Below are positions 1 to 64,000 of a DNA stretch of 64,000 nucleotides, piece after piece. The position numbers and the translations under genes are program-made. The stretch comes from Candidatus Endobugula sertula (GTDB taxonomy: Bacteria; Pseudomonadota; Gammaproteobacteria; Pseudomonadales; Cellvibrionaceae), in the NCBI GenBank assembly GCA_001723645.1, contig MDLC01000011.1, forward strand, positions 1 through 64,000, given 5' to 3'. How positions within the stretch are numbered: the first letter of the stretch is position 1; each line of letters opens with the position of its first letter. The notes beneath the pieces were generated by a model. The model ran no database searches. It was not told where the DNA came from and saw only the letters and a program-made list of their open reading frames with translations.

Positions 1-141
1 GAACATTCTGAATGCTTAGGAAGAAAAAGCGATCATGTTTAATCGTTGGCGGTGATCATCTTCAGTGGAATACGCAATCAATCGCAGGCTCTCATGTTAG
101 AATCAATATATTAATGAGTGTAGAGGCGAAGCTCCAACGAT

Positions 142-1497
142 ATGAAAGTAACAGTTTTTGGTATTGGGTATGTGGGTTTGGTTCAAGCAGCGGTATTATC
201 TGACGTTGGTCATCAAGTCTGTTGCGTTGATATTGATGAAGGTAAAATCGAAAAACTCAAACAAGGTCTTATTCCTATCTATGAGCCAGGATTGGCGCCG
301 TTGGTTCAATCCAACTACCAAGCTGGTAGGATTCATTTTACCACCAAGGCTCAGGAAGGTGTCAATTTCGGTGATATACAGTTTATTGCGGTAGGAACGC
401 CGCCAGATGAAGACGGCTCAGCTGACTTGAAATATGTACTGGCAGTGGCAGAAACTATCGCGACTTATATGGAATCCAGTAAAATCATTATTGATAAATC
501 CACTGTACCAGTGGGTACAGCCGACAAAGTGAAATCTTGTGTTGCTAGTGTTTTGGCAGAGCGTCAAAAAGAGGTGTCTTTTCATGTGGTTTCTAATCCA
601 GAGTTCCTAAAAGAAGGAGCTGCCGTTAATGATTGTATGCGACCCGATAGAATCGTTATTGGTGCAGATTCCCCTGCTGTTGAGAAAACCATGCGTGAAC
701 TCTATGAACCCTTTAATCGTAACCATGATCGAATGATCTTCATGGATATTCGCAGTGCTGAGTTAACCAAATACGCAGCCAATTGCATGTTGGCTACAAA
801 AATCAGTTTTATGAATGAAATGTCTAATTTAGCTGAAAAGTTAGGTGCTGATATTGAAATGGTTCGACAAGGCATTGGCTCTGATGAGCGTATAGGTTAT
901 CACTTTATATATCCTGGCTGCGGTTATGGCGGCTCGTGTTTTCCTAAAGATGTGCAAGCCCTGATTAGGACTTCCGAGGCAATAGCATATGATGCCCCTC
1001 TGCTTAAAGCCGTCGAGAGTGTTAACTGTCATCAAAAACAAAAACTATTTGACTATATTGATACACATTTTTCAGGCGATATTGCAGGCAAAACCTTTGC
1101 CTTATGGGGACTCTCTTTCAAGCCCAAAACAGATGATATGCGAGAAGCTTCCAGCCGCGTCATTATGGAATCTTTATGGCGTGTCGGAGCAAAAGTACAG
1201 GCTTATGATCCTGAAGCCATGGAAGAATGTTTAAGAATTTATGGTAAACGTGATGACCTATTATTGGCAGACAGTAAAGAAGCGGCCTTGCATCATGCAG
1301 ATGCCTTGGTGATATGCACCGAATGGCAACATTTTAGAGCCCCCGACTTCGACGAAATTAAGCGTGTTATGACTTTCCCGGTTATTTTTGATGGAAGAAA
1401 TCTCTATAGCCCTCAACGAATGGAAGAAAAAGGCATCCTCTATTATGCCATTGGAAGAGGACACTCCATTCTTAGGCGTCAGTCGTCACCTGTCTAA
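142..1497 (+). CDS. ugd: UDP-glucose 6-dehydrogenase
   Basis: This enzyme oxidises UDP-glucose to UDP-glucuronate with two NAD+, giving a precursor for exopolysaccharide or lipid A decoration in the cytoplasm. The 451-residue protein starts with the Rossmann motif GIGYVG (residues 7-12). It also has VPVGT (122-126), NPEFLKEG near 153, and the catalytic motif [12 protein letters not shown] with the nucleophile Cys266. Length and motif order fit the UDP-glucose/GDP-mannose dehydrogenase family. The ATG lies about 10 bases after a weak GAGGCGAAG. No polysaccharide genes follow it; it is closed by a shared terminator, so any partners would lie upstream of the window. Confidence 0.95.
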
Positions 1498-1614
1498 GAG
1501 AGCGGATTAGAAAGCAGTTTTCTGCGATACGTAAAGTGCATTTGCTGAACAGAATGTAGCATTTAATATTCAGCTTGTGCTAGAGGGTTTTTATAAGGAT
1601 CGATGTTTTAGCAT

Positions 1615-1640
1615 AAAAAAAGGAGCCATAGCTCCTTTTT
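1615..1640. terminator. Bidirectional intrinsic terminator
   Basis: An A run, AGGAGC, a CATA loop, GCTCCT and a T run form a symmetrical hairpin. It sits between the convergent ugd and the broken outer-membrane gene and can serve both strands. Confidence 0.8.
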
Positions 1641-1668
1641 ACGCTCTTAAAATCCCGAAAATACTCGG

Positions 1669-2211
1669 CTAGAACTTGTAACTTAAACTGATAGAAGTTG
1701 CAGCAAGTTCAACGCCACTGTTATCATAGTATTTTACATACTCCAAGCCGATAGAAGTGTTTTCCGATACACCAATATCAATACCAGCACCAAAAGACAC
1801 ATCGCTATCTTGGGCAGTAGCAGTAGCGCTATTATTGCCAAGACTACCTCTTGCTTCAAGCTCAACATCGGCGTAGCCTACAAGCAAATAGGGAGAAAAT
1901 GTGCCTCCAACCGAAAACTTACCGTATACTGCGGATACCTAATCTACGCCTACGCTCAAATTGATACCGCCAATATTAGTAGTATCATCTCCTGCATCAA
2001 AGCCCAAACGACCTTCCACTGCGATATGTTTATTGAATTCATAGCCACCTAAGATGAAAAAAGCTTTAGGTTCTAGCGAAGGGATGCCAGTTTCTTCATA
2101 GTCTCCTTGCGCATATTGTAAGCCAATATAACCTCCAGCGAATGCAGGTAAAGCGCTGCTCATTAGTAAAGCAGTGGTGGTTGCGAAAATCAATCGTTTG
2201 ATAGACATCAA
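1669..2211 (-). pseudogene. Outer-membrane beta-barrel protein gene with in-frame amber stop
   Basis: The reading frame begins with a signal peptide (residues 1 to about 25, ending ALPAFA) and then beta-barrel repeats (GGYIGLQYAQGDYEE, GGYEFNKHIAVEGRLGF). It meets a TAG at 1939-1941. The same frame then continues without a shift through VSAVYGKFSVGGTFSPYLL to the C-terminus SLSYKF, whose final Phe is typical of barrels inserted by the BAM complex. The combined length of about 180 residues fits small OMP_b-brl/OmpA-like barrels. Family alignment would put an aromatic or similar residue where the TAG lies. One base change therefore explains the break. It could be a recent pseudogene, a sequencing error, or read by an amber suppressor. 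A good Shine-Dalgarno (AGGAGA) precedes the ATG. Confidence 0.8.
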
Positions 2212-2657
2212 TAGGTCTCCTTTATAAAAAATATTTCATACTCTAACAAGAGGCGCCTATCCTATAGATTGTCGCTTTATTCGTCAACACTCCTATTTGT
2301 CTAACCAATAACTATTTCATGATTTTTTGGGTAAGTTTGCGCATTCGCACAGTCAAAAAATGCTCAGTCAAGCTAATGCAACTCACCGTAACGAAGCAGG
2401 TTTGGTTTTGTTGTCTTTGGCTGGGTTGGTTTTTTTCACAGGTGCTGCATCAAGATTCATCAGACATGTTGAGGTCGGAGTTATCGGGTTCTTAGCATGC
2501 GTTGAAAAATGCCATAAATATGAGCCATGTTGATCAGGGTGCCGATAGGACGACGCTTTATCCAACTGAACCACATACCGGGTAAGAAGTAGGTAAACAG
2601 GATTGTATCGATTTATGTCAGATAACAAGGATTTTACCATTTAATCAATAGTACCGG
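2212..2657. other. Non-coding stretch, no gene recognised
   Basis: About 450 bases between the divergent outer-membrane gene and the cytochrome gene. Short frames exist on both strands, but none has a start signal or recognisable protein sequence. Confidence 0.5.
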
Positions 2658-2686
2658 TTAACCTCTGCTAAATAAACCGCTATAAT
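2658..2686 (+). promoter_or_regulatory. Sigma70-type promoter for the cytochrome c5 gene
   Basis: TTAACC at 2658-2663 and a perfect TATAAT at 2681-2686 are separated by 17 bases. The element lies about 75 bases before the cytochrome start. Confidence 0.6.
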
Positions 2687-2763
2687 TTAGCTACTTATAT
2701 CTATAGAAAACGCTAGTTCCAAGTCTAGGGCTGGCTTTACCACTAACAGAAGAGGAGGCCATC

Positions 2764-3174
2764 GTGCTGCCAAAACACATAACATTAGCGCTAGTCAGCC
2801 TTGTATTATTGGTTTCTACCATAGCATTTGCTGCTGTGAAAGATGAAATTAGCGCGCGCGTGGCACCCGTGGGTAGTTTATGTATGTCGGGTGATGAATG
2901 TGCTGCAGCCCCTATCGTTGTTGCCAGTGGTCCACGTAGTGGCGAAGACATTTATAACTCCAAGTGTATTGCTTGTCACAGTTCTGGTGCGGCAGGAGCC
3001 CCAAAATTGGGGGATACAGGTGTATGGGCCCCACGTATTGATAAGGGTATTGATGAACTCTACGCTAGTGTATTGAATGGCTTTAAAGGTATGCCGGCTA
3101 AAGGTTTGTGTATGGATTGCTCCGATGATGAGCTGAAAGCAACTGTTGATTATATGGTAATTAAGTCCCAATAG
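2764..3174 (+). CDS. Cytochrome c5-type periplasmic cytochrome
   Basis: A 136-residue class I c-type cytochrome, expected to carry electrons in the periplasm. A signal peptide covers about residues 1-23. The haem-binding motif CIACH is at residues 68-72 and the axial Met is in GMP (Met110). CMDC at 116-119 matches the disulfide pair typical of cytochrome c5, which separates it from other short c cytochromes. The start is GTG at 2764, chosen because AGAGGAGG ends five bases upstream. It is monocistronic, with a promoter in front and a terminator behind, and it converges on rep, an arrangement also known from pseudomonads. Confidence 0.9.
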   Translation: MLPKHITLALVSLVLLVSTIAFAAVKDEISARVAPVGSLCMSGDECAAAPIVVASGPRSGEDIYNSKCIACHSSGAAGAPKLGDTGVWAPRIDKGIDELYASVLNGFKGMPAKGLCMDCSDDELKATVDYMVIKSQ

Positions 3175-3190
3175 GCTGTTGGCGAATACA

Positions 3191-3215
3191 ACTCCGCTTT
3201 ATGCGGAGTGTTTTA
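3191..3215. terminator. Intrinsic terminator between cytochrome c5 and rep
   Basis: ACTCCGC, a five-base loop and GCGGAGT are followed by TTTTATT. It reads best on the + strand and overlaps the last bases of rep. Confidence 0.8.
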
Positions 3216-5240
3216 TTGATTAAACATGCCCAGTAAACTGCTTAATACTTCTTCCCCTTTTTGTTGCGCCACTTTCGGATTACTGTCGCCAAACCCTTCT
3301 TTTTCTATATCATCGGCAGGAAGCTCATCAATAAATCGACTGGGTGTAGTTTCAACAATTTCACCAAACCGTTTGCGCTTTGCTGCCAGCGATAGTGTAA
3401 GACTACGTTGGGCCCGGGTAATACCCACATAGGCCAGTCGCCTTTCCTCTTCGACATTACCCTCGTCAAGACTATTTTGGTGAGGGAAGATGTCTTCTTC
3501 CATTCCAATAATAAACACATGAGGGAATTCAAGACCTTTAGAGGCATGTAAGGTCATGAGTTGTACGCGATCATCGATGCCTTCTTCTTCCTGCCTATCC
3601 AACAAGTCCATTAATACCAATTTAGCAATTGCCTCTTTTAGTGTTGACCGGGGTATTTCTGTTAGCGTTTTCTCATTCGATTTTTGCAGTGTGTCTTTGA
3701 TCGAACGGATCAAAAATTGCACATTTTCCATTCTACGTTCTGCAATTTGTGGTGAGCTGGCATGTTGATTCAACCAGCCTAGATAATCCATATCTTCCAA
3801 CATTTCCTTAATGACGGGAACAGGATCTTCATCCTCGCACTCCTTCATAATATGGCTCATCCAGAGGTAAAACTTTTGTAGGCGCGGATAAGCAGTCGTT
3901 GATATATGCTCGGTTAAACCCAGTTCTCCCAGTGCGCTAAATAAGCTGATTGAACGCTCTGTGGCGTACAGGCTCAGTGCTTCAATAGTGCTGGTCCCAA
4001 TTTGTCTTCGGGGTGTATTAATAATGCGCAGTAATGCATTATCGTCATCAGGATTCACAATAACTCGTAAATAGGCCATGATATCCTTAATCTCTGTCCT
4101 TGAGAAAAAAGAGGTTCCTCCGCTGATATGGTAAGGGATTTGATAATGCTTTAATTTTAGTTCGAGTAATCGGGCCTGGTGGTTACTGCGATAGAGTACG
4201 GCAAAATCACGGAACCTGATACGACGCTGCAGCCGCTGAGTGATGATTTCACTGGCGATGCGTTCGGCTTCGGTTTCTTCATTACTGGAACGCAGTACAC
4301 GAATAGGCTCACCATAACTCATTTCGCTCCATAGCACCTTGGTGAATTCATGTGGATTGTTTTCGATCAAGGTATTAGCCGCTTTTAAAATACGTTGGGT
4401 TGAGCGATAATTTTGCTCTAGTTTGATGACCTTTACGTTGTCAAAGTCTTGCTTCAGCAAAGATAGGTTTTCTGGTCTTGCGCCACGCCATGCGTAAATA
4501 GACTGATCATCGTCACCCACAACGGTTAATGTGCCTCTATTACCGATCAGTAAACGAATGAAGCGGTATTGGCTATTGTTGGTATCCTGGTATTCATCGA
4601 CAAGTAGGTAACGAATACGTCTTTGCCATTTTTCTAACAGCTCCGGGTGTGTTGTTAAATATTGAACAGGCTGCAGAATTAAATCATCAAAATCCATCGC
4701 GTTATAGGCTTTCAGTGCTTGAGTGTAGCGCTCGTAAATAAGTGCAATGAATTGCTCGGCACGACTTTCCGCAATGGTTACCGCATGTTCCGGTAAAGTG
4801 AGATCATTCTTCCAACGGGATATCTGATGTTGCACTAGGCTCAGGTGATCACTATCCAATTCTTTGTCCTTAAGCATCAACTCTTTCAGTAGAGATCGCG
4901 CATCTTCGCTATCAAAAATTGAAAACCCAGGCTTATAACCAAATAGTGCACAGTCACTACGAACGATATTAAGCCCGAGATTATGAAAGGTGGATACAGT
5001 AAGACCTCGGGTTCCAGAGCTTGTAACTAGGCGGCTAACTCGCTCTTTCATCTCTCTTGCGGCTTTATTCGTAAACGTAAGGGCTGCAATATGACGAGCG
5101 GGCATTCCACACTCTTCGATAAGGTAAGCAATTTTTTGTGTGATGACGCTGGTTTTACCACTACCTGCCCCGGCCAATACTAGGCATGGGCCGTCAATAT
5201 AGTAGGTCGCTTCTCGTTGTTTGCTATTGGGCTGGGGCAC
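3213..5240 (-). CDS. rep: ATP-dependent DNA helicase Rep
   Basis: A superfamily 1A 3'-5' DNA helicase that clears proteins ahead of the replication fork. The 675 residues match Rep length. Visible motifs, in order: Walker A GAGSGKT (24-30), motif Ia TFTNKAAREM, motif II VDEYQD (near 215), motif III GDDDQSIYAWRGA (near 245), motif IV QNYRST, motif V LHASKGLEFPHV, and motif VI EERRLAYVGITRA. The N-terminus aligns with the Rep start, so the ATG at 5240 is kept. It shares a terminator with the convergent cytochrome gene. UvrD is the main alternative, but the length and the neighbour favour Rep. Confidence 0.92.
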   Translation of the reverse strand: MPQPNSKQREATYYIDGPCLVLAGAGSGKTSVITQKIAYLIEECGMPARHIAALTFTNKAAREMKERVSRLVTSSGTRGLTVSTFHNLGLNIVRSDCALFGYKPGFSIFDSEDARSLLKELMLKDKELDSDHLSLVQHQISRWKNDLTLPEHAVTIAESRAEQFIALIYERYTQALKAYNAMDFDDLILQPVQYLTTHPELLEKWQRRIRYLLVDEYQDTNNSQYRFIRLLIGNRGTLTVVGDDDQSIYAWRGARPENLSLLKQDFDNVKVIKLEQNYRSTQRILKAANTLIENNPHEFTKVLWSEMSYGEPIRVLRSSNEETEAERIASEIITQRLQRRIRFRDFAVLYRSNHQARLLELKLKHYQIPYHISGGTSFFSRTEIKDIMAYLRVIVNPDDDNALLRIINTPRRQIGTSTIEALSLYATERSISLFSALGELGLTEHISTTAYPRLQKFYLWMSHIMKECEDEDPVPVIKEMLEDMDYLGWLNQHASSPQIAERRMENVQFLIRSIKDTLQKSNEKTLTEIPRSTLKEAIAKLVLMDLLDRQEEEGIDDRVQLMTLHASKGLEFPHVFIIGMEEDIFPHQNSLDEGNVEEERRLAYVGITRAQRSLTLSLAAKRKRFGEIVETTPSRFIDELPADDIEKEGFGDSNPKVAQQKGEEVLSSLLGMFNQ

Positions 5241-5421
5241 GGTATTGCACTGCAGTAGGGTGAATAGGGGGAGGATAATGCTTATGGGTAGTTATTCTAT
5301 CAACAGCCGGACCATCATCCCAGAAAAAATTCATATCGTTTATATTTTAAAAATAACTCAATGCTGGTCATACTGATTTGTCTACACTCAACGGGACTCT
5401 TTATAAGCTTTTGGATATCTA

Positions 5422-5440
5422 AAAGTATAACGTATACTTT
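5422..5440. promoter_or_regulatory. Perfect inverted repeat, candidate operator of the LysR gene
   Basis: AAAGTATA-ACG-TATACTTT is an eight-base perfect dyad with a three-base centre, about 40 bases before the LysR-type gene. The position and symmetry suit autoregulation. The binding protein is inferred, not shown. Confidence 0.45.
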
Positions 5441-5478
5441 ACCTTATTTTAAATAATGCTGTAGGGTTGGGGGTCTTT

Positions 5479-6387
5479 ATGGGAAGAAAAAAAGCGTCAC
5501 TTGCAGGACAGTTGGACAATCTAGACTTAAAACTATTAAAAATATTCAAAACAGTGGTCGAGTCTGGTGGCTTTACCGCTGCGGAAATCGAACTCAATCT
5601 CGCCAATTCCACTATTTCAAATTACATCTCAGACCTGGAAAAAAGGTTGGATATGAATTTGTGTAAACGTGGCCGCGGGGGATTTCAGTTAACGAAGCAT
5701 GGGGCTGTTGTTTACCAAGCGACTCTGGAATTATTGGGGGCTATCAATGACTTTCAAAATAAAGTGAATACTTCCCACAACCGCCTATTTGGCTCTATTC
5801 ACTTAGCCATCACTGAACATACGATTGGTAAGTATCATTCAAAGATTATCAATGCCTTAAAACAATTTACACAACGGGCGCCCGCTGTAAAAATTCAAAT
5901 TAGTACAATGGAGTCAGACGATGTCACTGCTGCCGTTATTGATGAGCGCGTTGATATCGGTATTACCGCAACGCCAAGTACTTATCCAGAACTACTTAAA
6001 CAGTCATTATTTGAAGAAAAGATGACCCTGTTTTGTGCAAAACCACATCCCTTATATAATAAGCCTGAGGAAGAAATTACTGCCAGCGAGTTTGCCAGCT
6101 ACCGTTTTGTCGAATCACCTCGAATGTTACCCGGTAGAGAAATTCACCCGGATATAAAGCAATGGAACAAGCATGCAATAGCTCACCATCAAGAAGCACG
6201 TACTGCACTCATACTATCAGGCAATTATTTAGGGTTTCTTCCTGAACATTTAATAGAACAATGGGGGCTTACAGAACAACTAAAACCTATGTATAAATAC
6301 AGCTATAAAAACAACATTTCGGCAATATGCAAGAAAAATAAAATTAACGATATTGTCGTTAGCACATTCTATTCTTACTTTCATTAA
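5479..6387 (+). CDS. LysR-family transcriptional regulator
   Basis: A 302-residue regulator with an N-terminal winged helix-turn-helix (residues about 8-70; GGFTAAEIELNLANSTISNY carries the recognition helix). This is followed by a periplasmic-binding-like effector domain (about 95-300, beginning FGSIHLAITEH). The ATG at 5479 is chosen over a TTG four codons upstream because GGGG sits five bases before it. It stands alone, divergent from rep and 114 bases ahead of the DUF5610-like gene. The effector and regulon cannot be told from sequence. A perfect dyad in its promoter region may be its own site. Confidence 0.88.
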   Translation: MGRKKASLAGQLDNLDLKLLKIFKTVVESGGFTAAEIELNLANSTISNYISDLEKRLDMNLCKRGRGGFQLTKHGAVVYQATLELLGAINDFQNKVNTSHNRLFGSIHLAITEHTIGKYHSKIINALKQFTQRAPAVKIQISTMESDDVTAAVIDERVDIGITATPSTYPELLKQSLFEEKMTLFCAKPHPLYNKPEEEITASEFASYRFVESPRMLPGREIHPDIKQWNKHAIAHHQEARTALILSGNYLGFLPEHLIEQWGLTEQLKPMYKYSYKNNISAICKKNKINDIVVSTFYSYFH

Positions 6388-6501
6388 ATCGTTAACTGAT
6401 TGTTTTTTCCAATAAGCTTTGATATCGACAAATATGATTCCAGTTATCAACAATGGCGCCGATAACCTAACATACGGTAATATACTTGACAGGATGAACC
6501 A

Positions 6502-7827
6502 ATGTCAGAACCCATCGCAACTAGAGTAGGCAATTTCGGTATCGACCACCTCTATCCCAAAGAGGCTTTACTCCTCCAGCAAGCGGAACACGAGTCGGAG
6601 CCGGTAGTGAATGATCAATATAGTCGCCAAACCTCAGCTTATCATATCAACATTGGCAACCAACCTAGCGATTCTGCATTAACCTATAGCCATTTAAGCC
6701 AGAGTTATTCGTCATCTTATTCTACATTAGAAAAAACGGCTGATGTCGCTCCAGTTCAAGCGTTTCCTGTTCTATTAAATGGCACCAAAAACATTCTCAC
6801 TTTTATTGAACAACGGTTGGTTATAGAAAAGGGAAATGGGGCTTCCGATGAAGAACTAGAAGTACTATTACAACAAGGTATCACTGGTTTTGAACAAGGA
6901 TACAATGACGCATTGGAGCTGCTACAAGGCTCAGAAGGCTTAAGTGATATCGTCAATACAACCGTCAAGACATTATATCAACAAGTCACTGATGGACTGG
7001 ATGACCTACGCAGGGCGTATTTTGATAATCCGGTACAACCAGTTTCTGAACCTGTTCAACATGAAATAGATATACAGGCCTCACAAATACCAGATACGAA
7101 TCCACAAAGAGACTTGCCGGAACCCTCATTTAAAAACTTTATCAGCCCTCAAGACACTCTTATCAGCTCTCTCCTGAACCATTTAAGTGATGTAAAAACC
7201 TCTGTAGATTACTCACTTAAAAACAGCTTTTCATTCCAACTAACAACTACCGATGGTGATACCATTAATATCCAGGCCAATCATTCATTAGCATTATCCA
7301 ACGGTGACGACTCTATAAAAGATGAGGCTACCGAAACCAGAGCCCGTTTAAGTGAACAAACCCATAAAAACAACACTGTTCATTTTACCATTAACGGTGA
7401 GTTGGATGAACAGGAAGTGATTGCTATTGAAGAGCTACTGAATCAGGTTCTCTATCTAGCACATAAATTTTATCAGGGAGATGTAGCATATGCTTATCAG
7501 ACAGCTCTAAACTTAGGTTACAATCAACAGGAAATTACAGGGTATTCGTTCAACCTAACACAAACAGAAACATATCAAGTAACAACAGCTTACCAACCAT
7601 TTAGACCGGCTGAATTACCAATATCAAGCAATCAAGACACTTTCAACCTGATTGGTCAATACGCTCAAAGCGTATTAAAAACTCTCAATAACCCTAACAA
7701 CTATCAATATTTTAATTACACACAACTTTTAGAACACATAGCCAAACAAATTGATCAGCAAGTTAATAAAACAACACCTCAAGGATTTTATCATCTAATC
7801 AACGATTTGGTCGATACATTCTCTTGA
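6502..7827 (+). CDS. DUF5610-domain protein of unknown function
   Basis: A 441-residue soluble protein without signal peptide or membrane segment. Residues about 93-165 (ILTFIEQRL, then GFEQGYNDALELLQG, then QQVTDGLDDL) fit my recollection of the DUF5610 pattern. The C-terminal half has another conserved-looking block, INGELDEQEVIAIEELLNQV and AYQTALNLGYNQQEI (about 295-345), joined by Gln/Asn-rich low-complexity linkers. The function is not known. AGGAT precedes the ATG. It ends 150 bases before moaA on the same strand, but nothing links the two functionally. Confidence 0.65.
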   Translation: MSEPIATRVGNFGIDHLYPKEALLLQQAEHESEPVVNDQYSRQTSAYHINIGNQPSDSALTYSHLSQSYSSSYSTLEKTADVAPVQAFPVLLNGTKNILTFIEQRLVIEKGNGASDEELEVLLQQGITGFEQGYNDALELLQGSEGLSDIVNTTVKTLYQQVTDGLDDLRRAYFDNPVQPVSEPVQHEIDIQASQIPDTNPQRDLPEPSFKNFISPQDTLISSLLNHLSDVKTSVDYSLKNSFSFQLTTTDGDTINIQANHSLALSNGDDSIKDEATETRARLSEQTHKNNTVHFTINGELDEQEVIAIEELLNQVLYLAHKFYQGDVAYAYQTALNLGYNQQEITGYSFNLTQTETYQVTTAYQPFRPAELPISSNQDTFNLIGQYAQSVLKTLNNPNNYQYFNYTQLLEHIAKQIDQQVNKTTPQGFYHLINDLVDTFS

Positions 7828-7977
7828 TCTAAAGGACACCCGCCATGAGTATTTTCCTATCAAGGAACATCTGCACGAAAATGCATGTGGCGAATCCGAA
7901 CAAATCCATTAAACTATAAACTGTCAAAATTCCTCACTCTCCTTTCACTGTAGGCCAATTTACGAGACAATGACCAG

Positions 7978-8961
7978 ATGAACCTATTTGATGGCTTTGG
8001 CCGCTCTATCAGTTACCTTCGGCTTTCTGTCACCGACCGATGTGACTTTCGCTGTGTTTACTGCATGTCTAAAGATATGACGTTCCTACCTCGTCATCGA
8101 ATACTGAGCATTGAAGAAATGACATTAGTCGCCCAAGCTTTCAATGAATTGGGTGTTAGCAAAATTCGTATTACCGGTGGTGAACCCTTAATTCGCTCTA
8201 ATATCTCCCTATTATTTAAAAATTTGAGGGAGTTACCACTCAAAGAAATCACCCTGACCACTAATGGTTCACAGCTTATAAAGCATGTCCGTAATTTAGT
8301 CGATGTTGGGGTAAAGCGTATTAATGTCAGCCTAGATAGCCTACAGGCAGATAAATTTAAAACTTTAACCCGCACAGGTAAGTTAAAAACCGTACTAAAA
8401 GGTATTGATGCCGCCTTAGAAGCTGGGCTAAAAATCAAGATAAATAGCGTCATTTTAAAGCATCGCAATATGGATGAAGTTAGAGATTTAGTGGGCTTCG
8501 CCATTGGGCGGCAAATGGATATCAGCTTTATTGAAGAAATGCCACTAGGCGTTATTAATGAACACCAACGTGAGAAGGAGTTTGTCAGTAGCGCCGATCT
8601 ACGCGAACATATTGCCGAAGTGTACCCCTTAACCCCTTCCACCAAAAATACTGGCGGACCCTCCCGGTACTGGCAGGTAGAAAATACATCCAACTATATC
8701 GGTTTTATTTCACCTCACAGCGATAACTTCTGTTCCGGCTGTAACCGTGTAAGAGTAACGACTGAAGGTCTGTTATTGCTTTGCTTAGGTAATGAACACA
8801 ACCTAGATCTGCGCCAGATTATTCGTCACAATCCCAATGATATCGAAGGCTTAAAACAACACATCGTAGCGGCTATGCAAAACAAGCCCGAAAAGCACCA
8901 TTTCGACCTTAATGGTAACAAGCCACAAATTGTACGCTTTATGAATATGACAGGCGGCTAA
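7978..8961 (+). CDS. moaA: GTP 3',8-cyclase MoaA
   Basis: A radical SAM enzyme that starts molybdenum cofactor synthesis by converting GTP to the 3',8-cyclo intermediate. The 327 residues carry the N-terminal 4Fe-4S motif Cys22-x3-Cys26-x2-Cys29, the GGEPL SAM-binding strand (near 64), and the second cluster motif C-x2-C-x13-C near the C-terminus (CSGCNRVRV). The protein ends in the conserved Gly-Gly tail that MoaA needs for catalysis. No other moa or mob gene is adjacent, so the partner MoaC must be elsewhere. Confidence 0.93.
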   Translation: MNLFDGFGRSISYLRLSVTDRCDFRCVYCMSKDMTFLPRHRILSIEEMTLVAQAFNELGVSKIRITGGEPLIRSNISLLFKNLRELPLKEITLTTNGSQLIKHVRNLVDVGVKRINVSLDSLQADKFKTLTRTGKLKTVLKGIDAALEAGLKIKINSVILKHRNMDEVRDLVGFAIGRQMDISFIEEMPLGVINEHQREKEFVSSADLREHIAEVYPLTPSTKNTGGPSRYWQVENTSNYIGFISPHSDNFCSGCNRVRVTTEGLLLLCLGNEHNLDLRQIIRHNPNDIEGLKQHIVAAMQNKPEKHHFDLNGNKPQIVRFMNMTGG

Positions 8962-9180
8962 ATGAATGTATATCGTCACGCACCACTTTGTCCATGCTCA
9001 ACAGAGCATAGCTAGCACATGATAATATGTCATAATTCATATGCACTGAAAACAAAGTATCCACATCACACTATTCTCACTGTCGAATAGCTTTTGCCTG
9101 AGCCTATTTTTTATCAACAAAATTAAATCAGAGTTGTCATACCAATCCCCAAAAATTGTATGCTAACGTTACCCATTGTC

Positions 9181-10512
9181 TTATACTAAATGTGTTAACT
9201 CTACGGCAGAAACTGGACGCTTCAATGCATGCGGATTAATACCTTCGCGAAGTGCGATTAGCAAACCCGCAGCTTCAGCATAACTATTCACGATGTGGAT
9301 ATTTTCCTTGCTCAAGTCAATGCCGATACGTTCAGGTGTCACATTGAAGATAGTGCTGTTGTCTCTCACCAAAATCACCGGTATATTAAGCTCCATTGCC
9401 GTAAAAAAAGGAATGTTTCCAACGACTGATTCAGGCATAACCACAGCACTAACATCACTAACACTAATTGAAGAGTCGTTTGTGTGCTCCATCAAATTTT
9501 CGATAGGTAACACCTTAGGTGACTGACTTAAACCACGCACCATTGAACAAAGAAAGGCACTGGAAATTAATTCGGCACCATCCCTCGGATCACCCAGAGT
9601 GCCAAACATGGTATGGCCCGCTTCGAGTAATAAAGGAGAGTGGGCAGCCGTTACCGGATAAAAACTTGTCGTTAAATGCGTTAAAATAGCTTCTGCCGCT
9701 CCCCAGGGGTTAGGTATCGGTTGACCCGCGTAATACGCATTACGCACAGCATCAGATACGTCTAGACTGGTCACAAGTCCAACGGCTTGAACGGCAGTAT
9801 CACAGACTACATCTATACCAGCATAAAGCTCATCCAGTTCGCCGTACTCTCCCGAAGCGTGACCAAAATCTGAAAAAGTACATGTTGTTCTAATTGGTTT
9901 ATCAGTGACAACGACTGGATTGATATCAACACCGGCAACGGTACGCATCGCGTTAACCGCATTTTGTACATTGCGCAAAAAATTTTCTTCTCTGGGTTTC
10001 TCAACAACTAAGCCCACTGTTTGTTGGCACACTGGCAACAACCCTAGTTGCCCAAGCATAAACCGACAAATAAGATTCCCTTCAACGTATTGTATGTTAT
10101 CTGAAGCAAAATACAGGTCTGACGCAGTCACTGTGTTTGGATTCACTACTAAATAGTCACAAACTGATGCCAACAAATTCATCGATGGTGTTGCGTCACC
10201 GGCAAAGCCACCGATCTCAGCACGAACACCGGTAGGAATAATACTCACTACAACCTGAGTGTTCGAGCTTTGATGCCGTAACTGTCTGGGAGGCGATAAT
10301 AATGATGGCCAAATGGGTTTTCGATCACCAATTAAAAAGCTTGCCTCCACAGTGATTAACTCGTCATTAGTATCGATCACAATAATCCTGATTGGAAATC
10401 CCTGACAAGCTTGTTCTGCAATGCGCTGAGATATGTGAGTCCAGTTTCGTTGATGTGCTGGACAGTGAATGTTAAATTGCCATGTTCTAACACGTTGATT
10501 TAAAGATGCCAT
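9181..10512 (-). CDS. DUF3326-family protein
   Basis: A protein of 443 residues whose core follows the DUF3326 pattern as I know it from cyanobacteria and plants: IPTGVRAEIGGFAGDA (91-106), HPN-like VNPNTV, YVEGNLICRF, VTDKPI, then ILTHL and the C-terminal SYAEAAGLLIALREGINP. The first 85 residues are extra relative to that core. The function is unknown. The open frame runs further upstream, but ATG 10512 is chosen because GGGAG lies seven bases before it and the upstream part belongs to another, frameshifted cupin gene 43 bases away. It is likely co-transcribed with that gene. A ring-opening amidohydrolase (AtzD type) was considered and fits less well. Confidence 0.68.
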   Translation of the reverse strand: MASLNQRVRTWQFNIHCPAHQRNWTHISQRIAEQACQGFPIRIIVIDTNDELITVEASFLIGDRKPIWPSLLSPPRQLRHQSSNTQVVVSIIPTGVRAEIGGFAGDATPSMNLLASVCDYLVVNPNTVTASDLYFASDNIQYVEGNLICRFMLGQLGLLPVCQQTVGLVVEKPREENFLRNVQNAVNAMRTVAGVDINPVVVTDKPIRTTCTFSDFGHASGEYGELDELYAGIDVVCDTAVQAVGLVTSLDVSDAVRNAYYAGQPIPNPWGAAEAILTHLTTSFYPVTAAHSPLLLEAGHTMFGTLGDPRDGAELISSAFLCSMVRGLSQSPKVLPIENLMEHTNDSSISVSDVSAVVMPESVVGNIPFFTAMELNIPVILVRDNSTIFNVTPERIGIDLSKENIHIVNSYAEAAGLLIALREGINPHALKRPVSAVELTHLV

Positions 10513-10555
10513 AATTATCTCCCGACCGTTCGCACTCTGATTCTGTAAACTGAGG

Positions 10556-10855
10556 CTAATCAGCATGCGCCCAATACACATGCGGTTCACTATCACCCAT
10601 ATTTTTAAAGGTATGTTCTGTTCCAGATACAATAAACACATGCTCACCAACATCCGAAAAAAACATTGATCATTCATGTTAACTTCAAGACACCCACTGA
10701 TCAGAAAAATATATTCGTCACCAAAGCCCCCGCCATCTTGCCAAAATTCACTAGGTTTAGACACATACTTTTCAACCGTAAACCCTTATTGACGCTACTC
10801 TTGTAGACACCCATTGACTTTTATTTGAACTGCCAACATCACTATTTTTCTCCAC
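10556..10855 (-). pseudogene. Decayed small cupin-domain gene
   Basis: Three frames read in turn give one plausible protein of about 98 residues. It starts from GTG 10855 (VEKNSDVGSSNKS...STRVASIRVYG), shifts near 10775 into EFWQDGGGFGDEYIFLISG and CLEVNMNDQCFF, then shifts again in a run of seven A/T at 10657-10663 into SDVGEHVFIVSGTEHTFKN and ends HVYWAHAD. The order GDEY..LISGCLEV...VFIVSGTEHTFKN matches the two conserved cupin motifs, including a GTEH metal-site-like His. It ends 43 bases before the DUF3326 start, suggesting a former two-gene operon. Either two indels killed it or the sequence has errors here. Confidence 0.6.
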
Positions 10856-11368
10856 TGTATTGATTAATACATTTACGGCATTATGCGCTTTTTTAAAAAT
10901 TAAAACTTAAGAAATTTTACTTTTTTTGCCAGATTTTTTTCACCTACAGCATTTACGAGCATCATGTAAATCAATAATAGATAGTATCTTAGTGGTTAAG
11001 TGCCAACCATTGCATCACCTATATTCATCAACACAAAAATAGTGAATCTCTGCATAAATAATCGAGTCATCCTGAAGAATTCCATCCAAAATATTTCACA
11101 TATTTGTATGTAAGCCTCTTGGTTAGTGCAATTTATCTGTTTTAAGAATTATGTGACTATAACAAATATAAAGTGAATTTAAAGTTAATGATCTTGTACA
11201 ATAAACTTACTCAATAACCAGCAGTGACCGATGAATTGAAAATTGATACCAAACTTGTCGATGCCTTCACAGAACTTTTATCATTAATCAGATAACTTAT
11301 AAAATTTAAAAAAATAACAAGATACAATCTTTTATACAAACCTCATACATCAAGTAGAATTATATTAC
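10856..11368. other. AT-rich non-coding region before the response regulator
   Basis: No gene is supported. A 24-codon frame beginning GTG near 11225 is too short to call. The region is rich in A and T and probably holds the promoter of the regulator that follows. Confidence 0.4.
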
Positions 11369-12043
11369 ATGCGTATATTAGTGGCCGATAATGATCGAAA
11401 TGTTGCTAGTTCAATCGTTGATTATATTGAGCTCCAGGGGGACTATGTTGATTATGTTGATCGTAGTGATGTTATGTTTGAACTTGTACAAAATAACACA
11501 TACGATGTTATTTTTTTGGATACCCTGATGCCAGGAAAATCTGGTTTTGAATCTTGCAAGGTTTTACGCGAAAAATTATTTTGTAAAGTACCAATATTAC
11601 TTATCACTGCTCAAAGTACACTGCAGGATAAATTGGAAGGCTTTGTTTCTGGAGCTGATGACTATTTAGCAAAGCCTTTTGCATTAGAAGAGCTAATAGC
11701 CAGAGCCAGAGCATTGGCGAGTCGAGGGGACAGACAAGATATTGGTGAAAAGCAGTTGTTAGATGTACGGATAAACTATCAGACGTATCAAGTTTTTAGA
11801 CAGAATAATCTTATTAATCTTAGTCAGACACAATATAAAATCTTTTGTTTTTTAGTTAAAAATTATCCAAATGTTGTTAGTAAAAGTGCCATTGAATATG
11901 AAATATGGGGCGATAACCTTCCCCATAGTGATGTGCTTAAAGTACAGATTTATCAATTACGTAAGCGAATTGATAAACCCTTTCTAATACCCTTAATCCG
12001 AAATATACGTGGTGTTGGATTTAAGTTGGCATTAGAAAAATGA
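11369..12043 (+). CDS. OmpR/PhoB-type response regulator (orphan)
   Basis: A 224-residue two-component regulator. The receiver domain (1-115) has the acidic pair near Asp7/Asp9, the phospho-acceptor Asp51 in FLDTLMPG, Thr80, and Lys102 in KPF. A winged-helix DNA-binding domain (about 128-222; SQTQYKIFCFLVKN, then LKVQIYQLRKRI and NIRGVGFKL) follows. No histidine kinase lies on either side, so its partner is elsewhere. No clear Shine-Dalgarno precedes the ATG. The preceding 500 bases are AT-rich and non-coding. The target genes are unknown. Confidence 0.9.
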   Translation: MRILVADNDRNVASSIVDYIELQGDYVDYVDRSDVMFELVQNNTYDVIFLDTLMPGKSGFESCKVLREKLFCKVPILLITAQSTLQDKLEGFVSGADDYLAKPFALEELIARARALASRGDRQDIGEKQLLDVRINYQTYQVFRQNNLINLSQTQYKIFCFLVKNYPNVVSKSAIEYEIWGDNLPHSDVLKVQIYQLRKRIDKPFLIPLIRNIRGVGFKLALEK

Positions 12044-12094
12044 TATCTTTAATCAATGACACAGGAATAGGAAGAAACTTATCAAGCTGCCCAC

Positions 12095-13045
12095 TCAATA
12101 TTCATACAATGTCTCTTCACCTTGCGGGCGAGTTTTAAATCTTCTGTGTACCCATAAGTATTCTTCAGGGTTTTCACGAATACAATGCTCAAAATGCTGA
12201 TTTAACCTATTAAGATCTTTGTTACTATCCTCTGAAGGAAAGTGTTCAAACGCAGGCAAAAAACAGATTTCATAACCGCTATAATCCGGCAATCTCCGAT
12301 AAGTGATCGCAACGACAGGGACTTCGGAGATTGCCGCCAATCTTGGCGGGGCGGCAACCGTAGCTGCAGAAACACCAAACCAAGGAACAAACTGACTGAC
12401 TTTAGGACCGTAATCTTGATCTGCGGCATACCATAACCAAGCCCCCTTTTTCATGGCTTTAACCATACCACGAACATTGTTACGGTGAATCACTTCTGAA
12501 TTGGAGTTATGACGCTCGCGACCACGACGCTGAATAAAATCATAGACAGGGTTATTATGTGGCCGATAAGACATAGACATATCAAACAACCGATTAATCG
12601 CCACATTGGTAATTTCGAGTGTATTAAAATGCATGGCAATAATCAGTGCACCCTGAAGATGCCCACTACTACCCTGCTGCTGGATAGATCGCCAGTGCTG
12701 TTCCCCCTTAATCACAAAACGTTTTCGTAATCGCCAATAGGGCATAAACCAAGCCATCCCTGTTTCAAATAAAGCAATACCATTGGTTTCAAAATGCTTC
12801 TTGACCAAAGTCTGTTTTTTTTTATTAGACCATTCGGGAAAACACAAGTCGATATTGCGTTCAGCCACGTAACGACGAGTTTTCAAACTATGATATAGCA
12901 AACGCCCAAGACACTGACCCAATACCATCTGTAAACGAAAGGGTAACTGAGCTAATAAGAACAACAACATCATCCACACCCAGGTTAACCAGTAACGTGG
13001 GTACAATAATGAAAAAGAAAAACGGGAAGATTTCATTGAAGCCAT
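12095..13045 (-). CDS. lpxL: LpxL/HtrB-type Kdo2-lipid A acyltransferase
   Basis: A membrane-anchored late lipid A acyltransferase of 316 residues that adds a secondary acyl chain to Kdo2-lipid IVA. An N-terminal hydrophobic segment (about 18-40) anchors it. The HX4E catalytic pair is His139 and Glu144 (HFNTLE). The later motifs PHNNPVYD, AADQDYGPK and the C-terminal WVHRRFKTRPQGE are characteristic of the family. It stands alone between the response regulator and fabV. Whether it prefers laurate or another chain cannot be judged, and it could also be one of the LpxM/P paralogues. Confidence 0.85.
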   Translation of the reverse strand: MASMKSSRFSFSLLYPRYWLTWVWMMLLFLLAQLPFRLQMVLGQCLGRLLYHSLKTRRYVAERNIDLCFPEWSNKKKQTLVKKHFETNGIALFETGMAWFMPYWRLRKRFVIKGEQHWRSIQQQGSSGHLQGALIIAMHFNTLEITNVAINRLFDMSMSYRPHNNPVYDFIQRRGRERHNSNSEVIHRNNVRGMVKAMKKGAWLWYAADQDYGPKVSQFVPWFGVSAATVAAPPRLAAISEVPVVAITYRRLPDYSGYEICFLPAFEHFPSEDSNKDLNRLNQHFEHCIRENPEEYLWVHRRFKTRPQGEETLYEY

Positions 13046-13130
13046 GGGGTGGTTAATACGTTGACAATACCATCATAAGTCATAGACCACCCACTTAATA
13101 TTGCCAATCCTGAAAAATATAAACAAGGAG

Positions 13131-14318
13131 TTACAAAAAGTTCGCTTCAACCAAGGGCATCGTCTCAGCTTCATAGTCAATACCCTCTACTCCAAAACCA
13201 AACAAGCGTAAGAATTCCGTTTGATACAGAGAAAAATCTGATAATTCATGTAAATTTTCAGTGGTAACCTGCGACCAAATAACTTCTACTTTAGTTTGAA
13301 CGTCGGGGTTCAGTTCCAACTCATCAACACGGAAGCGGTTAGCATCATCCACACGTGGGTTATCAGAATAAAGGCACTCAGTAAATAAACGCTGTAGCTG
13401 CTCAATACAACCTTCATGTGTGCCTTCTGCCTGCATCACTTTAAACAGAATAGACAGGTATAGAGGCATAACAGGAATAGCTGAACTCGCCTGAGTCACT
13501 ACCGCTTTTAACACACAGACATGGGCTGAACCATTCAAACCCGATAATTGTTCACACAACTCACCTGCCGCATGATCAAGGTCTTCCTTGGCTTTACCGA
13601 TCGTTGCCTGTCCATAGATTGGCCAGGTTAATTTTTCACCTAAATACGTATAAGCAACCGTTTTCACACCGTCAGCAAGTACATCAGCCTTTACTAATGC
13701 ATCTATCCATAATTGCCAGTCCTCACCACCCATCACTTTTACCGTACTGGCAATTTCTTCGTCGTTGGCAGGTTCAACCGTTATCTCACCAACACGCTGA
13801 GTGTCTGTATTTAGGTCTTTTGCTGTATAGCTATGACCAATCGGTTTCAACGTCGATGTATACACATCCCCTGAAACGGGATCCTGTCTACGAGGTGATG
13901 CCAAACTATAGACTACTAAATCAATTTTCCCCATATTGGCTTTAATTTCCTCAATCACCTTTTCCTTACAGCCTGTGGAAAACGCATCACCATTAACACT
14001 TTTAGCATATAGACCCGCTGCATTGGCAGCTTGATCCAACGCGACCGCATTATAGTATCCCGCTGAGGCAGTTTTGCGTTCGGTAGGCGGTTTTTCAAAA
14101 AACACTCCCAAGGTATTGGCACCGTAACCAAAGACTGCAGTAATACGGGAAGCCAAACCATAACCTGTCGAAGACCCAACAATTAATACATTCTTAGGAC
14201 CGTCGGCATAAGGCCCTTTTGACTTTATATACTCAATTTGCTGTTGAACATTCGCTGCACAACCTTGAGGGTGCGCATTAATACAGATAAAACCACGGAC
14301 CTTGGGTGAAATAATCAT
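13131..14318 (-). CDS. fabV: trans-2-enoyl-ACP/CoA reductase FabV
   Basis: A single-polypeptide NADH-dependent enoyl reductase of 395 residues for the last step of fatty acid elongation; the family is known for triclosan tolerance. The cofactor motif GSSTGYG is at about 48-54. The active-site signature Y-x8-K is Tyr235 and Lys244, a wider spacing than the Y-x6-K of FabI. SLASPRRQDP and the C-terminal region GFGVEGIDY also match FabV. It appears monocistronic. No fabI is present in this window. Confidence 0.94.
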   Translation of the reverse strand: MIISPKVRGFICINAHPQGCAANVQQQIEYIKSKGPYADGPKNVLIVGSSTGYGLASRITAVFGYGANTLGVFFEKPPTERKTASAGYYNAVALDQAANAAGLYAKSVNGDAFSTGCKEKVIEEIKANMGKIDLVVYSLASPRRQDPVSGDVYTSTLKPIGHSYTAKDLNTDTQRVGEITVEPANDEEIASTVKVMGGEDWQLWIDALVKADVLADGVKTVAYTYLGEKLTWPIYGQATIGKAKEDLDHAAGELCEQLSGLNGSAHVCVLKAVVTQASSAIPVMPLYLSILFKVMQAEGTHEGCIEQLQRLFTECLYSDNPRVDDANRFRVDELELNPDVQTKVEVIWSQVTTENLHELSDFSLYQTEFLRLFGFGVEGIDYEAETMPLVEANFL

Positions 14319-14577
14319 AAAAAAACCTAAATTCTAAAAGTGTGAGTTCTAAGACTAAGAATGGCCAAAAAGTGGCTATTATAACAGATGGGATTTTATT
14401 GGCGATAAGGACTGATTAATATAACCCGGAAGGTTGATAGCATTGCAGAGAATAGTGAACCTATTGGCAAAATGAATAACAACATCAGGACAATAACACA
14501 ACCGTTTTTATAATAACATTTTATCACTAATTAGCTCTATAATGAGGCGCTTTATCATCTCAGTTAAGTTGCTATTC

Positions 14578-15174
14578 ATGATGCCAAATATTAATCCCAA
14601 CCTCTTTAAACTCCGCTATGTCACATCTAAAGCTTGGGTAGATACCATATTGGCTGACTTCAACAGTTTTCTAAATGACCACGCCCAAGCAGAGAAAAAG
14701 GCCTCAGGAATGGCTATATCAATGCTATCCCACTACCCGGATCGCCCTGACCTGATAAGAGCGATGATTGATTTATCCATTGAGGAATTGGCGCATTTTC
14801 GGGAAGTGATCAAATTAATGCAGGCACAAGGCTTGCAATTAGGCAGTGATAAAAAAGATCCTTACATCAATGCTATTCGCTCTCATATCCGCAAAGGGAG
14901 TGAAAAATATATGCTAGATCGGCTATTGACTGCAGCCATTATTGAAGCTAGGGGATGTGAACGTTTTGCCTTGATTGCCCGATATCATAGTGCCCCTGAA
15001 ATGAAAAATTTTTACCAGCAAATTGCTGACTCCGAAACCAAACACCACTTACTTTTTATTGATTTAGCCACTTTATATTTTACTATTCCTGTCATTGAAC
15101 AACGACTCGATCAACTATTAAGCATTGAAGCTAATATTATAGAAAAGTTACCTTTACGCGCGGCATTACATTAA
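14578..15174 (+). CDS. miaE: tRNA-(ms2io6A) hydroxylase MiaE
   Basis: A diiron monooxygenase of the ferritin-like fold that hydroxylates the isopentenyl group of ms2i6A37 in tRNA. Probable iron ligands are visible in EELAHF (ExxH), EARGCERF and ETKHH (ExxHH), the usual two-half arrangement. The ATG at 14578 (198 residues) is preferred over one at 14542, because the earlier ATG overlaps a TATAAT at 14538-14543 that would be its own -10 box. Eleven bases separate it from the glycosyltransferase gene that follows, so the two are probably co-transcribed. Confidence 0.9.
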   Translation: MMPNINPNLFKLRYVTSKAWVDTILADFNSFLNDHAQAEKKASGMAISMLSHYPDRPDLIRAMIDLSIEELAHFREVIKLMQAQGLQLGSDKKDPYINAIRSHIRKGSEKYMLDRLLTAAIIEARGCERFALIARYHSAPEMKNFYQQIADSETKHHLLFIDLATLYFTIPVIEQRLDQLLSIEANIIEKLPLRAALH

Positions 15175-15185
15175 AGACAATCCAC

Positions 15186-16415
15186 ATGTTAACAGATAAA
15201 AAATGGCACCACGACTTATTCAGGGTTATCAAGCAATACAGTGCCAAATATGCTGAAAAAGAAGCGCTTGAGATTACGCCATATATTCCTAAAAAAATCT
15301 ATGAAAACAGTATTATTATCCCAGCTTATAATGAAAGTGATCATTTTTTTCAACGTATTAAAAACAGCCCTTTAGCCCAGAGCAAACTCTTGCTTATTGT
15401 GATCATCAATCAACCGGATAGCGATGACGACATCCGTATTAACCAACAGCTATGGGATCGTTTTATTGAATCAAATAACACCATTAACTACAGCCATTTT
15501 CACCACTGGCTGACAATAGACAACAGCTTACTGGATGTGTTACTCATCAATCGATTTACGGAAAAAATTCCCCATCAACAGGGCGTTGGACTAGCACGAA
15601 AAATTGGCGGCGATATTATCTGCAAACTGATTCAGTCAGGATGCTTGAATAATTACTGGATCAATACTACTGACTGCGATGCTCACCTTCCCGACAATTA
15701 CTTTTCCGTACTGTACGCTAACACCACCCAGCAACACAGTGCTGCCATTTACCCCTATATTCATCAACATTCAAACGACACGCAGCTACTGGAAGCCACT
15801 CGACATTACGAACAATGGCTGAACCATTATGTGGAGCAGCTAAAAAAAGCAGGCTCACCCTATGCTTATCATACACTCGGCAGTTGTATGGCAAGTAATT
15901 CATTATATTACTGTCAGACACGCGGATTTCCCAAACGGGCAGCAGGAGAGGATTTCTATCTACTCAATAAGCTAACAAAACTGGGCAAGGTCATCACACT
16001 CAACAATACTGAAATCACACTGGATGCACGTGTATCTGACCGTGTACCTTTTGGCACTGGCCCCGCCGTTAAAAAAATACTGGCTATGGACAATCCGGAA
16101 GAAGAGCACTTATATTATCACCCTCAATGTTTTAAAGAACTGTCTTGCTTACTGGAAGGATTCTCAACACTCTTCACCTACAGGGAGTCACCTCAAATAT
16201 GGTTAAGGCACTTAAGCCCACCGTTGCAAATGGCCTTAAACACATTAGGATTTACAAAATTATTAATTCATATCAACAAACAAACCCTTTCATCTGAGCA
16301 ATGTTATCAACATTGTCATGACTGGCTTGATGGCTTTCGTACATTAAAGCTCATTCACTTATTGGAAGAAAACTACCCACGCCTGCCTTTCAGTAAACTC
16401 TCATTGTATCAATAG
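15186..16415 (+). CDS. GT-A type (family 2-like) glycosyltransferase, unknown acceptor
   Basis: A soluble 409-residue protein with a GT-A nucleotide-sugar fold: IIIPAYNES at 43-51, GVGLARKIGGD at 133-143, a DxD-type metal site Asp163-Cys-Asp165 in TTDCDAHLP, and GFPKRAAGEDFYLLNKL (about 250-266) as the acceptor-side acidic motif. No membrane segment is evident, so it acts on a soluble or peripheral acceptor. It follows miaE by 11 bases and no polysaccharide genes are nearby. The substrate is unknown. The pairing with a tRNA-modification gene is suggestive only. Confidence 0.75.
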   Translation: MLTDKKWHHDLFRVIKQYSAKYAEKEALEITPYIPKKIYENSIIIPAYNESDHFFQRIKNSPLAQSKLLLIVIINQPDSDDDIRINQQLWDRFIESNNTINYSHFHHWLTIDNSLLDVLLINRFTEKIPHQQGVGLARKIGGDIICKLIQSGCLNNYWINTTDCDAHLPDNYFSVLYANTTQQHSAAIYPYIHQHSNDTQLLEATRHYEQWLNHYVEQLKKAGSPYAYHTLGSCMASNSLYYCQTRGFPKRAAGEDFYLLNKLTKLGKVITLNNTEITLDARVSDRVPFGTGPAVKKILAMDNPEEEHLYYHPQCFKELSCLLEGFSTLFTYRESPQIWLRHLSPPLQMALNTLGFTKLLIHINKQTLSSEQCYQHCHDWLDGFRTLKLIHLLEENYPRLPFSKLSLYQ

Positions 16416-16452
16416 AAAAAACCGATAAAGGGAAATAACAAATAAAAGGCCA

Positions 16453-17016
16453 TTAATTCAGTATCGAATCCTTCCAAAACTTGGTTCCTTTCACTGTCGC
16501 TTGTAGGGCCAAACCACTTTTTGTAAAGGTGTAGACTGTTACATCACCATAATAAGCCTCCCCTTCTATAGAGCCACCCTTATTGGCCGCTTTAACCGTA
16601 GCATCCGCATTCCCACCAAAAGTCCAGCCATTATCAATAAAATGTTCCAACGATGATATGTTATGGAATACCATCACGATGCGATAGTCTTTGGCGCCCA
16701 AGCCTAAACCCACACCACCTTCTGCCATATTCATGTAAGTGTATTTACCTGTCTTTAAATTTTTAACCACACCGTACCCAGTGCCTGCAGAAACTACAAA
16801 TAAATTAATATTGGCATTACTAAACGTAGCGTAACCCACGGCAGATTTTATTTGCGCGCGAGTATCCGGCTTTTCACGATAGAGTTGCTTTAAAATATCA
16901 TCGCTCATACCAAGAATAGCTTCTCGCTTTTCTTGCTTGGTACCTGAACCTATAGAAGCACAAGCACTCACGATGATACTGATCAATATGAGAGGAATAA
17001 GGCGAACCAATAGCAT
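16453..17016 (-). CDS. SYLF (YSC84-like) domain lipoprotein
   Basis: A 187-residue protein with a lipoprotein signal peptide; the lipobox is VSAC with Cys19 as the lipidated residue. The rest is a SYLF/YSC84 domain, a lipid-binding fold: SAVGYATFSNANINLFVVS, GTGYGVVKN, GGVGLGLGAKDYRIVMVFHN. It probably sits in the outer or inner membrane facing the periplasm. The cellular role of bacterial SYLF lipoproteins is not settled. It converges with the glycosyltransferase gene 37 bases away. Confidence 0.85.
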   Translation of the reverse strand: MLLVRLIPLILISIIVSACASIGSGTKQEKREAILGMSDDILKQLYREKPDTRAQIKSAVGYATFSNANINLFVVSAGTGYGVVKNLKTGKYTYMNMAEGGVGLGLGAKDYRIVMVFHNISSLEHFIDNGWTFGGNADATVKAANKGGSIEGEAYYGDVTVYTFTKSGLALQATVKGTKFWKDSILN

Positions 17017-17153
17017 AATAAACCTTTTTAATCAACAAACTGAGCATACTATATCTATTTATTTTATAAATAAGTACTATTCTAGTCATATTTGCGATTA
17101 AGTTCTCATGAAGTATAAAAAAAATGATAACTGGTTTGGTTTACGTGCGGTCG

Positions 17154-17246
17154 TTATGGAAAGCATGGAAAAATCTCTATCCCCTCCAATGCCATGGTTT
17201 CCTTATGTACATCTAGTCCGATAAATCGTATATTGAACGGCGTCAT
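17154..17246 (-). pseudogene. N-terminal scrap of an IS110-type transposase
   Basis: A 30-codon frame with a strong AGGAGG seven bases before its ATG reads MTPFNIRFIGLDVHKETMAL and then soon stops. FIGLDVHKET is the signature N-terminus of IS110/IS1111 DEDD transposases, whose first catalytic Asp lies in GLDVH. The rest of the element is gone. The flanking bases 17017-17374 hold no other gene and may include element ends. Confidence 0.7.
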
Positions 17247-17383
17247 GTCAACCTCCTATCCCGTTATTCAATGGTTTGTATAAACCTTTATTGTATATGG
17301 CTCTGACCATTTATTGACTAACCCATATTAGTGACGACAGAGGCTGATATCTGAATCCCGCGGGATGGCGAAATATGATATCT

Positions 17384-18532
17384 ATGAACATATACCTTGT
17401 TGGCGGCGCAGTACGTGACCAGTTACTCGGCTACCCTTATACCGAAAAGGATTGGGTAGTCGTTGGTTCTACACCTGAAAATATGCTAGCACAGGGATTC
17501 ACCCCTGTCGGCAAAGACTTTCCGGTATTTTTACACCCAAAGAATCATGAAGAATATGCTCTAGCTCGTACTGAACGTAAAACAGCACCTGGTTATAAAG
17601 GCTTTACCTTTCACACGGCGGCAGATGTAACTCTGAAAGAAGACTTACGACGCAGGGACCTGACTATTAATGCCATAGCCCAGACGAAAGAGGGTGACAT
17701 TATTGATCCCTACAATGGCCAGCAGGATATAATAAACAAACGGTTGCGCCATGTTTCTCCTGCTTTTCGTGAGGATCCTGTCAGGGTATTACGCGTTGCC
17801 CGGTTTGCAGCACGCTATCATCACCTAGGCTTTGAGTTGGCAGCAGAAACCTACCAACTGATGCGATCCATGGTGGCAGCAGGTGAAACTCAATACCTAG
17901 TCGCAGAACGGGTTTGGCAAGAATTCCAAAAAGCACTGACAGAACAACATCCCGAACAATTTATTCAAGTATTAGATCAATGTCATGCTATAACCAACAT
18001 ATTCCCCGAAATATCACCACAATATTTTGCCACTTGCCTATCACTCTTAACATCAGTGAGTAGAGTGTGTCAGGACAGCAGAGTACGCTTTGCTATCTTA
18101 TGCTACAGATTAAGCGGCAAAGCGATTCGATCACTGTGCAAACGTTTGGGTATTCCCAATGAATATACAGAGCTTGCGGTAATGACCCGACAATATTACG
18201 ATACCTTCCGAGACGTAGATAAGTGGAACTCTGACAAGCTATCGGACCTATTTAAAAAAACCGATGCGTTACGAAAAACTGAACGCTTCTTATTATTCAT
18301 ACAGACCTGCACCTACCTGCTAAGCGTTCAAAATAAAACCACCTCAAACCAACCATCAAAACCAAACATAGGGTTAATTGACGCACTTGCCGCTTATCAA
18401 GATGTTGACCCACAAGACTTGATTGCACAGGGATATGCGAAGGGAGAGTTGGGCAAAGCCATACAAAAGGCAAGAATGGCGTCGCTTAACGCTTGGCTCA
18501 ATTTACACCAGTCTTCAATAACTCACGACTGA
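17384..18532 (+). CDS. cca: CCA-adding tRNA nucleotidyltransferase
   Basis: A class II tRNA nucleotidyltransferase that builds or repairs the 3' CCA end. The start MNIYLVGGAVRD matches family N-termini; an ATG three codons earlier at 17375 is also possible and has the better GGGATGG upstream. Visible motifs are GGAVRD (nucleotide pocket), DWVVVGS (catalytic carboxylates), RRDLTINAIA and ARFAARYHHLGF. The C-terminal HD phosphohydrolase motif of longer enterobacterial Cca is replaced by ILCYRLSG, so that activity is probably absent. Its end overlaps the convergent flavoprotein gene by 35 bases. Confidence 0.93.
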   Translation: MNIYLVGGAVRDQLLGYPYTEKDWVVVGSTPENMLAQGFTPVGKDFPVFLHPKNHEEYALARTERKTAPGYKGFTFHTAADVTLKEDLRRRDLTINAIAQTKEGDIIDPYNGQQDIINKRLRHVSPAFREDPVRVLRVARFAARYHHLGFELAAETYQLMRSMVAAGETQYLVAERVWQEFQKALTEQHPEQFIQVLDQCHAITNIFPEISPQYFATCLSLLTSVSRVCQDSRVRFAILCYRLSGKAIRSLCKRLGIPNEYTELAVMTRQYYDTFRDVDKWNSDKLSDLFKKTDALRKTERFLLFIQTCTYLLSVQNKTTSNQPSKPNIGLIDALAAYQDVDPQDLIAQGYAKGELGKAIQKARMASLNAWLNLHQSSITHD

Positions 18533-19463
18533 TAGTTTTTGCAGCTAACGCACCGGATGCAATGGCACTAACGACGCAAGGAAAATGTGTATTACAAATA
18601 TCTCCAGCCGCATAAATACCTGGGACATTGGTTTTGGACACCTGATCCACCCATAAAAAATCATTGTGATGACAGTCTAACTTTTTTCCTAAACCTTGTT
18701 CGACAATATCAATAACACTATCGGTATTTGCTCGATATCCTACCAAAATATGAATTCTATCCACACTGACAGTCACCTCAGTACTGCTTTTAATCTTTAT
18801 CGACATACGATGGTTATTGATAAAAAAGTGGGTGATTTTAGCGTATTCATAAAGAGAAAAATGCTGATGTGCTAACACCTTTTCTACAAACTTCTGTTGG
18901 GCTTTAGGGGTAGACCGAGCAATCAAGGAAACCTCACAGCCACATTCAAGCAACATTAGCGCATTTTCAAAACCATTATCACCAGCACCAAGAATCACAA
19001 TATGCTGTCCTCGCAGATCATCCATACCAATAAAGCTATAAGGCCCTTCTATAATTCTCTCTCTATTTATGTCCTCAAACCCCGGAATAGATTCCAGTAT
19101 CTCTTGACCTACATAACGTGTCCCATTGGCAAGAATAATGGACTCACAGATTTTGCTAGACCCATCACTAAACTCGAGATAAAAACCACCAAAAACTCTC
19201 TTTATAGCCGTCATTGTCAGATTGACATGAACTGGTATATCTTCTTTTTGTATATGCTGGTAAAAATTTTTGGCAATATCAACACCCGTCACACCCTGTT
19301 GTCCCAGTACCCAACTATTTTCCAAAAAATTAAAGTTCTGCATTCCCCCAGTCACAGAAGCCTTTTCTATCACGAAAGGAAACAACCCCAGTTTTTTGGC
19401 CCATAAGGCCGCTGATAAACCTGCCGGACCGGAACCAATAATTGCTACAGAGACTTTTTTCAT
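18498..19463 (-). CDS. Thioredoxin-reductase-like FAD/NAD(P) oxidoreductase without redox CxxC
   Basis: A 321-residue flavoprotein: FAD-binding GSGPAGLSAA near the N-terminus, NAD(P)-binding GAGDNGFENA mid-way, and a C-terminal FAD motif IYAAGDICN. The catalytic CxxC of thioredoxin reductases is missing, so it resembles ferredoxin/flavodoxin-NADP reductases or YpdA-like enzymes. The electron acceptor is unknown. The ATG at 19463 is chosen because it forms an ATGA overlap with the folK stop and gives the usual family N-terminus; a longer frame to 19520 exists. Expression is probably coupled to folK. Confidence 0.82.
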   Translation of the reverse strand: MKKVSVAIIGSGPAGLSAALWAKKLGLFPFVIEKASVTGGMQNFNFLENSWVLGQQGVTGVDIAKNFYQHIQKEDIPVHVNLTMTAIKRVFGGFYLEFSDGSSKICESIILANGTRYVGQEILESIPGFEDINRERIIEGPYSFIGMDDLRGQHIVILGAGDNGFENALMLLECGCEVSLIARSTPKAQQKFVEKVLAHQHFSLYEYAKITHFFINNHRMSIKIKSSTEVTVSVDRIHILVGYRANTDSVIDIVEQGLGKKLDCHHNDFLWVDQVSKTNVPGIYAAGDICNTHFPCVVSAIASGALAAKTISRELLKTGVN

Positions 19464-20014
19464 CAATTGAATGACATCGCCACACAAGGGGGAGCGACTG
19501 AAATCAGTTGTTGTTGCCAAACAAAATCAACCGCATGCAATTCTTGCTGCCCTTCAAAACACTCCCATAATTGGGAAAAACTTTTCTCCAGTAAAGGCGG
19601 CACAATATGAGGGAATATTTCTGCCAAAGGTTTGAGCACATAAGCACATTGCAAAGCGTCTATACGTGGAACAGAAGCTCCATCCTTTTGATCACCATAA
19701 AACAAGAAATCAATATCCATTGCCACTAAATCAGTAGAGCGATCTCGACCACACTGAGCCTCTATCTGACGCAAAACAGATTGCACCTCAGCAACAGAGC
19801 AGTCAGAGCAAAAGCTGACAACCGTATTTAAATAATGGCGGGGGTTTTCCTGAGGCTGGTTCACATTTGAACCATATGGAGGGACATTGTAAATAGAAGC
19901 TACCTTCAGCTTACCAAAAGTTTCATATAAAGCATCTAGCGCTATCACCACATTCTGTTCTGAATGGTGATTGCTGCCTAAACTGACAACCACCTGATTA
20001 TCAGCAAATTTCAT
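19463..20014 (-). CDS. folK: 6-hydroxymethyl-7,8-dihydropterin pyrophosphokinase FolK
   Basis: A folate pathway enzyme that transfers pyrophosphate from ATP to hydroxymethyl-dihydropterin. The 183 residues contain SLGSN (11-15), the motif CGRDRSTDLVAMDIDFLFYG (about 88-107) with the two metal-binding Asp residues, and KPLAEIFP. Its start overlaps the folB stop by one base and its stop overlaps the flavoprotein start, so the three genes form a tightly packed operon. Confidence 0.93.
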   Translation of the reverse strand: MKFADNQVVVSLGSNHHSEQNVVIALDALYETFGKLKVASIYNVPPYGSNVNQPQENPRHYLNTVVSFCSDCSVAEVQSVLRQIEAQCGRDRSTDLVAMDIDFLFYGDQKDGASVPRIDALQCAYVLKPLAEIFPHIVPPLLEKSFSQLWECFEGQQELHAVDFVWQQQLISVAPPCVAMSFN

Positions 20015-20370
20015 CAGCTATCCTGCCCTCGCTCAATCTCAATACCGACACATTTAACATGGGTGAGCACATCCATTTTATAGATAGCCAAACGTAACCA
20101 CTTCACGACAAATTGTTCCTGAATTTTGGTAGCAACCCGCTCAGCCAGAGTTTCTATTAATCCGAATTCACCTTGCTGAACAAACGCTGTTACTACATCA
20201 CATACTGCGGAGTAATCAATCGTATATTGCAAATTTTCATCTACGGCAGCTTGCCGAATATCCGTTCCCAAGTCCATATCAATCAATAGGGTCTGTCTAG
20301 AAATACGCTCCCATGGATACAACCCAATGATGGTTTCGACGCGTAAATCTCGGATGATGACTTTATCCAT
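20014..20370 (-). CDS. folB: Dihydroneopterin aldolase FolB
   Basis: This enzyme catalyses conversion of dihydroneopterin to hydroxymethyl-dihydropterin plus glycolaldehyde, the step before FolK. The 118 residues show DKVIIRDLRVETIIGLYPWER at the N-terminus, DYSAVCDVVTAFVQQ, FGLIETLAERVA with the catalytic Glu, and a late Lys in the usual place. It starts ATG and overlaps folK by one base. In pseudomonads plsY commonly lies between folB and tsaD; here that 114-base gap is empty. Confidence 0.92.
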   Translation of the reverse strand: MDKVIIRDLRVETIIGLYPWERISRQTLLIDMDLGTDIRQAAVDENLQYTIDYSAVCDVVTAFVQQGEFGLIETLAERVATKIQEQFVVKWLRLAIYKMDVLTHVKCVGIEIERGQDS

Positions 20371-20484
20371 AGTAGTACTTTTTTGTGATTTGTGGATTTT
20401 CTTTTATTAACTGAAGTGATTGCTGTCACGCTGGGTAAATATATTATTATTTCTGCCCCGATAGTATATCTTAACGTGTAAAAC

Positions 20485-21537
20485 TCAAGTATTTTTATTG
20501 CACCCGTTTCCAACGGGTTCCAAATCCTCCAAATTCCAGCGTGGTGTCACTCGCACAGCCAAACTATCATTCTGCTGTGCCAGTAAACGCTGGCACCCAG
20601 CATAAGCAATCATAGCACCATTATCAGTACAGAATTCATGCCGAGCATAGAAAACACCCGCCTGTATTTTGGTCAGAGCTTGTTCCAAGCGCTCACGTAA
20701 CCGTGTATTGGCCGAAACTCCCCCTGCAATCACCAAGGTCTTCATCCTTTCCTGCTCCAATGCACGTCGGCATTTGATCACTAAGGTATCCACTACTGCC
20801 TCTTGAAAAGCACAGGCAATATCAGCACACACTTGATGATCAGGTAAACCATCATCCAAAGCATGTTTGACCACCGTATTTAAAGTAAAGGTTTTCAGAC
20901 CACTAAAGCTAAAATCCAAGCCTGGGCGGTCTACCATAGGGCGTGGGAAAGTGAAGCGACCTTGCTCACCCTTTTCAGCTAAAGTCGCGATATGGGGGCC
21001 TCCCGGATAGTCCAAATCCAGCATTTTGGCGACTTTATCAAAAGCTTCACCCGCTGCATCATCAAGCGACTCACCCAACAGGCGATATTCACCAACACCG
21101 TCCACTCTCACCAACTGGGTATGACCCCCTGAAACCAGCAACGCAATAAAAGGAAAGGCTGGTGATTGAGCTTCCAACATGGGAGCTAACAAATGCCCTT
21201 CCATATGGTGTATCCCAATAGCTGGAATATCCAAAGCTAAGGCCAGGGCACGCCCAGTACAAGCACCCACCATCAAAGCACCCACCAGACCGGGGCCCTT
21301 CGTATAAGCAATTCCATCAATCTGCTTTTTGTTTAACTGACAGTCTGCCAGCAATTCATCTACCAAGGGCAACAGTTTACGCACATGGTCACGGGAGGCC
21401 AGTTCAGGGACCACTCCCCCATACTCACTATGTAAGGCAATCTGGCTATATAGCTTATGACCCAGCAAACCTTCTTCACTGTCATAGAGTGCTACACCCG
21501 TCTCATCGCACGAGGTTTCAATACCTAAAATACGCAC
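20485..21537 (-). CDS. tsaD: tRNA threonylcarbamoyladenosine transferase subunit TsaD
   Basis: A member of the ASKHA family that, with TsaB and TsaE, transfers the threonylcarbamoyl group to A37 of ANN-decoding tRNAs. The 350 residues begin [19 protein letters not shown] and carry the metal-binding HMEGH (about 111-115), the ATP-site stretch [19 protein letters not shown], and [14 protein letters not shown]. Length and motifs are normal. It is divergent from rpsU, as in many gammaproteobacteria. Confidence 0.96.
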
Positions 21538-21625
21538 CTTTTACGGCCTTTATCTGTTTTGAGAAGAAATAGCGGTATCATACCGAAAAAGCCGCCAATG
21601 TTGGGAAACAATTCGCCTAAAAAGC

Positions 21626-21654
21626 TTGTGATTAACCTCATGTCTGTGTAGAAT
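21626..21654 (+). promoter_or_regulatory. Sigma70-type promoter for rpsU
   Basis: TTGTGA at 21626-21631 and TAGAAT at 21649-21654 are separated by exactly 17 bases. It is followed by a 5' leader of about 140 bases before rpsU. Confidence 0.6.
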
Positions 21655-21801
21655 TTGCGCCCCCGTGCATAAGTCGGTAATCGAGAACACGGGTGTATTG
21701 GGTTAATATTGACGAGTGACAGGCCCTATACAAGCTATTATTAGTAGCAGTAAGTAGTCACTCAACAGAATTTTTTGCAAATATTATCAACAGGGTTAAT
21801 T

Positions 21802-22017
21802 ATGCCTTCTGTCAAGATTAAAGAAAACGAACCATTTGATATTGCTCTACGTCGCTTCAAGCGCTCATGTGAAAAAGCGGGCATCCTGGCTGAAGTTCGT
21901 CGTCGCGAACAATATGAAAAGCCAACTTCTGTACGCAAACGTCAAGCGGCTGCAGCCGTTAAACGTCACTTGAAAAAAGTACAGCGTGAATCACGCAAAT
22001 TTAAACGTTTATACTAA
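21802..22017 (+). CDS. rpsU: 30S ribosomal protein S21
   Basis: A 71-residue basic ribosomal protein used in initiation. The sequence [19 protein letters not shown] and [20 protein letters not shown] is highly conserved, and the C-terminus is Lys/Arg-rich. The ATG at 21802 matches all family members; an earlier in-frame start at 21775 adds nine unrelated residues. It heads the macromolecular synthesis cluster (usually rpsU, optionally yqeY, dnaG, rpoD). Confidence 0.97.
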
Positions 22018-22051
22018 ACACCTCCCTGAAAACGGGTTAGGAATCTAAAAT

Positions 22052-22072
22052 ACAGGGTTTTAGCCTGTTTTT
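22052..22072 (+). terminator. Weak terminator/attenuator after rpsU
   Basis: ACAGG, a seven-base loop and CCTGT are followed by TTTTT. The short stem suggests partial termination between rpsU and yqeY, as known for this operon in other bacteria. Confidence 0.5.
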
Positions 22073-22122
22073 GCTTTTCCCGTCTTTCAATAATAGAGCC
22101 CATAGATTTAGAGAACTGTATT

Positions 22123-22575
22123 ATGGCTACCAGTGAACTACAGTCCCGCATTCATAACGAAATGAAAGCGACCATGAGAGCCAAAAATAAGTCACGTCTA
22201 GGAGTTATCCGCCTTATTCAGTCCGAATTCAAACGTATTGAAGTGGATGAGCGTATTGAACTTGATGACTCTCGCGTACTCGCCGTGCTCGACAAAATGG
22301 TTAAGCAGAGACGAGATTCTGCCAAACAGTATGAAGACGCTAACCGACAGGAATTGGCTGATCAGGAGCATTTCGAAATCAGTATTATCACTGAATTTCT
22401 GCCCCAACCACTTAGCGATGACGAAATCACTACTCTAATAGACGATGCAGTGAATGCAACAAACGCTAGTGGAATGCAGGATATGGGGAAAGTGATGGGG
22501 ATATTAAAACCACAGCTTCAAGGCCGAGCGGATATTGGTCACGTTAGCAAACAGGTCAAAACCAAAATTTCATAA
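22123..22575 (+). CDS. GatB/YqeY-domain protein
   Basis: A 150-residue protein of the YqeY family, related to the tRNA-binding tail of GatB. Visible: LQSRIHNEMKATMRAKNKSRL, VIRLIQSEFKRIEVDER, VLDKMVKQRRDSAKQYEDA, DMGKVMGILKPQLQGRADIG. The exact role is not established; the family is thought to bind tRNA. It lies 105 bases after rpsU in the usual position, but dnaG does not follow. The next gene-like sequence is a decayed ORF on the other strand. Confidence 0.9.
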   Translation: MATSELQSRIHNEMKATMRAKNKSRLGVIRLIQSEFKRIEVDERIELDDSRVLAVLDKMVKQRRDSAKQYEDANRQELADQEHFEISIITEFLPQPLSDDEITTLIDDAVNATNASGMQDMGKVMGILKPQLQGRADIGHVSKQVKTKIS

Positions 22576-22602
22576 ACCCTATCTGGAATATCATCTAATC
22601 AG

Positions 22603-22930
22603 TCAACTTAACCTGCCATATTCAGTTAGCTGGCGCTTTAATACACCAACGTCCCATCTAATATCCACCACTCGCTCTTCTATCAGCTTCCGAGTAGTTT
22701 GGTTTTCTGATTGTCTCCCTAAAGAAAGTTGATAAGAAATAGTTGGAAAAATCATAAACTTCGAAAACGTCTTGCCAATCGCACCTATATTGTAACAACC
22801 CAAAGCATTCAACCATCAGAAATACCTCAGAAGAAAAATTTAGCTCTTTATTTTGATCAACATACCGTCTTAATATTCCCAAGAGTTTCTGGTACTTATC
22901 GTTGGTAACTGTGATTACTTCACAATCTAG
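22603..22930 (-). pseudogene. Frameshifted remnant of an unidentified gene
   Basis: One frame from 22930 reads DCEVITVTNDKYQKLLGILR, continues through NKELNFSSEVFLMVECFGLL and CDWQDVFEVYDFSNYFLS, then loses sense. A second frame picks up at about 22735 with LSLGRQSENQTTRKLIEERV and VDIRWDVGVLKRQLTEYGRL before a stop. Together they look like one protein of about 105 residues broken by an indel, lacking a proper start. I do not recognise the family. It lies exactly where dnaG would be expected. Confidence 0.4.
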
Positions 22931-22950
22931 TTATAACCTATACAGCTTAA

Positions 22951-23036
22951 TTAATGATTAAATATAACTAAATTTCAGGAGATATGATTGAACTTAGTTA
23001 ATGACTAAATATAACTAAATTTTAGGAAATATGATT
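22951..23036. repeat. Two direct repeats, 47-base period
   Basis: A 39-base AT-rich unit at 22951-22989 recurs at 22998-23036 with three differences; the shared core is TAAATATAACTAAATTT. It lies in the non-coding gap before the solute-binding protein gene. It could be a regulatory array or a duplication scar. Confidence 0.7.
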
Positions 23037-23272
23037 TAGTTTAATTATGTGACCAAGCTTTACATTAAGAGAAGATTGTAGTTGGACAGTTACTAGTATA
23101 TGAACTATAGTTTTAGGAGCTATTAGGATATATCACAAAAAGGTCCTAAGAAAAGGCTACTGGAGTACATATTCTATACTCTGCCCCATAATTTAGTGTA
23201 GATATAAATATGTAAATTTTAATAACATAATACTGTATGTAAGTCTCACAAATATCTTAAGGTGATAATTTT

Positions 23273-23995
23273 ATGAAAATTTTTTTAACAATGCTTTTTT
23301 TGATATTTTCTCATTTGGCTATCGCAGAAGAGGTAATCACACTAACAAGTGATCCTTACCCACCTTATCTCGAGTTTAATAAAGATACCGGAACCGCTTC
23401 AGGCGTTGTTGTCGATACACTTGGAAAAATATTTGCTAATATCCCTGGAGTCAAATTAGAGTACAAATTGCTCCCTTGGGAAAGAGCACTAAGTAGTGTA
23501 GCGAATGGAGATGTCGATGGAATACCACAACTTTCATTCACAGAAGAGCGACTAGAGCACTACGTTTTTACAGATACATACCTTACAGGAAAGTTAAATC
23601 TTTATTATAAAAGTGACAAATACCCTAATGGTATAGACTGGAACGAACTAAAAGATTTATCGGGCTATTCAATCGGTGCTATTAATGGATATAACTATGG
23701 TGATGTATGGAACGAAGCGGAAAAAAATGGACACATAAAAGTGCACAGAGTGCTCAATCCCGAACGTTTACTGAAATTTTTAATGGGTGGCAGGGCAGAC
23801 CTTGTACTCGTAAATGATCAAGTTGCTAATCTTATGGCAAAAAAACTGGGCTTTTCTGACAAGATTACGCCTGTAAGCAAGCCAGTTAAAACTTACATTT
23901 GGCATATGGCTTTTTCCAAAAAGTCAGACGCCAAAAATCATGTAGACGCTATTAATAAAGCAATTAAAGAACTAAAAGCAAGTGGTGAGTTGTAA
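23273..23995 (+). CDS. Family 3 periplasmic solute-binding protein
   Basis: A 240-residue secreted protein with a signal peptide (about 1-18, cleaved after AIA). The mature part begins EEVITLTSDPYPPYLEFNKD, a hallmark of the SBP_bac_3 fold, and continues with GVVVDTLGKIF, YKLLPWERALSSVANGDVDG and SYSIGAINGYNYGDVWNEAE. The family binds amino acids or similar small solutes for ABC importers or sensors. No permease or ATPase of that importer type is adjacent, so it is an orphan and the ligand is unknown. AAGGTG precedes the ATG. The base composition is more AT-rich than flanking core genes. Confidence 0.85.
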   Translation: MKIFLTMLFLIFSHLAIAEEVITLTSDPYPPYLEFNKDTGTASGVVVDTLGKIFANIPGVKLEYKLLPWERALSSVANGDVDGIPQLSFTEERLEHYVFTDTYLTGKLNLYYKSDKYPNGIDWNELKDLSGYSIGAINGYNYGDVWNEAEKNGHIKVHRVLNPERLLKFLMGGRADLVLVNDQVANLMAKKLGFSDKITPVSKPVKTYIWHMAFSKKSDAKNHVDAINKAIKELKASGEL

Positions 23996-24024
23996 TCAGG
24001 CAAGTGAACGAGTCATTTTATTTA

Positions 24025-24073
24025 GAGAGGGTTACCGACTTTAACAGATAGTAATTAAAAACGTAACCTTCTC
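24025..24073. repeat. Imperfect inverted repeat in the gap after the solute-binding gene
   Basis: GAGAGGGTTAC at 24025-24035 faces GTAACCTTCTC at 24063-24073, one mismatch in eleven, around a 27-base centre. No T run follows. The rest of 23996-24314 holds no supported gene. Confidence 0.35.
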
Positions 24074-24314
24074 ATACTCTACTAAAATAAGCTAGATAGC
24101 ACCTGTTCACACTAATCAACTTGTCAGCGCTTAAAGAAAAGTTGATAAAAAATCGAAAAAACACATCCCATTTATTAACGCGGCTGAAAATCCTTCGGAA
24201 ACCTTTCAAACAACGAACCAAGCACTCAACTCCGTCCCGTTACGCGTCTTATCAAAAGCTAAGGGCACAACTCAAAAGGTTTTATTTCAATTATTCCCAA
24301 GATGAAACACACAA

Positions 24315-25554
24315 TTAAACGGAGCTTGCGCTTTTATACGCATTTATAGAAGGAATGGAGGCCGCAACGATTGTAGAGAAGAGAATTAAAAACAATAAAT
24401 ACAGAGCGTTCTCAGAGAAAATATTTGCCTGAACATGTACACCAAAGTCAGACACTAACACACCCTTGGCACAGACCAGACACAAGTACAACAATGCTGC
24501 ACCCAGCACCATGCTGAGGAAGGAAACGATCAACGCTTCTAATTCGATGAGGAAAAATATAAATATAGGCGATGCTCCAATAACCCTGAGAAGCTGAATC
24601 TCCCTATTACGTTCCCGAATTGAAGCAAGCAACATAGCACTTAACCCCAATAAAGAGGCAATAAGGATAAGCACTGAAACTAAACGCAACGTGTTTTCTA
24701 ACACTTTCATTATTTGCCAAAACTCTGACAGCACAGCACCGGGCAGTATTGCCAACATGGGTTCCTTCTTATAGTTATTAATGTCTCTTTGCACATGGAA
24801 AGTTGCCATCCGAGATTTTAGTCCCAACATGAAAGCCGTAATACTTTGAGATTTAAGTTCAAGCCGCTCAACTTGCTCAATGGTGATTTTGCTCCCAGGC
24901 ATTTTTACACCCTGTTGCCAGTCAATATGAATGGGCTTCAATGCCTTCTAAGCTAACATGCAATGTTTGATCAACAGGTGTTCCTGTGGGTTTTAAAATG
25001 CCAACGACCGTAAACGGGCGATCATCGTGCTGGCTGAAGCTGGTACTGGCTATGCCGTGCGACAAAACCAACTTTTCACCCAAAGAATAACCAAGCTTCT
25101 TAGCAATATCAGCACCTATGACTACATCAAGCAAGTGACTGAATGCATGACCTTTGTCAAACTTCAGTGTATGCCCATTGCCATAGCTAAAGACTTCGAA
25201 ATACTCCTTAGTTGTGCCCATCACACGATAGCCTTTATGTGAATCGCCAAGAGCAATAGGCACGGCCCATTTCACTTGTGGATGAGAAGTGATATCTTCG
25301 AAAGATCCCCAAGAAATGTTATTTGTAGGCGAACCTATGCGAAAAACCGAATACAGCAATAAATTAAGACTGCCTGTCCGAGCGCCAACGATAAGATCAA
25401 CACCAGAAACCGTATTCGCAAAACTTTCCTTCGCTTGATAACGAATATGTTCCACAGCCAATAAAACAAATATACTCACCGTCATAGCCATCAATGTGAG
25501 AATCACCGAGCCTTTCCGATTAAGCAAACTTTTCATAGCCAACTTAAAGAACAT
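24315..25554 (-). pseudogene. FtsX/MacB-type ABC permease of a Zrg-like zinc system, frameshifted
   Basis: Two overlapping frames make one permease of about 410 residues. The N-terminal part (25554 to about 24930) has a first membrane segment (SVILTLMAMTVSIFVLLAV) and a periplasmic MacB-like region (GVDLIVGARTGSLNLLLYSV, VVGILKPTGTPVDQTLHVSL). The C-terminal part (to 24315) has three membrane segments and SIRERNREIQLLRVIGASP. At about 24937 the frame breaks in a CCC run: removing one C would join GIEA directly to IHIDWQQGVKMPG. The ATPase gene overlaps its start by one base. As it stands, no full-length permease can be made. Confidence 0.8.
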
Positions 25555-26234
25555 TAACCATCTCCATCCAAAGAGCTAATATCAGACAATGCATCAACGC
25601 GATTGAAATACCGAGATAATGATAGATCGTGGCTAACAAAGACTAACGTGATATTGTTTTCAGCAACTAATGACATCAACACGGACATAAAATTATCACG
25701 GTTATCTTGATCAAGCGATGAGGTGGGTTCATCTGCGATTAATAGTGTCGGCTTATTGATAAGTGCTCGTGCAATCGCCACGCGCTGTTGCTGCCCGATA
25801 CTAAGCGTACTGGCCTGTTTGTGCCAATCATCAGACGATATGTTTAATTTTTCCAATAGTGCTTCTATTTCATTTTGCCTTACACCAGATGTAGCGTGCT
25901 TGCCAAAATGGGTCGCTAACTGAACACTTTCAACAGCATTTAAATAGGGAATGAGATTGAACTGTTGAAATACATAGCCAATATGATTGGCTCGAAATCT
26001 ATCACGTTGACGCTGGTCCATTTGATCAAGGCGGTCGTTCAAAATCGAAACCTCACCATTTTTGGGGACGAGCATGCCACTAAGAAGATTAAGCAACGTG
26101 GACTTCCTGCATCCTGAAGGGCCATGAACAAAGACTTGCTCCTGAGGTCCGACAACCCAACTTTGGATATTGAGTATTGGTTTATTCGGCATCCCAGGAT
26201 AAACGACATGAACGTCTTTAAGATTTATGGTCAT
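25554..26234 (-). CDS. LolD/MacB-type ABC ATPase with altered Walker A
   Basis: A 226-residue ATPase with signature LSIGQQQRVAIARAL, Walker B LLIADEPTSSLD, a Q-loop in VFQQFNLIPYL and an H-loop in VFVSHD. The Walker A motif reads GPSGCRKST instead of GPSGSGKST: the invariant Gly before the Lys is Arg (codon AGG), a single-base change that should cripple ATP binding. It is the partner of the frameshifted permease and lies in a Zrg-like zinc-uptake cluster with DUF3299 and DUF2796 genes. The reading frame itself is intact. It may be a non-functional gene caught early in decay. Confidence 0.85.
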   Translation of the reverse strand: MTINLKDVHVVYPGMPNKPILNIQSWVVGPQEQVFVHGPSGCRKSTLLNLLSGMLVPKNGEVSILNDRLDQMDQRQRDRFRANHIGYVFQQFNLIPYLNAVESVQLATHFGKHATSGVRQNEIEALLEKLNISSDDWHKQASTLSIGQQQRVAIARALINKPTLLIADEPTSSLDQDNRDNFMSVLMSLVAENNITLVFVSHDLSLSRYFNRVDALSDISSLDGDG

Positions 26235-26289
26235 AATGCTGAGTCATATTTAACCGACAGAAATCATAGTGAGAACAAATTGCCAAACA

Positions 26290-26312
26290 TAAAGGTTATA
26301 ATGTATCATTTT
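26290..26312. promoter_or_regulatory. Candidate Zur box
   Basis: GTTATAATGTATCATTT lies inside a 23-base site that matches the enterobacterial Zur consensus (GTTATAATATAACATTT core) at 15 of 17 core positions by my count. It lies between the divergent ATPase and DUF3299 genes, the expected place to repress both under zinc sufficiency. Confidence 0.55.
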
Positions 26313-26354
26313 GTGCTTAGACTTAAAATCCTAACCCTTAATAAAGCATCGAAA

Positions 26355-27032
26355 ATGGACAATATTCGTCAATTGGTCTTTAGGTTATTGGTGGTTCTAT
26401 CACTCAGTGCCTGCGATAACACAGAGCCAACAAAGACGCTCTCTGGCGCTGTCAACTCAAACACCACTACTCAAGAGGTTTCTTTGAATCTGGGTGAAAA
26501 AGACACCCCTCAATCTCACATTAAACCTGAAAAAAAGCTACCAAAAACTGCATTCAAAACGGTCGAATGGACTGATCTCATGCCCAAAGAGGACTTAGAT
26601 GCCTTATCAAACCCTCCCAGCTATATCAGCGATATCGAAGATGGCTCTGTTGAAGACCAGATCAGCAACCAAATTCAAAATACCATTGCAGCGGCAAGTG
26701 ATGATCGCTACCAACAAGCACTTATATCCACCCGTGTGGTTTCTGAAATGAACGGCCAAGCAATTAGAATTCCAGGTTTTATAGTGCCTTTAGAGTTTAA
26801 TGATGAACAAACCATTACCCAGTTTTTTCTAGTCCCATTTTTCGGTGCTTGTATTCATGTCCCACCACCCAATCAAATAATCTTTGTTGACTATCCTGAA
26901 GGCTTAAAGCTTGAAGCCTTATATGATCCATTTTGGGTGTCAGGCATTATAACAACCTCCTTCATCGAAAACGAACTCGCCACAGCAACATACTCTTTGA
27001 GAATGCAATATTTTGACAACTATACAGAGTAG
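26355..27032 (+). CDS. DUF3299 lipoprotein of a Zrg-like zinc-uptake cluster
   Basis: A 225-residue protein. The ATG at 26355 is chosen because it gives a lipoprotein signal peptide ending LSAC (Cys21); a longer frame from 26124 would overlap the ATPase gene and lacks a signal. The C-terminal domain (about 120-225) has RIPGFIVPLEF, FFLVPFFGACIHVPPPNQII and YSLRMQYFDNY, the DUF3299 pattern. Such proteins accompany DUF2796 and a MacB-like transporter in zinc-regulated loci such as Vibrio zrgABCDE. A Zur-like box precedes it. The molecular role is unproven. Confidence 0.8.
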   Translation: MDNIRQLVFRLLVVLSLSACDNTEPTKTLSGAVNSNTTTQEVSLNLGEKDTPQSHIKPEKKLPKTAFKTVEWTDLMPKEDLDALSNPPSYISDIEDGSVEDQISNQIQNTIAAASDDRYQQALISTRVVSEMNGQAIRIPGFIVPLEFNDEQTITQFFLVPFFGACIHVPPPNQIIFVDYPEGLKLEALYDPFWVSGIITTSFIENELATATYSLRMQYFDNYTE

Positions 27033-27215
27033 AACGCTTAAGTTTTTTTGAGTTACAGATTTTAAGCATCGAAGAGAACGCAGGCCATGAGCGGTACTTC
27101 CCATTCGTTATTAATATTATTAAAAATAATCTCAACATGGCTTTCTATACAGTCATCCAATGATGAAGATAGCCCTTAACTGTCGCCGCCGTTTTGCCTT
27201 ATAAAGGTATAAACG

Positions 27216-27362
27216 CTATTTCGCCATTTTGCGTAAATATCGTTTGAGCTTCACATAGCGCTCAGGTTTGGCCTTATTCTGTAAGGGCTTTCTTTTTACC
27301 ATTAAGCACACGCCACGGTTGTTGCACTATTGCTCTGCATTCTCAATGGCGTTGTCAATAGG
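27216..27362 (-). pseudogene. Possible IS66-type transposase scrap
   Basis: From 27362 the - strand reads PIDNNAIENAEQ and a stop. PIDNN..EN is the conserved C-terminal motif of IS66 transposases (PIDNNxxENxIRP). The same frame continues as a Lys/Arg-rich stretch (KPERYVKLKRYLRKMAK) to 27216. The surrounding gap 27033-27373 holds no intact gene. Confidence 0.35.
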
Positions 27363-27373
27363 GGTAATGATGC

Positions 27374-27958
27374 TTACCTAAACTGAAGAATGGAGTTATC
27401 CGGTGTGAGCGTTATCGCACCTTGTCTCGTTTGATTTACCCACATTGCTTGGATTTTATGAATGCCTGAGAAGAGCTTAAAAAAAGCAACCCTGATTGAA
27501 GACAGCGAAGCGCTGTCTTTACAGCGGTACTGATACCACGCAGTAATGTCGCTGTGACTACCCTCTTGAACATGATCTTCATACGTACTCGATTTTTTCT
27601 GATGGGCATGTTCATCATCACTGTTGATAAGGCTTGCTAGGTCTATTGATGTTTTAACGTGATTGCAACGACCTTCAGGGAATAAAAAAAGAGTTTCATC
27701 TCGACGAAGCTGCGACTCTGCAATTTTGATCGCAGCAACGTCTTCTTTGGTATTAGCCTTATGCTCAAAACCAACCAAATTAATTGCTGGAGACGTGAAT
27801 TGAATTTCAAGGGTTTCACCCTCAATGACTATCGTCAGCTCGGATAAGCCATGCACATGAGCTCCCAAGCTGGCAACACGCGTTTGCGCATAAGTGGACT
27901 GTGTTATCCCTATTAAAGCCATCAACAATGCGATGATATTTGCGATTAGTATTTTCAT
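27374..27958 (-). CDS. DUF2796 (ZrgA-like) periplasmic zinc-binding protein
   Basis: A 194-residue secreted protein with a signal peptide (about 1-24). The mature part starts with the DUF2796 hallmark GAHVHGLSELTIVIEGETLEI, then LVGFEH, a variable His-containing stretch (DDEHAHQKK, DHVQEGSHSD) suited to metal binding, and a C-terminal YQYRCKD...IQAMWVNQTRQGA. The family includes ZrgA of the Vibrio zinc ABC system. It lies near the DUF3299 gene and the broken transporter but on the opposite strand from DUF3299. If the permease is truly dead, this protein may work alone or be on its way to loss. Confidence 0.83.
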   Translation of the reverse strand: MKILIANIIALLMALIGITQSTYAQTRVASLGAHVHGLSELTIVIEGETLEIQFTSPAINLVGFEHKANTKEDVAAIKIAESQLRRDETLFLFPEGRCNHVKTSIDLASLINSDDEHAHQKKSSTYEDHVQEGSHSDITAWYQYRCKDSASLSSIRVAFFKLFSGIHKIQAMWVNQTRQGAITLTPDNSILQFR

Positions 27959-28269
27959 TCGTTAAATATTCCTGTTGTCGAAGGATACTGGTTAGTGATC
28001 CGCCTCGCTTTTACCCCCTGCTTAGCACAAAACACAAGCCTAATACTATAACTAAACTCCATACAATGTAAATGAGTCGAACACAACGGTCTGTTATTTT
28101 TATTTTTGGCGCGCTAATCAACAAATCAAGCCGAAATTGATAAAATCGAATAATATGTCATTTTTATTATAATTTTTTAATCTCAAATACTATTTTTTGG
28201 CGCCAAAACCGTCTGTTAATTGCTTTGCTTACTCGTCATAATTTTGGCACTTTATATGGGTGACTTTAT

Positions 28270-28288
28270 CACAATAATAATCATTAAA
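28270..28288. promoter_or_regulatory. Candidate Fur box before the ChrB-like/rhodanese gene
   Basis: A 19-base site containing ATAATCATTA matches the Fur consensus at 14 of 19 positions by my count. It ends 20 bases before the next start codon. A weaker Zur-like stretch (ATAATATGTCATTT) lies near 28150-28165 in the same gap. Confidence 0.4.
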
Positions 28289-28308
28289 ATTAAACATGGA
28301 CATGATGG

Positions 28309-29298
28309 ATGAAACGAACGATTACGCTAGTCTGTTTGGGGCTCTTGACCATTTCCAGTATTGCTTATGCGGTGATCACAAAGCGGGATTCCTCCGCTCT
28401 CAAGTTTGTCACATGGGATAGCTTGGAGCCCGATAAGTGGTCGTCTATCTGGCTCATCAAACAGCATATTGCCCCGCATGCCGTTATCGAAGTAAGTCCA
28501 ACGGGTGATCCATTAGGCGAAGGTATTGCTTTTGGTGTTCCGCAAGCCGAGTATAAACGTTCAGGCAATCAATCGACTTTTGAGAGTTTGCTCGTAGGGT
28601 TTGATCAACAAGATCCAACGTTAGAACGCCTGGGTAACATCATTACTGCTATTGAAACGACGGCCTGGAATGTAGCCAATGATCCGTTAGTCTATACCGT
28701 TGAACAACATTTTCGTCGTTTACAAGATCGCTATGGTCGCGCTTATGTTCCTATCAGTTGTTATGGGCATTTTTTTGATGTGCTCTATCAATCACTACTG
28801 ATTCACAGTGATCGTAATCATTTGCAACAAACACTCAGCCAAGCGGTCAATAACCAGCAGTGCCGAAATGCCCCTTCAATGGCGGAACGCAAACAAGCGA
28901 ATCGTGTTGCAGAATTACCTATTGAGCAACTGTTAGCGGAAATTGCATTAAATAAAAACGTTATTTTTGTCGACACTCGTGAACCTGCGGAGTTTGCTAA
29001 ATCACATATTCCCGGTGCCATTAATATTCCCATGCGTGATTTGGATCAATCCGTTTATGATCAATTAAAACAAGCAGATCGTGTCATTAGTTATTGTGTG
29101 AAAGATTTTCGTGGCTACGAAGTGACGCGGCAAATGCTGGATCATGGTGTGACGAATGTAGCGGTGATGAAGCCTCATGGCTTATCCGGTTGGCAAGCAT
29201 CAGGGTTGCCGTTAACCACTGAAGATATGTCGGAACAACAGGCGCAAGAACAACTAATGCAATGCGCCAGAGGCTCGCAGTCATGCAAAGCCTTGTAA
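28309..29298 (+). CDS. Secreted ChrB-like domain plus rhodanese fusion
   Basis: A 329-residue protein with a signal peptide (1-21, ending AYA), so probably periplasmic. Residues about 31-180 resemble the C-terminal domain of ChrB chromate-resistance proteins: KWSSIWLIKQHIAPHAVIEV, GIAFGVPQAEYKRS, STFESLLV, PTLERLGNIITAIE, GHFFDVLY. Residues about 205-310 form a rhodanese domain: VIFVDTREPAEFAKSHIPGA and active-site Cys263 in the loop CVKDFR. The domain order and export together are unusual. The downstream ferric-reductase-like gene overlaps its end by 16 bases, so they form one operon, possibly iron-regulated. The substrate is unknown. Confidence 0.75.
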   Translation: MKRTITLVCLGLLTISSIAYAVITKRDSSALKFVTWDSLEPDKWSSIWLIKQHIAPHAVIEVSPTGDPLGEGIAFGVPQAEYKRSGNQSTFESLLVGFDQQDPTLERLGNIITAIETTAWNVANDPLVYTVEQHFRRLQDRYGRAYVPISCYGHFFDVLYQSLLIHSDRNHLQQTLSQAVNNQQCRNAPSMAERKQANRVAELPIEQLLAEIALNKNVIFVDTREPAEFAKSHIPGAINIPMRDLDQSVYDQLKQADRVISYCVKDFRGYEVTRQMLDHGVTNVAVMKPHGLSGWQASGLPLTTEDMSEQQAQEQLMQCARGSQSCKAL

Positions 29299-29966
29299 AA
29301 AAGCGTTACCCTTCATTCACCATTATTCTTTTTTCTTATGGGAAAAAACTATTATGGCCGTTGGTATTTATGTTGCCTTTTGCGCTTTGGCATTTTACGT
29401 CTGATGTGCTGAATTATTTTCGCTATGGCGCGCCCACAGGACAAATCTGGTATGTATTTTCGAAGCTTTTTGGTCTGTATGCAGTATTGCTATTGTGGTA
29501 TCAGGCCGTATCGACCTTGTTAATAACGACCTCCTTGACAACATTTTTTCCTCAGTGGACATTCTTACAGCACCGTATAGTGGGTAGCCTGACCTTACTT
29601 GTCGTTATGATACATATTGCTTGTTTTGTGACGGCAGTGTCGTTACGCAAAGACACCGTTGCCTGGAATCTATTACTGCCGGACTTCCGAGATTTTTACC
29701 ATACCGCGATTACCATTGGTTTGTGCAGCTTTTTTGTCATGCTAGTGGCTATAGGTACGGCGTTATTACGCAAACGTTTTCCGGCAATGTGGAAAAAAAT
29801 TCACCGCAATATGGTCATCGTTATCAGTGCAGGTTTGGTTCACGGCTATTTAATTGGAACGGAAACCCGCTATGGTCTTTACGAGATATTTTACTGCGCC
29901 TTAATGGTCACCTTGCTTGCCGCTCTGTGTTTATGGTGGAAAACCACTAGGAAGGTGACAGCATGA
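29283..29966 (+). CDS. Ferric-reductase-like haem b membrane protein
   Basis: A protein of about 227 residues with some six hydrophobic helices. Two helices carry the paired His residues expected to bind b haems in the ferric-reductase-like transmembrane domain: QHRIVGSLTLLVVMIHIACF and IHRNMVIVISAGLVHGYLIG. It lacks FAD- and NAD-binding domains, as in YedZ/MsrQ-type members. The ATG at 29283, with AGAGG upstream, is preferred over 29262. It overlaps the ChrB-like/rhodanese gene and probably passes electrons across the membrane to or near that periplasmic protein. Confidence 0.8.
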   Translation: MQSLVKKRYPSFTIILFSYGKKLLWPLVFMLPFALWHFTSDVLNYFRYGAPTGQIWYVFSKLFGLYAVLLLWYQAVSTLLITTSLTTFFPQWTFLQHRIVGSLTLLVVMIHIACFVTAVSLRKDTVAWNLLLPDFRDFYHTAITIGLCSFFVMLVAIGTALLRKRFPAMWKKIHRNMVIVISAGLVHGYLIGTETRYGLYEIFYCALMVTLLAALCLWWKTTRKVTA

Positions 29967-30037
29967 CCGGATCACAGTGACTTTAGCAGTTGTCGCAAGC
30001 GTTTGGGCACATCGAGGTTGATGAATATTAGGGCGTG

Positions 30038-30220
30038 TTAAACGACCCCATGCCACCAAGCAATACCATAACTGAGAAGGCTCATGATGGTTAAAATAGC
30101 CACTAGCCAAGCTAATAGTAACCAAGGACGAAATGGTTTCCTTTCTATTTGATGATGAGGTCGACTCAGATAACTTTCAACACGAGCCTGATCTTCTTCG
30201 GATAATTGGGGCGATTTCAT
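30038..30220 (-). CDS. Small DUF3094 membrane protein
   Basis: A 60-residue protein: an acidic N-terminus (QLSEEDQARVESYLSRPHHQ), then IERKPFRPWLLL and one membrane helix (about 35-56). This matches the short DUF3094 family of Pseudomonas-like bacteria as I recall it. Function unknown. It is a stand-alone gene converging with the ferric-reductase-like gene. Confidence 0.65.
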   Translation of the reverse strand: MKSPQLSEEDQARVESYLSRPHHQIERKPFRPWLLLAWLVAILTIMSLLSYGIAWWHGVV

Positions 30221-30287
30221 AGGTAGACATCCGTTTGTGTCAGGCGCCTATGCTACAATATTATTCTGATATAATCACCTTATGATC

Positions 30288-31049
30288 CTAAACTTGACGA
30301 CTAATAATACTGCCTAACGATTGAGGTACCTGCTGCATCCCTCCCAAAGAGACTAGCTGAGCAACCAAATCATTATTAATTTCATTAAATACACTTTCCT
30401 GATTTTTATTCATCGCTTCTATAGTGTCAACCTCAGGGCCAGAATCTGTGTCACCACTATCCAATCCCTTAGTCTCTCTATTTTCTCTCACTGCTTTCAT
30501 CTCCTCTTGCTTCTGCCGCTACCTTTCTATCCTGTGCTGATGGCTTGGCAGGTGCTAAAGCTGCGCGTTTAATAATCTGCGCTTTTTCAATGGTCGACTG
30601 TGGATCACCACTAACAGGGCTGGTACTCATCGAGACCTCTCCTCCTATAGCATAGTTGACTCCATTAGGACCGCGTTGAAATTCGTATCTGGGAGAGCTG
30701 GCATATTGTCCTCCCACTGCTGCATGGGCTCGTTCATGATTACGCACTTCACGATCACGAGCGGCTAGCTGATGAATCACTTCCTGCTCTTGGCGCTCCT
30801 GCTCAGCCAAATGTCGCCGTAATTTTGCTTCCCGAACGTCGGCTAAAGACTTTTGATGTGCTTCTTGCCGTTCCGTTCCTCTCCCCCGATAACTTCTGTA
30901 TTAATTGTTGCACTTTCTGCTGATTGCTTGACAGGTTTGAGTGTCGATTGTTGTAAATCAGTGGACTCTTCGCCCACAGGGGGCTGGCGCAATACCTGAT
31001 AGCTATGGGTAGTAGATAAGATGGGAGAAGGAAAACCGTGGGTATTCAT
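30288..31049 (-). pseudogene. SprA-related (CJM1_0395-type) putative metalloprotease, two frameshifts
   Basis: Three frames read in turn give one protein of about 250 residues. Frame one (from 31049) starts MNTHGFPSPI and runs to VIGGEER. A tandem duplication of GGAAC near 30875 shifts the frame; removing one copy restores ERQEAHQKSLADVREAKLRR. The second part holds RDREVRNHERAHAAVGGQY, whose HERAH is the HExxH-type zinc site, and GPNGVNYAIGGEVSMSTSPV plus KAQIIKRAALAPAKPSAQDR, diagnostic for the family. An extra G near 30505 then shifts the frame before MKAVRENRE. It sits with a small partner gene upstream. Confidence 0.8.
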
Positions 31050-31072
31050 ATTGCCTCGCTAACACGCTTTAA

Positions 31073-31327
31073 TCAGGCCTGCGTATCAATCAATGCGCCT
31101 AATGCCTCATCTGCCACTTTAACGACCTGAGCTGAGGCATCAAATACATGCTGCTGTTGTCTAATTTTCACTAGCGGCTCAACAATATTTGCTACGTTGG
31201 TCGCTGTCTCAACGCTTCCAGAACGCACTAGATCATTGGCTACTTCAACCATTTCCTTACTGCTGTTATACAAGCCGGAGATACCCTGTTGAAAAACGCT
31301 ACTAACACCAGACGAAGAGTTAATCAT
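31073..31327 (-). CDS. Small helical protein next to the SprA-like gene
   Basis: An 84-residue protein with no signal peptide. It reads as helices: GISGLYNSSKEMVEVANDLV then VANIVEPLVKIRQQQHVFDA and AQVVKVADEALGALIDTQA. The C-terminal pattern (ASAQVVKVADEALGALID) resembles the C-terminal helix of flagellar rod/hook-type proteins (ASAKVIKTADEMLGTLLD). Similar small genes often adjoin SprA-related genes in Pseudomonas-like genomes, from memory. It lies 23 bases before the broken metalloprotease. Function unknown. Confidence 0.6.
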   Translation of the reverse strand: MINSSSGVSSVFQQGISGLYNSSKEMVEVANDLVRSGSVETATNVANIVEPLVKIRQQQHVFDASAQVVKVADEALGALIDTQA

Positions 31328-31353
31328 AAAAAAAACCTGCTAGATTAGCCTGA

Positions 31354-31385
31354 TTCTACTGGCATACCAACGCATGCCAGTAGAA
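31354..31385. repeat. 12-base perfect hairpin
   Basis: TTCTACTGGCAT at 31354-31365 pairs with ATGCCAGTAGAA at 31374-31385 around eight bases. No T run follows on either strand. It lies between the end of bioD and the small helical-protein gene, as a possible biotin-operon end or leader structure. Confidence 0.55.
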
Positions 31386-31509
31386 CCAAGGGGCAAGGTG
31401 CTATACACACCAAACAGACAAAGCTGTTAACTAGTAGTGTAGTCAAAAAATGCACAAAAAACACCCGAAATATGGTTACCGATAAGACTGTTTCTTTGTA
31501 AGCAAAGGC

Positions 31510-32193
31510 TCAAACTAATAGTTTCCCTATATCCAAGTCGGTTTGAATATCGATTGCTTGAGGTTTATGCAAGAAAGGAATATATCCTAAACAAGGGGCA
31601 GGCAACCATCGTTCTAATGTGGCAACGGACTCTTCTGCTGCAGACATGGTAGGAGCAATATGATTGGCCACCCACCCCGCCAAAGACAAGCCATCTCGTA
31701 TAATCGCTTCAGCAGTCAACAAAGCGTGATTCAAGCACCCCAGACGTATTCCCACCACCATAACGACAGGAAGTGATAAGGCTTTCGGTAAATCAGCCAG
31801 CGTTTCTCTATGGTTTACAGGTACACGCCAACCCCCGGCTCCTTCTACCACGGTAAAATCAACACGCTTCATTAACGTACCACGGCAATAGCCCGCCAAA
31901 CGATCAATAGTCATCCGGTATCCCGCTTGCTGCGCAGCAACATGTGGCGCAATAGCTGCCTCTAAAGCCACGGGGTTTACCTGCTCATAAGCCAATTCTG
32001 TATTCATCACTTCCTGTAGCATTACAGCATCACTATTGCGTAAGCCATCCGGCGTCTGCCCACACCCTGCCGCAACAGGTTTTAATGCCATAGTGGTTAA
32101 ACCACGTGCGTTCGCAGCATGTAGCAAAGCGGCACTGACCACTGTTTTTCCAACTTCAGTATCTGTCCCAGTAATAAAAAATGCTTTAGACAT
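31510..32193 (-). CDS. bioD: Dethiobiotin synthetase
   Basis: This ATP-dependent enzyme closes the ureido ring of dethiobiotin from DAPA and CO2. The 227 residues begin AFFITGTDTEVGKTVVSAAL with the P-loop GTDTEVGKT, and continue with LKPVAAGC, VEGAGGWRVPVN and ANHIAP. It is the last gene of the biotin operon, 75 bases after bioC. Confidence 0.94.
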   Translation of the reverse strand: MSKAFFITGTDTEVGKTVVSAALLHAANARGLTTMALKPVAAGCGQTPDGLRNSDAVMLQEVMNTELAYEQVNPVALEAAIAPHVAAQQAGYRMTIDRLAGYCRGTLMKRVDFTVVEGAGGWRVPVNHRETLADLPKALSLPVVMVVGIRLGCLNHALLTAEAIIRDGLSLAGWVANHIAPTMSAAEESVATLERWLPAPCLGYIPFLHKPQAIDIQTDLDIGKLLV

Positions 32194-32268
32194 GTTAGCC
32201 CCTGTTAGTCATTGCGTATTTGGAATCGTAAGCTATCTTTTTCAAGTGCCTCGTTAGTCAATGAGTTT

Positions 32269-33078
32269 TCACGATTTCTGAATTATCCAGGTATCAATAT
32301 CATAAGTCATGGGAATACCTTGAGGTCGCCGAAAAGTTTCATAGGCCCTGATAAAACATTTGAAAGATCGTTTACCCATTAACGATCGCCGCTGTTTACC
32401 CTTCACCGTATTAGCGCCAACATCCTTAATCGAATACAATGCGGATTTTACCGAGTCAAAATAATCTACGATGGTATGTTTCTGATGATGAATAATTGAT
32501 AATTGTCTATCAGTAATCGCTTGTTGCCAAATGTCACGGTGATAAAAGCTATTCACATGTTTTTGCTGATCCACATAACACCATGCATCACGCAACTCAT
32601 AAAGCGTATTAGGCCCTAGCGAAGTAAAACAAACATAACCGCCTGGCGTTAATACTCGGTAAAAATGACACATCAATTCCGATAGATTTTCACACCACTG
32701 CAAAGAAAAATTTGCATAAATTAAACTCACCAACTGATCCGATATCTGAAGATTTTCCACATCCTCACAAAGCCAAGTTATATTATCCAGCATACTATTA
32801 TTCACAGCCGCTACATCTAACATCCCCCGAGAAATATCAATACCCAAATATTGTTGTGGTTGACAATACCTAACTAGGTCTTGAGTAAAATATCCCGTAC
32901 CACAACCGATATCTGCAACCACCTCAATCGAGGTGCTATCAATCACTTGCTTAATATATTGCAGTAGTTGTTGCCCTGTTTGCTGTTGAACCCGAGCCGC
33001 TTTATCGTAGCGCAATGCAGCACGACTAAAACCATCAGCAATACTCTTTTTTTGTGAGTGCCACGTGTCTACATTCAT
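32269..33078 (-). CDS. bioC: Malonyl-ACP O-methyltransferase BioC
   Basis: This SAM-dependent enzyme methylates malonyl-ACP to start pimelate synthesis through the fatty acid pathway. The 269 residues begin KKSIADGFSRAALRYDKAARVQQQ, the BioC hallmark, followed by SAM motif I VADIGCGTGYFTQDL and FSLQWCENL. Its start overlaps the end of bioH by 44 bases. Confidence 0.93.
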   Translation of the reverse strand: MNVDTWHSQKKSIADGFSRAALRYDKAARVQQQTGQQLLQYIKQVIDSTSIEVVADIGCGTGYFTQDLVRYCQPQQYLGIDISRGMLDVAAVNNSMLDNITWLCEDVENLQISDQLVSLIYANFSLQWCENLSELMCHFYRVLTPGGYVCFTSLGPNTLYELRDAWCYVDQQKHVNSFYHRDIWQQAITDRQLSIIHHQKHTIVDYFDSVKSALYSIKDVGANTVKGKQRRSLMGKRSFKCFIRAYETFRRPQGIPMTYDIDTWIIQKS

Positions 33079-33835
33079 CAGTAACCTCTTGTAAAAAATT
33101 CTGTATCACTGACGTGATCCGAAACGAAGGCATATGCAACAAATGCCCTGCTCCTTTAATCATTGTGACCTGGTGTTGTGAGTTAAGTAATGCGATCTTT
33201 CTCTCTACTTCCGCAGGAACCAGCCGATCCTGTTCACCGAACAAATGTAAAGTGGGACAATCAATATGCTCTATATTCCGCTGATTATTGATACTAAATA
33301 ACCAATCAAGTCCTATACACAATTTATCGAGTTCTTCGCCATCCAATGTCATCGCCTGGATATAACGACGTTGTTCTCGAATCAGCTCATCACCTTGCAC
33401 AACCAATCCCATAAAACGTTTTAGGGTTTTCTTTGCGTCCGTTTTAAACGCTTGATGGAATGATGCAAACGTTTGCTCTGGCACCGCTACAGGCCATTGC
33501 GCATCAGCAACAAATTGCAAATTAGTTGACAGAGTCACTAATGCAGAAACCCGATGAGAATATTGCGCGGCAAACGTGGTAGCCAACATTCCTCCCAAAG
33601 ACCAACCACAAAGAATACTTTTTTCCGGCAACTGTTGGCCAAGTTGCTCACACCATTGATTAACATTTTTTTCCTGATAATCACTCTCAATCACCACCAC
33701 ATCGGCCAGAATTTGTAAATCCTGCACTAGCGATTGCCACACTCGGCTATCCAGACCCCATCCATTTAATAACACAATAGGCACAGGTAGTACCGATGTA
33801 AAAGAGATGCACGGAAACAGTATCTGTTGAATCAT
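33035..33835 (-). CDS. bioH: Pimeloyl-ACP methyl ester carboxylesterase BioH
   Basis: An alpha/beta hydrolase that removes the methyl ester after pimeloyl-ACP is made. The 266 residues contain LLNGWGLDSRVW, the nucleophile elbow GWSLGGM, the acid in FGEQDRLVP, and the catalytic His in GAGHLLHMP. Its start overlaps bioF by four bases (ATGA). Having bioH inside the bio operon, as in pseudomonads, supports the assignment. Confidence 0.92.
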   Translation of the reverse strand: MIQQILFPCISFTSVLPVPIVLLNGWGLDSRVWQSLVQDLQILADVVVIESDYQEKNVNQWCEQLGQQLPEKSILCGWSLGGMLATTFAAQYSHRVSALVTLSTNLQFVADAQWPVAVPEQTFASFHQAFKTDAKKTLKRFMGLVVQGDELIREQRRYIQAMTLDGEELDKLCIGLDWLFSINNQRNIEHIDCPTLHLFGEQDRLVPAEVERKIALLNSQHQVTMIKGAGHLLHMPSFRITSVIQNFLQEVTDECRHVALTKKEYC

Positions 33836-35043
33836 GTCTCCCCCATACTAGACTTTAAATAGGTGGCAGGTATTGCGTTAGCAAGAGCATCTAACAATTT
33901 ATCGATATCGCTTTGGTCATGATGAACATTCAATGTAATACGTAAGCGGGCGGTTCCTTCAGGCACCGTGGGTGGCCGAATCGCTCCCACTAAAATGGAT
34001 TGTTCTCGCAAGGTTGCGGCCACAGACATGACTAAAGCATCGTCACCCAGTAAGATAGGTTGTATCGGTGTCATCGGCTGTGATGGTAATAAGGGAATCA
34101 ACGGTAAACCAAGTTTTTTTGCTCCCTGACGAAAATAACGAATAACATCATTCAGTTTGTCTCGCCGCCAAGACTCTTCCTGCAATAATGTAAGTGTAGT
34201 AGAAGTAGCAGCAGCGACTGCGGGTGGTAACGCCGTAGTATAAATATAAGTTCTAGCAACTTGAATCAGGGTTTCAATCAGCGCATCAGACCCTGCCACA
34301 AAAGCACCAAAGCTGCCAAAGGATTTACCAAGTGTTCCGACCAAAATAGGCAATTGTTCAACAGTTAACTTAAAGTGCTCTGCACAACCACCACCCTGCT
34401 TGCCTAACACACCAAAGCCATGGGCATCATCTACCATCAATTGTGCCTGGTACTTAGAACATAATGCAGACAACTCAGGTAAAGGAGCTAAGTCGCCATC
34501 CATACTAAACACACCATCAACCACCACCAGCTTACGTTTTGCCTGGTCAGCAGATAATAAGCTTTCTAGCTGATGAAGATCGTTATGACGATAGCGCTTC
34601 ACCGATGCTTGACTAAGTAAGCCTGCATCAATCAGCGAAGCATGATTTAAACGGTCTTCATATATGGTATCACCACGGCCAGTCAGCGCTGAAATGACAC
34701 CTAGATTAGCCATATAACCCGTTGAGAACAACAATGCTCTCTCTCGATCGGTAAATGCTGCTAACGCTTTCTCTAGCCGATGGTGTATTTTACTATGTCC
34801 ATACACTAAATGCGAGGCGCCACTGCCTACACCATACTGAGCAGCAACTTGTTGCATTGAGACAATAGAAGCTGGGTGATTGGCCAAACCTAGATAATCA
34901 TTATTACAAAATGCTAAGTAAGCCCGCTGATCTACGGTGACATTGACAGCCTGTGGCGTGGACATATTGTAACGCTGGCGATAACGGTTCTGAACCCGGC
35001 GAGCTTGCAAGTCCAAGCGCAGTTCTTCATCAAAGGAGGACAT
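33832..35043 (-). CDS. bioF: 8-amino-7-oxononanoate synthase
   Basis: A PLP enzyme condensing pimeloyl-ACP with alanine. The 403 residues show FCNNDYLGLANHP, SGASHLVYGH, VDDAHGFGVLG and the PLP-lysine region GTLGKSFGSFGAFVAG. It is separated from bioB by a stretch holding a large inverted repeat and overlaps bioH by four bases. Confidence 0.95.
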   Translation of the reverse strand: MSSFDEELRLDLQARRVQNRYRQRYNMSTPQAVNVTVDQRAYLAFCNNDYLGLANHPASIVSMQQVAAQYGVGSGASHLVYGHSKIHHRLEKALAAFTDRERALLFSTGYMANLGVISALTGRGDTIYEDRLNHASLIDAGLLSQASVKRYRHNDLHQLESLLSADQAKRKLVVVDGVFSMDGDLAPLPELSALCSKYQAQLMVDDAHGFGVLGKQGGGCAEHFKLTVEQLPILVGTLGKSFGSFGAFVAGSDALIETLIQVARTYIYTTALPPAVAAATSTTLTLLQEESWRRDKLNDVIRYFRQGAKKLGLPLIPLLPSQPMTPIQPILLGDDALVMSVAATLREQSILVGAIRPPTVPEGTARLRITLNVHHDQSDIDKLLDALANAIPATYLKSSMGET

Positions 35044-35082
35044 TGGAAAAATTCACACCACCACTACACCCACTAAAGTTAG

Positions 35083-35144
35083 CTAGGGTCTGTTGATGTT
35101 TCATCTTCACCATTGCTGGAAGATGAAACATCAACAAACTCTAG
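35083..35144. repeat. Large inverted repeat between bioB and bioF
   Basis: An 18-base perfect arm (TGTTGATGTTTCATCTTC, 35091-35108) pairs with 35119-35136 around ten bases. Allowing two mismatches the arms extend to 26 bases and end in CTAG on both sides. It overlaps the last codons of bioB and has no T run, so it resembles an mRNA processing or stabilising hairpin, or a tiny mobile-element remnant, more than a terminator. Confidence 0.75.
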
Positions 35145-36237
35145 CCTCATAAAATAAAGTGGAGGTCGGTAGGGTAGCAGCAGGTTCAAAAATTTCCACA
35201 CTACTATTACTCATCGTAGTGCAACCCTCTTCTACGGTAGAAGAGGGTTCAGGCTCGATTCCCAAACGCTTAAACAACTGTATATCCTGATTCGCTTCAG
35301 GGTTGGGTGTAGTCAATAATTTCTCACCATAGAAAACCGAGTTTGCCCCAGCCAGGAAAGCCAATGCCTGCATCTGCTCATTCATTGCTTCACGCCCTGC
35401 AGATAAGCGAACGTGAGAAGCTGGCATCAGGATACGGGTAACAGCAATGGTTCGAATAAAATCAAAAGGGTCTATGTCTTCCAGATCCTCAAGGGGAGTA
35501 CCCTCTACACGTACCAACTGATTAATCGGCACTGATTCAGGGTGGACAGGCATATTCGCCAATTGAGTGAGTAAACCCACCCGATCCTGCTCACTTTCCC
35601 CCATACCAACAATACCGCCACTACAGACCTTCATACCAGCATCACGCACATTTTGTAGGGTATTCAGACGATCTTCATAGGTGCGTGTAGTAATAATTTC
35701 ACTGTAATATTCCGGTGAAGTATCCAAGTTATGGTTATAATAATCCAGGCCAGCATCGGCCAATTCGGTCGACTGCTTTTTATCTAACATGCCCAATGTC
35801 ATACAGGTTTCCAAACCCAACGCTTTAACCCCTTTGACCATAGCAACAACATAGGGCAAGTCGATGTCTTTGGGCGAGCGCCAGGCAGCCCCCATACAAA
35901 AACGTGTAGCCCCACTGACTTTAGCTGCCTTCGCTTCCTCGATCACCCTCTCTACTGCCATCAATTTTTCGCGTTCAAGTCCAGTATCATAACGAGCGCT
36001 TTGTGGACAATATTTACAATCTTCCGGGCAGGCTCCCGTCTTAATTGAGCACAAAGTACTCACTTGAACTTGATTGGGATTAAAGTGTTGACGATGTACC
36101 GTCTGCGCCCGAAATACTAAATCGTTAAACGGCAGAGTAAATAAAGCGGACACTTCCCGGCGCTGCCAATCATGACGTATCCCTTCGCCTGGTTTTGCAG
36201 AAGAAGATGGAGATGGAGATTCAACCGTCGAGAGCAT
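35131..36237 (-). CDS. bioB: Biotin synthase
   Basis: A radical SAM enzyme that inserts sulfur into dethiobiotin. The protein carries the 4Fe-4S motif [28 protein letters not shown], and the 2Fe-2S-site region [18 protein letters not shown]. The ATG at 36237 (368 residues) is chosen because AGGAT precedes it; the open frame extends upstream only to a TTG. It heads the operon bioB-F-H-C-D. No BirA-type operator dyad could be recognised upstream. The end of the gene lies in the large inverted repeat. Confidence 0.95.
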
Positions 36238-36294
36238 GGGTAATCCTGCAGTGTGATCGTGACATTCTCTATAGAGTTCTTTGTTACATAGCAA

Positions 36295-36750
36295 TCATAA
36301 TGCCTGATTTAGCGGTGTCAACCCACTACTAGCTTCGTCAGGTAAGACTGGAAGACATACGCTCAATAAGGAGGAGAGTAGCGCCATAACATCTTGATAA
36401 TGAAGCACAACCCAGCTAAACAACGACAGAATGTCACGTTTAGGTGCCATGTCATCTTCGGCCTACGCTTCGTATGATGTTCTTGTTCAGAAGCAATGTT
36501 ATAATGGGTGTATCTAAATTTAAACTATGTGGGCGAGGGTCTGTTAACACTTTTTACAGTAGCAGCCATAGGAGAATCACTTCAGAGGACACCCTACAGT
36601 CATTGATTCATTAAATACCAATTACAATAAGATGGTTTAGCCATACTACGGCTGGAGCTGAGATTGCGCTGTGCTTCATACTGACACCTAACCACAAGGT
36701 TGACATGCCGTACACAAAGACAGACGCTTCAAACGTATGCGGAGAGAATC
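36295..36750. other. Non-coding junction region upstream of bioB
   Basis: No gene recognised. AGGGTCTGTTAACA near 36536 resembles part of the bioB/bioF repeat arm (AGGGTCTGTTGATG), hinting at shared mobile-element ends. Confidence 0.3.
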
Positions 36751-36888
36751 ATGACAAGGTTTAATGTCACAAAAACTCGTTCGAAACTTTACAACTTGAT
36801 TGATGAGGCAATGCAAACTCATCCACCTATTGTTATTAACGTCCACTTGCTGTGGACGTTACCTGTCACAGGAGTACTGAGACATTAA
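36751..36888 (+). pseudogene. Truncated YefM/Phd-type antitoxin
   Basis: After GGAGAGAATC an ATG opens a 45-codon frame. The first 30 residues, TRFNVTKTRSKLYNLIDEAM then HPPIVI, match the N-terminal helix-strand unit of YefM/Phd antitoxins, which bind their own operator. The sequence then departs from the family at a nine-base perfect inverted repeat (36838-36860) and stops. The toxin and the C-terminal toxin-binding part are missing. Confidence 0.6.
36838..36860. repeat. Nine-base perfect inverted repeat at antitoxin breakpoint
   Basis: AACGTCCAC and GTGGACGTT flank a five-base loop, at the point where antitoxin homology ends. Confidence 0.65.
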
Positions 36889-36919
36889 ATATCTATGGAT
36901 AACAATATTTTCCACCGTT

Positions 36920-37480
36920 TTGATTTGGTCTGGCATTAATCCTAAAGATCAATTCACTTGGTTTCTTGAGGTGGTTCCCACGATAATCGGTAGTATACTG
37001 CTACTAGTCACCTATCATTCCTTTAGGCTTACTCCAATTCTCTATGGATTCATATTATTACACTGCATAGTGTTAATGGTTGGTGGCCACTACACATACG
37101 CTGAGGTTCCACTATTCGATGAATTATTTGGTGCAGCAAGAAATAACTATGATAAAGTTGGTCACTTCTTCCAAGGCTTTGTTCCCGCGTTATTGGCTCG
37201 AGAAATACCCATTCGAAAACATGTCGTCAATGGTAGTATTTGGCAAACATTTATTATCGTCTCTATATGCTTAGCTTTCAGCGCATTTTATGAGCTAATG
37301 GAATGGGGAATCGCTTTAGTTATAGGCGAGGACGCAGAGGCTTTCTTGGGTACCCAAGGTTATGTATGGGATACACAATCTGATATGGGTTTTGCTTTAC
37401 TAGGAGCATTCTGTGCAGTGCTTATTTTACCAATCATCCACAATAAGCAGTTGAGAAAGGTAACACATCAGACCACTTAA
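36920..37480 (+). CDS. DUF2238 (YjdF-like) inner-membrane protein, 5' end damaged
   Basis: A multi-helix membrane protein with the DUF2238 signatures NYDKVGHFFQGFVPALLARE and FLGTQGYVWDTQSDMGFALL, plus FYELMEWGIAL. Function unknown. The homologous reading frame continues upstream of the TTG at 36920 as the rest of a first membrane helix (LWITIFSTVLIWSGINP) but meets a stop without any ATG, GTG or TTG. The natural start therefore seems lost. It may be a pseudogene, or be translated from an unusual codon. It sits in the same junction zone as the truncated antitoxin. Confidence 0.65.
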   Translation: MIWSGINPKDQFTWFLEVVPTIIGSILLLVTYHSFRLTPILYGFILLHCIVLMVGGHYTYAEVPLFDELFGAARNNYDKVGHFFQGFVPALLAREIPIRKHVVNGSIWQTFIIVSICLAFSAFYELMEWGIALVIGEDAEAFLGTQGYVWDTQSDMGFALLGAFCAVLILPIIHNKQLRKVTHQTT

Positions 37481-37604
37481 TAGTTTAAATGATCTTTTTG
37501 AATTAACCGACAACCCCATCAAAGAGCTTTACTGATTCAGGAAGCGAAGCCCATTGTTGAAAATCATCTTATACTGAAATCACGGCGTTCTGATCACACT
37601 TATT

Positions 37605-37787
37605 TCATACGGGAAAAGACTCTCGGTAGGCTTTGTTCAGTTGTTCGTGTAGAATGGCCGCCCAGCAAAACATAGACAGTATTTGGGTTATGTTTGCTGT
37701 GGTGCTCTCACTGAGTTTCTTTTTGGTGGAGGGTAGGCGTAAAGTCAGTACCCAAATACGTTTATTTTCCTCCCCATCTGGTATTAA
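37605..37787 (-). pseudogene. Possible gene remnant in the glyA upstream gap
   Basis: A 60-codon frame without a start reads PDGEENKRIWVLTLRLPSTK then SESTTANITQILSMFCWAA and HEQLNKAYRESFPV before a stop. It looks protein-like, but I do not recognise it; a mobile-element or lost-gene tail is possible. The glyA promoter must lie in or near this sequence. Confidence 0.25.
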
Positions 37788-37808
37788 CTAACTTTTAGGT
37801 ATTCACTC

Positions 37809-39071
37809 ATGTTTGATAAATCGCAAACTATTGAAAATTTTGACCCTGAGTTGTGGGCATCCATCAAAGCAGAAGAAAGACGTCAAGAGGAGCATATCGA
37901 GCTGATTGCTTCAGAAAACTACACTAGCCCAATGGTTATGATGGCTCAGGGGAGTATGCTGACCAATAAATATGCGGAAGGGTACCCCAATAAGCGTTAT
38001 TACGGCGGTTGTGAATATGTTGATCAGGCCGAAACCCTGGCAATTGAGCGGGCCAAAGAGTTATTTGGTGCCGATTATGCCAATGTACAGCCTCATTCAG
38101 GCTCTTCAGCAAACTCAGCGGTATTCCAGGCTTTATGCGAACCTAATGATACGGTATTAGGTTTTAGCCTTGCCCACGGCGGGCACCTCACTCACGGTGC
38201 CCCAGTGAACTTTTCCGGCAAAATATATAATGCCGTTCAATATGGCCTAAATCCTGAAACAGGTGAAGTAGATTATGATGAGGTAGAACGTTTAGCCATA
38301 GCACATAAACCGCGTATAATCATTGCGGGTTTTTCGGCTTATTCTCAAGTCATGAACTGGCAACGTTTCCGTGATATCTCTGACAAAGTAGGTGCTTACC
38401 TGTTTGTCGATATGGCTCATGTAGCAGGCTTGGTGGCAGCGGGGGTTTACCCTAACCCGGTACCAATTGCAGATGTGACGACATCGACCACCCACAAAAC
38501 ACTACGTGGACCTCGCGGTGGTATTATCCTGGCCAGAGCAAATGAAAAAATAGAGAAAAAACTTAACTCAGCCGTATTCCCTGGTGGGCAAGGCGGGCCT
38601 TTGATGCATGCCATTGCCGCCAAAGCGATTAGCTTTAAAGAAGCAATGAGTGATGAATTTAAAGCCTATCAAAAACAGGTTGTCGTCAATGCGAAAACAA
38701 TGGCAAGAACATTTATTGAACGTGGTTTTAAGATTGTATCTAATGGCACCGAAAATCACTTGATGCTCGTTGATATGATTGGTAAAGCCTATTCAGGTAA
38801 AGACGCTGATACTGCATTGGGCACCGCGAATATTACGGTGAACAAAAACTCGGTCCCTAATGATCCTCGTTCACCTTTTGTGACTTCCGGTTTACGTGTT
38901 GGTACACCAGCCGTAACCACTCGTGGTTTTGGTGAAGCGCAAATCGTTGAACTGACCCATTGGATGTGTGATGTGTTGGAGTCATTGGAGAATGGTAACT
39001 CCGAGCAAGTGATTGCTGAGGTTAAAGAGAAAGTACTAGCAGTCTGTAAGGAATATCCCGTTTACGGATAA
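37809..39071 (+). CDS. glyA: Serine hydroxymethyltransferase
   Basis: A PLP enzyme interconverting serine and glycine with tetrahydrofolate, the main source of one-carbon units. The 420 residues contain [39 protein letters not shown], the PLP-lysine motif [15 protein letters not shown], and FPGGQGGPL. All are typical. It stands upstream of nrdR and the riboflavin genes, an order common in gammaproteobacteria. Confidence 0.97.
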
Positions 39072-39221
39072 TATGACATTGACACTTAGCAATACGTAAG
39101 TACCTAGTCAAGCACTCCTCTCACTTTATCATTGGCCAAATAATATTGGGCAAAGTCTGTAAATGAGCGATCAGTCTAGCCATTGTGCTACTATAGTGCG
39201 CTTTTTAGAGAGGTCTTGCTT

Positions 39222-39689
39222 ATGCACTGCCCTTTTTGTAGTGTTGATGACACAAAGGTGATTGATTCCCGCCTAGTTGCGGACGGGAACCAAATTCGCC
39301 GCCGTCGTGAATGCATGGCTTGCCACGAGCGCTTTACTACTTATGAACTCGCTGAGTTACTAATGCCCCGTGTTATCAAGCAAGATGGCTCTCGTGAGTC
39401 CTTCGATGAAAATAAACTGCGTGCAGGCCTGCATAGAGCCCTAGAAAAACGTTCTGTCAATGTTGAGTCTATCGAGTTATTAATCAATCATATTAAACAC
39501 TTTTTACAGTGTACCGGGGAGCGGGAGGTCGCTGCCTTGGTCATTGGAGAGAAAGTGATGGAGCAGCTGGCGAAGCTGGATGAAGTCGCTTATGTGCGCT
39601 TTGCTTCGGTTTACCGTCGCTTTAAGGATATCAGTGAATTTCGTGAAGAACTGGATCGGTTAGAAAAACACCTGATTGATCCCACATAG
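39222..39689 (+). CDS. nrdR: Transcriptional repressor NrdR
   Basis: A nucleotide-sensing repressor of ribonucleotide reductase genes. The 155 residues start [19 protein letters not shown], with a zinc ribbon of four Cys (CPFC and CMAC) and then an ATP-cone domain ([20 protein letters not shown]). The ATG at 39222 matches the universal family start; an in-frame start at 39183 would add 13 unrelated residues. It is followed by ribD after 15 bases. Confidence 0.95.
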
Positions 39690-39704
39690 GCTTGTGAGAC
39701 GTTT

Positions 39705-40847
39705 ATGTTTTCAAGTGATGATCAACACTTTATGTTACATGCTGTGCAGCTTGCAGAGCGAGGCCGCTTCACCACTCGCCCCAACCCGAGGGTCGGTTGT
39801 GTCATTGTTAAAAATGGAGGTATTCTTGCGGAAGGTTGGCATTATCGCGCTGGCGAACCCCATGCAGAGGTACAGGCGCTTAAGTCACTTGATCAAGAAG
39901 CGACTGCAGGAGCAACTGTTTATGTCACACTGGAACCCTGCTCCCACCATGGGAAAACGGGACCTTGTGTTCAAGCCCTAATCGACGCAGGTGTCAGCCG
40001 GGTAATCTATGGTATGAGGGATCCTAATCCTTTAGTTGGGGGAAAGGGTTTAACCATGCTAGAGGCTGCAGGTATTGTTACTGATGGCCCTTTACTGGAA
40101 GCCCAGACTAAAGCACTCAATGTGGGTTTTATTTCTCGTATGCAGCGGCAGCGTCCCTGGGTACGCTGTAAACTGGCTGCCAGCATTGATGGTGGAACGG
40201 CCATGGCGAATGGTGAAAGCCAGTGGATTACCGGAACCGCTGCCAGAAGTGATGTACAGCGCTGGCGTGCACAAAGTTGTGCCTTGGTGACGGGAATAGG
40301 CTCCATTGAACAGGATAATAGTCGATTAACCCTGCGTAAAGATGAATTGCCGCTTGACAATGTGGATGATGTGATCAAGCTTGCGCCATTGCGGGTTGTA
40401 TTGGATACTCGATTACGGATATCCCCTGATGCTGCTATTTTCGCAGGAGAGGGAAAAGTGTTGGTGTTTGTCGGCAAGGAGGCCCCTGAGGCTAATGAGA
40501 AAAGGCTGCTCAAGCAGTGGCCTGATAAGGTCCTAGTTGAACGTGTGGATACTTGCAAGGAACGTTTGGATTTAGCTGCAGTATTAGAAATATTGGCCAA
40601 TCATTATCAATGTAATGAGATATTGCTTGAGGCGGGGGCAACACTGTCAGGCAGTTTCTTACGAGCGGGCCTTTTGGATGAAGTGATCATTTATCAAGCG
40701 CCTATACTGCTGGGTAGTTGTGCCCGCCCATTATTTGATTTGCCCCTTGATACAATGAGTGACAAGGTATCTCTACAGATGACAGACCAACGTGCCATAG
40801 GCCATGACTGGCGATGGGTCGCCAATGTTATGACGCGGTCTTGGTGA
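39705..40847 (+). CDS. ribD: Bifunctional riboflavin deaminase/reductase RibD
   Basis: This enzyme catalyses the second and third steps of riboflavin synthesis: deamination of the pyrimidine intermediate, then NADPH reduction of its ribose. The N-terminal cytidine-deaminase-like domain has the zinc motif HAEVQAL and PCSHHGKTGPC; the C-terminal RibD_C reductase domain starts near KLAASIDGGTAMANGESQWI. Its 380 residues fit the fused form. It lies between nrdR and ribE, likely in one transcript. Confidence 0.95.
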   Translation: MFSSDDQHFMLHAVQLAERGRFTTRPNPRVGCVIVKNGGILAEGWHYRAGEPHAEVQALKSLDQEATAGATVYVTLEPCSHHGKTGPCVQALIDAGVSRVIYGMRDPNPLVGGKGLTMLEAAGIVTDGPLLEAQTKALNVGFISRMQRQRPWVRCKLAASIDGGTAMANGESQWITGTAARSDVQRWRAQSCALVTGIGSIEQDNSRLTLRKDELPLDNVDDVIKLAPLRVVLDTRLRISPDAAIFAGEGKVLVFVGKEAPEANEKRLLKQWPDKVLVERVDTCKERLDLAAVLEILANHYQCNEILLEAGATLSGSFLRAGLLDEVIIYQAPILLGSCARPLFDLPLDTMSDKVSLQMTDQRAIGHDWRWVANVMTRSW

Positions 40848-40878
40848 TATGGTTGGACAGTAAGAGGAACAAAACATT

Positions 40879-41529
40879 ATGTTTACCGGTATTATTGAAG
40901 CGGTTGGTCAGGTGTTAACAATAGAGCCTAGAGGGGGTGATGTACGGCTGCATATAGGCACTGTTGGTAAAGATGTTGGACATTTGCCGATGGACGGTAT
41001 ACAGCTGGGAGATTCGATTGCAACAAATGGCGTTTGTTTAACCGTAATAGAAAAAAGTGCACAAGGTTATTGGACAGATGTATCGGTGGAGACTCTGGAT
41101 TTAACTACCATTCGGTATTGGGAAGTAGGCACTCCTGTGAATGTGGAGTATGCTCTAACACCTGCAAGTCGACTTGGAGGCCATATTGTGAGTGGCCATG
41201 TTGACGGAGTAGGAGAAGTATTGAGTCGTCATCCGGATGCTCGTTCCGAACGCTTTATGATGCGTGCTCCCTCTGAAATAGCCAAGTATATTGCACATAA
41301 GGGGTCGATTACAGTGGACGGCACCAGCTTGACAGTGAATAGTGTGGATGGCTGTGATTTTGATGTCAATATTCTGCCTTATACCATAACCCACACAGTG
41401 ATAGGCGGCTATGAGTCGGGGACAAAGATTAATTTGGAAGTGGATGTTATTGCTCGCTATCTTGAACGTCTGCTTTTAGGCGATCAGGCAGCGGCTAAAC
41501 AACAGACTCTAATAGCGAGTAAAGAATAG
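40879..41529 (+). CDS. ribE: Riboflavin synthase alpha chain
   Basis: This enzyme dismutates two lumazines to riboflavin. It has 216 residues in two similar lumazine-binding halves: MFTGIIEAVGQV with NGVCLTV, and GGHIVSGHVDGVG with DGTSLTVN. Length and motifs are normal. Thirty-one bases after ribD. Confidence 0.95.
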   Translation: MFTGIIEAVGQVLTIEPRGGDVRLHIGTVGKDVGHLPMDGIQLGDSIATNGVCLTVIEKSAQGYWTDVSVETLDLTTIRYWEVGTPVNVEYALTPASRLGGHIVSGHVDGVGEVLSRHPDARSERFMMRAPSEIAKYIAHKGSITVDGTSLTVNSVDGCDFDVNILPYTITHTVIGGYESGTKINLEVDVIARYLERLLLGDQAAAKQQTLIASKE

Positions 41530-41592
41530 AATAAGTCGTGGCAAGTCACTATATTTATTTTTTTATCAGGAATCGTTTAATCAAATAGCATT

Positions 41593-42711
41593 ATGAAACT
41601 CAATACGACTGAAGAACTGATTGATGATATTCGCCAGGGAAAAATGGTTGTCCTGATGGATGATGAACACAGGGAGAATGAAGGGGATCTGGTGATGGCT
41701 GCTGAGCAAGTACGCCCAGATGATATTAATTTTATGGCAACTCATGCTCGCGGTTTGGTTTGTCTAACATTAACTGAGCAACGTTGTCAGCTGCTCGATT
41801 TGCCTTTAATGGTGAGAGATAATAGAGAACGGCACTCAACTAATTTTACGGTCTCTATTGAAGCGGCTGACGGTGTAACGACCGGTATCTCTGCAGCAGA
41901 TCGAGCAAAAACCATTCGTGCTGCGGTTGCCCGTGATGCAGATAGATACAGTATTGTTCAACCAGGTCATGTGTTTCCACTGATGGCCCAACCGGGAGGA
42001 GTTTTAAGTCGTGCCGGTCATACCGAAGCTGGGTGTGATCTTGCCCGTTTGTCTGGTTATGAACCTGCAGCAGCTATTGTTGAAATTATGAATGAAGATG
42101 GCACAATGGCCCGTCACCCTGATCTGGAAATTTTTGCCAAAAAACATCACTTAAAAATTGGCACCATTGCCGATTTGATCCACTATCGCTCAGTGACCGA
42201 AAAAACAGTGGAATGTATTAACCACCGCGAAATAAATACACGTTTTGGTCGCTTTTCCCTGGCGACTTATCGTGATGTAGCTTGTGGTGATATTCATTTT
42301 GCCTTAACTAAAGGTGAGGTGGTAACAGATGAACCCATCCTGGTCAGGGTACATTTATTAGATACGGCTCGGGATTTGCTTTCTATTGAAAAAGAAAGTG
42401 CCAATTTTAAATCCTGGACATTTCATGACGCAATGACCTATGTTGCCAAAGAAGGGAGGGGTATTGTTGTATTGATGTGTTATGGAGAAACCAGCAGCGA
42501 TATTGAACATCGAATTGAATCTATGGTAACCGGTTTGCACATACCAGTATCCCAGGATACAACCTATCGACAGGTGGGTACTGGTGCCCAGATCTTGCGT
42601 GATCTGGGCATTCACAAAATGCGCCTAATGTCTGCACCTTTGAGGTTTTCCGCTTTGTCAGGTTTTGACCTGGAAGTCGTCGAAGTGATTTCCAGTCCAA
42701 AAAAGGAATAA
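41593..42711 (+). CDS. ribBA: DHBP synthase with degenerate GTP cyclohydrolase II domain
   Basis: The N-terminal half (1 to about 200) is 3,4-dihydroxy-2-butanone-4-phosphate synthase: MVVLMDDEHRENEGDLVMAA, FMATHARGLVCL, and HVFPLMAQPGGVLSRAGHTE with the metal His. The C-terminal half follows the RibA fold but lacks the zinc-binding Cys motif (the normal C-x10-C-x-C); at that place it reads RVHLLDTARDLLSIEKESAN. The second domain therefore cannot be an active GTP cyclohydrolase II, as in RibBX-type proteins of gammaproteobacteria. A separate ribA is expected elsewhere. No FMN riboswitch was recognised upstream. Confidence 0.92.
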   Translation: MKLNTTEELIDDIRQGKMVVLMDDEHRENEGDLVMAAEQVRPDDINFMATHARGLVCLTLTEQRCQLLDLPLMVRDNRERHSTNFTVSIEAADGVTTGISAADRAKTIRAAVARDADRYSIVQPGHVFPLMAQPGGVLSRAGHTEAGCDLARLSGYEPAAAIVEIMNEDGTMARHPDLEIFAKKHHLKIGTIADLIHYRSVTEKTVECINHREINTRFGRFSLATYRDVACGDIHFALTKGEVVTDEPILVRVHLLDTARDLLSIEKESANFKSWTFHDAMTYVAKEGRGIVVLMCYGETSSDIEHRIESMVTGLHIPVSQDTTYRQVGTGAQILRDLGIHKMRLMSAPLRFSALSGFDLEVVEVISSPKKE

Positions 42712-42791
42712 ACATACTTGACGTTGTTATTTATTCCTATTTACTGATGAATACCAACACACTTTAACAAGCAGAGAGAAAGGCAGAATAC

Positions 42792-43271
42792 ATGGCAGGT
42801 CTTTTACCAAAACCGATTACAGAATTCCATAAAATTCCTGGGGCTCGTATCGCCATTATTGCTGCTATGTGGCATCCAGAATGTGTTGATGCAATGGTGA
42901 AAAGAACGATGACAGAATTGCTGGCAACCGGTGTTGAAGCGGCTGATATTTCCACCCACTATTTACCAGGCTCGTTGGAGCTACCCTATGCTGCCCGATG
43001 CCTGTTTGAAAAAGATCCGTCATTGGATGCGGTGATCGCTTTTGGTGTTGTATTAAAAGGCGATACCACCCATGATGATCATGTGATGCAACATGTTGTT
43101 AATGGCTTTGGTCGTGTTAGTGATCGTTTTCATAAGCCCATTATCAATGAAGTCATAGGTGTGAATAGCCTTGAAGATGCACGTAAACGTTCTAATGACA
43201 GTATTGCCAATAAAGGTGTTGAGGCGGTATTTGCACTGACGGAATTATTGCACTGGAAAAGTACATTATGA
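42792..43271 (+). CDS. ribH: 6,7-dimethyl-8-ribityllumazine synthase
   Basis: This enzyme condenses DHBP with the ribityl pyrimidine to lumazine. The 159 residues include ARIAIIAAMWHPECVDAMV, LPGSLELPYAARCL, AFGVVLKGDTTHDDHV with the catalytic His region, and KPIINEVIGVNSLEDA. It resembles the RibH2-like, shorter-loop subgroup in having GDTTHDD rather than GxTxHFD. Eighty bases after ribBA. Confidence 0.92.
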   Translation: MAGLLPKPITEFHKIPGARIAIIAAMWHPECVDAMVKRTMTELLATGVEAADISTHYLPGSLELPYAARCLFEKDPSLDAVIAFGVVLKGDTTHDDHVMQHVVNGFGRVSDRFHKPIINEVIGVNSLEDARKRSNDSIANKGVEAVFALTELLHWKSTL

Positions 43272-43415
43272 ATAAAGTGTAGCACGTCCAATACCAAGCG
43301 CTTTTCTGGTTTATCCCAAAAGCACCCTAGAACGCATATTGAACGTCTCACTAATCAATAAAGTAAAAAAATTAAGCTTTTCACCCATGAAAAGAATTGC
43401 AAGGTATCAATCATC

Positions 43416-43865
43416 ATGACCACTGTTTCTCCTGCCACTCGCCGTAAAGCCCGCCACTTTGGGATGCAAGCACTTTATCAATGGCAGATGACCAACGCAT
43501 CCTTAAATACCATTGAAGCGGAGTTCCATACCGATAATGATATGACACATACGGATACGGCATATTTCCATGAACTGGTTCATGAGGTGCCTGCTCATGT
43601 GACTGAGTTAGATGAAGCTTATCAGCCATATTTAAACAATCGTCATCAGGATAAATTAGACCCTATTACTCAGGCCTTATTGAGACTGGCAACTTACGAA
43701 ATGACTTACCGTATTGATGTGCCTTATAAAGTGGTGATTAATGAAGCAGTTTCTCTGGCCAAAAAATTTGGGGCAACTGATAGTTATAAATTTATTAATG
43801 GTGTATTAGATAAGTTGGCAGCCAAATTGCGTACAATAGAAATCCAAGAAGCCAATAAACCATAA
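43416..43865 (+). CDS. nusB: Transcription antitermination protein NusB
   Basis: An RNA-binding protein that joins NusE/S10 at boxA for rRNA antitermination. It has 149 all-helical residues: RRKARHFGMQALYQWQM, ALLRLATYEMTYRIDVPYKV, and VSLAKKFGATDSYKFINGVL at the C-terminus. It follows ribH and precedes thiL by four bases. Confidence 0.94.
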   Translation: MTTVSPATRRKARHFGMQALYQWQMTNASLNTIEAEFHTDNDMTHTDTAYFHELVHEVPAHVTELDEAYQPYLNNRHQDKLDPITQALLRLATYEMTYRIDVPYKVVINEAVSLAKKFGATDSYKFINGVLDKLAAKLRTIEIQEANKP

Positions 43866-43869
43866 ACCC

Positions 43870-44856
43870 ATGCCTCTGAATGAATTTGACATCATCAACC
43901 AATATTTCAACCGAGCTATCGCACCAGAATCAGCAGTGATTAAAGGGATTGGTGATGACGGTGCTATAGTCTCGCCTACCGTAGGAAAGCAACTCGTGAT
44001 GTCAGTAGATACAATGGTTGCTGGTTGCCACTTCCCTGAAAATACATCGCCTTTTAATATCGGCTCAAGGGCCCTATGTACCAGCTTAAGTGATTTGGCG
44101 GCAATGGGAGCGAAGCCGTTATGGTTCACGCTAGGGCTGACTTTACCTGAGTCATACAATGAGTGGCTAGAACAGTTCAGTGCAGGTCTGTTTTCTATTG
44201 CTGACCGTTATCACTGTGAATTGATTGGTGGGGATATAACCCGTGGTCCCTTAACCATTACCATTCAGGTACATGGCGAGGTTTTTCCTGATACGATACT
44301 AAGGCGTGATGGGGCGGTTGCAGGAGATCAGGTGTTTGTGACCGGGCCTTTGGGGGATGGGGCTGCTGCACTTGCAGCATTGCAAAACGAGATATCGATA
44401 AGTTTAGAAGATCACCACTACCTCTCTAAACGTTTTTATTCTCCTGAGCCACAAATTATAGCGGGACAAACCATTGCCGCTCTGGCTCACTCGGCGATTG
44501 ACATTTCTGATGGCTTGCTAGCAGATGCCGCACATATTGCCAAAGCTAGTGGTGTTGCAATAGTTCTCCATATAGACCGGATACCCACTGCTAAAGCCTT
44601 GAAAAATGTTGATCGGGAGCGTCGCTTACGCTGGTTGTTAACGGGGGGGGATGACTATCAACTGTTGTTTACAGTAGCGGCGAAACGAGTTGGTGAACTC
44701 GCTGACTTAATATCGCAAAAGCACATTCATGCGTATTGTATTGGAGAAGTTCGGGCCGATAATAGTGGACAATACCACGTTCGCTGTTTTGACCAAGGGC
44801 AACGATATCATATAGGAAAATGCCATGAAAGTGGATACCAACACTTTACTACCTGA
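43870..44856 (+). CDS. thiL: Thiamine-monophosphate kinase
   Basis: This enzyme phosphorylates thiamine monophosphate to the active diphosphate. Its 328 residues have GIGDDGAIV, SVDTMVAGCHF, SDLAAMGAKPLW, GGDITRGP, SDGLLADAAHIA and TGGDDYQLLFT, all characteristic of the AIR-synthase-like ThiL fold. Its last 32 bases overlap pgpA. Confidence 0.95.
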   Translation: MPLNEFDIINQYFNRAIAPESAVIKGIGDDGAIVSPTVGKQLVMSVDTMVAGCHFPENTSPFNIGSRALCTSLSDLAAMGAKPLWFTLGLTLPESYNEWLEQFSAGLFSIADRYHCELIGGDITRGPLTITIQVHGEVFPDTILRRDGAVAGDQVFVTGPLGDGAAALAALQNEISISLEDHHYLSKRFYSPEPQIIAGQTIAALAHSAIDISDGLLADAAHIAKASGVAIVLHIDRIPTAKALKNVDRERRLRWLLTGGDDYQLLFTVAAKRVGELADLISQKHIHAYCIGEVRADNSGQYHVRCFDQGQRYHIGKCHESGYQHFTT

Positions 44857-45334
44857 TTTTCAGACGTTGATAACAACCCCCGTCCAGCTACTCGCTCTGG
44901 GTTTTGGCAGTGGCCTAGTGCCTAAGGCCCCAGGTACTGTTGGCACTGTTGCCGCTATTCCCTTTTTTTTCTTATTGCTTCTTTTGCCGATATGGGCCTA
45001 CGTTACTGTGTTGTTTATCACATTTGCCTTAGGTATTTATTTATGTCAAAGTACGGCTGATGATCTTGGTGTACACGATCACCCCGCCATTGTTTGGGAT
45101 GAGTTTGTCGGTTTATGGGTCACACTACTACCTGTTATCTTCCTTGGTTTTACATGGTATTGGCTGGTATCAGGCTTTATTTTATTTCGTTTTTTTGACA
45201 TCATAAAACCTTGGCCGATTCGTTGGTTTGATCAACAGATCAGTGGTGGTCTTGGTATTATGCTGGATGATGTCGTGGCTGGAATAGTAGCTGCTTTGTG
45301 TTTATGGTTACTGATTATTTTTTCAGGGAGTTAG
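44825..45334 (+). CDS. pgpA: Phosphatidylglycerophosphatase A
   Basis: A membrane phosphatase that makes phosphatidylglycerol from its phosphate. The 169 residues show LGFGSGLVPKAPGTVGTVAA, DHPAIVWDEFVGLWV and FRFFDIIKPWPIRWFDQ, with several hydrophobic helices between. It begins inside thiL, suggesting coupled translation, and ends two bases before the protease-like gene. Confidence 0.95.
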   Translation: MKVDTNTLLPDFQTLITTPVQLLALGFGSGLVPKAPGTVGTVAAIPFFFLLLLLPIWAYVTVLFITFALGIYLCQSTADDLGVHDHPAIVWDEFVGLWVTLLPVIFLGFTWYWLVSGFILFRFFDIIKPWPIRWFDQQISGGLGIMLDDVVAGIVAALCLWLLIIFSGS

Positions 45335-45336
45335 GT

Positions 45337-45978
45337 ATGAGTCGGATGCGTTTATATGTTCTCTTATTATCTATACTATCATTTCCCGCTGCGGCAGTAG
45401 ATAGTGTTCAGATTAAAGGGTTGTTTAATAAAAGAGCGGCGGTGTTGGTAGTTGATGGTCAACAAACAGTAATAAAAGTTGGCAAAACAAAACTCGGAGT
45501 TACTTTATTGGAAGCGACCTCTGAAGAAGCGGTGCTTTATTTTAATGGTAGCGAGCATAGGATTGGCTTATCAAAGCAAATCGGTGGTACTTACCAAAAA
45601 CCGACTAAAAATAGTGTTAGGATTTCCAGTCGGAACGGTGGGCATTATTGGGTGCCAGGGAATGTGAATGGAGTGTCTATACGTTTTGTGGTGGATACAG
45701 GGGCTACCAATATCTCTATAAGTGTATCAATGGCAAAACATTTAGGGCTGGACTATAAAAAGGGTGGGCTTGTTTCCGTTGTTACAGCGAATGGCACAAC
45801 CCAAGCTCGTATAGTTACTCTCAAAAAAGTCAGCGTTGGTTCTATCACACAACATCAAGTGAGAGCAGCGGTCATGATCGATGATAGCTTGCCTGTTGCG
45901 CTGTTGGGAAATAGTTTTTTAAGAGGAGTCGATATGCGTACAGAAAACGGGGTGTTGGTTTTAACAGAACGGTTTTGA
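45337..45978 (+). CDS. Retropepsin-like clan AA aspartic protease, secreted
   Basis: A protein of about 213 residues with an N-terminal hydrophobic signal (RLYVLLLSILSFPAAA). The C-terminal domain is a bacterial retropepsin-like fold: FVVDTGATNISIS with catalytic Asp120, a MAKHLGL strand, VTANGTTQARIV, and ALLGNSFLRG. One DTG per chain means an active enzyme would be a dimer. The ATG at 45337 follows CAGGGAG; an in-frame start at 45298 lies inside pgpA. The substrate is unknown. Close linkage to pgpA suggests co-expression. Confidence 0.83.
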   Translation: MSRMRLYVLLLSILSFPAAAVDSVQIKGLFNKRAAVLVVDGQQTVIKVGKTKLGVTLLEATSEEAVLYFNGSEHRIGLSKQIGGTYQKPTKNSVRISSRNGGHYWVPGNVNGVSIRFVVDTGATNISISVSMAKHLGLDYKKGGLVSVVTANGTTQARIVTLKKVSVGSITQHQVRAAVMIDDSLPVALLGNSFLRGVDMRTENGVLVLTERF

Positions 45979-45982
45979 AGAT

Positions 45983-47128
45983 CTATAGATCTTTTGGTTC
46001 AGTTCTTTTAGTATTATGCTTCAATAGTTTTAGTTGGTCCTCCAATAAGGTCGCATCACTTCCAGTAAAGCCTTTAATGAGCATAGCGCCCGATGTCTTT
46101 TGTATTTCTTCCAATTCAAGTTTTTCTTCTAGCTCGTAGCTTTTTATCAACGAGCTTTCAATAAAACATTGGTTTTTTTTACCCAAAAGGCTTTTCCTAA
46201 CCGTGCTTATCATGGAAGAATGGGTAAGATTTTTCTGTGGTTGTTGGATAAAGCCATTGAGTGTAATAATAGACTCTTCGGTTTGTTGATTGAGTTTTAG
46301 AATTAATTCTCCGCAGTAAAGGGCCTGTTGAATGCAACGGTCGGATTGATCAGTAAATAATAATAGAAAACTGTCTACAGCAGCTGCAATAATTTTACCA
46401 TTGTACAATGCGGCAACCTGCTGCAAGTGATCATCGAACTTGTCTAACTGCTGACTCCTCAATTCTCCGTTTAAGTATTGATAAAGAAAGTCAATGTTAC
46501 TGATTTGCAATAATAAACTAATCTCTACAGCACCATCATTGACCTTTTCTTGAGTCATAGTTTCTACAACGCTAGGTGGCAACGGGTCTTCAGTATTATC
46601 TTTTGGCTTGGATATTGTGGTTCTATACTTTATATACGTAATCATCATAACCGCTAATAATAACAACGCTATAATAGCCAGTAGGATATTGCTCTGGGGA
46701 TGAATGTTTTCTGAGGGAATAATGCCCAGAGTGATAGAACCAATACGGTTGCCACCACTATTAATGAGTGATTTATAACGTTGTTCCTGCCCTCTTTGAA
46801 GAGGTGTAGCGTCGCTAGCCTGAGCCATAATACTGTCACTGATATCATAAATAATAACAGACGTTATCATGTTTTGATCCGTAATATAGCGAGCAATCGC
46901 CTGTAAGCTAATGGAATCTTTATGAAATACGCTGGCTGAAACTTGTTCAGCAGCCAGTTTTACCAGTGTCTCCCCGTATAAGCGGGCCATGTACTGCGTG
47001 TTTTCTTGTGAGTCTTTGTGAGTCAGATAGGCCACCACGCATAGCAGTGATAATGCAAAAATGATGCATAGAATAAAACAGCGATATCGTGGATGGGTGG
47101 GTAAATAGAGCGTAAAAAAAGTTAACAT
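45983..47128 (-). CDS. Membrane protein with sensor-like periplasmic loop, unknown function
   Basis: A 381-residue protein with two membrane helices (about 17-36 and 148-167) enclosing a periplasmic loop of about 110 residues (SVIIYDISDSIMAQASDATP resembles a sensor-type loop). A cytoplasmic part (about 200-360, VEISLLLQISNIDFLYQYLN, AAVDSFLLLFTD) vaguely resembles a degenerate nucleotide-cyclase-like fold. No catalytic motif is visible. It is divergent from serB; in pseudomonads a gene of this kind also lies by serB and fimX. Function not known. Confidence 0.65.
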   Translation of the reverse strand: MLTFFTLYLPTHPRYRCFILCIIFALSLLCVVAYLTHKDSQENTQYMARLYGETLVKLAAEQVSASVFHKDSISLQAIARYITDQNMITSVIIYDISDSIMAQASDATPLQRGQEQRYKSLINSGGNRIGSITLGIIPSENIHPQSNILLAIIALLLLAVMMITYIKYRTTISKPKDNTEDPLPPSVVETMTQEKVNDGAVEISLLLQISNIDFLYQYLNGELRSQQLDKFDDHLQQVAALYNGKIIAAAVDSFLLLFTDQSDRCIQQALYCGELILKLNQQTEESIITLNGFIQQPQKNLTHSSMISTVRKSLLGKKNQCFIESSLIKSYELEEKLELEEIQKTSGAMLIKGFTGSDATLLEDQLKLLKHNTKRTEPKDL

Positions 47129-47270
47129 CTTGCCTGAACGTAACTGCTTATCATCATTAAACGTACTTTACTATGAGTTATTATTCTTTAAGACAGTATT
47201 TTAGCGCAATAATAATCGCTATAATAGGTATTCATTCGGTTATTGCTGCATTTAGAGAGATATACAATTT

Positions 47271-48491
47271 GTGAAATATATTATTTTGGTGAGTCTTTCT
47301 GGCATTGATAAGCCAGGTATTACGTCAGTAATCAGTCATATTATGGCTGATTACTGTGTGAATGTACTGGATATTGGCCAGTCAGTCATTCATGATCACC
47401 TTAATCTCGGCTTGTTGCTAGAACTAGATTGTGAAAATACGAAAGCGGCCTTCCTAAACGATGTAGAGCAGTGTGCTCAATCGATGGAAATTGCTGCTAT
47501 CTTTGAAGATATTTCTTGGGAGAGCTATGAACATTGGGTCGCACAACAAGGTAAACCGCGGCATATTGTCACTTTGTTGGCAAGAAAAATTACCGCAGAG
47601 CATATTGCTGCAGTGAGTGATGTCGGTGTGGCATTTGGTTTGAATTTTGACAATATTACACGTTTATCGGGACGTATCCCTTTAGACGGAATACATGAGC
47701 AAACCAAAGCCTCTGTTGAGTTTTCTGCTCGTGGAGAAGTGGCTGATTTGAGCGAGTTGCGACAAGCTTTTATGGAGCTGTCATTATCCTTGAATGTTGA
47801 TATCGCTTTCCAAGAAGATAATCTTTATCGTCGTAATCGACGCTTGGTCTGTTTTGATATGGATTCGACACTGATTGATGCGGAGGTTATTGATGAACTT
47901 GCTAAAGAGGCTCATGTTGAAAAAAGGGTTTCTGAAATTACTGATATGGCTATGCGTGGTGAGATTGATTTTAATGAGAGTTTTAAACAACGTATGGCTT
48001 TGCTAAAAGGCTTAGATGAGTCTGTTTTAGCGAAGGTTGCTGCTCGGTTAAAATTAACAGAAGGTGCGGAAAAACTGGTTTATTATTTGAATAAGCTGGG
48101 TTACAAAACAGCAATTCTTTCAGGCGGTTTTGATTATTTTGGTCGATATCTGCAGAAAAAGCTGAATATTGATTACGTCTATGCCAATCAACTGGAGATT
48201 GTTGATGGCAAGGTCACCGGAAAAGTGACAGGTACGATAGTGAATGGTGAGCGTAAAGCTGAATTGTTACGTGAATTGGCTGCCAAGGAAAATATTAGCC
48301 TTGAACAAGTGATTGCTGTCGGTGATGGTGCTAATGATTTGCCAATGCTGAAAATCGCAGGTTTAGGTATTGCTTTTCAAGCAAAACCTGTCGTAAAGCA
48401 ATCTGCTAAACAGTCTATTAGTCAGTTAGGTCTTGATGGGATTTTATATTTAATTGGCTATCGTGATAGGGATGCGTTAAACGAGATATAG
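47271..48491 (+). CDS. serB: Phosphoserine phosphatase
   Basis: This enzyme catalyses the last step of serine synthesis. The 406 residues include an N-terminal ACT-type region (GIDKPGITSVISHIM, about 1-180) and the HAD phosphatase domain: nucleophile Asp in CFDMDSTLIDAEVIDELA, AILSGGFDYFGRYL, and GDGANDLPML. The start is GTG at 47271. It lies between the membrane-protein gene and fimX. Confidence 0.95.
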   Translation: MKYIILVSLSGIDKPGITSVISHIMADYCVNVLDIGQSVIHDHLNLGLLLELDCENTKAAFLNDVEQCAQSMEIAAIFEDISWESYEHWVAQQGKPRHIVTLLARKITAEHIAAVSDVGVAFGLNFDNITRLSGRIPLDGIHEQTKASVEFSARGEVADLSELRQAFMELSLSLNVDIAFQEDNLYRRNRRLVCFDMDSTLIDAEVIDELAKEAHVEKRVSEITDMAMRGEIDFNESFKQRMALLKGLDESVLAKVAARLKLTEGAEKLVYYLNKLGYKTAILSGGFDYFGRYLQKKLNIDYVYANQLEIVDGKVTGKVTGTIVNGERKAELLRELAAKENISLEQVIAVGDGANDLPMLKIAGLGIAFQAKPVVKQSAKQSISQLGLDGILYLIGYRDRDALNEI

Positions 48492-48564
48492 TTGTTTACT
48501 ATCAAAAACCATCTTTGTAATTAAAGCTGTCCACTCAGTGATTGATAACAGATGTTAACAAAGG

Positions 48565-50649
48565 TTAGTTTTCAGTGATAAATTCGTAATCCATTGCGAT
48601 ATTAGGCGGTTGTAGATAATTGCCTTGTATACAATGTACACCCAATTGCCAAAGTTTTGATAACACACTGGCTTTTTCAATCAATGGGATAGTGGTAATT
48701 TTATCTCTCTCATGCAATTCAGAAACCAACCTTTCTAAGGTTTCACTATCTTCGGGGTTTGTTTGTAACTCTTGGGAAAGTGCACCATCAATTTTGACAT
48801 ATCCAACATCAATGTGGTCCAGGATGTCAATCTGGTCTTCCATATGCAAGGACCCATAGTTGGTAATGCAGAAGTCAATTCCTATTGCTTTCGCTTGACC
48901 TACAAATTTTTTAACGGTTGTTAAGTGTTGAATAATATCCACTTCTTTAGCTTGAAAAATAATACACGAGGGATCAATTTTTGCCGTGTTGATAGCCACT
49001 TCTAGCCAAGGCAATAACGACTCATCACAAAGGCTTGCATTGGTAATATTAATGAATTGTTGTATTTTCGTTTTTTGTTTCTGGCTGGCTTTTAGATGTC
49101 GTATGGACTCAACAATAACCCATCGATCCACTTTCTTACTGAGTTTTAAGCTCTCAGCAATAATAAAGAACTGTGTTGGGGAGATACTCTGATCATCAAC
49201 AATCATTCTGAGTAATACTTCATAACGCTCCGTATCTTCTCCACGGAGACTAAGAATAGGTTGAAATAATAGGCGAAAATCATCATTTTCCAATGCCGTT
49301 TTTAGGCTACTGGCCAAAATTTTACTTTCTTGGGCATCTCTCTGATAAATATTTGAGCCATTTCCATCTTGGCTTTTTCTCAATGCGTCTGCTGCTTGTA
49401 TCGCATGATTAATGACAGAATGGTAATCAATAGTATTTTCGTTAATCAGGCAGATACCAATACTTAGTGTAACCTGCAATGTCTTTTTATCTATTTCAAA
49501 AAGATGGTCCGACACTTTTTTGCAAAGTTGATTACCTTGATCAAGTAGTGCTCCCGGATCATTAGAATGAGAGATGATACCAAAGGCATGGTCAGAAATT
49601 CTCGCCACAATATCATTTTCTGTATAGTGTTCTTTGATAAAGTTGGCGACTCTTTTTAACAGTTGATCGCTTTCTGTGATACCAATGACTGATTTTACCT
49701 TTTTGGAAAATCGGTCGATATCAATATAAATAAAAGATTTAGGTTGTTTATTCTTTTCTACACTAAGAACAGATTGCTCAATTTCTTCGATCAGAAATGC
49801 TCGGTTATATAAGCCCGTAGTCGCATCATTAAATTTAATATTCTGTAACTCAGCTTCAATGATTTCTTGAGTCTCTAATTTGGCATAACAAATGAGTTGA
49901 ATACACTGTTCACCTTCGTGTTCACCGATAAAGAGTTCAGTAGCCATTTTTTTCTTACTACCATCAGATAAAACAGCTGTAAACTTCAGTTCATTGTGTT
50001 CTGAAACATCTTTTTGTAAGCTGAAATCTTTTAGCACCTTCTTAACGTGCTGATGGTTGCTTTCATCAATCGTGTCCATAATCGGGGTGAGTTCAACTTC
50101 ACCTCTACTTTCATAGCCCAGCATCTCGGCAAAGGAGTCATTAGCATAGAGATACATACCATCCTGCACAAAAGCAATGCCATCCCGAGAGCTATCCAAT
50201 AATTTCTGGTTGCGGCGTTCGACTTCTTTCAAACGGTTTTGGATAACGTTTGTCAATTTACGTTGACGATGATTTTCCAATTCACGGTTAACAATAAGCA
50301 GCAGATGCTGATCATCATCCAACTGAGCCACATCACAGGCACCCAGTTTCATTCCATCAATAATAGACTGGCTGCTGATGTCATCCGTTAATAAAATGGT
50401 GGCTGTATTTTTTTCCAGTTTACGCATATTGCGTATTACTGTTGCAGGTGATAATGACTTGCAATTATCATAAGCAATGACTAGATCCCAGTCCTGCTCT
50501 TCGACAATCTTATTCAAACTGTCTTCTGAAGTAATATGCTGTGCACGGCAAGGTTTCCCCGCGTTTTGGAACATACTACTCAGCCTTTTGGCTTCTTGGG
50601 GGGAGTTATTGACAATAATCAATCGAAAAGTTGTCATCGCTGTATTCAT
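48565..50649 (-). CDS. fimX: FimX-like degenerate GGDEF/EAL protein
   Basis: A 694-residue cytoplasmic protein, close to Pseudomonas FimX length. Order: a degenerate receiver (about 8-130), PAS (about 150-260; DSSRDGIAFVQDGMYLYAND), GGDEF (about 285-440; the signature is replaced by SDHAF), EAL (about 455-690; EVLLRM in place of EALxR). Both catalytic motifs are lost, so it is expected to bind rather than make or cut cyclic di-GMP. FimX binds c-di-GMP and promotes type IV pilus assembly at the pole. Adjacency to serB matches the pseudomonad order and supports the name. Confidence 0.85.
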   Translation of the reverse strand: MNTAMTTFRLIIVNNSPQEAKRLSSMFQNAGKPCRAQHITSEDSLNKIVEEQDWDLVIAYDNCKSLSPATVIRNMRKLEKNTATILLTDDISSQSIIDGMKLGACDVAQLDDDQHLLLIVNRELENHRQRKLTNVIQNRLKEVERRNQKLLDSSRDGIAFVQDGMYLYANDSFAEMLGYESRGEVELTPIMDTIDESNHQHVKKVLKDFSLQKDVSEHNELKFTAVLSDGSKKKMATELFIGEHEGEQCIQLICYAKLETQEIIEAELQNIKFNDATTGLYNRAFLIEEIEQSVLSVEKNKQPKSFIYIDIDRFSKKVKSVIGITESDQLLKRVANFIKEHYTENDIVARISDHAFGIISHSNDPGALLDQGNQLCKKVSDHLFEIDKKTLQVTLSIGICLINENTIDYHSVINHAIQAADALRKSQDGNGSNIYQRDAQESKILASSLKTALENDDFRLLFQPILSLRGEDTERYEVLLRMIVDDQSISPTQFFIIAESLKLSKKVDRWVIVESIRHLKASQKQKTKIQQFINITNASLCDESLLPWLEVAINTAKIDPSCIIFQAKEVDIIQHLTTVKKFVGQAKAIGIDFCITNYGSLHMEDQIDILDHIDVGYVKIDGALSQELQTNPEDSETLERLVSELHERDKITTIPLIEKASVLSKLWQLGVHCIQGNYLQPPNIAMDYEFITEN

Positions 50650-50749
50650 TGGAAATCGATCATCGTTTACTACTAAGGGTTATTGTTAACATGGACCTCT
50701 ATCATACTCGTCTCAGATCATTTTTGTCATAGTATATGTTGAATAAATA

Positions 50750-51805
50750 TCAAACGGGGCTCTTAGAGGGTTGGCCTGCAACTTCGCTCACTAGTTTGGG
50801 TACCATATAACCAGGTAAACGAGCAATGACGGCTTGGTGCAGCGCCCTTGCTCGCTTAAGTTCAGTGTTAAAATGCGTAGCCCCGGCCACTTTATCCAGT
50901 GTATAGAGATAATAAGGGATAACCCCGGCAGTAAACAATGACTCACATAGTTGGATCAATTGCTCTTCCGTATCGTTCACCCCTTTTAATAATACTGCCT
51001 GATTAAATAGTGTAATACCTGATGCCTTTATGCGCTGTATGGCATGTAATAGTTCACTACTTTTCAGCTCGTTCGAATGGTTTATATGTAGTACCACAAT
51101 CGTCTGTAGCCTGGATTCCGTCATCCATTTCAAGCTCTCCACTGTTATTCTTTCTGGTATAACGACGGGTAAACGAGTATGAATACGTAGGCGCTTAATA
51201 TGTGAAATAGCCGCTATTTTTTGCGTTAACCAACGTAATTGCCTGTCACTGGCACTTAAAGGATCTCCTCCAGAATAGATGACTTCACTAATTTGAGGGT
51301 TGGCAGCCAGTTCACTAATGGCTTGCTCCCACTCTGGTCGACTTAAGCGATTATCCGCATAAGGAAAATGACGACGAAAACAATAGCGACAGTTCACAGC
51401 GCAGTGCCCATTTACTATCAGTAGCGCTCTGCCATGGTATTTGTAAATAATCCCTTTGCTGGGGTTTTGCTGTTCACCGACGGGGTCAAATAGATAGCCT
51501 GGGCTGTGTTGTAGTTCTTGCTTTATGGGTAAGACTTGTTTAAGCAAAGGGTCATTAATATCTCCTTTAGCCATGCGCTTGATAAACGATAAAGGCACCC
51601 GTAGAGGAAATTGTTTATTGGCTGCCCTGGTGGCAGGCAGGTGAATAGGGTCCAGGTCCAGTATATTAAAGAGCTCTTCTGGGCTAGTAATACATTGTTG
51701 CATAGCCTGCTGCCAGGTATTTGTCGCCAATACGCTGTTTTTTATCGTTGAATCGTTGTCTGTCGCGTCAATACGCTGCCATGATGGTGCAGTTCGATGT
51801 ATCAT
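50750..51805 (-). CDS. epmB: EF-P lysine 2,3-aminomutase-like enzyme EpmB
   Basis: A radical SAM, PLP-dependent enzyme that converts alpha-lysine to (R)-beta-lysine for EF-P. The 351 residues have the SAM cluster motif CAVNCRYC followed by FRRHFPY, VIYSGGDPLSASDRQL, IHTRLPVVIP and LLKGVNDTEEQL. It is divergent from efp and epmA, so the whole modification set is together. Confidence 0.94.
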   Translation of the reverse strand: MIHRTAPSWQRIDATDNDSTIKNSVLATNTWQQAMQQCITSPEELFNILDLDPIHLPATRAANKQFPLRVPLSFIKRMAKGDINDPLLKQVLPIKQELQHSPGYLFDPVGEQQNPSKGIIYKYHGRALLIVNGHCAVNCRYCFRRHFPYADNRLSRPEWEQAISELAANPQISEVIYSGGDPLSASDRQLRWLTQKIAAISHIKRLRIHTRLPVVIPERITVESLKWMTESRLQTIVVLHINHSNELKSSELLHAIQRIKASGITLFNQAVLLKGVNDTEEQLIQLCESLFTAGVIPYYLYTLDKVAGATHFNTELKRARALHQAVIARLPGYMVPKLVSEVAGQPSKSPV

Positions 51806-51841
51806 TAAGCTTTTATCACTTCTGTTTAAGTTGAGGAAGCA

Positions 51842-52414
51842 ATGGGTAATTATTCTACCAATGAATTTCGCAGTGGTTTAAAGGTCATATTGGATGGTGA
51901 ACCCTGTTCAATCTTAGAGAACGAATTTGTAAAGCCAGGTAAAGGTCAAGCATTTAACCGCGTTAAACTGCGTAATCTTAACACAGGTCGAGTTTGGGAA
52001 CGTACCTTTAAGTCTGGGGAGTCCATTGAGGGTGCAGACGTGATAGACCAGGATATGGAATATTTGTATACTGACGGTGAATTCTGGCACTTTATGGTCC
52101 CTGACAGTTATGAACAGTTTCAAGCCGATGAAAAAGCAGTAGGTGATGCAGCAAAATGGTTGAAAGAGCAAGATAAGGTCTTGGTGACTTTGTATAATGG
52201 TTCTCCATTAGTGATAACCCCACCTAATCACGTTGAATTAGAAATTGTTGAAACTGACCCCGGCCTGAAAGGTGATACTGCGCAAGGCGGTACTAAACCC
52301 GCTATTCTTTCTACCGGAGCAGTAGTTAAAGTTCCCTTATTTTTATCAATTGGGAAATCCATTCGTGTTGATACTCGCACGGGGGAGTACTTAAGTCGTG
52401 CCAAAGACTCCTAA
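51842..52414 (+). CDS. efp: Elongation factor P
   Basis: This factor rescues ribosomes stalled at polyproline. The 190 residues keep the modified loop PGKGQAF with Lys34, the site of beta-lysylation, and the C-terminal [15 protein letters not shown]. It starts 36 bases from the divergent epmB and is followed by epmA. Confidence 0.96.
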
Positions 52415-52489
52415 GTCGTGATTCGTCATGTTGAGACTATCCGTTAAAGGATACCGCTTAAACGGAAAATATTTCACTAAGTAACAACA

Positions 52490-53461
52490 ATGACAACGAC
52501 TTCTTTACTCAAACATCCTTGGAAACCTTCTGCATCGTTAACTACGTTGCAGGCTCGGGCTCGTCTTTATCAGATGATTCGTCTATTTTTTTCCCAAAGA
52601 AATGTATTGGAAGTGGATGTCCCGATATTGAGTCAAGCAGCTACAGTAGACCCATTTATTGATAGTTTGTCGACGTTAATGATGGGTGATACTTATTACC
52701 TGCAAACCTCACCGGAATTTTTTATGAAGCGCTTGCTGGCAGCTTACCAACAGGATATGTATTATTTAGGGAAAGCCTTTCGTCAAGGAGAACAGGGACA
52801 GCGACATGCTCCAGAATTTACTATGCTGGAATGGTACCGAGTAGGTTGGGATGACCGACAATTAATCAACGAGGTTAAAGAGCTGATCCAACACTGCTTA
52901 CCTGAAGTTTCTTACCAAGCATTTAGCTACAAAGAGTTATTTCAACAACAGCTATCACTTGATCCTCATAACGTTTCTGTTGATGAATTAAAGAAACTTG
53001 CCCATCATCGGCTTGATACGGTGTTAGACTCAAATGATAAAAATACTTGGTTAGATTTATTATTTTCCCATTGTATTGAACCACAACTACCTGACGCTTT
53101 GGTTTGTGTATTTGATTTCCCTGAGTCACAAGCGGCATTGGCACGTATAGAACATAACCTGGGGCAGCAGAAGGTAGCGCGGCGTTTTGAGATGTATGTT
53201 AATCGTATGGAGTTGGTTAATGGTTATTGGGAGTTAAGAGATGCTAACGAGCAGGAACGACGGTTTAAAGCCGATGTTACTTATCGCCGACGATATGAAT
53301 TACCTGAATTGCCTTATGACCAAGCGCTAGTGAGTGCTTTGAACGAAGGGTACTTTCCTGAATGTGCCGGTGTGGCTTTAGGGATAGATCGTTTACTCAT
53401 GTGTTGTTTGCAAACACAAAATATACAGGATGTTTTGAGCTTTCCTTGTCAACCCTGTTAG
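52490..53461 (+). CDS. epmA: EF-P--(R)-beta-lysine ligase EpmA
   Basis: A LysRS-like enzyme lacking the anticodon domain that ligates beta-lysine to EF-P Lys34. Its 323 residues have FFSQRNVLEVDVPILSQAATVDPFID, YLQTSPEFFMKRLLA, RQGEQGQRHAPEFTMLEWYR and the class II motif 3 GVALGIDRLLMCCL. Short overall length rules out a full LysRS. It lies 75 bases after efp. Confidence 0.95.
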   Translation: MTTTSLLKHPWKPSASLTTLQARARLYQMIRLFFSQRNVLEVDVPILSQAATVDPFIDSLSTLMMGDTYYLQTSPEFFMKRLLAAYQQDMYYLGKAFRQGEQGQRHAPEFTMLEWYRVGWDDRQLINEVKELIQHCLPEVSYQAFSYKELFQQQLSLDPHNVSVDELKKLAHHRLDTVLDSNDKNTWLDLLFSHCIEPQLPDALVCVFDFPESQAALARIEHNLGQQKVARRFEMYVNRMELVNGYWELRDANEQERRFKADVTYRRRYELPELPYDQALVSALNEGYFPECAGVALGIDRLLMCCLQTQNIQDVLSFPCQPC

Positions 53462-53557
53462 AAGCAGGAGATTCAATATGAAGCGCTTTTCTCATTCACC
53501 TGTGGCCAGCTAAAACCGCCTTGTGTTTAAAGTATCTTGCACTGACCCACTCACGAC

Positions 53558-54367
53558 TCACAACTTTATACTCTTACAACGCAGTTCCTGATACATATCC
53601 AACGCTGGTTGAGGCGTTGTAGCTTCACCGATGACTTTGGCAGGTACACCCGCTACAATAGTACGTGCTGGTACAGAGTGTAGCACTACACTGCCTGAGC
53701 TAACATGAGCGCCTTCGCCAATTTCAATGTTCCCCAGAATTTTTGCACCAGCACCAATAACCACTCCCTCGCGAACTTTGGGATGCCGATCACCAGTTTC
53801 TTTACCGGTACCTCCCAATGTCACTGATTGCATAATGGAAACATTATCCTCAACAACAGCGGTTTCACCAATAACAATGCCTGTTGCATGATCGAGCATA
53901 ATGCCCTTACCAATTTTAGCCGCCGGGTGGATATCCACACTAAAGGCGGTAGCACTATGATTTTGTAGGAAGGAGGCTAAAGAGTAACGTTCGTTTGCCC
54001 ATAGCCAATTGGCCACACGATAAGCCTGTAGAGCATGGAAACCTTTATAAAATAAAAAGGACGTGGATAAACAATCACAGGCTGAATCACGTTGGTAGGT
54101 AGCAACAATGTCAGCACGTACGGAATGACTGATATTTTCCGATTCCTTTAAAGCTTCTTCAATAATTTCCCGCATTAATAGTGCAGATGCTGTTGGGCTG
54201 CCCAGTTTGTTGGCTAGGTGAAAGCTAAGAGCAGCTTCTAAGGTACTATGGTTTAATATCGTCGTATGAAAAAAGCTGGCAAGCAACGGTTCTTGAACAG
54301 CATGTTCCTCTGAAGTTTGGCGCATCACTGACCAAACCGGGTCGTTGTCTGTATTTTTTGTGCTCAT
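53558..54367 (-). CDS. cysE: Serine O-acetyltransferase
   Basis: This enzyme makes O-acetylserine for cysteine synthesis. The N-terminal helical domain (1 to about 140) is followed by a left-handed beta-helix with HPAAKIGKGIMLDHATGIVI, VEDNVSIMQSVTLGGTGKET and GDRHPKVREGVVIGAGAKIL. The 269-residue length fits the long hexameric CysE type, which is feedback-inhibited by cysteine. It is monocistronic and starts ATG at 54367. Confidence 0.95.
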   Translation of the reverse strand: MSTKNTDNDPVWSVMRQTSEEHAVQEPLLASFFHTTILNHSTLEAALSFHLANKLGSPTASALLMREIIEEALKESENISHSVRADIVATYQRDSACDCLSTSFLFYKGFHALQAYRVANWLWANERYSLASFLQNHSATAFSVDIHPAAKIGKGIMLDHATGIVIGETAVVEDNVSIMQSVTLGGTGKETGDRHPKVREGVVIGAGAKILGNIEIGEGAHVSSGSVVLHSVPARTIVAGVPAKVIGEATTPQPALDMYQELRCKSIKL

Positions 54368-54453
54368 ACTCTGTTAACAATTGCTGAATAAAGTGCTAAG
54401 TGTACACTATAAGCATTGTAAAGGCGGTTACTGCATCACAGATAGCTGCTCTC

Positions 54454-54651
54454 TTAGCAATAAAATATATTCTGGCCAACAGAGTTCGGTACTAAACCAG
54501 AGAATACACCTGACTCACTGTAAACAGCGTTACCAGAGAGTAACACCAATAGGCTGGGCCATTCAAAACCGATACAATATACATGACTATCTTGCCATAA
54601 GATATTATTGATGTTGCAATCACCCAAATGCTTTGGGTAGATCCCATCCAC
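54454..54651 (-). pseudogene. Remnant of an APH-type phosphotransferase
   Basis: A 65-codon frame reads MDGIYPKHLGDCNINNILWQ, then DSHVYCIGFEWPSLLVLL. This resembles the catalytic loop and metal site of aminoglycoside/choline-kinase-like enzymes (HGDLxxxNILW...DFEW), with small defects, and nothing of the N-lobe is present. It is therefore a degraded tail of such a gene. The flanking bases 54652-54958 hold no other gene. Confidence 0.5.
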
Positions 54652-54940
54652 CTAGACAGCCTGTTATCATTTAATATAAAATCCCTTCGGTAATTTTTCT
54701 AGGATTATACTTATCATAAACACGAAGCTCGAACATTATCATTTGCGGCTTCGACCACAACTCATTTTTAAGTATTAACCTAGACACTGTAACCTCATTT
54801 TATGGTGGGTGTTAGAACCGCAAGCCCATGAATTTACCTGTTTATTTCAACTAGTTACAATAAACTCTCAACAGGCCCTAGCTTTATAACCAATAGAACC
54901 ATCATTTAGCAAAAAAATGTATAGATCATTCATTTGATAA

Positions 54941-54961
54941 CTGCAGATTAAATAACTTATG
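54941..54961 (+). repeat. Duplicated leader, copy 1
   Basis: The stretch beginning CTGCAGATTAAATAACTT runs into the ATG of the first HTH regulator and recurs exactly before the second at 55794-55814. It marks the duplication and may carry shared control signals. Confidence 0.75.
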
Positions 54962-55345
54962 AGTATTAGTGGCATGAAACATCCTAAATTTGCCAAACGC
55001 TTTCATCAAGCTGTTGAACTTGCCGGAGTTGAAAGTACTCAACAAGAGCTGTCCAAACTACTCGGAGTCAGTGAAGTCATGGTTTGGAGCTACCAAAATG
55101 GGGAAAAATTACCTCGAATGGCTATGGCAATTAAAATGTCGGATGCATTTGGCGTGACGGTTAACTGGCTATTACGAGGCGTAGGTGATCCAATTGATCG
55201 AACACCAAGCAGTAAACCTTCAAAACGCACCTCAAGGCCACTAAGAAAATCAACGCAAGCAATTGTTGACTTTGTGGAAAAGCTCACTGAACATGAACGG
55301 AAAAAAGCGCTAGGCATTCTCGAACTTACTTTCCAGAAAAAATAA
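54959..55345 (+). CDS. Helix-turn-helix (Cro/CI-like) regulator, copy 1
   Basis: A 128-residue protein with an N-terminal HTH (about 20-75): STQQELSKLLGVSEVMVWSY then GEKLPRMAMAIKMSDAFGVT and VNWLLRGVGDP. A basic Ser/Pro linker and a short C-terminal helix (IVDFVEKLTEHERKKALGIL) follow. It may start at the inner MKHPKFAKRF. It is similar to the gene at 55812 over the whole length (roughly 70% identical by eye), so the two are recent duplicates. No toxin, phage or restriction gene is adjacent. The target is unknown. Confidence 0.85.
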   Translation: MSISGMKHPKFAKRFHQAVELAGVESTQQELSKLLGVSEVMVWSYQNGEKLPRMAMAIKMSDAFGVTVNWLLRGVGDPIDRTPSSKPSKRTSRPLRKSTQAIVDFVEKLTEHERKKALGILELTFQKK

Positions 55346-55793
55346 GCTTCTCTAGGTCATCTGCTGACATAAAAACCATCGGATGTTGTACCATAACCAT
55401 GAAACCAGCGACAGGAAGTTAGTCGGTTGGATTCTCTGTTCAATGTCAACTCACTATTAACGTTGGGCAGCGTATTAAAAACCCCTTTCTAGGCACTCAT
55501 AGGGATTAAGCTGATAGGCTTTAGTCGGTGAAAGTGCTACCCACTCTGGGAGCTTCTGGTAACGTGAAGGGATAATACCTCTTCCATAGTCATGTTAGTG
55601 TTTAACAAAGAACGATAAACGGCTTCCGTCTCTATTCTAACTGAAAAACGACTGAGTACTTTTTTCCTAATATTGTGTGTTCAGTTGCTTGACTTGGACA
55701 GTAAGTGTTTACTCAGAGGTTGGTAACAAAGCTTGCATTGCTGAAACTTAGTATCTATCCCCAAAAATAACTTATAGATAAAAAATAAAATAG
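55346..55793. other. Non-coding spacer between the duplicated HTH genes
   Basis: Stop codons interrupt every frame and nothing is recognisable; it may be the debris of a lost gene. Confidence 0.35.
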
Positions 55794-55814
55794 CTGCAGA
55801 TTAAATAACTTATG
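55794..55814 (+). repeat. Duplicated leader, copy 2
   Basis: Exact recurrence of the 21-base leader at 54941-54961, 853 bases downstream, ending in the ATG of the second HTH gene. Confidence 0.75.
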
Positions 55815-56198
55815 GATAAATTGGGGCCCATGAAGCACCCTAAGTTTGCCAAGAGATTTAATCAAGCTGTTAGCCTAGCTGGAGTTAAAAATACTCAGAG
55901 AGCGCTCTCCAAATTACTTGGGGTAAGTGAGGTGATGATTTGGAGTTACAAAAATGGCGAGAAACTGCCAAGAATGGCCATGGCCGTTAAAATAGCTGAT
56001 GAACTGGGTGTTTCGGTCAATTGGCTACTACAAGGTATCGGAGACCCTATTAAGCAAGCCACAGAAGGTAGTAGCACCAAATCTAAACCACGGAGAAAAT
56101 CAGTCCAAGCCATTGTCGATTTTACAGAAAAGCTTAGCGAACATGAACGCAGAAAGGCATTAAAAATCCTTAATATTACTTTCCAGAAGAACGTGTAA
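55812..56198 (+). CDS. Helix-turn-helix (Cro/CI-like) regulator, copy 2
   Basis: A 128-residue paralogue of the preceding regulator with the same layout: NTQRALSKLLGVSEVMIWSY in the HTH, GEKLPRMAMAVKIADELGVS then VNWLLQGIGDP, a basic linker, and IVDFTEKLSEHERRKALKIL at the C-terminus. The differences are concentrated in the linker and a few helix positions, so the DNA targets may overlap. It converges on gltD. It could repress itself or its sister through the shared leader. Confidence 0.85.
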   Translation: MDKLGPMKHPKFAKRFNQAVSLAGVKNTQRALSKLLGVSEVMIWSYKNGEKLPRMAMAVKIADELGVSVNWLLQGIGDPIKQATEGSSTKSKPRRKSVQAIVDFTEKLSEHERRKALKILNITFQKNV

Positions 56199-56234
56199 AA
56201 AAATCGGCCCTAATAAAAATATTACACTTTCACT

Positions 56235-57662
<1,428 letters not shown>

Positions 57663-57725
57663 TCACCTTCGACTAGTCTATTGCCATCTACTCTATCGTT
57701 ACGTAAAACTCGGCTATGCAAACGA

Positions 57726-60700
57726 TTACGCGACCTGTTCCTGAACAGTAGGTTCGAGTAATTTGGCAATATCTGCACCTTTAGGTTTGACCAATACAAA
57801 ATAGCTCACCATATCAGTAAAATTATCCAATAAATATTGTCCCCACTCACTGCTAGTTTCTTCAACAAACTCAGTAATCACTTCACGCAGGTGATCGCCA
57901 TGAACCGATAATTCAGCACTACCTAAACGATGAATATCAATCAGTTCTGGATTATAACATTTGGCTAATTGCTGTTTTTGATCAAACACATAAGCGAAAC
58001 CACCTGTCATTCCCGCCCCAAAGTTAACCCCAGTTTCACCCAGAATCGTCACTTGTCCACCAGTCATATACTCACAACAATGGTCACCCGCTCCCTCAAC
58101 AACCGCTTTTGCTCCCGAGTTCCGTACAGCAAAGCGTTCACCAGCAAGACCAGCAGCAAATAACTTACCGCCCGTTGAACCATATAAACAAGTATTACCA
58201 ATGATACTGGTTTTCTGCGTTTTAAATTCAGAACCCTGGGGCGGACGTATAACCAGTTTACCTCCAGCCATCCCCTTACCAACATAGTCATTAGCATCAC
58301 CTTCTAGATACATATGCAAGCCACCCGCGTTCCAAACACCAAAGCTTTGGCCTGCAATACCCGTTAATTTCAGCACAATAGGGGCAGCTTCCATTCCCTG
58401 ATTGCCATAACGTTTAGCCATTTCTCCTGATAAGCGTGCGCCAATTGAACGATCGCAATTGGTCAATTGATAACTGAATTGACCACCGGATTTAGATTCA
58501 ATGGCAGGCAATATTTCTGCTACCATACGTTCGGCTAGGTCCCCCTTGTCAAAAGGATTATTTTGCTCCACTTGACAATATTGTGGCTTATTCTTAATCC
58601 GTTCATCCGTATAAATAATGGGGCTTAAGTCCAAGCTTTTGTGCTTATCTGTATTTCCTTCTACCACTTCTATCAAGTCTACCCGGCCAATCAGCTCCTC
58701 TATTGAACGCACACCCAACCTAGCCATCCACTCTCGAGTTTCCTGAGCAACAAAACGAAAAAAGCTCATCACCATTTCAACCGTACCGATATAGTGATCA
58801 CTGCGTAAGTCTGTACGCTGAGTCGCAACACCTGTGGCACAATTATTTAAATGACAAATGCGCAAATATTTACAACCCAAGCCCACCATAGGAGCAGTGC
58901 CAAAGGCAAAACTTTCAGCGCCCAACATAGCGGCTTTAACCACATCAAGCCCGGTTTTTAGACCGCCATCGGTTTGTACTCTCACTTTATCGCGTAAATC
59001 ATTAACACATAATGTTTGATGGGTTTCACTAAGACCTAGCTCCCAAGGGGAACCCGCATAACGAATAGATGTTAGTGGACTTGCGGCCGTACCACCATCA
59101 TAGCCAGAAATAGTAATCAAATCGGCATAGGCTTTGGCAACACCAGCAGCAATGGTGCCCACACCCGGGCGAGAAACGAGTTTTACTGAAATTAACGCAT
59201 CAGGATTCACTTGCTTCAGGTCATAAATTAATTGTGCTAGATCTTCAATCGAATAAATATCATGATGCGGTGGTGGTGAAATCAAAGTCACACCAGGTAG
59301 TGAATAGCGCAAACGAGCAATCAACCCATTCACCTTACCCCCTGGCAACTGACCACCTTCACCAGGCTTAGCGCCCTGAGCCACTTTAATCTGCAGCACT
59401 TCTGCATTAACCAAGTAATGTGGTGTTACACCGAAACGACCAGAAGCAACCTGTTTAATTTTTGAAGCGCATACCGTTCCATAACGAGCAGGATCTTCCC
59501 CCCCCTCACCACTATTTGAGCGGCCACCCAGGCGGTTCATCGCTTCAGCCAACGCTTCATGGGCCTCTGGAGATAATGCACCTAGTGACATTCCTGCAGA
59601 ATCAAAACGTTTAATAATTGATTCTATCGGTTCAACCTCGTCAATAGGAACAGGGGTTACATCTTTACGCAAAGATAATAAGTCACGCAAAGTAGCCACT
59701 GGACGCTGATTAATGAGTTCAGCAACATCCAACCAATCACTGTATGCACCAGAACGTACAGCTTTATGCATACCCTGAATCACGTCTGGGTTATAAGCAT
59801 GGTATTCCTGACCATGAACGTATTTTAGAATACCACCAGGAGAAATCGGCTTGCGAGCCTTCCAGGCAGCTTGAGAAATGATTTTTTGATCGGCTTCCAG
59901 TTCACTAAAACCAGCACCCTGAATACGACTTGGAGTACCCCAAAAACACAAATCTATCACTTCTTTATTTAAGCCAATCGCTTCAAATAATTGTGATCCG
60001 CGGTATGAGGCAATAGTCGATATCCCCATTTTTGAGAGAATTTTATAGATCCCCTTGTCGATACCTTTACTGTAATTTTTGTATGCCTGTAAAGTATTAC
60101 TGACTACTTCACCATCAGCAATCAGATCATTAATAATACTAAAACTCAGGTAAGGATAAATAGCAGTTGCACCATAGCCAATAAGAACGGCCATATGATG
60201 AGGGTCACGAGCGGTTGCAGTTTTAACGATAATATTAACATCACAACGCAAGCCTTCATCAACAAGACGATGGTGCACAGCTCCAGTTGCCAGCAAAGCA
60301 TGTATGGGCAACTGCTTTTGTTCTACGCCTTCATCGGACAAAATAATCGTTACCGTACCTGCTTTTGCCGCTGCCACCACTTTATCCGTTAAGTCGATAA
60401 TTGCCTGATGTAAACTCGTCTCACTCGGGCTATAGGAAAGCATAAAGCTCCGCCCAGGATAAAGCTCTAAACCACACATAGCATCATAAGTGGCTGGAGA
60501 GAGGATAGGTGTCTGCAGAATGACCCGATTCGCATGAGCGGCTGTTTCAGTATAAACCGACAACTCACAACCCAAACAGGTCTCTAGCGACATAACAATC
60601 GCCTCACGCAAAGGGTCAATTGGCGGATTAGTGACCTGTGCAAACTGTTGACGGAAATAATCATAAAGCGGACGCTGTTTCTGCGACAAAATAGCCATCG

Positions 60701-62162
60701 GTGTGTCATCACCCATGGAACCAATAGCTTCCTGTCCCTTATCCGCCAGTGGTCGCAGAATACTGACACGTTCTTCGCTAGATACTCCAAACATCTTCAT
60801 AGCAACATCTAACTCACTACCTTTCAGACCCTCTATGGCCTTTTCCTCAGCACTCAGCACCAAAGATTGTTCATGCATCCACTTTTTATAGGGTTTGGAC
60901 AACTTCATTTGATGATCAATATCATCTGTGTGAAATAATTGGCCTGTTTCAGTATCTACCGAAAGAATCTGCCCCGGCCCTAACCGACCTTTTGCGACCA
61001 CATCTGCGGGCTTGTAATCATAAACCCCAATCTCAGAGGCCACCGTAATCACGTCATCTTTGGTAATCACCCAACGAGACGGACGTAAACCATTACGATC
61101 AAGCGTACAAACCGCATAGCGACCATCTGTAATCACCAAGCCTGCTGGGCCATCCCAAGGCTCAATATGCATGGAATTATATTCATAGAACGCACGCAGG
61201 TTTTGATCCATATTAGGCATATTTTGCCAAGCAGGTGGTACTAACATACGGATAGCCCTATGCAAATCCATACCGCCAACTACCAATAACTCCAACATAT
61301 TATCCAGGCTGGATGAATCAGAGCCTGAGCGATTCACCATTGGAGACAAAGCATTGGGGTCAGGTAATAGATCACAGACAAATTTGGGAGTACGCGCAGT
61401 TGCCCAATTACGATTTCCCGTTATCGTATTAATTTCACCGTTATGGGCAAGCATTCTAAAAGGCTGGGCCAGAGGCCAGCGTGGCATCGTATTCGTGGAA
61501 AAGCGCTGATGAAAAACACAAATCGCTGTTTCCAACTCAGAGTTTGCTAAATCAGGGAAAAAACGCGGTAGATCTATCGGCATCATCAAACCTTTATAGG
61601 AAACCACTTTTTCACTCAGGCTAGCAACATAAAAAAGATCATCATTACGTAATTGTTTATTCGCTTTACGGCGGGCAATCAACAATTTGGCAGCCAGCTC
61701 GGGGCTGGACAAACCATTACAGTTAATAAACACTTGAACAAATGCAGGCTGACAGGCCAACGCAATTGGACCCAGGCAGTCACTATTAGTGGGAACGGTA
61801 CGCCAAGTAACAACTTCTAAACCTTCATTAGCCATTTCTTTAGCGAAAATTGCTTTCGCCTTTTCTGCATGTTTAGTTTCCCTGCTGAGCATAATAGAAC
61901 CGACACCATACCGCTCGCTAAGCTCTACACCGCAGCATTGACGCACTACTTGACGAAAAAAGCGATCAGGCTTTTGAATTAACAAGCCACAACCATCACC
62001 GGTCTTACCATCAGCGGCAATACCACCGCGGTGTGTCATACACGTTAATGATTCAATCGCTTTTTCCAATAAACTGTGGGACGCCTTACCTTTTAAGTGG
62101 GCAATAAGGCCAAAGCCACAATTATCCTTAAACTCATCTATTCGATAGAGGCCTGTTGTCAT
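57726..62162 (-). CDS. gltB: Glutamate synthase (NADPH) large subunit
   Basis: This subunit makes two glutamates from glutamine and 2-oxoglutarate. The 1478 residues start with a 14-residue propeptide before the nucleophile Cys15 in CGFGLIAH of the class II amidotransferase domain. A central domain, the FMN-binding synthase domain ([39 protein letters not shown]), the 3Fe-4S Cys motif [12 protein letters not shown] and a C-terminal GxGxG beta-helix follow. Complete and typical. Confidence 0.97.
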
Positions 62163-62453
62163 ACTCAGTCTCTCTTGCTTACCGCTTTATAATTTAAGTG
62201 CTTAAACACATGACGCTGATATCAGGTAGAGCACACCAAACATGGGCTAATAGGAGCGTCGTAAATACGATTCCTACTAACATTCGGCATCATTAAGCGT
62301 CTTGATTATACGGTCAAATGCTATTCACAGAGCCTATTCTTTGAGTATATCCCCCAAAATACATTCCGTTATACCATTCTAACCGCCATTTGTTACGTAA
62401 TTACTACTGTAATTTACGTAGGTGATCCGGGCCCAGCTTTAGACTCAGATAAA
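62163..62453. other. Intergenic region upstream of gltB
   Basis: No gene. It probably contains the gltBD promoter on the - strand, but no convincing -35/-10 pair stood out. Confidence 0.4.
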
Positions 62454-62476
62454 AAAGCCCCTGTACAAGGGGCTTT
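62454..62476 (-). terminator. Intrinsic terminator of the DamX-like gene
   Basis: AAAGCCCCT, a five-base loop and AGGGGCTTT form a nine-base perfect stem. On the - strand it is followed by a run of T. It separates the DamX-like gene from gltB. Confidence 0.85.
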
Positions 62477-62562
62477 AAAAATGGGACAGAAATACTACCT
62501 GTTTAAGGACGTTTTGGCAATAAAAATTGTATGTAAAAGGCTACATTCACTAAAAAAATCTT

Positions 62563-64000
62563 CTATTTTCGTCGAAATCCCCTAATTTCCTGCTGAATTG
62601 TTTCGATCTTTCTTGGCCATGGCTTCGACTTAATTTGACTTGCGGGCAGTGATCTGATCCCATTACGAGCTTCATCCAACGTAGGATACACTCCCACCAA
62701 AACAGCAAACCACGGCACTCCATCACGTTCAAAACTCACAATTCGCAGTAAATGATGGTTGGATTGAGTAGCCACAAATTGCTGTACACCACGTAGCTGT
62801 CTCGCCGCCAATAGCTGTAAAGTATAACTCTTAGAATCCCAAAAAAGCACCGCTTCTTCATCTTGTGTAAAAAAGGATTTTTTAGGTGTTGGAGTTAATT
62901 CTAATGGCTGAGTAATAACAACAGAATGATCACTGCTTTTATCTTTGGGTATTTTTGATTGTTTAGCTTCTTTATCCTCAACTGGCAACTGAGGAGTATC
63001 CGGCTGGTTAACCAACACCACTTCATTTTCCACTCTATTCGATTTCGCTAAATTCTCACTAGTACTATCGTTTTCTTGAACCTTAAGCTCAGGCTCAGCA
63101 ACGAGAACGTCTGCATTTGACACTTCTGGCAACATCGTTTTTACATCAGGCTCAGGAATAATATCTGGTTTAATCGATGGAGGGACCGAATCAATCGTAT
63201 TGGTAGGTTGAGAATCAACAACTTCGTCCCCCCTATCTCCCCTATAAAAAACCACCATAATCAAAGCAGCCAATAACATAACAACTGCAGTCATATGCCA
63301 TATGGGCAACCCCAATATCTTTTCATTATCCTCTAACGAGGACTGATCGAGTAATAAATTACGTGCAATATTATTCACTGAGGCAGGAATACCTTGCGTA
63401 TCTCTCCAGATAGCCTGCACTGTGTCATAATCAAAGAGTTCAACTCCCTGATACCCTACCGCAGCCAATTTAAAGGCCAAATATTGCTCAAGCTCATCAA
63501 CCGTCAATGGACGCAAGGAAATATCGTAGACCAGTAATTCGCCTTTTTCCATTTGGTCAAGACGCAATAACAATGAGTCATCACCTACCAGTAAAAGATG
63601 GAGGTAATAAGAAGATTGGTTTTGAAGTAAGTAGATGAAAGCCGCTAAAACCACATCATTGAGCTGATGGGAGTCATCAACAACAATAACAACCCTCTGT
63701 TGTAAACCCGAAGGTTTATACTGCCCAAGCACTCCCAGCATCTGTTCAATACTTGCCCCCTCAGACAGGAAAACACCCAGTTGGTCTGCAATATGGTGAA
63801 TGATATCGTCCACATCTGACATCACTGAAGCCTGAACCAAGCAACACTTAGCAGTGTCATGTAATTCAGTCATAGCTCGGTGCACAAACGCTGTCTTGCC
63901 AACACCCCTCTCACCTAAAACTGCTACTACATTGTTGCTAAATTGGCACAGATGCAGTATTTCATCTAAAACAGCTCGGCGGTCTCCCCCCATAAAGAAA
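62563..64000 (-). CDS. DamX-like AAA ATPase/SPOR-domain protein (5' end outside window)
   Basis: A protein of at least 478 residues; the frame stays open to the window edge and the first in-frame ATG (63993) lies within conserved sequence, so the true start is probably outside. The N-terminal ATPase domain has Walker A GERGVGKTAF and a Walker B-like VVIVVDDSHQ. One membrane helix (about 232-250, MTAVVMLLAALIMVVFY) follows, then an acidic linker and a SPOR domain (about 385-475; YTLQLLAARQLRGVQQFVAT, WFAVLVGVYPTLDEA). SPOR domains bind denuded peptidoglycan at the septum. Its place before gltBD matches pseudomonad order, where aroK-aroB lie upstream. Confidence 0.85.
   Translation of the reverse strand, partial: FFMGGDRRAVLDEILHLCQFSNNVVAVLGERGVGKTAFVHRAMTELHDTAKCCLVQASVMSDVDDIIHHIADQLGVFLSEGASIEQMLGVLGQYKPSGLQQRVVIVVDDSHQLNDVVLAAFIYLLQNQSSYYLHLLLVGDDSLLLRLDQMEKGELLVYDISLRPLTVDELEQYLAFKLAAVGYQGVELFDYDTVQAIWRDTQGIPASVNNIARNLLLDQSSLEDNEKILGLPIWHMTAVVMLLAALIMVVFYRGDRGDEVVDSQPTNTIDSVPPSIKPDIIPEPDVKTMLPEVSNADVLVAEPELKVQENDSTSENLAKSNRVENEVVLVNQPDTPQLPVEDKEAKQSKIPKDKSSDHSVVITQPLELTPTPKKSFFTQDEEAVLFWDSKSYTLQLLAARQLRGVQQFVATQSNHHLLRIVSFERDGVPWFAVLVGVYPTLDEARNGIRSLPASQIKSKPWPRKIETIQQEIRGFRRK

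Follow-up and report, generated by a model that had tools for sequence, protein, structure and literature searches.

How does a long DUF3326 gene come to lie beside the remains of a cupin gene in a bacterium whose relatives nearly all lack the family, and what might its product do there? The locus lies in a stretch of 64,000 nucleotides, the whole of which was analysed and is called the window below. DUF3326 is a Pfam family whose function has yet to be assigned. Of 5.39 million open full-text papers, two name it; in the passages concerned it is listed, beside the ferredoxin fed3 in cyanobacteria in one and in a potato gene table in the other. A first-pass annotation of the locus had named the family, reported some 85 extra N-terminal residues and a broken cupin gene, and proposed that a conserved cupin-DUF3326 pair elsewhere would indicate a small-molecule enzyme.

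The DUF3326 gene and the dead cupin gene upstream

The DUF3326 gene (9181..10512, minus strand) is an open frame whose translation is a protein of 443 aa (P0001) of the fused, or long, form. Residues 88-430 match the Pfam model PF11805, covering its positions 2-336 of 337, with 259.6 bits (E 5e-77), exceeding the curated cut-off of 25 bits, and PF11805 is the only family in Pfam that P0001 matches at E up to 1. The family assignment is thus confirmed, and so is the count of about 85 extra residues, as the PF11805 domain begins only after residues 1-85. The DUF3326 domain proper (residues 86-443; 9184..10257, minus strand) is predicted to form two alpha/beta lobes, as delimited by structure models and VIA-align rows. 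The frame stays open as far as 10764, but only by running into the dead cupin gene, and the ATG at 10512 was taken as the start.

The dead cupin gene (10556..10839, minus strand) was recognised with a custom profile of six cyanobacterial (clade-B) cupins and by a search of the window organism's own genome. It comprises two adjoining pieces, the first matching positions 3-60 of the 103-position profile (E 1.6e-8) with two stops within, the second positions 57-96 (E 5e-5). The genome-wide search, made with one of these six cupins, returned the same two pieces, at 10657-10827 (one TAG, one TAA) and 10562-10669. Its one further row, on contig C20, is weak (14 bits, E 0.13, 25% identity), and with this query no convincing intact copy was found anywhere in the genome. 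Against the Pfam family Cupin_2 (PF07883; cut-off 27.2 bits) the second piece scores 15.9 bits and the first gives no match, and in a database of the proteins predicted from the 80 loci described below, the second piece matches a Prochloron cupin (31 residues, 42% identical; E 2e-4). Judged by its sequence, the remnant belongs to the cupin family of the cyanobacterial cluster described below. A chance look-alike was dropped as an explanation, since a six-frame translation of the whole 64-kb window gives the custom profile no match at E up to 1 beyond the two adjoining pieces. The reported spacing could be read directly from the sequence, the cupin stop codon ending 43 bases ahead of the DUF3326 start. 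The gene is also broken, as annotated, but one frameshift plus two nonsense codons, both in frame, fit better than the two frameshifts claimed for it.

Rarity of the gene among relatives

Across four overlapping, partial genome samples, the only full-length PF11805 gene is that of the window. Among 58 genomes of relatives and among 369 genomes of the class, one has the family, in both cases the window genome. It occurs in 2 of 398 genomes of the phylum, the other case being a remnant of 70 positions interrupted by stops, and in 2 of 390 of the order, where the other is a piece of 56 positions lying at the end of a contig. Two other searched species of the genus, one of them 89% complete, lack PF11805. 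A DUF3326 match is reported for the cyanobacterium Synechococcus elongatus. Long forms in other Pseudomonadota were detected with an alignment query in a bin titled Gammaproteobacteria (L041, 33% identity) and another titled Betaproteobacteria (L044, 31%). The moaA-like gene next to DUF3326 (7978-8961) has relatives of 58-64% identity in five of nine related genomes; in the five stretches compared, none of nine other window proteins lies beside the moaA-like relative, and no empty site was readable. The 70-position DUF3326 remnant (L003 1501-1710), found in a genome of the window's class (G726), has two stops and stands next to archease- and RtcB-like genes as judged by eye.

The closest relatives found lie in a cyanobacterial gene cluster

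Used alone, P0001 retrieved no relative from genome contigs, viral contigs, plasmids or phages and nothing convincing from the PDB sequences (best E 0.18). An alignment query (A1) was needed, consisting of P0001 and three probe sequences confirmed against Pfam. The 80 loci analysed stand highest in similarity to P0001 among at least 482 relatives, and a sample ranked in this way leans to long forms.

Among the matches listed, the closest relatives are 12 cyanobacterial loci (L005-L016) from Calothrix, Prochloron, Moorena, Okeania, Anabaena, Rhizonema and Trichodesmium, with DUF3326 proteins 52-58% identical to that of the window; each of the 12 matches starts no later than residue seven. A tree of 73 of the 81 rows unites the window protein with the ten cyanobacterial ones included (support 100/100), a sign of transfer, for which a phylogeny had been suggested as the test. 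Left out of this tree were L016, L063, L066, L067, L069, L071 and L073 by name and L015 for its stops, while L006, L009, L077 and L080 were entered as their longest stop-free part. The placement of the window protein inside the clade is unsure (84/51) and its branch length is 1.02; the tree tool warns of long branches and an unsettled bootstrap. Among the 64 aligned DUF3326 members, including the window protein, 29 columns are identical throughout. The window protein is altered at 14 of the 77 columns conserved at ≥85% in the other rows, against 5-7 changes at the same columns in eight clade members. Because of its long branch and these altered columns, the window protein may be drifting.

The neighbours of these relatives, for which Pfam names were assigned on representative proteins, supply the small-molecule context that had been anticipated. 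An OKR_DC-like gene, encoding an Orn/Lys/Arg-decarboxylase-like PLP enzyme, follows DUF3326 in 11 of the 12 loci; the contig of L010 ends about 1 kb past DUF3326 and that of L016 inside it. A Methyltransf_25 methyltransferase is present in 7/12 loci and a CmcI-type methyltransferase in 7/12, and seven loci combine DUF3326, the PLP enzyme and the two methyltransferases. An amine oxidase of the same family as that on contig C45 (see below) is encoded in three loci, and PhyH, TauD and Rieske oxygenases are present in some. The open full-text literature searched gave no description of this cluster (DUF3326, OKR_DC-like, Methyltransf_25, CmcI-type methyltransferase and cupin), which marks a pathway without a description found there. 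Moorena and Okeania are genera known for natural products.

A cupin lies within the same gene run in six of the 12 loci. The idea of a conserved cupin-DUF3326 pair survives only to this extent: the cupin is about 2.7-5.9 kb downstream of DUF3326 in those six loci and never adjacent, and the conserved neighbour is the decarboxylase-family gene. There is no cupin in L005, L012 and L013, where 8 kb are visible on both sides, or in L007 within the 6.1 kb visible downstream. Because the first three lack it, the cupin seems dispensable; it is an accessory of the cyanobacterial cluster, and the decarboxylase is the conserved partner. In the cyanobacterial clusters the cupin stands downstream of DUF3326, whereas in the window it is dead and upstream.

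DUF3326 itself contains in-frame stops in Prochloron (L006 7986-9311), Okeania SIO3B5 (L009 6325-7638) and Trichodesmium (L015 7107-8420; more than one), and the Trichodesmium cupin is likewise split over two matches. The stops in these three DUF3326 genes represent decay or sequencing errors.

A second locus on another contig

No decarboxylase-family gene stands beside the window DUF3326 gene; an OKR_DC-like gene is on contig C45, which holds the single OKR_DC_1 match of the genome. Four open frames are found there: a CmcI-type methyltransferase (C45 12059-12748, minus strand), a second methyltransferase (12755-13435, minus strand), an OKR_DC-like enzyme with an S-x-H-K lysine motif (14245-15627, plus strand) and a flavin amine oxidase (15631-17142, plus strand). 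The region C45 12059-17142 corresponds to L090 8060-13143. When the proteins predicted from the 80 loci were searched, the best matches of all four lay in the cyanobacterial cluster loci, with identities of 44-48% for the CmcI type, 36-41% for the other methyltransferase, 32-37% for the OKR_DC type and 37-39% for the amine oxidase; the lysine motif recurs in 11 cyanobacterial homologues. Of the 58 genomes of relatives, the window genome alone has the CmcI-type enzyme; in the order, it was hit in 5 of 390 genomes, the four others at 24-28% identity. Transposase-like fragments were noticed by eye downstream of the C45 gene set.

The cyanobacterial cluster, as in Moorena, Prochloron, Okeania, Anabaena and Trichodesmium, thus holds in one place a DUF3326 gene with the N-terminal domain, at the identity to the window protein given above, and its partners, whereas in the window organism the homologues of the other genes are in the same genome but split over two contigs. 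Most likely, this genome acquired a cyanobacterial-type gene set that is now split (window 9181-10839; C45 12059-17142) and whose cupin is dead. We infer a transfer of the gene set; because an unrelated bacterium holds the same set, split in two, the finding suggests that the set crossed phyla.

The N-terminal domain and its likely stand-alone counterpart

The N-terminal domain of P0001 (residues 1-85; 10258..10512, minus strand) was delimited by profile comparison and a structure model. As had been suggested, its structure was predicted, here within the whole protein, and the model has a beta-alpha-beta-beta order (strands 7-16, 39-48 and 52-61, helix 24-33). The 80 loci were sorted by hand into 59 long ones, with this domain fused, and 21 short ones; L055 and L057 were counted as long though contig ends hide the place of the domain. 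The first-pass annotation was right that the domain is present, but it is not peculiar to the window gene, being fused in the wider family and encoded separately in cyanobacterial short loci. In 14 of the 21 short loci, which are all the cyanobacterial loci of the short clade proper, a gene for a protein of 55-61 aa lies at most 340 bases upstream of the DUF3326 domain. The other seven (Melainabacteria-type loci and L051, which is titled Cyanobacteria bacterium yet groups with them) have no such small gene at E up to 0.01.

An hhalign comparison of 28 fused N-domains, the window's first, with the 14 small proteins gave a probability of 93 and an E of 3.2e-7, with a P-x-R-x-x-x-T motif in register between the two sets. 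In Pfam, one fused N-domain other than the window's and two small proteins were scanned and gave no match. Aligned with 27 others, the window N-domain keeps P40, R42 and E56, and has isoleucine at the near-invariant T46. Going by this profile match, the stand-alone protein is likely a homologue of the fused N-domain: short cyanobacterial DUF3326 proteins, unlike that of the window, carry no fused N-domain and would have the equivalent part from a separate upstream gene. Fusion or fission is the simplest reading of how the domain and the small gene are linked, and the 'extra' domain looks like the usual partner of the DUF3326 family. This likely equivalence indicates which two parts to express together.

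Decarboxylase neighbours across the wider family

A decarboxylase-family gene (counted at E ≤1e-40) is found nearby on the same strand in 54 of the 59 long loci vs 0 of the 21 short ones, among the best 80 of at least 482 relatives. The partner is NspC-like and upstream in 26 loci, SpeD-like and upstream in 17, and OKR_DC-like and downstream in 11. All but two of the 54 partners lie within 500 bp of DUF3326; of the OKR_DC-like ones, nine do so downstream and two stand at 1.3 kb (L014) and 3.7 kb (L007). Five long loci have no partner, and three of these (L016, L055, L057) are cut by a contig end. No decarboxylase was found around the long DUF3326 genes of L037 (795-2066; 794 bases visible upstream) and L062 (7893-9266; 7.9 kb visible upstream, 223 bases downstream), which are likely exceptions to the neighbour rule. 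A distant OKR_DC homologue lies about 4 kb from the short DUF3326 of L067, on the other strand (26%, E 1.9e-32). The pairs from Rhodospirillales, Chloroflexota, Planctomycetota and other groups resemble the window gene in having the N-domain fused to DUF3326; they differ in identity, about 29-37% to the window protein, and in an NspC-like or SpeD-like upstream partner. Short cyanobacterial DUF3326 proteins belong to the same PF11805 family, of which the window protein matches 335 of 337 positions, but have no decarboxylase neighbour.

NspC, SpeD and OKR_DC are families unrelated in fold. In the portions of the published work drawn on here, they converge on the decarboxylation of polyamine precursors, as ornithine, arginine or lysine decarboxylases (ODC/ADC/LDC; PMC10407285, PMC8503589). 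The corresponding passages of a 2023 JBC paper (PMC10407285) describe SpeD homologues turned ornithine or arginine decarboxylases, Gln, Thr, Phe and Tyr marking the ornithine decarboxylases and a proline separating true AdoMet decarboxylases from arginine decarboxylases. At the marker positions, placed as the text of that paper was taken to mean them, the SpeD-like neighbours have Gln in 12/17, Thr in 17/17 and Tyr in 16/17. All 17 are without the Trp-Pro present in the genome's own canonical SpeD (HTWPE), in line with the SpeD homologues described in those passages as ornithine or arginine decarboxylases (PMC10407285). Where the own SpeD has glutamate, the neighbours have threonine before serine, and the later histidine is kept. 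At E 1e-5, NCBIfam has no model for the L038 SpeD-like protein, and the L036 NspC-like protein scores 273 bits against an nspC cut-off of 409. With Pfam scores of 70-75 bits and no NCBIfam decarboxylase cut-off reached, the OKR_DC-like enzymes may carry out other PLP chemistry.

Further families near DUF3326 are GSP_synth (nine loci, upstream), a glutamine-synthetase-like enzyme (three loci) and an AMP-binding enzyme (L056), all of which are able to join amines to acids. PspA is present in L040 and has relatives in L036 and L061, and some Rhodospirillales loci combine DUF3326 with GSP_synth and PspA. According to the relevant parts of PMC11237479, PspA operons include genes resembling spermidine synthase or, in variants, genes for AdoMet decarboxylase. 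Some long DUF3326 genes thus share, through GSP_synth and PspA as assigned by Pfam, a neighbourhood like that of the operons of PspA, GSP-like ATP-grasp, DUF350 and DUF1190 described there; DUF3326 is unmentioned in those parts, and by eye the open reading frames flanking it in the window resemble none of these operons' proteins.

Two other arrangements were noticed by eye among short loci. The short DUF3326 follows directly after a hypoxanthine phosphoribosyltransferase-like gene (cluster 14) in the Melainabacteria-type loci L051, L065, L069, L071, L076 and L078, and a CPBP-type membrane protease-like gene (cluster 7) follows the short cyanobacterial DUF3326 in 11 loci (L063, L066, L067, L072-L074, L077, L079-L082).

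Predicted structure

The whole-protein model has a pLDDT of 89.3 and a pTM of 0.92, the domain-only model 88.7 and 0.89, and both contain the two alpha/beta lobes. With Foldseek, the whole protein gave one match at E ≤0.001, an Argonaute with TM 0.17, and the DUF3326 domain gave none. With VIA-align, the domain matched UDP-GlcNAc 2-epimerase (1v4v; Z 9.2, rmsd 3.1, 124 aligned), tied at the top with LacI (Z 9.2), and MGD1 (4x1t; Z 8.2), with lumazine-synthase and Argonaute rows scoring about equal; the guidance of this tool gives a best Z of 7-8 as typical for models without a clear match. On the domain, the rows cover 1..344 and about 51..252. Comparison of the whole protein put MGD1 (6.3) first, followed by SpnG (6.0) and the accessory secretory protein 6lnw (6.0). 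Among the families listed there, neither Foldseek nor VIA-align named a fold family confidently, and we read the models as a common arrangement that hints weakly at a GT-B-like lobe.

A proposed role in amine making and its rivals

The reading that we favour, and hold to be rather probable, is that the window gene is the long DUF3326 of a cyanobacterial-type set, acquired and then split, with its cupin dead, and that it acts with a decarboxylase in making an amine. As to the chemistry, the order of steps and the decarboxylase substrate, we would propose that the decarboxylase turns a basic amino acid, of which ornithine, lysine and arginine are the probable ones, into an amine, and that the N-domain and the DUF3326 domain, as one enzyme, convert this amine or, in the reverse order, supply the substrate of the decarboxylase. 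In the window organism and its cyanobacterial relatives, the product would then be methylated and oxidised by the methyltransferases and oxidases. We propose amines because what the partner families share, as far as known, is that they decarboxylate ornithine or related basic amino acids, and the presence near some DUF3326 genes of the GSP_synth and glutamine-synthetase-like families, able to act on amines, supports this. Against it, DUF3326 and the PLP enzyme lie apart in the window organism, and the window gene is thus itself an exception to the neighbour rule.

For the DUF3326 reaction, the two highest-rated rivals are a polyamine-type condensation and a nucleotide-dependent activation. As a polyamine-building enzyme, DUF3326 would condense or alkylate a diamine like homospermidine or spermidine synthase, replacing SpeE, HSS or CASDH beside three interchangeable decarboxylases. 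This would suit the meeting of the partner families in polyamine-precursor decarboxylation (PMC10407285, PMC8503589, in the portions cited above) and the Rhodospirillales loci with GSP_synth and PspA, given the spermidine-synthase-like genes of PspA operons (PMC11237479, likewise). However, P0001 matches no spermidine or homospermidine synthase in Pfam at E up to 1 (a result that bears on sequence and not on reaction), lysine is missing among the 29 invariant columns, and the short loci lack the decarboxylase; we regard this rival as unlikely. A little less likely still is a nucleotide- or sugar-nucleotide-using GT-B-like enzyme that would, for example, glycosylate or activate an amine. The epimerase and MGD1 rows of the modelled domain and the MGD1, SpnG and 6lnw rows of the whole protein point that way, whereas the epimerase is level with LacI, the lumazine-synthase and Argonaute rows are about equal, the scores are near those usual without a clear match and Foldseek has nothing for the domain at E ≤0.001.

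Two other rivals concern the fate of the genes in the window organism. DUF3326 and the dead cupin might be a drifting relic whose function is lost there, as the adjoining dead gene, the long branch, the altered conserved columns and the partners on another contig could indicate; but the frame is open across 443 codons, the four C45 partner genes are open too, and the cupin seems dispensable in any case, which makes a relic improbable in our judgement. It is equally doubtful that the window and C45 loci arrived separately and do not work together. Their identities to the cyanobacterial set do differ (DUF3326 52-58%, PLP enzyme 32-37%), and a DNA comparison of the two loci found no shared match; against this, among the 58 genomes of relatives it is one and the same that has DUF3326 and the CmcI-type enzyme, and the two are joined with the PLP enzyme and the other methyltransferase in seven of the 12 cyanobacterial loci.

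Returning to the amine-making reading, a bolder version is possible, and we offer it tentatively, as something we would not expect to hold in full. DUF3326 with its small N-domain partner may be a new amine-forming enzyme that was paired independently with three unrelated decarboxylases, is made by two genes in cyanobacteria and fused elsewhere, and belongs in part to polyamine or membrane-stress operons; in some cyanobacteria and the window organism, the fused form would make an undescribed methylated amine natural product. The decarboxylase link provides a first testable substrate hypothesis for the DUF3326 family.

Elsewhere in the window, at 54959-55345 and 55812-56198, two very similar helix-turn-helix repressor-like proteins of 128 aa are encoded in tandem, about 470 bases apart, as judged by eye.

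Follow-up and report, generated by a model that had tools for sequence, protein, structure and literature searches.

The stretch of DNA analysed here (the window) comprises the first 64,000 nt of contig MDLC01000011.1 of Candidatus Endobugula sertula. Two overlapping open reading frames on its forward strand, sharing 37 nt, encode an exported protein of two domains and a membrane protein (Table 1). Both genes are intact. Comparison with a second copy of the pair in the same genome indicated purifying selection, with pS of ∼0.75, which is saturated, and pN of 0.15 and 0.27.

Table 1. Features of the gene pair and its upstream region (positions in the window)
Feature	Position	Strand	Basis
Upstream region common to the window and a decayed paralogous copy in contig C10	28167..28308	+	82% nt identity, part of 28167-28514
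Fur-box-like sequence, weak	28270..28288	+	14/19 to consensus; no conserved counterpart in relatives' upstream DNA
Exported ChrB_C-rhodanese fusion protein, 329 aa	28309..29298	+	ORF; PF09828 and PF00581; AF2 mean pLDDT 92.6
N-terminal hydrophobic signal peptide or anchor helix	28309..28377	+	Hydropathy, residues 5-23; AF2 helix 2-26; lipobox-like Cys in several relatives
ChrB_C domain, residues 34-161	28408..28791	+	PF09828 E 4.4e-18; chromate-response residues replaced
Rhodanese domain, residues 214-297	28948..29199	+	PF00581 E 6.2e-14; structural matches Z 11-14.5 to solved rhodaneses
Rhodanese active-site loop C263-V-K-D-F-R268	29095..29112	+	C, K, D, F, R invariant in 38/38 sequences
Six-helix two-haem b membrane protein, ferric reductase/NOX/STEAP fold, no flavin domain	29262..29966	+	H104/H118/H181/H194; PF01794 in 14/37 members; AF2 pLDDT 91.3; Z 14.9 to SpNOX

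In the product of the first gene, the single hydrophobic helix directly precedes the ChrB_C domain, and in several relatives this signal helix ends in a lipoprotein-like cysteine. ChrB_C scored 66.4 bits in the Pfam search, where the curated cut-off is 25. It is this Pfam homology that supports ChrB_C; a structure search with the protein was filled by rhodanese-domain matches. The catalytic cysteine, Cys263, lies within YCVKDFRG and is invariant together with K265, D266, F267 and R268 across the family. The predicted fold of this part, from the AF2 model, is that of a catalytic rhodanese, with Z up to 14.5 in the structure search. Judged by this fold and the active-site cysteine, the rhodanese domain is predicted to be of the catalytic type.

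The second gene encodes 234 aa with six helices only. Pfam and NCBIfam searches with the window protein gave no match, and 14 of the 37 family members matched Ferric_reduct (PF01794) at E up to 0.01, the best at 2e-9. Aligned with VIA-align, the AF2 model gave Z of 14.9 to SpNOX, 14.8 to NOX5 and ∼13 to STEAP. Two histidines stand on each of two helices (H104/H118 and H181/H194). Three of them, H104, H118 and H194, are invariant in the 37 family sequences and H181 is >90% conserved; the second pair aligns in sequence with the histidine pair of SpNOX. Within the two pairs the histidines stand 14 and 13 residues apart, as do the haem ligands of NOX2. By family matches and predicted fold, the protein is assigned to the ferric reductase domain superfamily (FRD/NOX/STEAP, PF01794), and it would be expected to carry two b haems. 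We found no FAD- or NAD(P)H-binding domain in the protein and no gene for one adjacent to it in the window. A full NOX or ferric reductase enzyme was rejected on these grounds, together with the short length and the six helices.

The pair is rare, being present in 4 of the 369 class genomes sampled and in ∼1% of a phylum sample. A scan of genome contigs yielded 42 loci. When whole-genome matches were counted there were 43 loci with both genes, a few of which represent one species reached twice, and in all 43 the two genes are adjacent and on one strand, with a gap of -46 to 237 nt. The best-conserved residues across the pair are the catalytic cysteine loop and the haem histidines. At loci L070-L078 the match is a rhodanese that has no fused ChrB_C. 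One of these, from a Wallbacteria MAG (L075 9176-10417), encodes membrane domain and rhodanese in a single ORF of 414 aa, in which a seventh hydrophobic helix separates the two; because of this seventh helix, the helix count would place the rhodanese outside. The first-pass annotation of this DNA had described an exported ChrB-like/rhodanese fusion with Cys263 in the loop CVKDFR, encoded beside a ferric-reductase-like two-haem protein free of flavin domains. Signal helix, PF09828 and PF00581 are all present in the one, and an SpNOX-like fold with four haem-ligand histidines in the other, so this description holds. Pfam likewise upholds the ChrB relation of the exported domain, and the two genes stay together in many genera beyond the lineage of the window.

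In most loci the pair is preceded or followed by genes for PD40/TolB-like propeller, FlgD-Ig, PKD/FlgD, small exported and signal-bearing RHS/YD-repeat proteins. By our tally, at least one such gene lies within the fetched flank in ∼35 of 42 loci, with L056 counted from a separate look. A FlgD-type cluster gene was present in 8 of 10 genomes tested, mostly those in which the pair had seemed isolated, and in such genomes it mostly lies elsewhere or just past the fetched flank. Two distant genomes with the pair (L074 and L076) gave no cluster gene at the threshold used. Of the 369 genomes in the class sample, 4 encode the membrane protein and 6 the FlgD-type gene, the 4 being among the 6; with the window genome left out, co-occurrence is 3 of 3, for which the hypergeometric formula gives a chance of ∼1e-6. 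Based on these gene neighbourhoods, the pair appears to be a conserved, undescribed module that heads an RHS-protein gene cluster in most relatives. A literature search found nothing joining ferric reductase-like protein, rhodanese and RHS repeat, which does not prove that no description exists; likewise, nothing was found joining YD repeat, PKD and FlgD in a gene cluster.

Two features of the cluster proteins are recorded here. Many of the RHS proteins have a mature chain that starts, directly after the signal peptide, with the near-fixed sequence [FY]H[FY]PWDQGHDT, followed by a linker rich in Pro, Gly and Cys (for example L044 16638-20141, L037 12327-15803 and L071 15988-19491). No paper on the PWDQGHD motif was found in the literature searched. 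The PD40 propeller of contiguous clusters has an invariant C-x3-C (C165/C169 in alignment A5; L037 7260-8129), which is absent from propellers of a second cluster type in which the pair lies apart.

Counting the window pair, there are two intact pairs in this genome, alongside two RHS clusters. One intact pair heads a full RHS cluster in contig C33. The other is the window pair, which stands beside the zinc uptake gene zrgA, apart from both clusters. The second cluster, in contig C10, is full except that its pair is reduced to fragments, which match the window with 82% nt identity over 28167-28514, including ∼140 bp upstream of the genes, and 81% over 29167-29279. This remnant (L028, G000:C10:35000-47000, at 5.8-6.5 kb) is flanked on one side by a peroxiredoxin-like gene and on the other by the propeller gene of the otherwise intact cluster. 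Because the match to C10 takes in upstream DNA and that to C33 begins only at ∼28296, the window and C10 pairs are closer paralogues of each other than of the C33 pair, and the window copy has its nearest relative in the decayed copy inside the RHS cluster. As far as this paralogy can tell, the window pair is a displaced orphan of an RHS cluster, and it probably acts in trans on both clusters of the genome.

Other features around the pair were also considered. Membership in a zinc system was rejected since the neighbourhoods of relatives that were examined show the pair without zrgA, and the neighbour looks local. The ABC unit near zrgA (24315-26234) looks decayed from its reading frames: the ATPase (25554-26234, minus strand) has Walker A GPSGCRKST, with Arg replacing Gly before Lys, and the FtsX/MacB permease (24315-25554, minus strand) is split over two overlapping frames. 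No meaningful PADLOC match was obtained for the six proteins scanned, and a role in anti-phage defence was discarded. Control of the pair by Fur, suggested earlier from the box upstream of the first gene, is not established: the match to consensus is weak, with p ∼0.03 by shuffling for its 300 bp, and the box is common only to the decayed C10 paralogue. Zur control was dropped, the window containing no Zur-like excess.

In three genomes, parts of the pair are exchanged for, or stand with, ABC importer genes. On Thiodictyon plasmid pTs485 (L106 6505-12402), genes for FlgD, PD40 propeller, solute-binding protein, an ABC permease annotated as iron type, ATPase and an exported stand-alone ChrB_C share one orientation and are nearly contiguous, and importer and ChrB_C replace the pair. 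The binding protein of this importer scored best against aminoethylphosphonate families. In genome G264 (L108 4-1858) the pair is likewise replaced; there the end of an ABC permease gene and an ATPase gene come before exported ChrB_C, propeller and FlgD. In Aquabacterium (L077, ABC/ChrB_C at 6591-7747) the order is ABC ATPase, exported ChrB_C, propeller, FlgD, rhodanese and membrane protein. These arrangements suggest that ChrB_C and rhodanese are separable parts of the cluster that are joined in the window protein. Small genes near the Thiodictyon locus include a MafI-like gene.

The cluster association suggests that the product of the pair serves the RHS system, although association in genomes is no proof of such service. 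We propose that the pair is a trans-membrane electron-delivery module in which a quinol-fed haem b conduit reduces a periplasmic rhodanese that serves this system, a reading to which we give about an even chance of being correct. The six-helix protein would hold two b haems and carry electrons, with quinol as the most likely donor, across to the periplasmic side, where they would reduce the exported rhodanese at Cys263, in the form of a persulfide, disulfide or oxidised cysteine, or else a substrate that the rhodanese handles. This direction of flow is drawn by analogy with MsrQ (YedZ) of the MsrPQ system, a flavin-free six-helix core with two b haems that supplies electrons to a periplasmic enzyme whose gene is adjacent (PMC8238504, PMC5676040). 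ChrB_C, its chromate-sensing residues lost, would serve to bind a ligand or a partner, and the whole would work for the secreted RHS/YD-repeat system with which its genes normally cluster. The two distant genomes that gave no cluster gene, and the absence of the propeller C-x3-C from clusters of the second type, count against this reading. A more specific and more doubtful proposal is a maturation machine, in which haem b conduit, periplasmic rhodanese and exported ChrB_C would together act on RHS-cluster proteins by redox and sulfur transfer. Its targets might be the C-x3-C propeller, a possible thiol partner of the pair, or the mature N-terminus of the RHS protein. A comparable maturation step of RHS proteins was not described in the literature searched.

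The main rival is handling of a metal or oxyanion, which we consider unlikely, though not by far. Here the haem protein would reduce a metal such as ferric iron, or a sulfur or oxyanion compound, bound by ChrB_C and rhodanese; the product would be taken up or detoxified, and the RHS cluster would need the metal. This reading draws chiefly on the ferric-reductase/STEAP-like fold and on the importer that, with exported ChrB_C, takes the place of the pair beside FlgD and PD40 in Thiodictyon and G264. The iron-type annotation of the Thiodictyon permease, the joint occurrence of ABC ATPase, ChrB_C, rhodanese and membrane protein in Aquabacterium and the position of the window pair next to zrgA point the same way. 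However, the Thiodictyon binding protein had its best scores with aminoethylphosphonate families, the Fur box is not conserved, the chromate residues of ChrB_C are replaced, and the most conserved part of the pair, the rhodanese cysteine loop, suits sulfur chemistry better than ferric reduction. Transfer of electrons to oxygen on the outer face, with the membrane protein as a NOX-like generator of superoxide or peroxide, would agree with the fold and the histidines. We regard it as very improbable, since no flavin or NADPH domain is present or encoded adjacent, and the constant partnership and the fusion with a catalytic rhodanese point to a protein acceptor.

The ChrB_C homology (E 4e-18) could also be read as a sign that the domain senses or binds chromate in the periplasm and that the haem protein reduces it. 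In ChrB of O. tritici, chromate induction requires R180, R187 and H229 (PMC3817168). Their equivalents were located on the classical motif TR-x6-R...FTH, in which the distances of 7 and 42 residues are matched exactly. Of 36 family members, 26 have W at the first of these positions, 29 have K at the second and 35 have R at the third. Genuine ChrB genes in relatives adjoin an apparent chrA, while no chrA was found next to the pair, and the rhodanese-only relatives do entirely without ChrB_C. A role in chromate response or reduction is the least probable of the readings considered, and the specific chromate link that had been drawn from the domain is not supported. Because the response residues are replaced and classical ChrB sits by chrA, the label ChrB misleads for the 329-aa protein; it is the name of a domain family and not of a function. 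The first-pass annotation had gone on to suggest a periplasmic redox system for sulfur, metal or oxyanion reduction. A periplasmic redox role is a natural inference from the exported rhodanese, its haem partner and their obligate pairing, and this part is retained. The RHS cluster had been missed, and its presence favours service to the RHS system over respiratory or detoxifying reduction of an oxyanion.

If the electron-delivery reading is correct, the ChrB_C-rhodanese protein would be a new periplasmic partner among the few enzymes that receive electrons from flavin-free NOX-like haem conduits. The gene association also connects a redox module with a secreted RHS cluster of which no description was found in the literature searched, and provides a genetic system for asking what use a giant repeat protein would have for electron or sulfur transfer in the periplasm. 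For annotation, the label 'chromate resistance protein ChrB domain' can mislead when the protein is exported.

Several known systems share parts of this arrangement. The 329-aa protein has the ChrB_C domain of the ChrB regulator (PF09828). Unlike that regulator, it is exported and carries a fused C-terminal catalytic rhodanese; the replaced chromate-response residues and the traits absent from it, namely cytoplasmic location, a DNA-binding N-terminal half and a chrA neighbour, set it further apart. Rhodanese-ChrB_C fusions by chrA also unite a rhodanese and a ChrB_C domain in a single chain, as in a genome of the same genus (G001, L081 1432-2283, minus strand), where the fusion lies beside an apparent chrA and is apparently cytoplasmic. 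Their domain order is the opposite, they have no signal helix and they mostly keep the equivalents of R187 and H229. YgaP and the GlpE/PspE rhodaneses resemble the rhodanese part in having a single catalytic domain with a six-residue loop, as judged by structural match; the loop CVKDFR is specific to the present family, and those rhodaneses have neither the fusion partner nor the haem protein. SpNOX, NOX5 and STEAP share the fold (Z ∼15) and the four-histidine haem pattern with the membrane protein, which differs in being free of FAD and NADPH domains. Identity with MsrQ was rejected because no NCBIfam model, that of MsrQ included, matched the membrane protein at E up to 0.1 and because its neighbour is a rhodanese; MsrQ serves as an analogy of mechanism only. 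Like MsrQ, the membrane protein would be a six-helix two-haem b core, free of flavin and dedicated to the neighbouring periplasmic enzyme. Unlike MsrQ, its partner is a ChrB_C-rhodanese protein instead of the molybdoenzyme MsrP, and its genes belong to the context of an RHS cluster.
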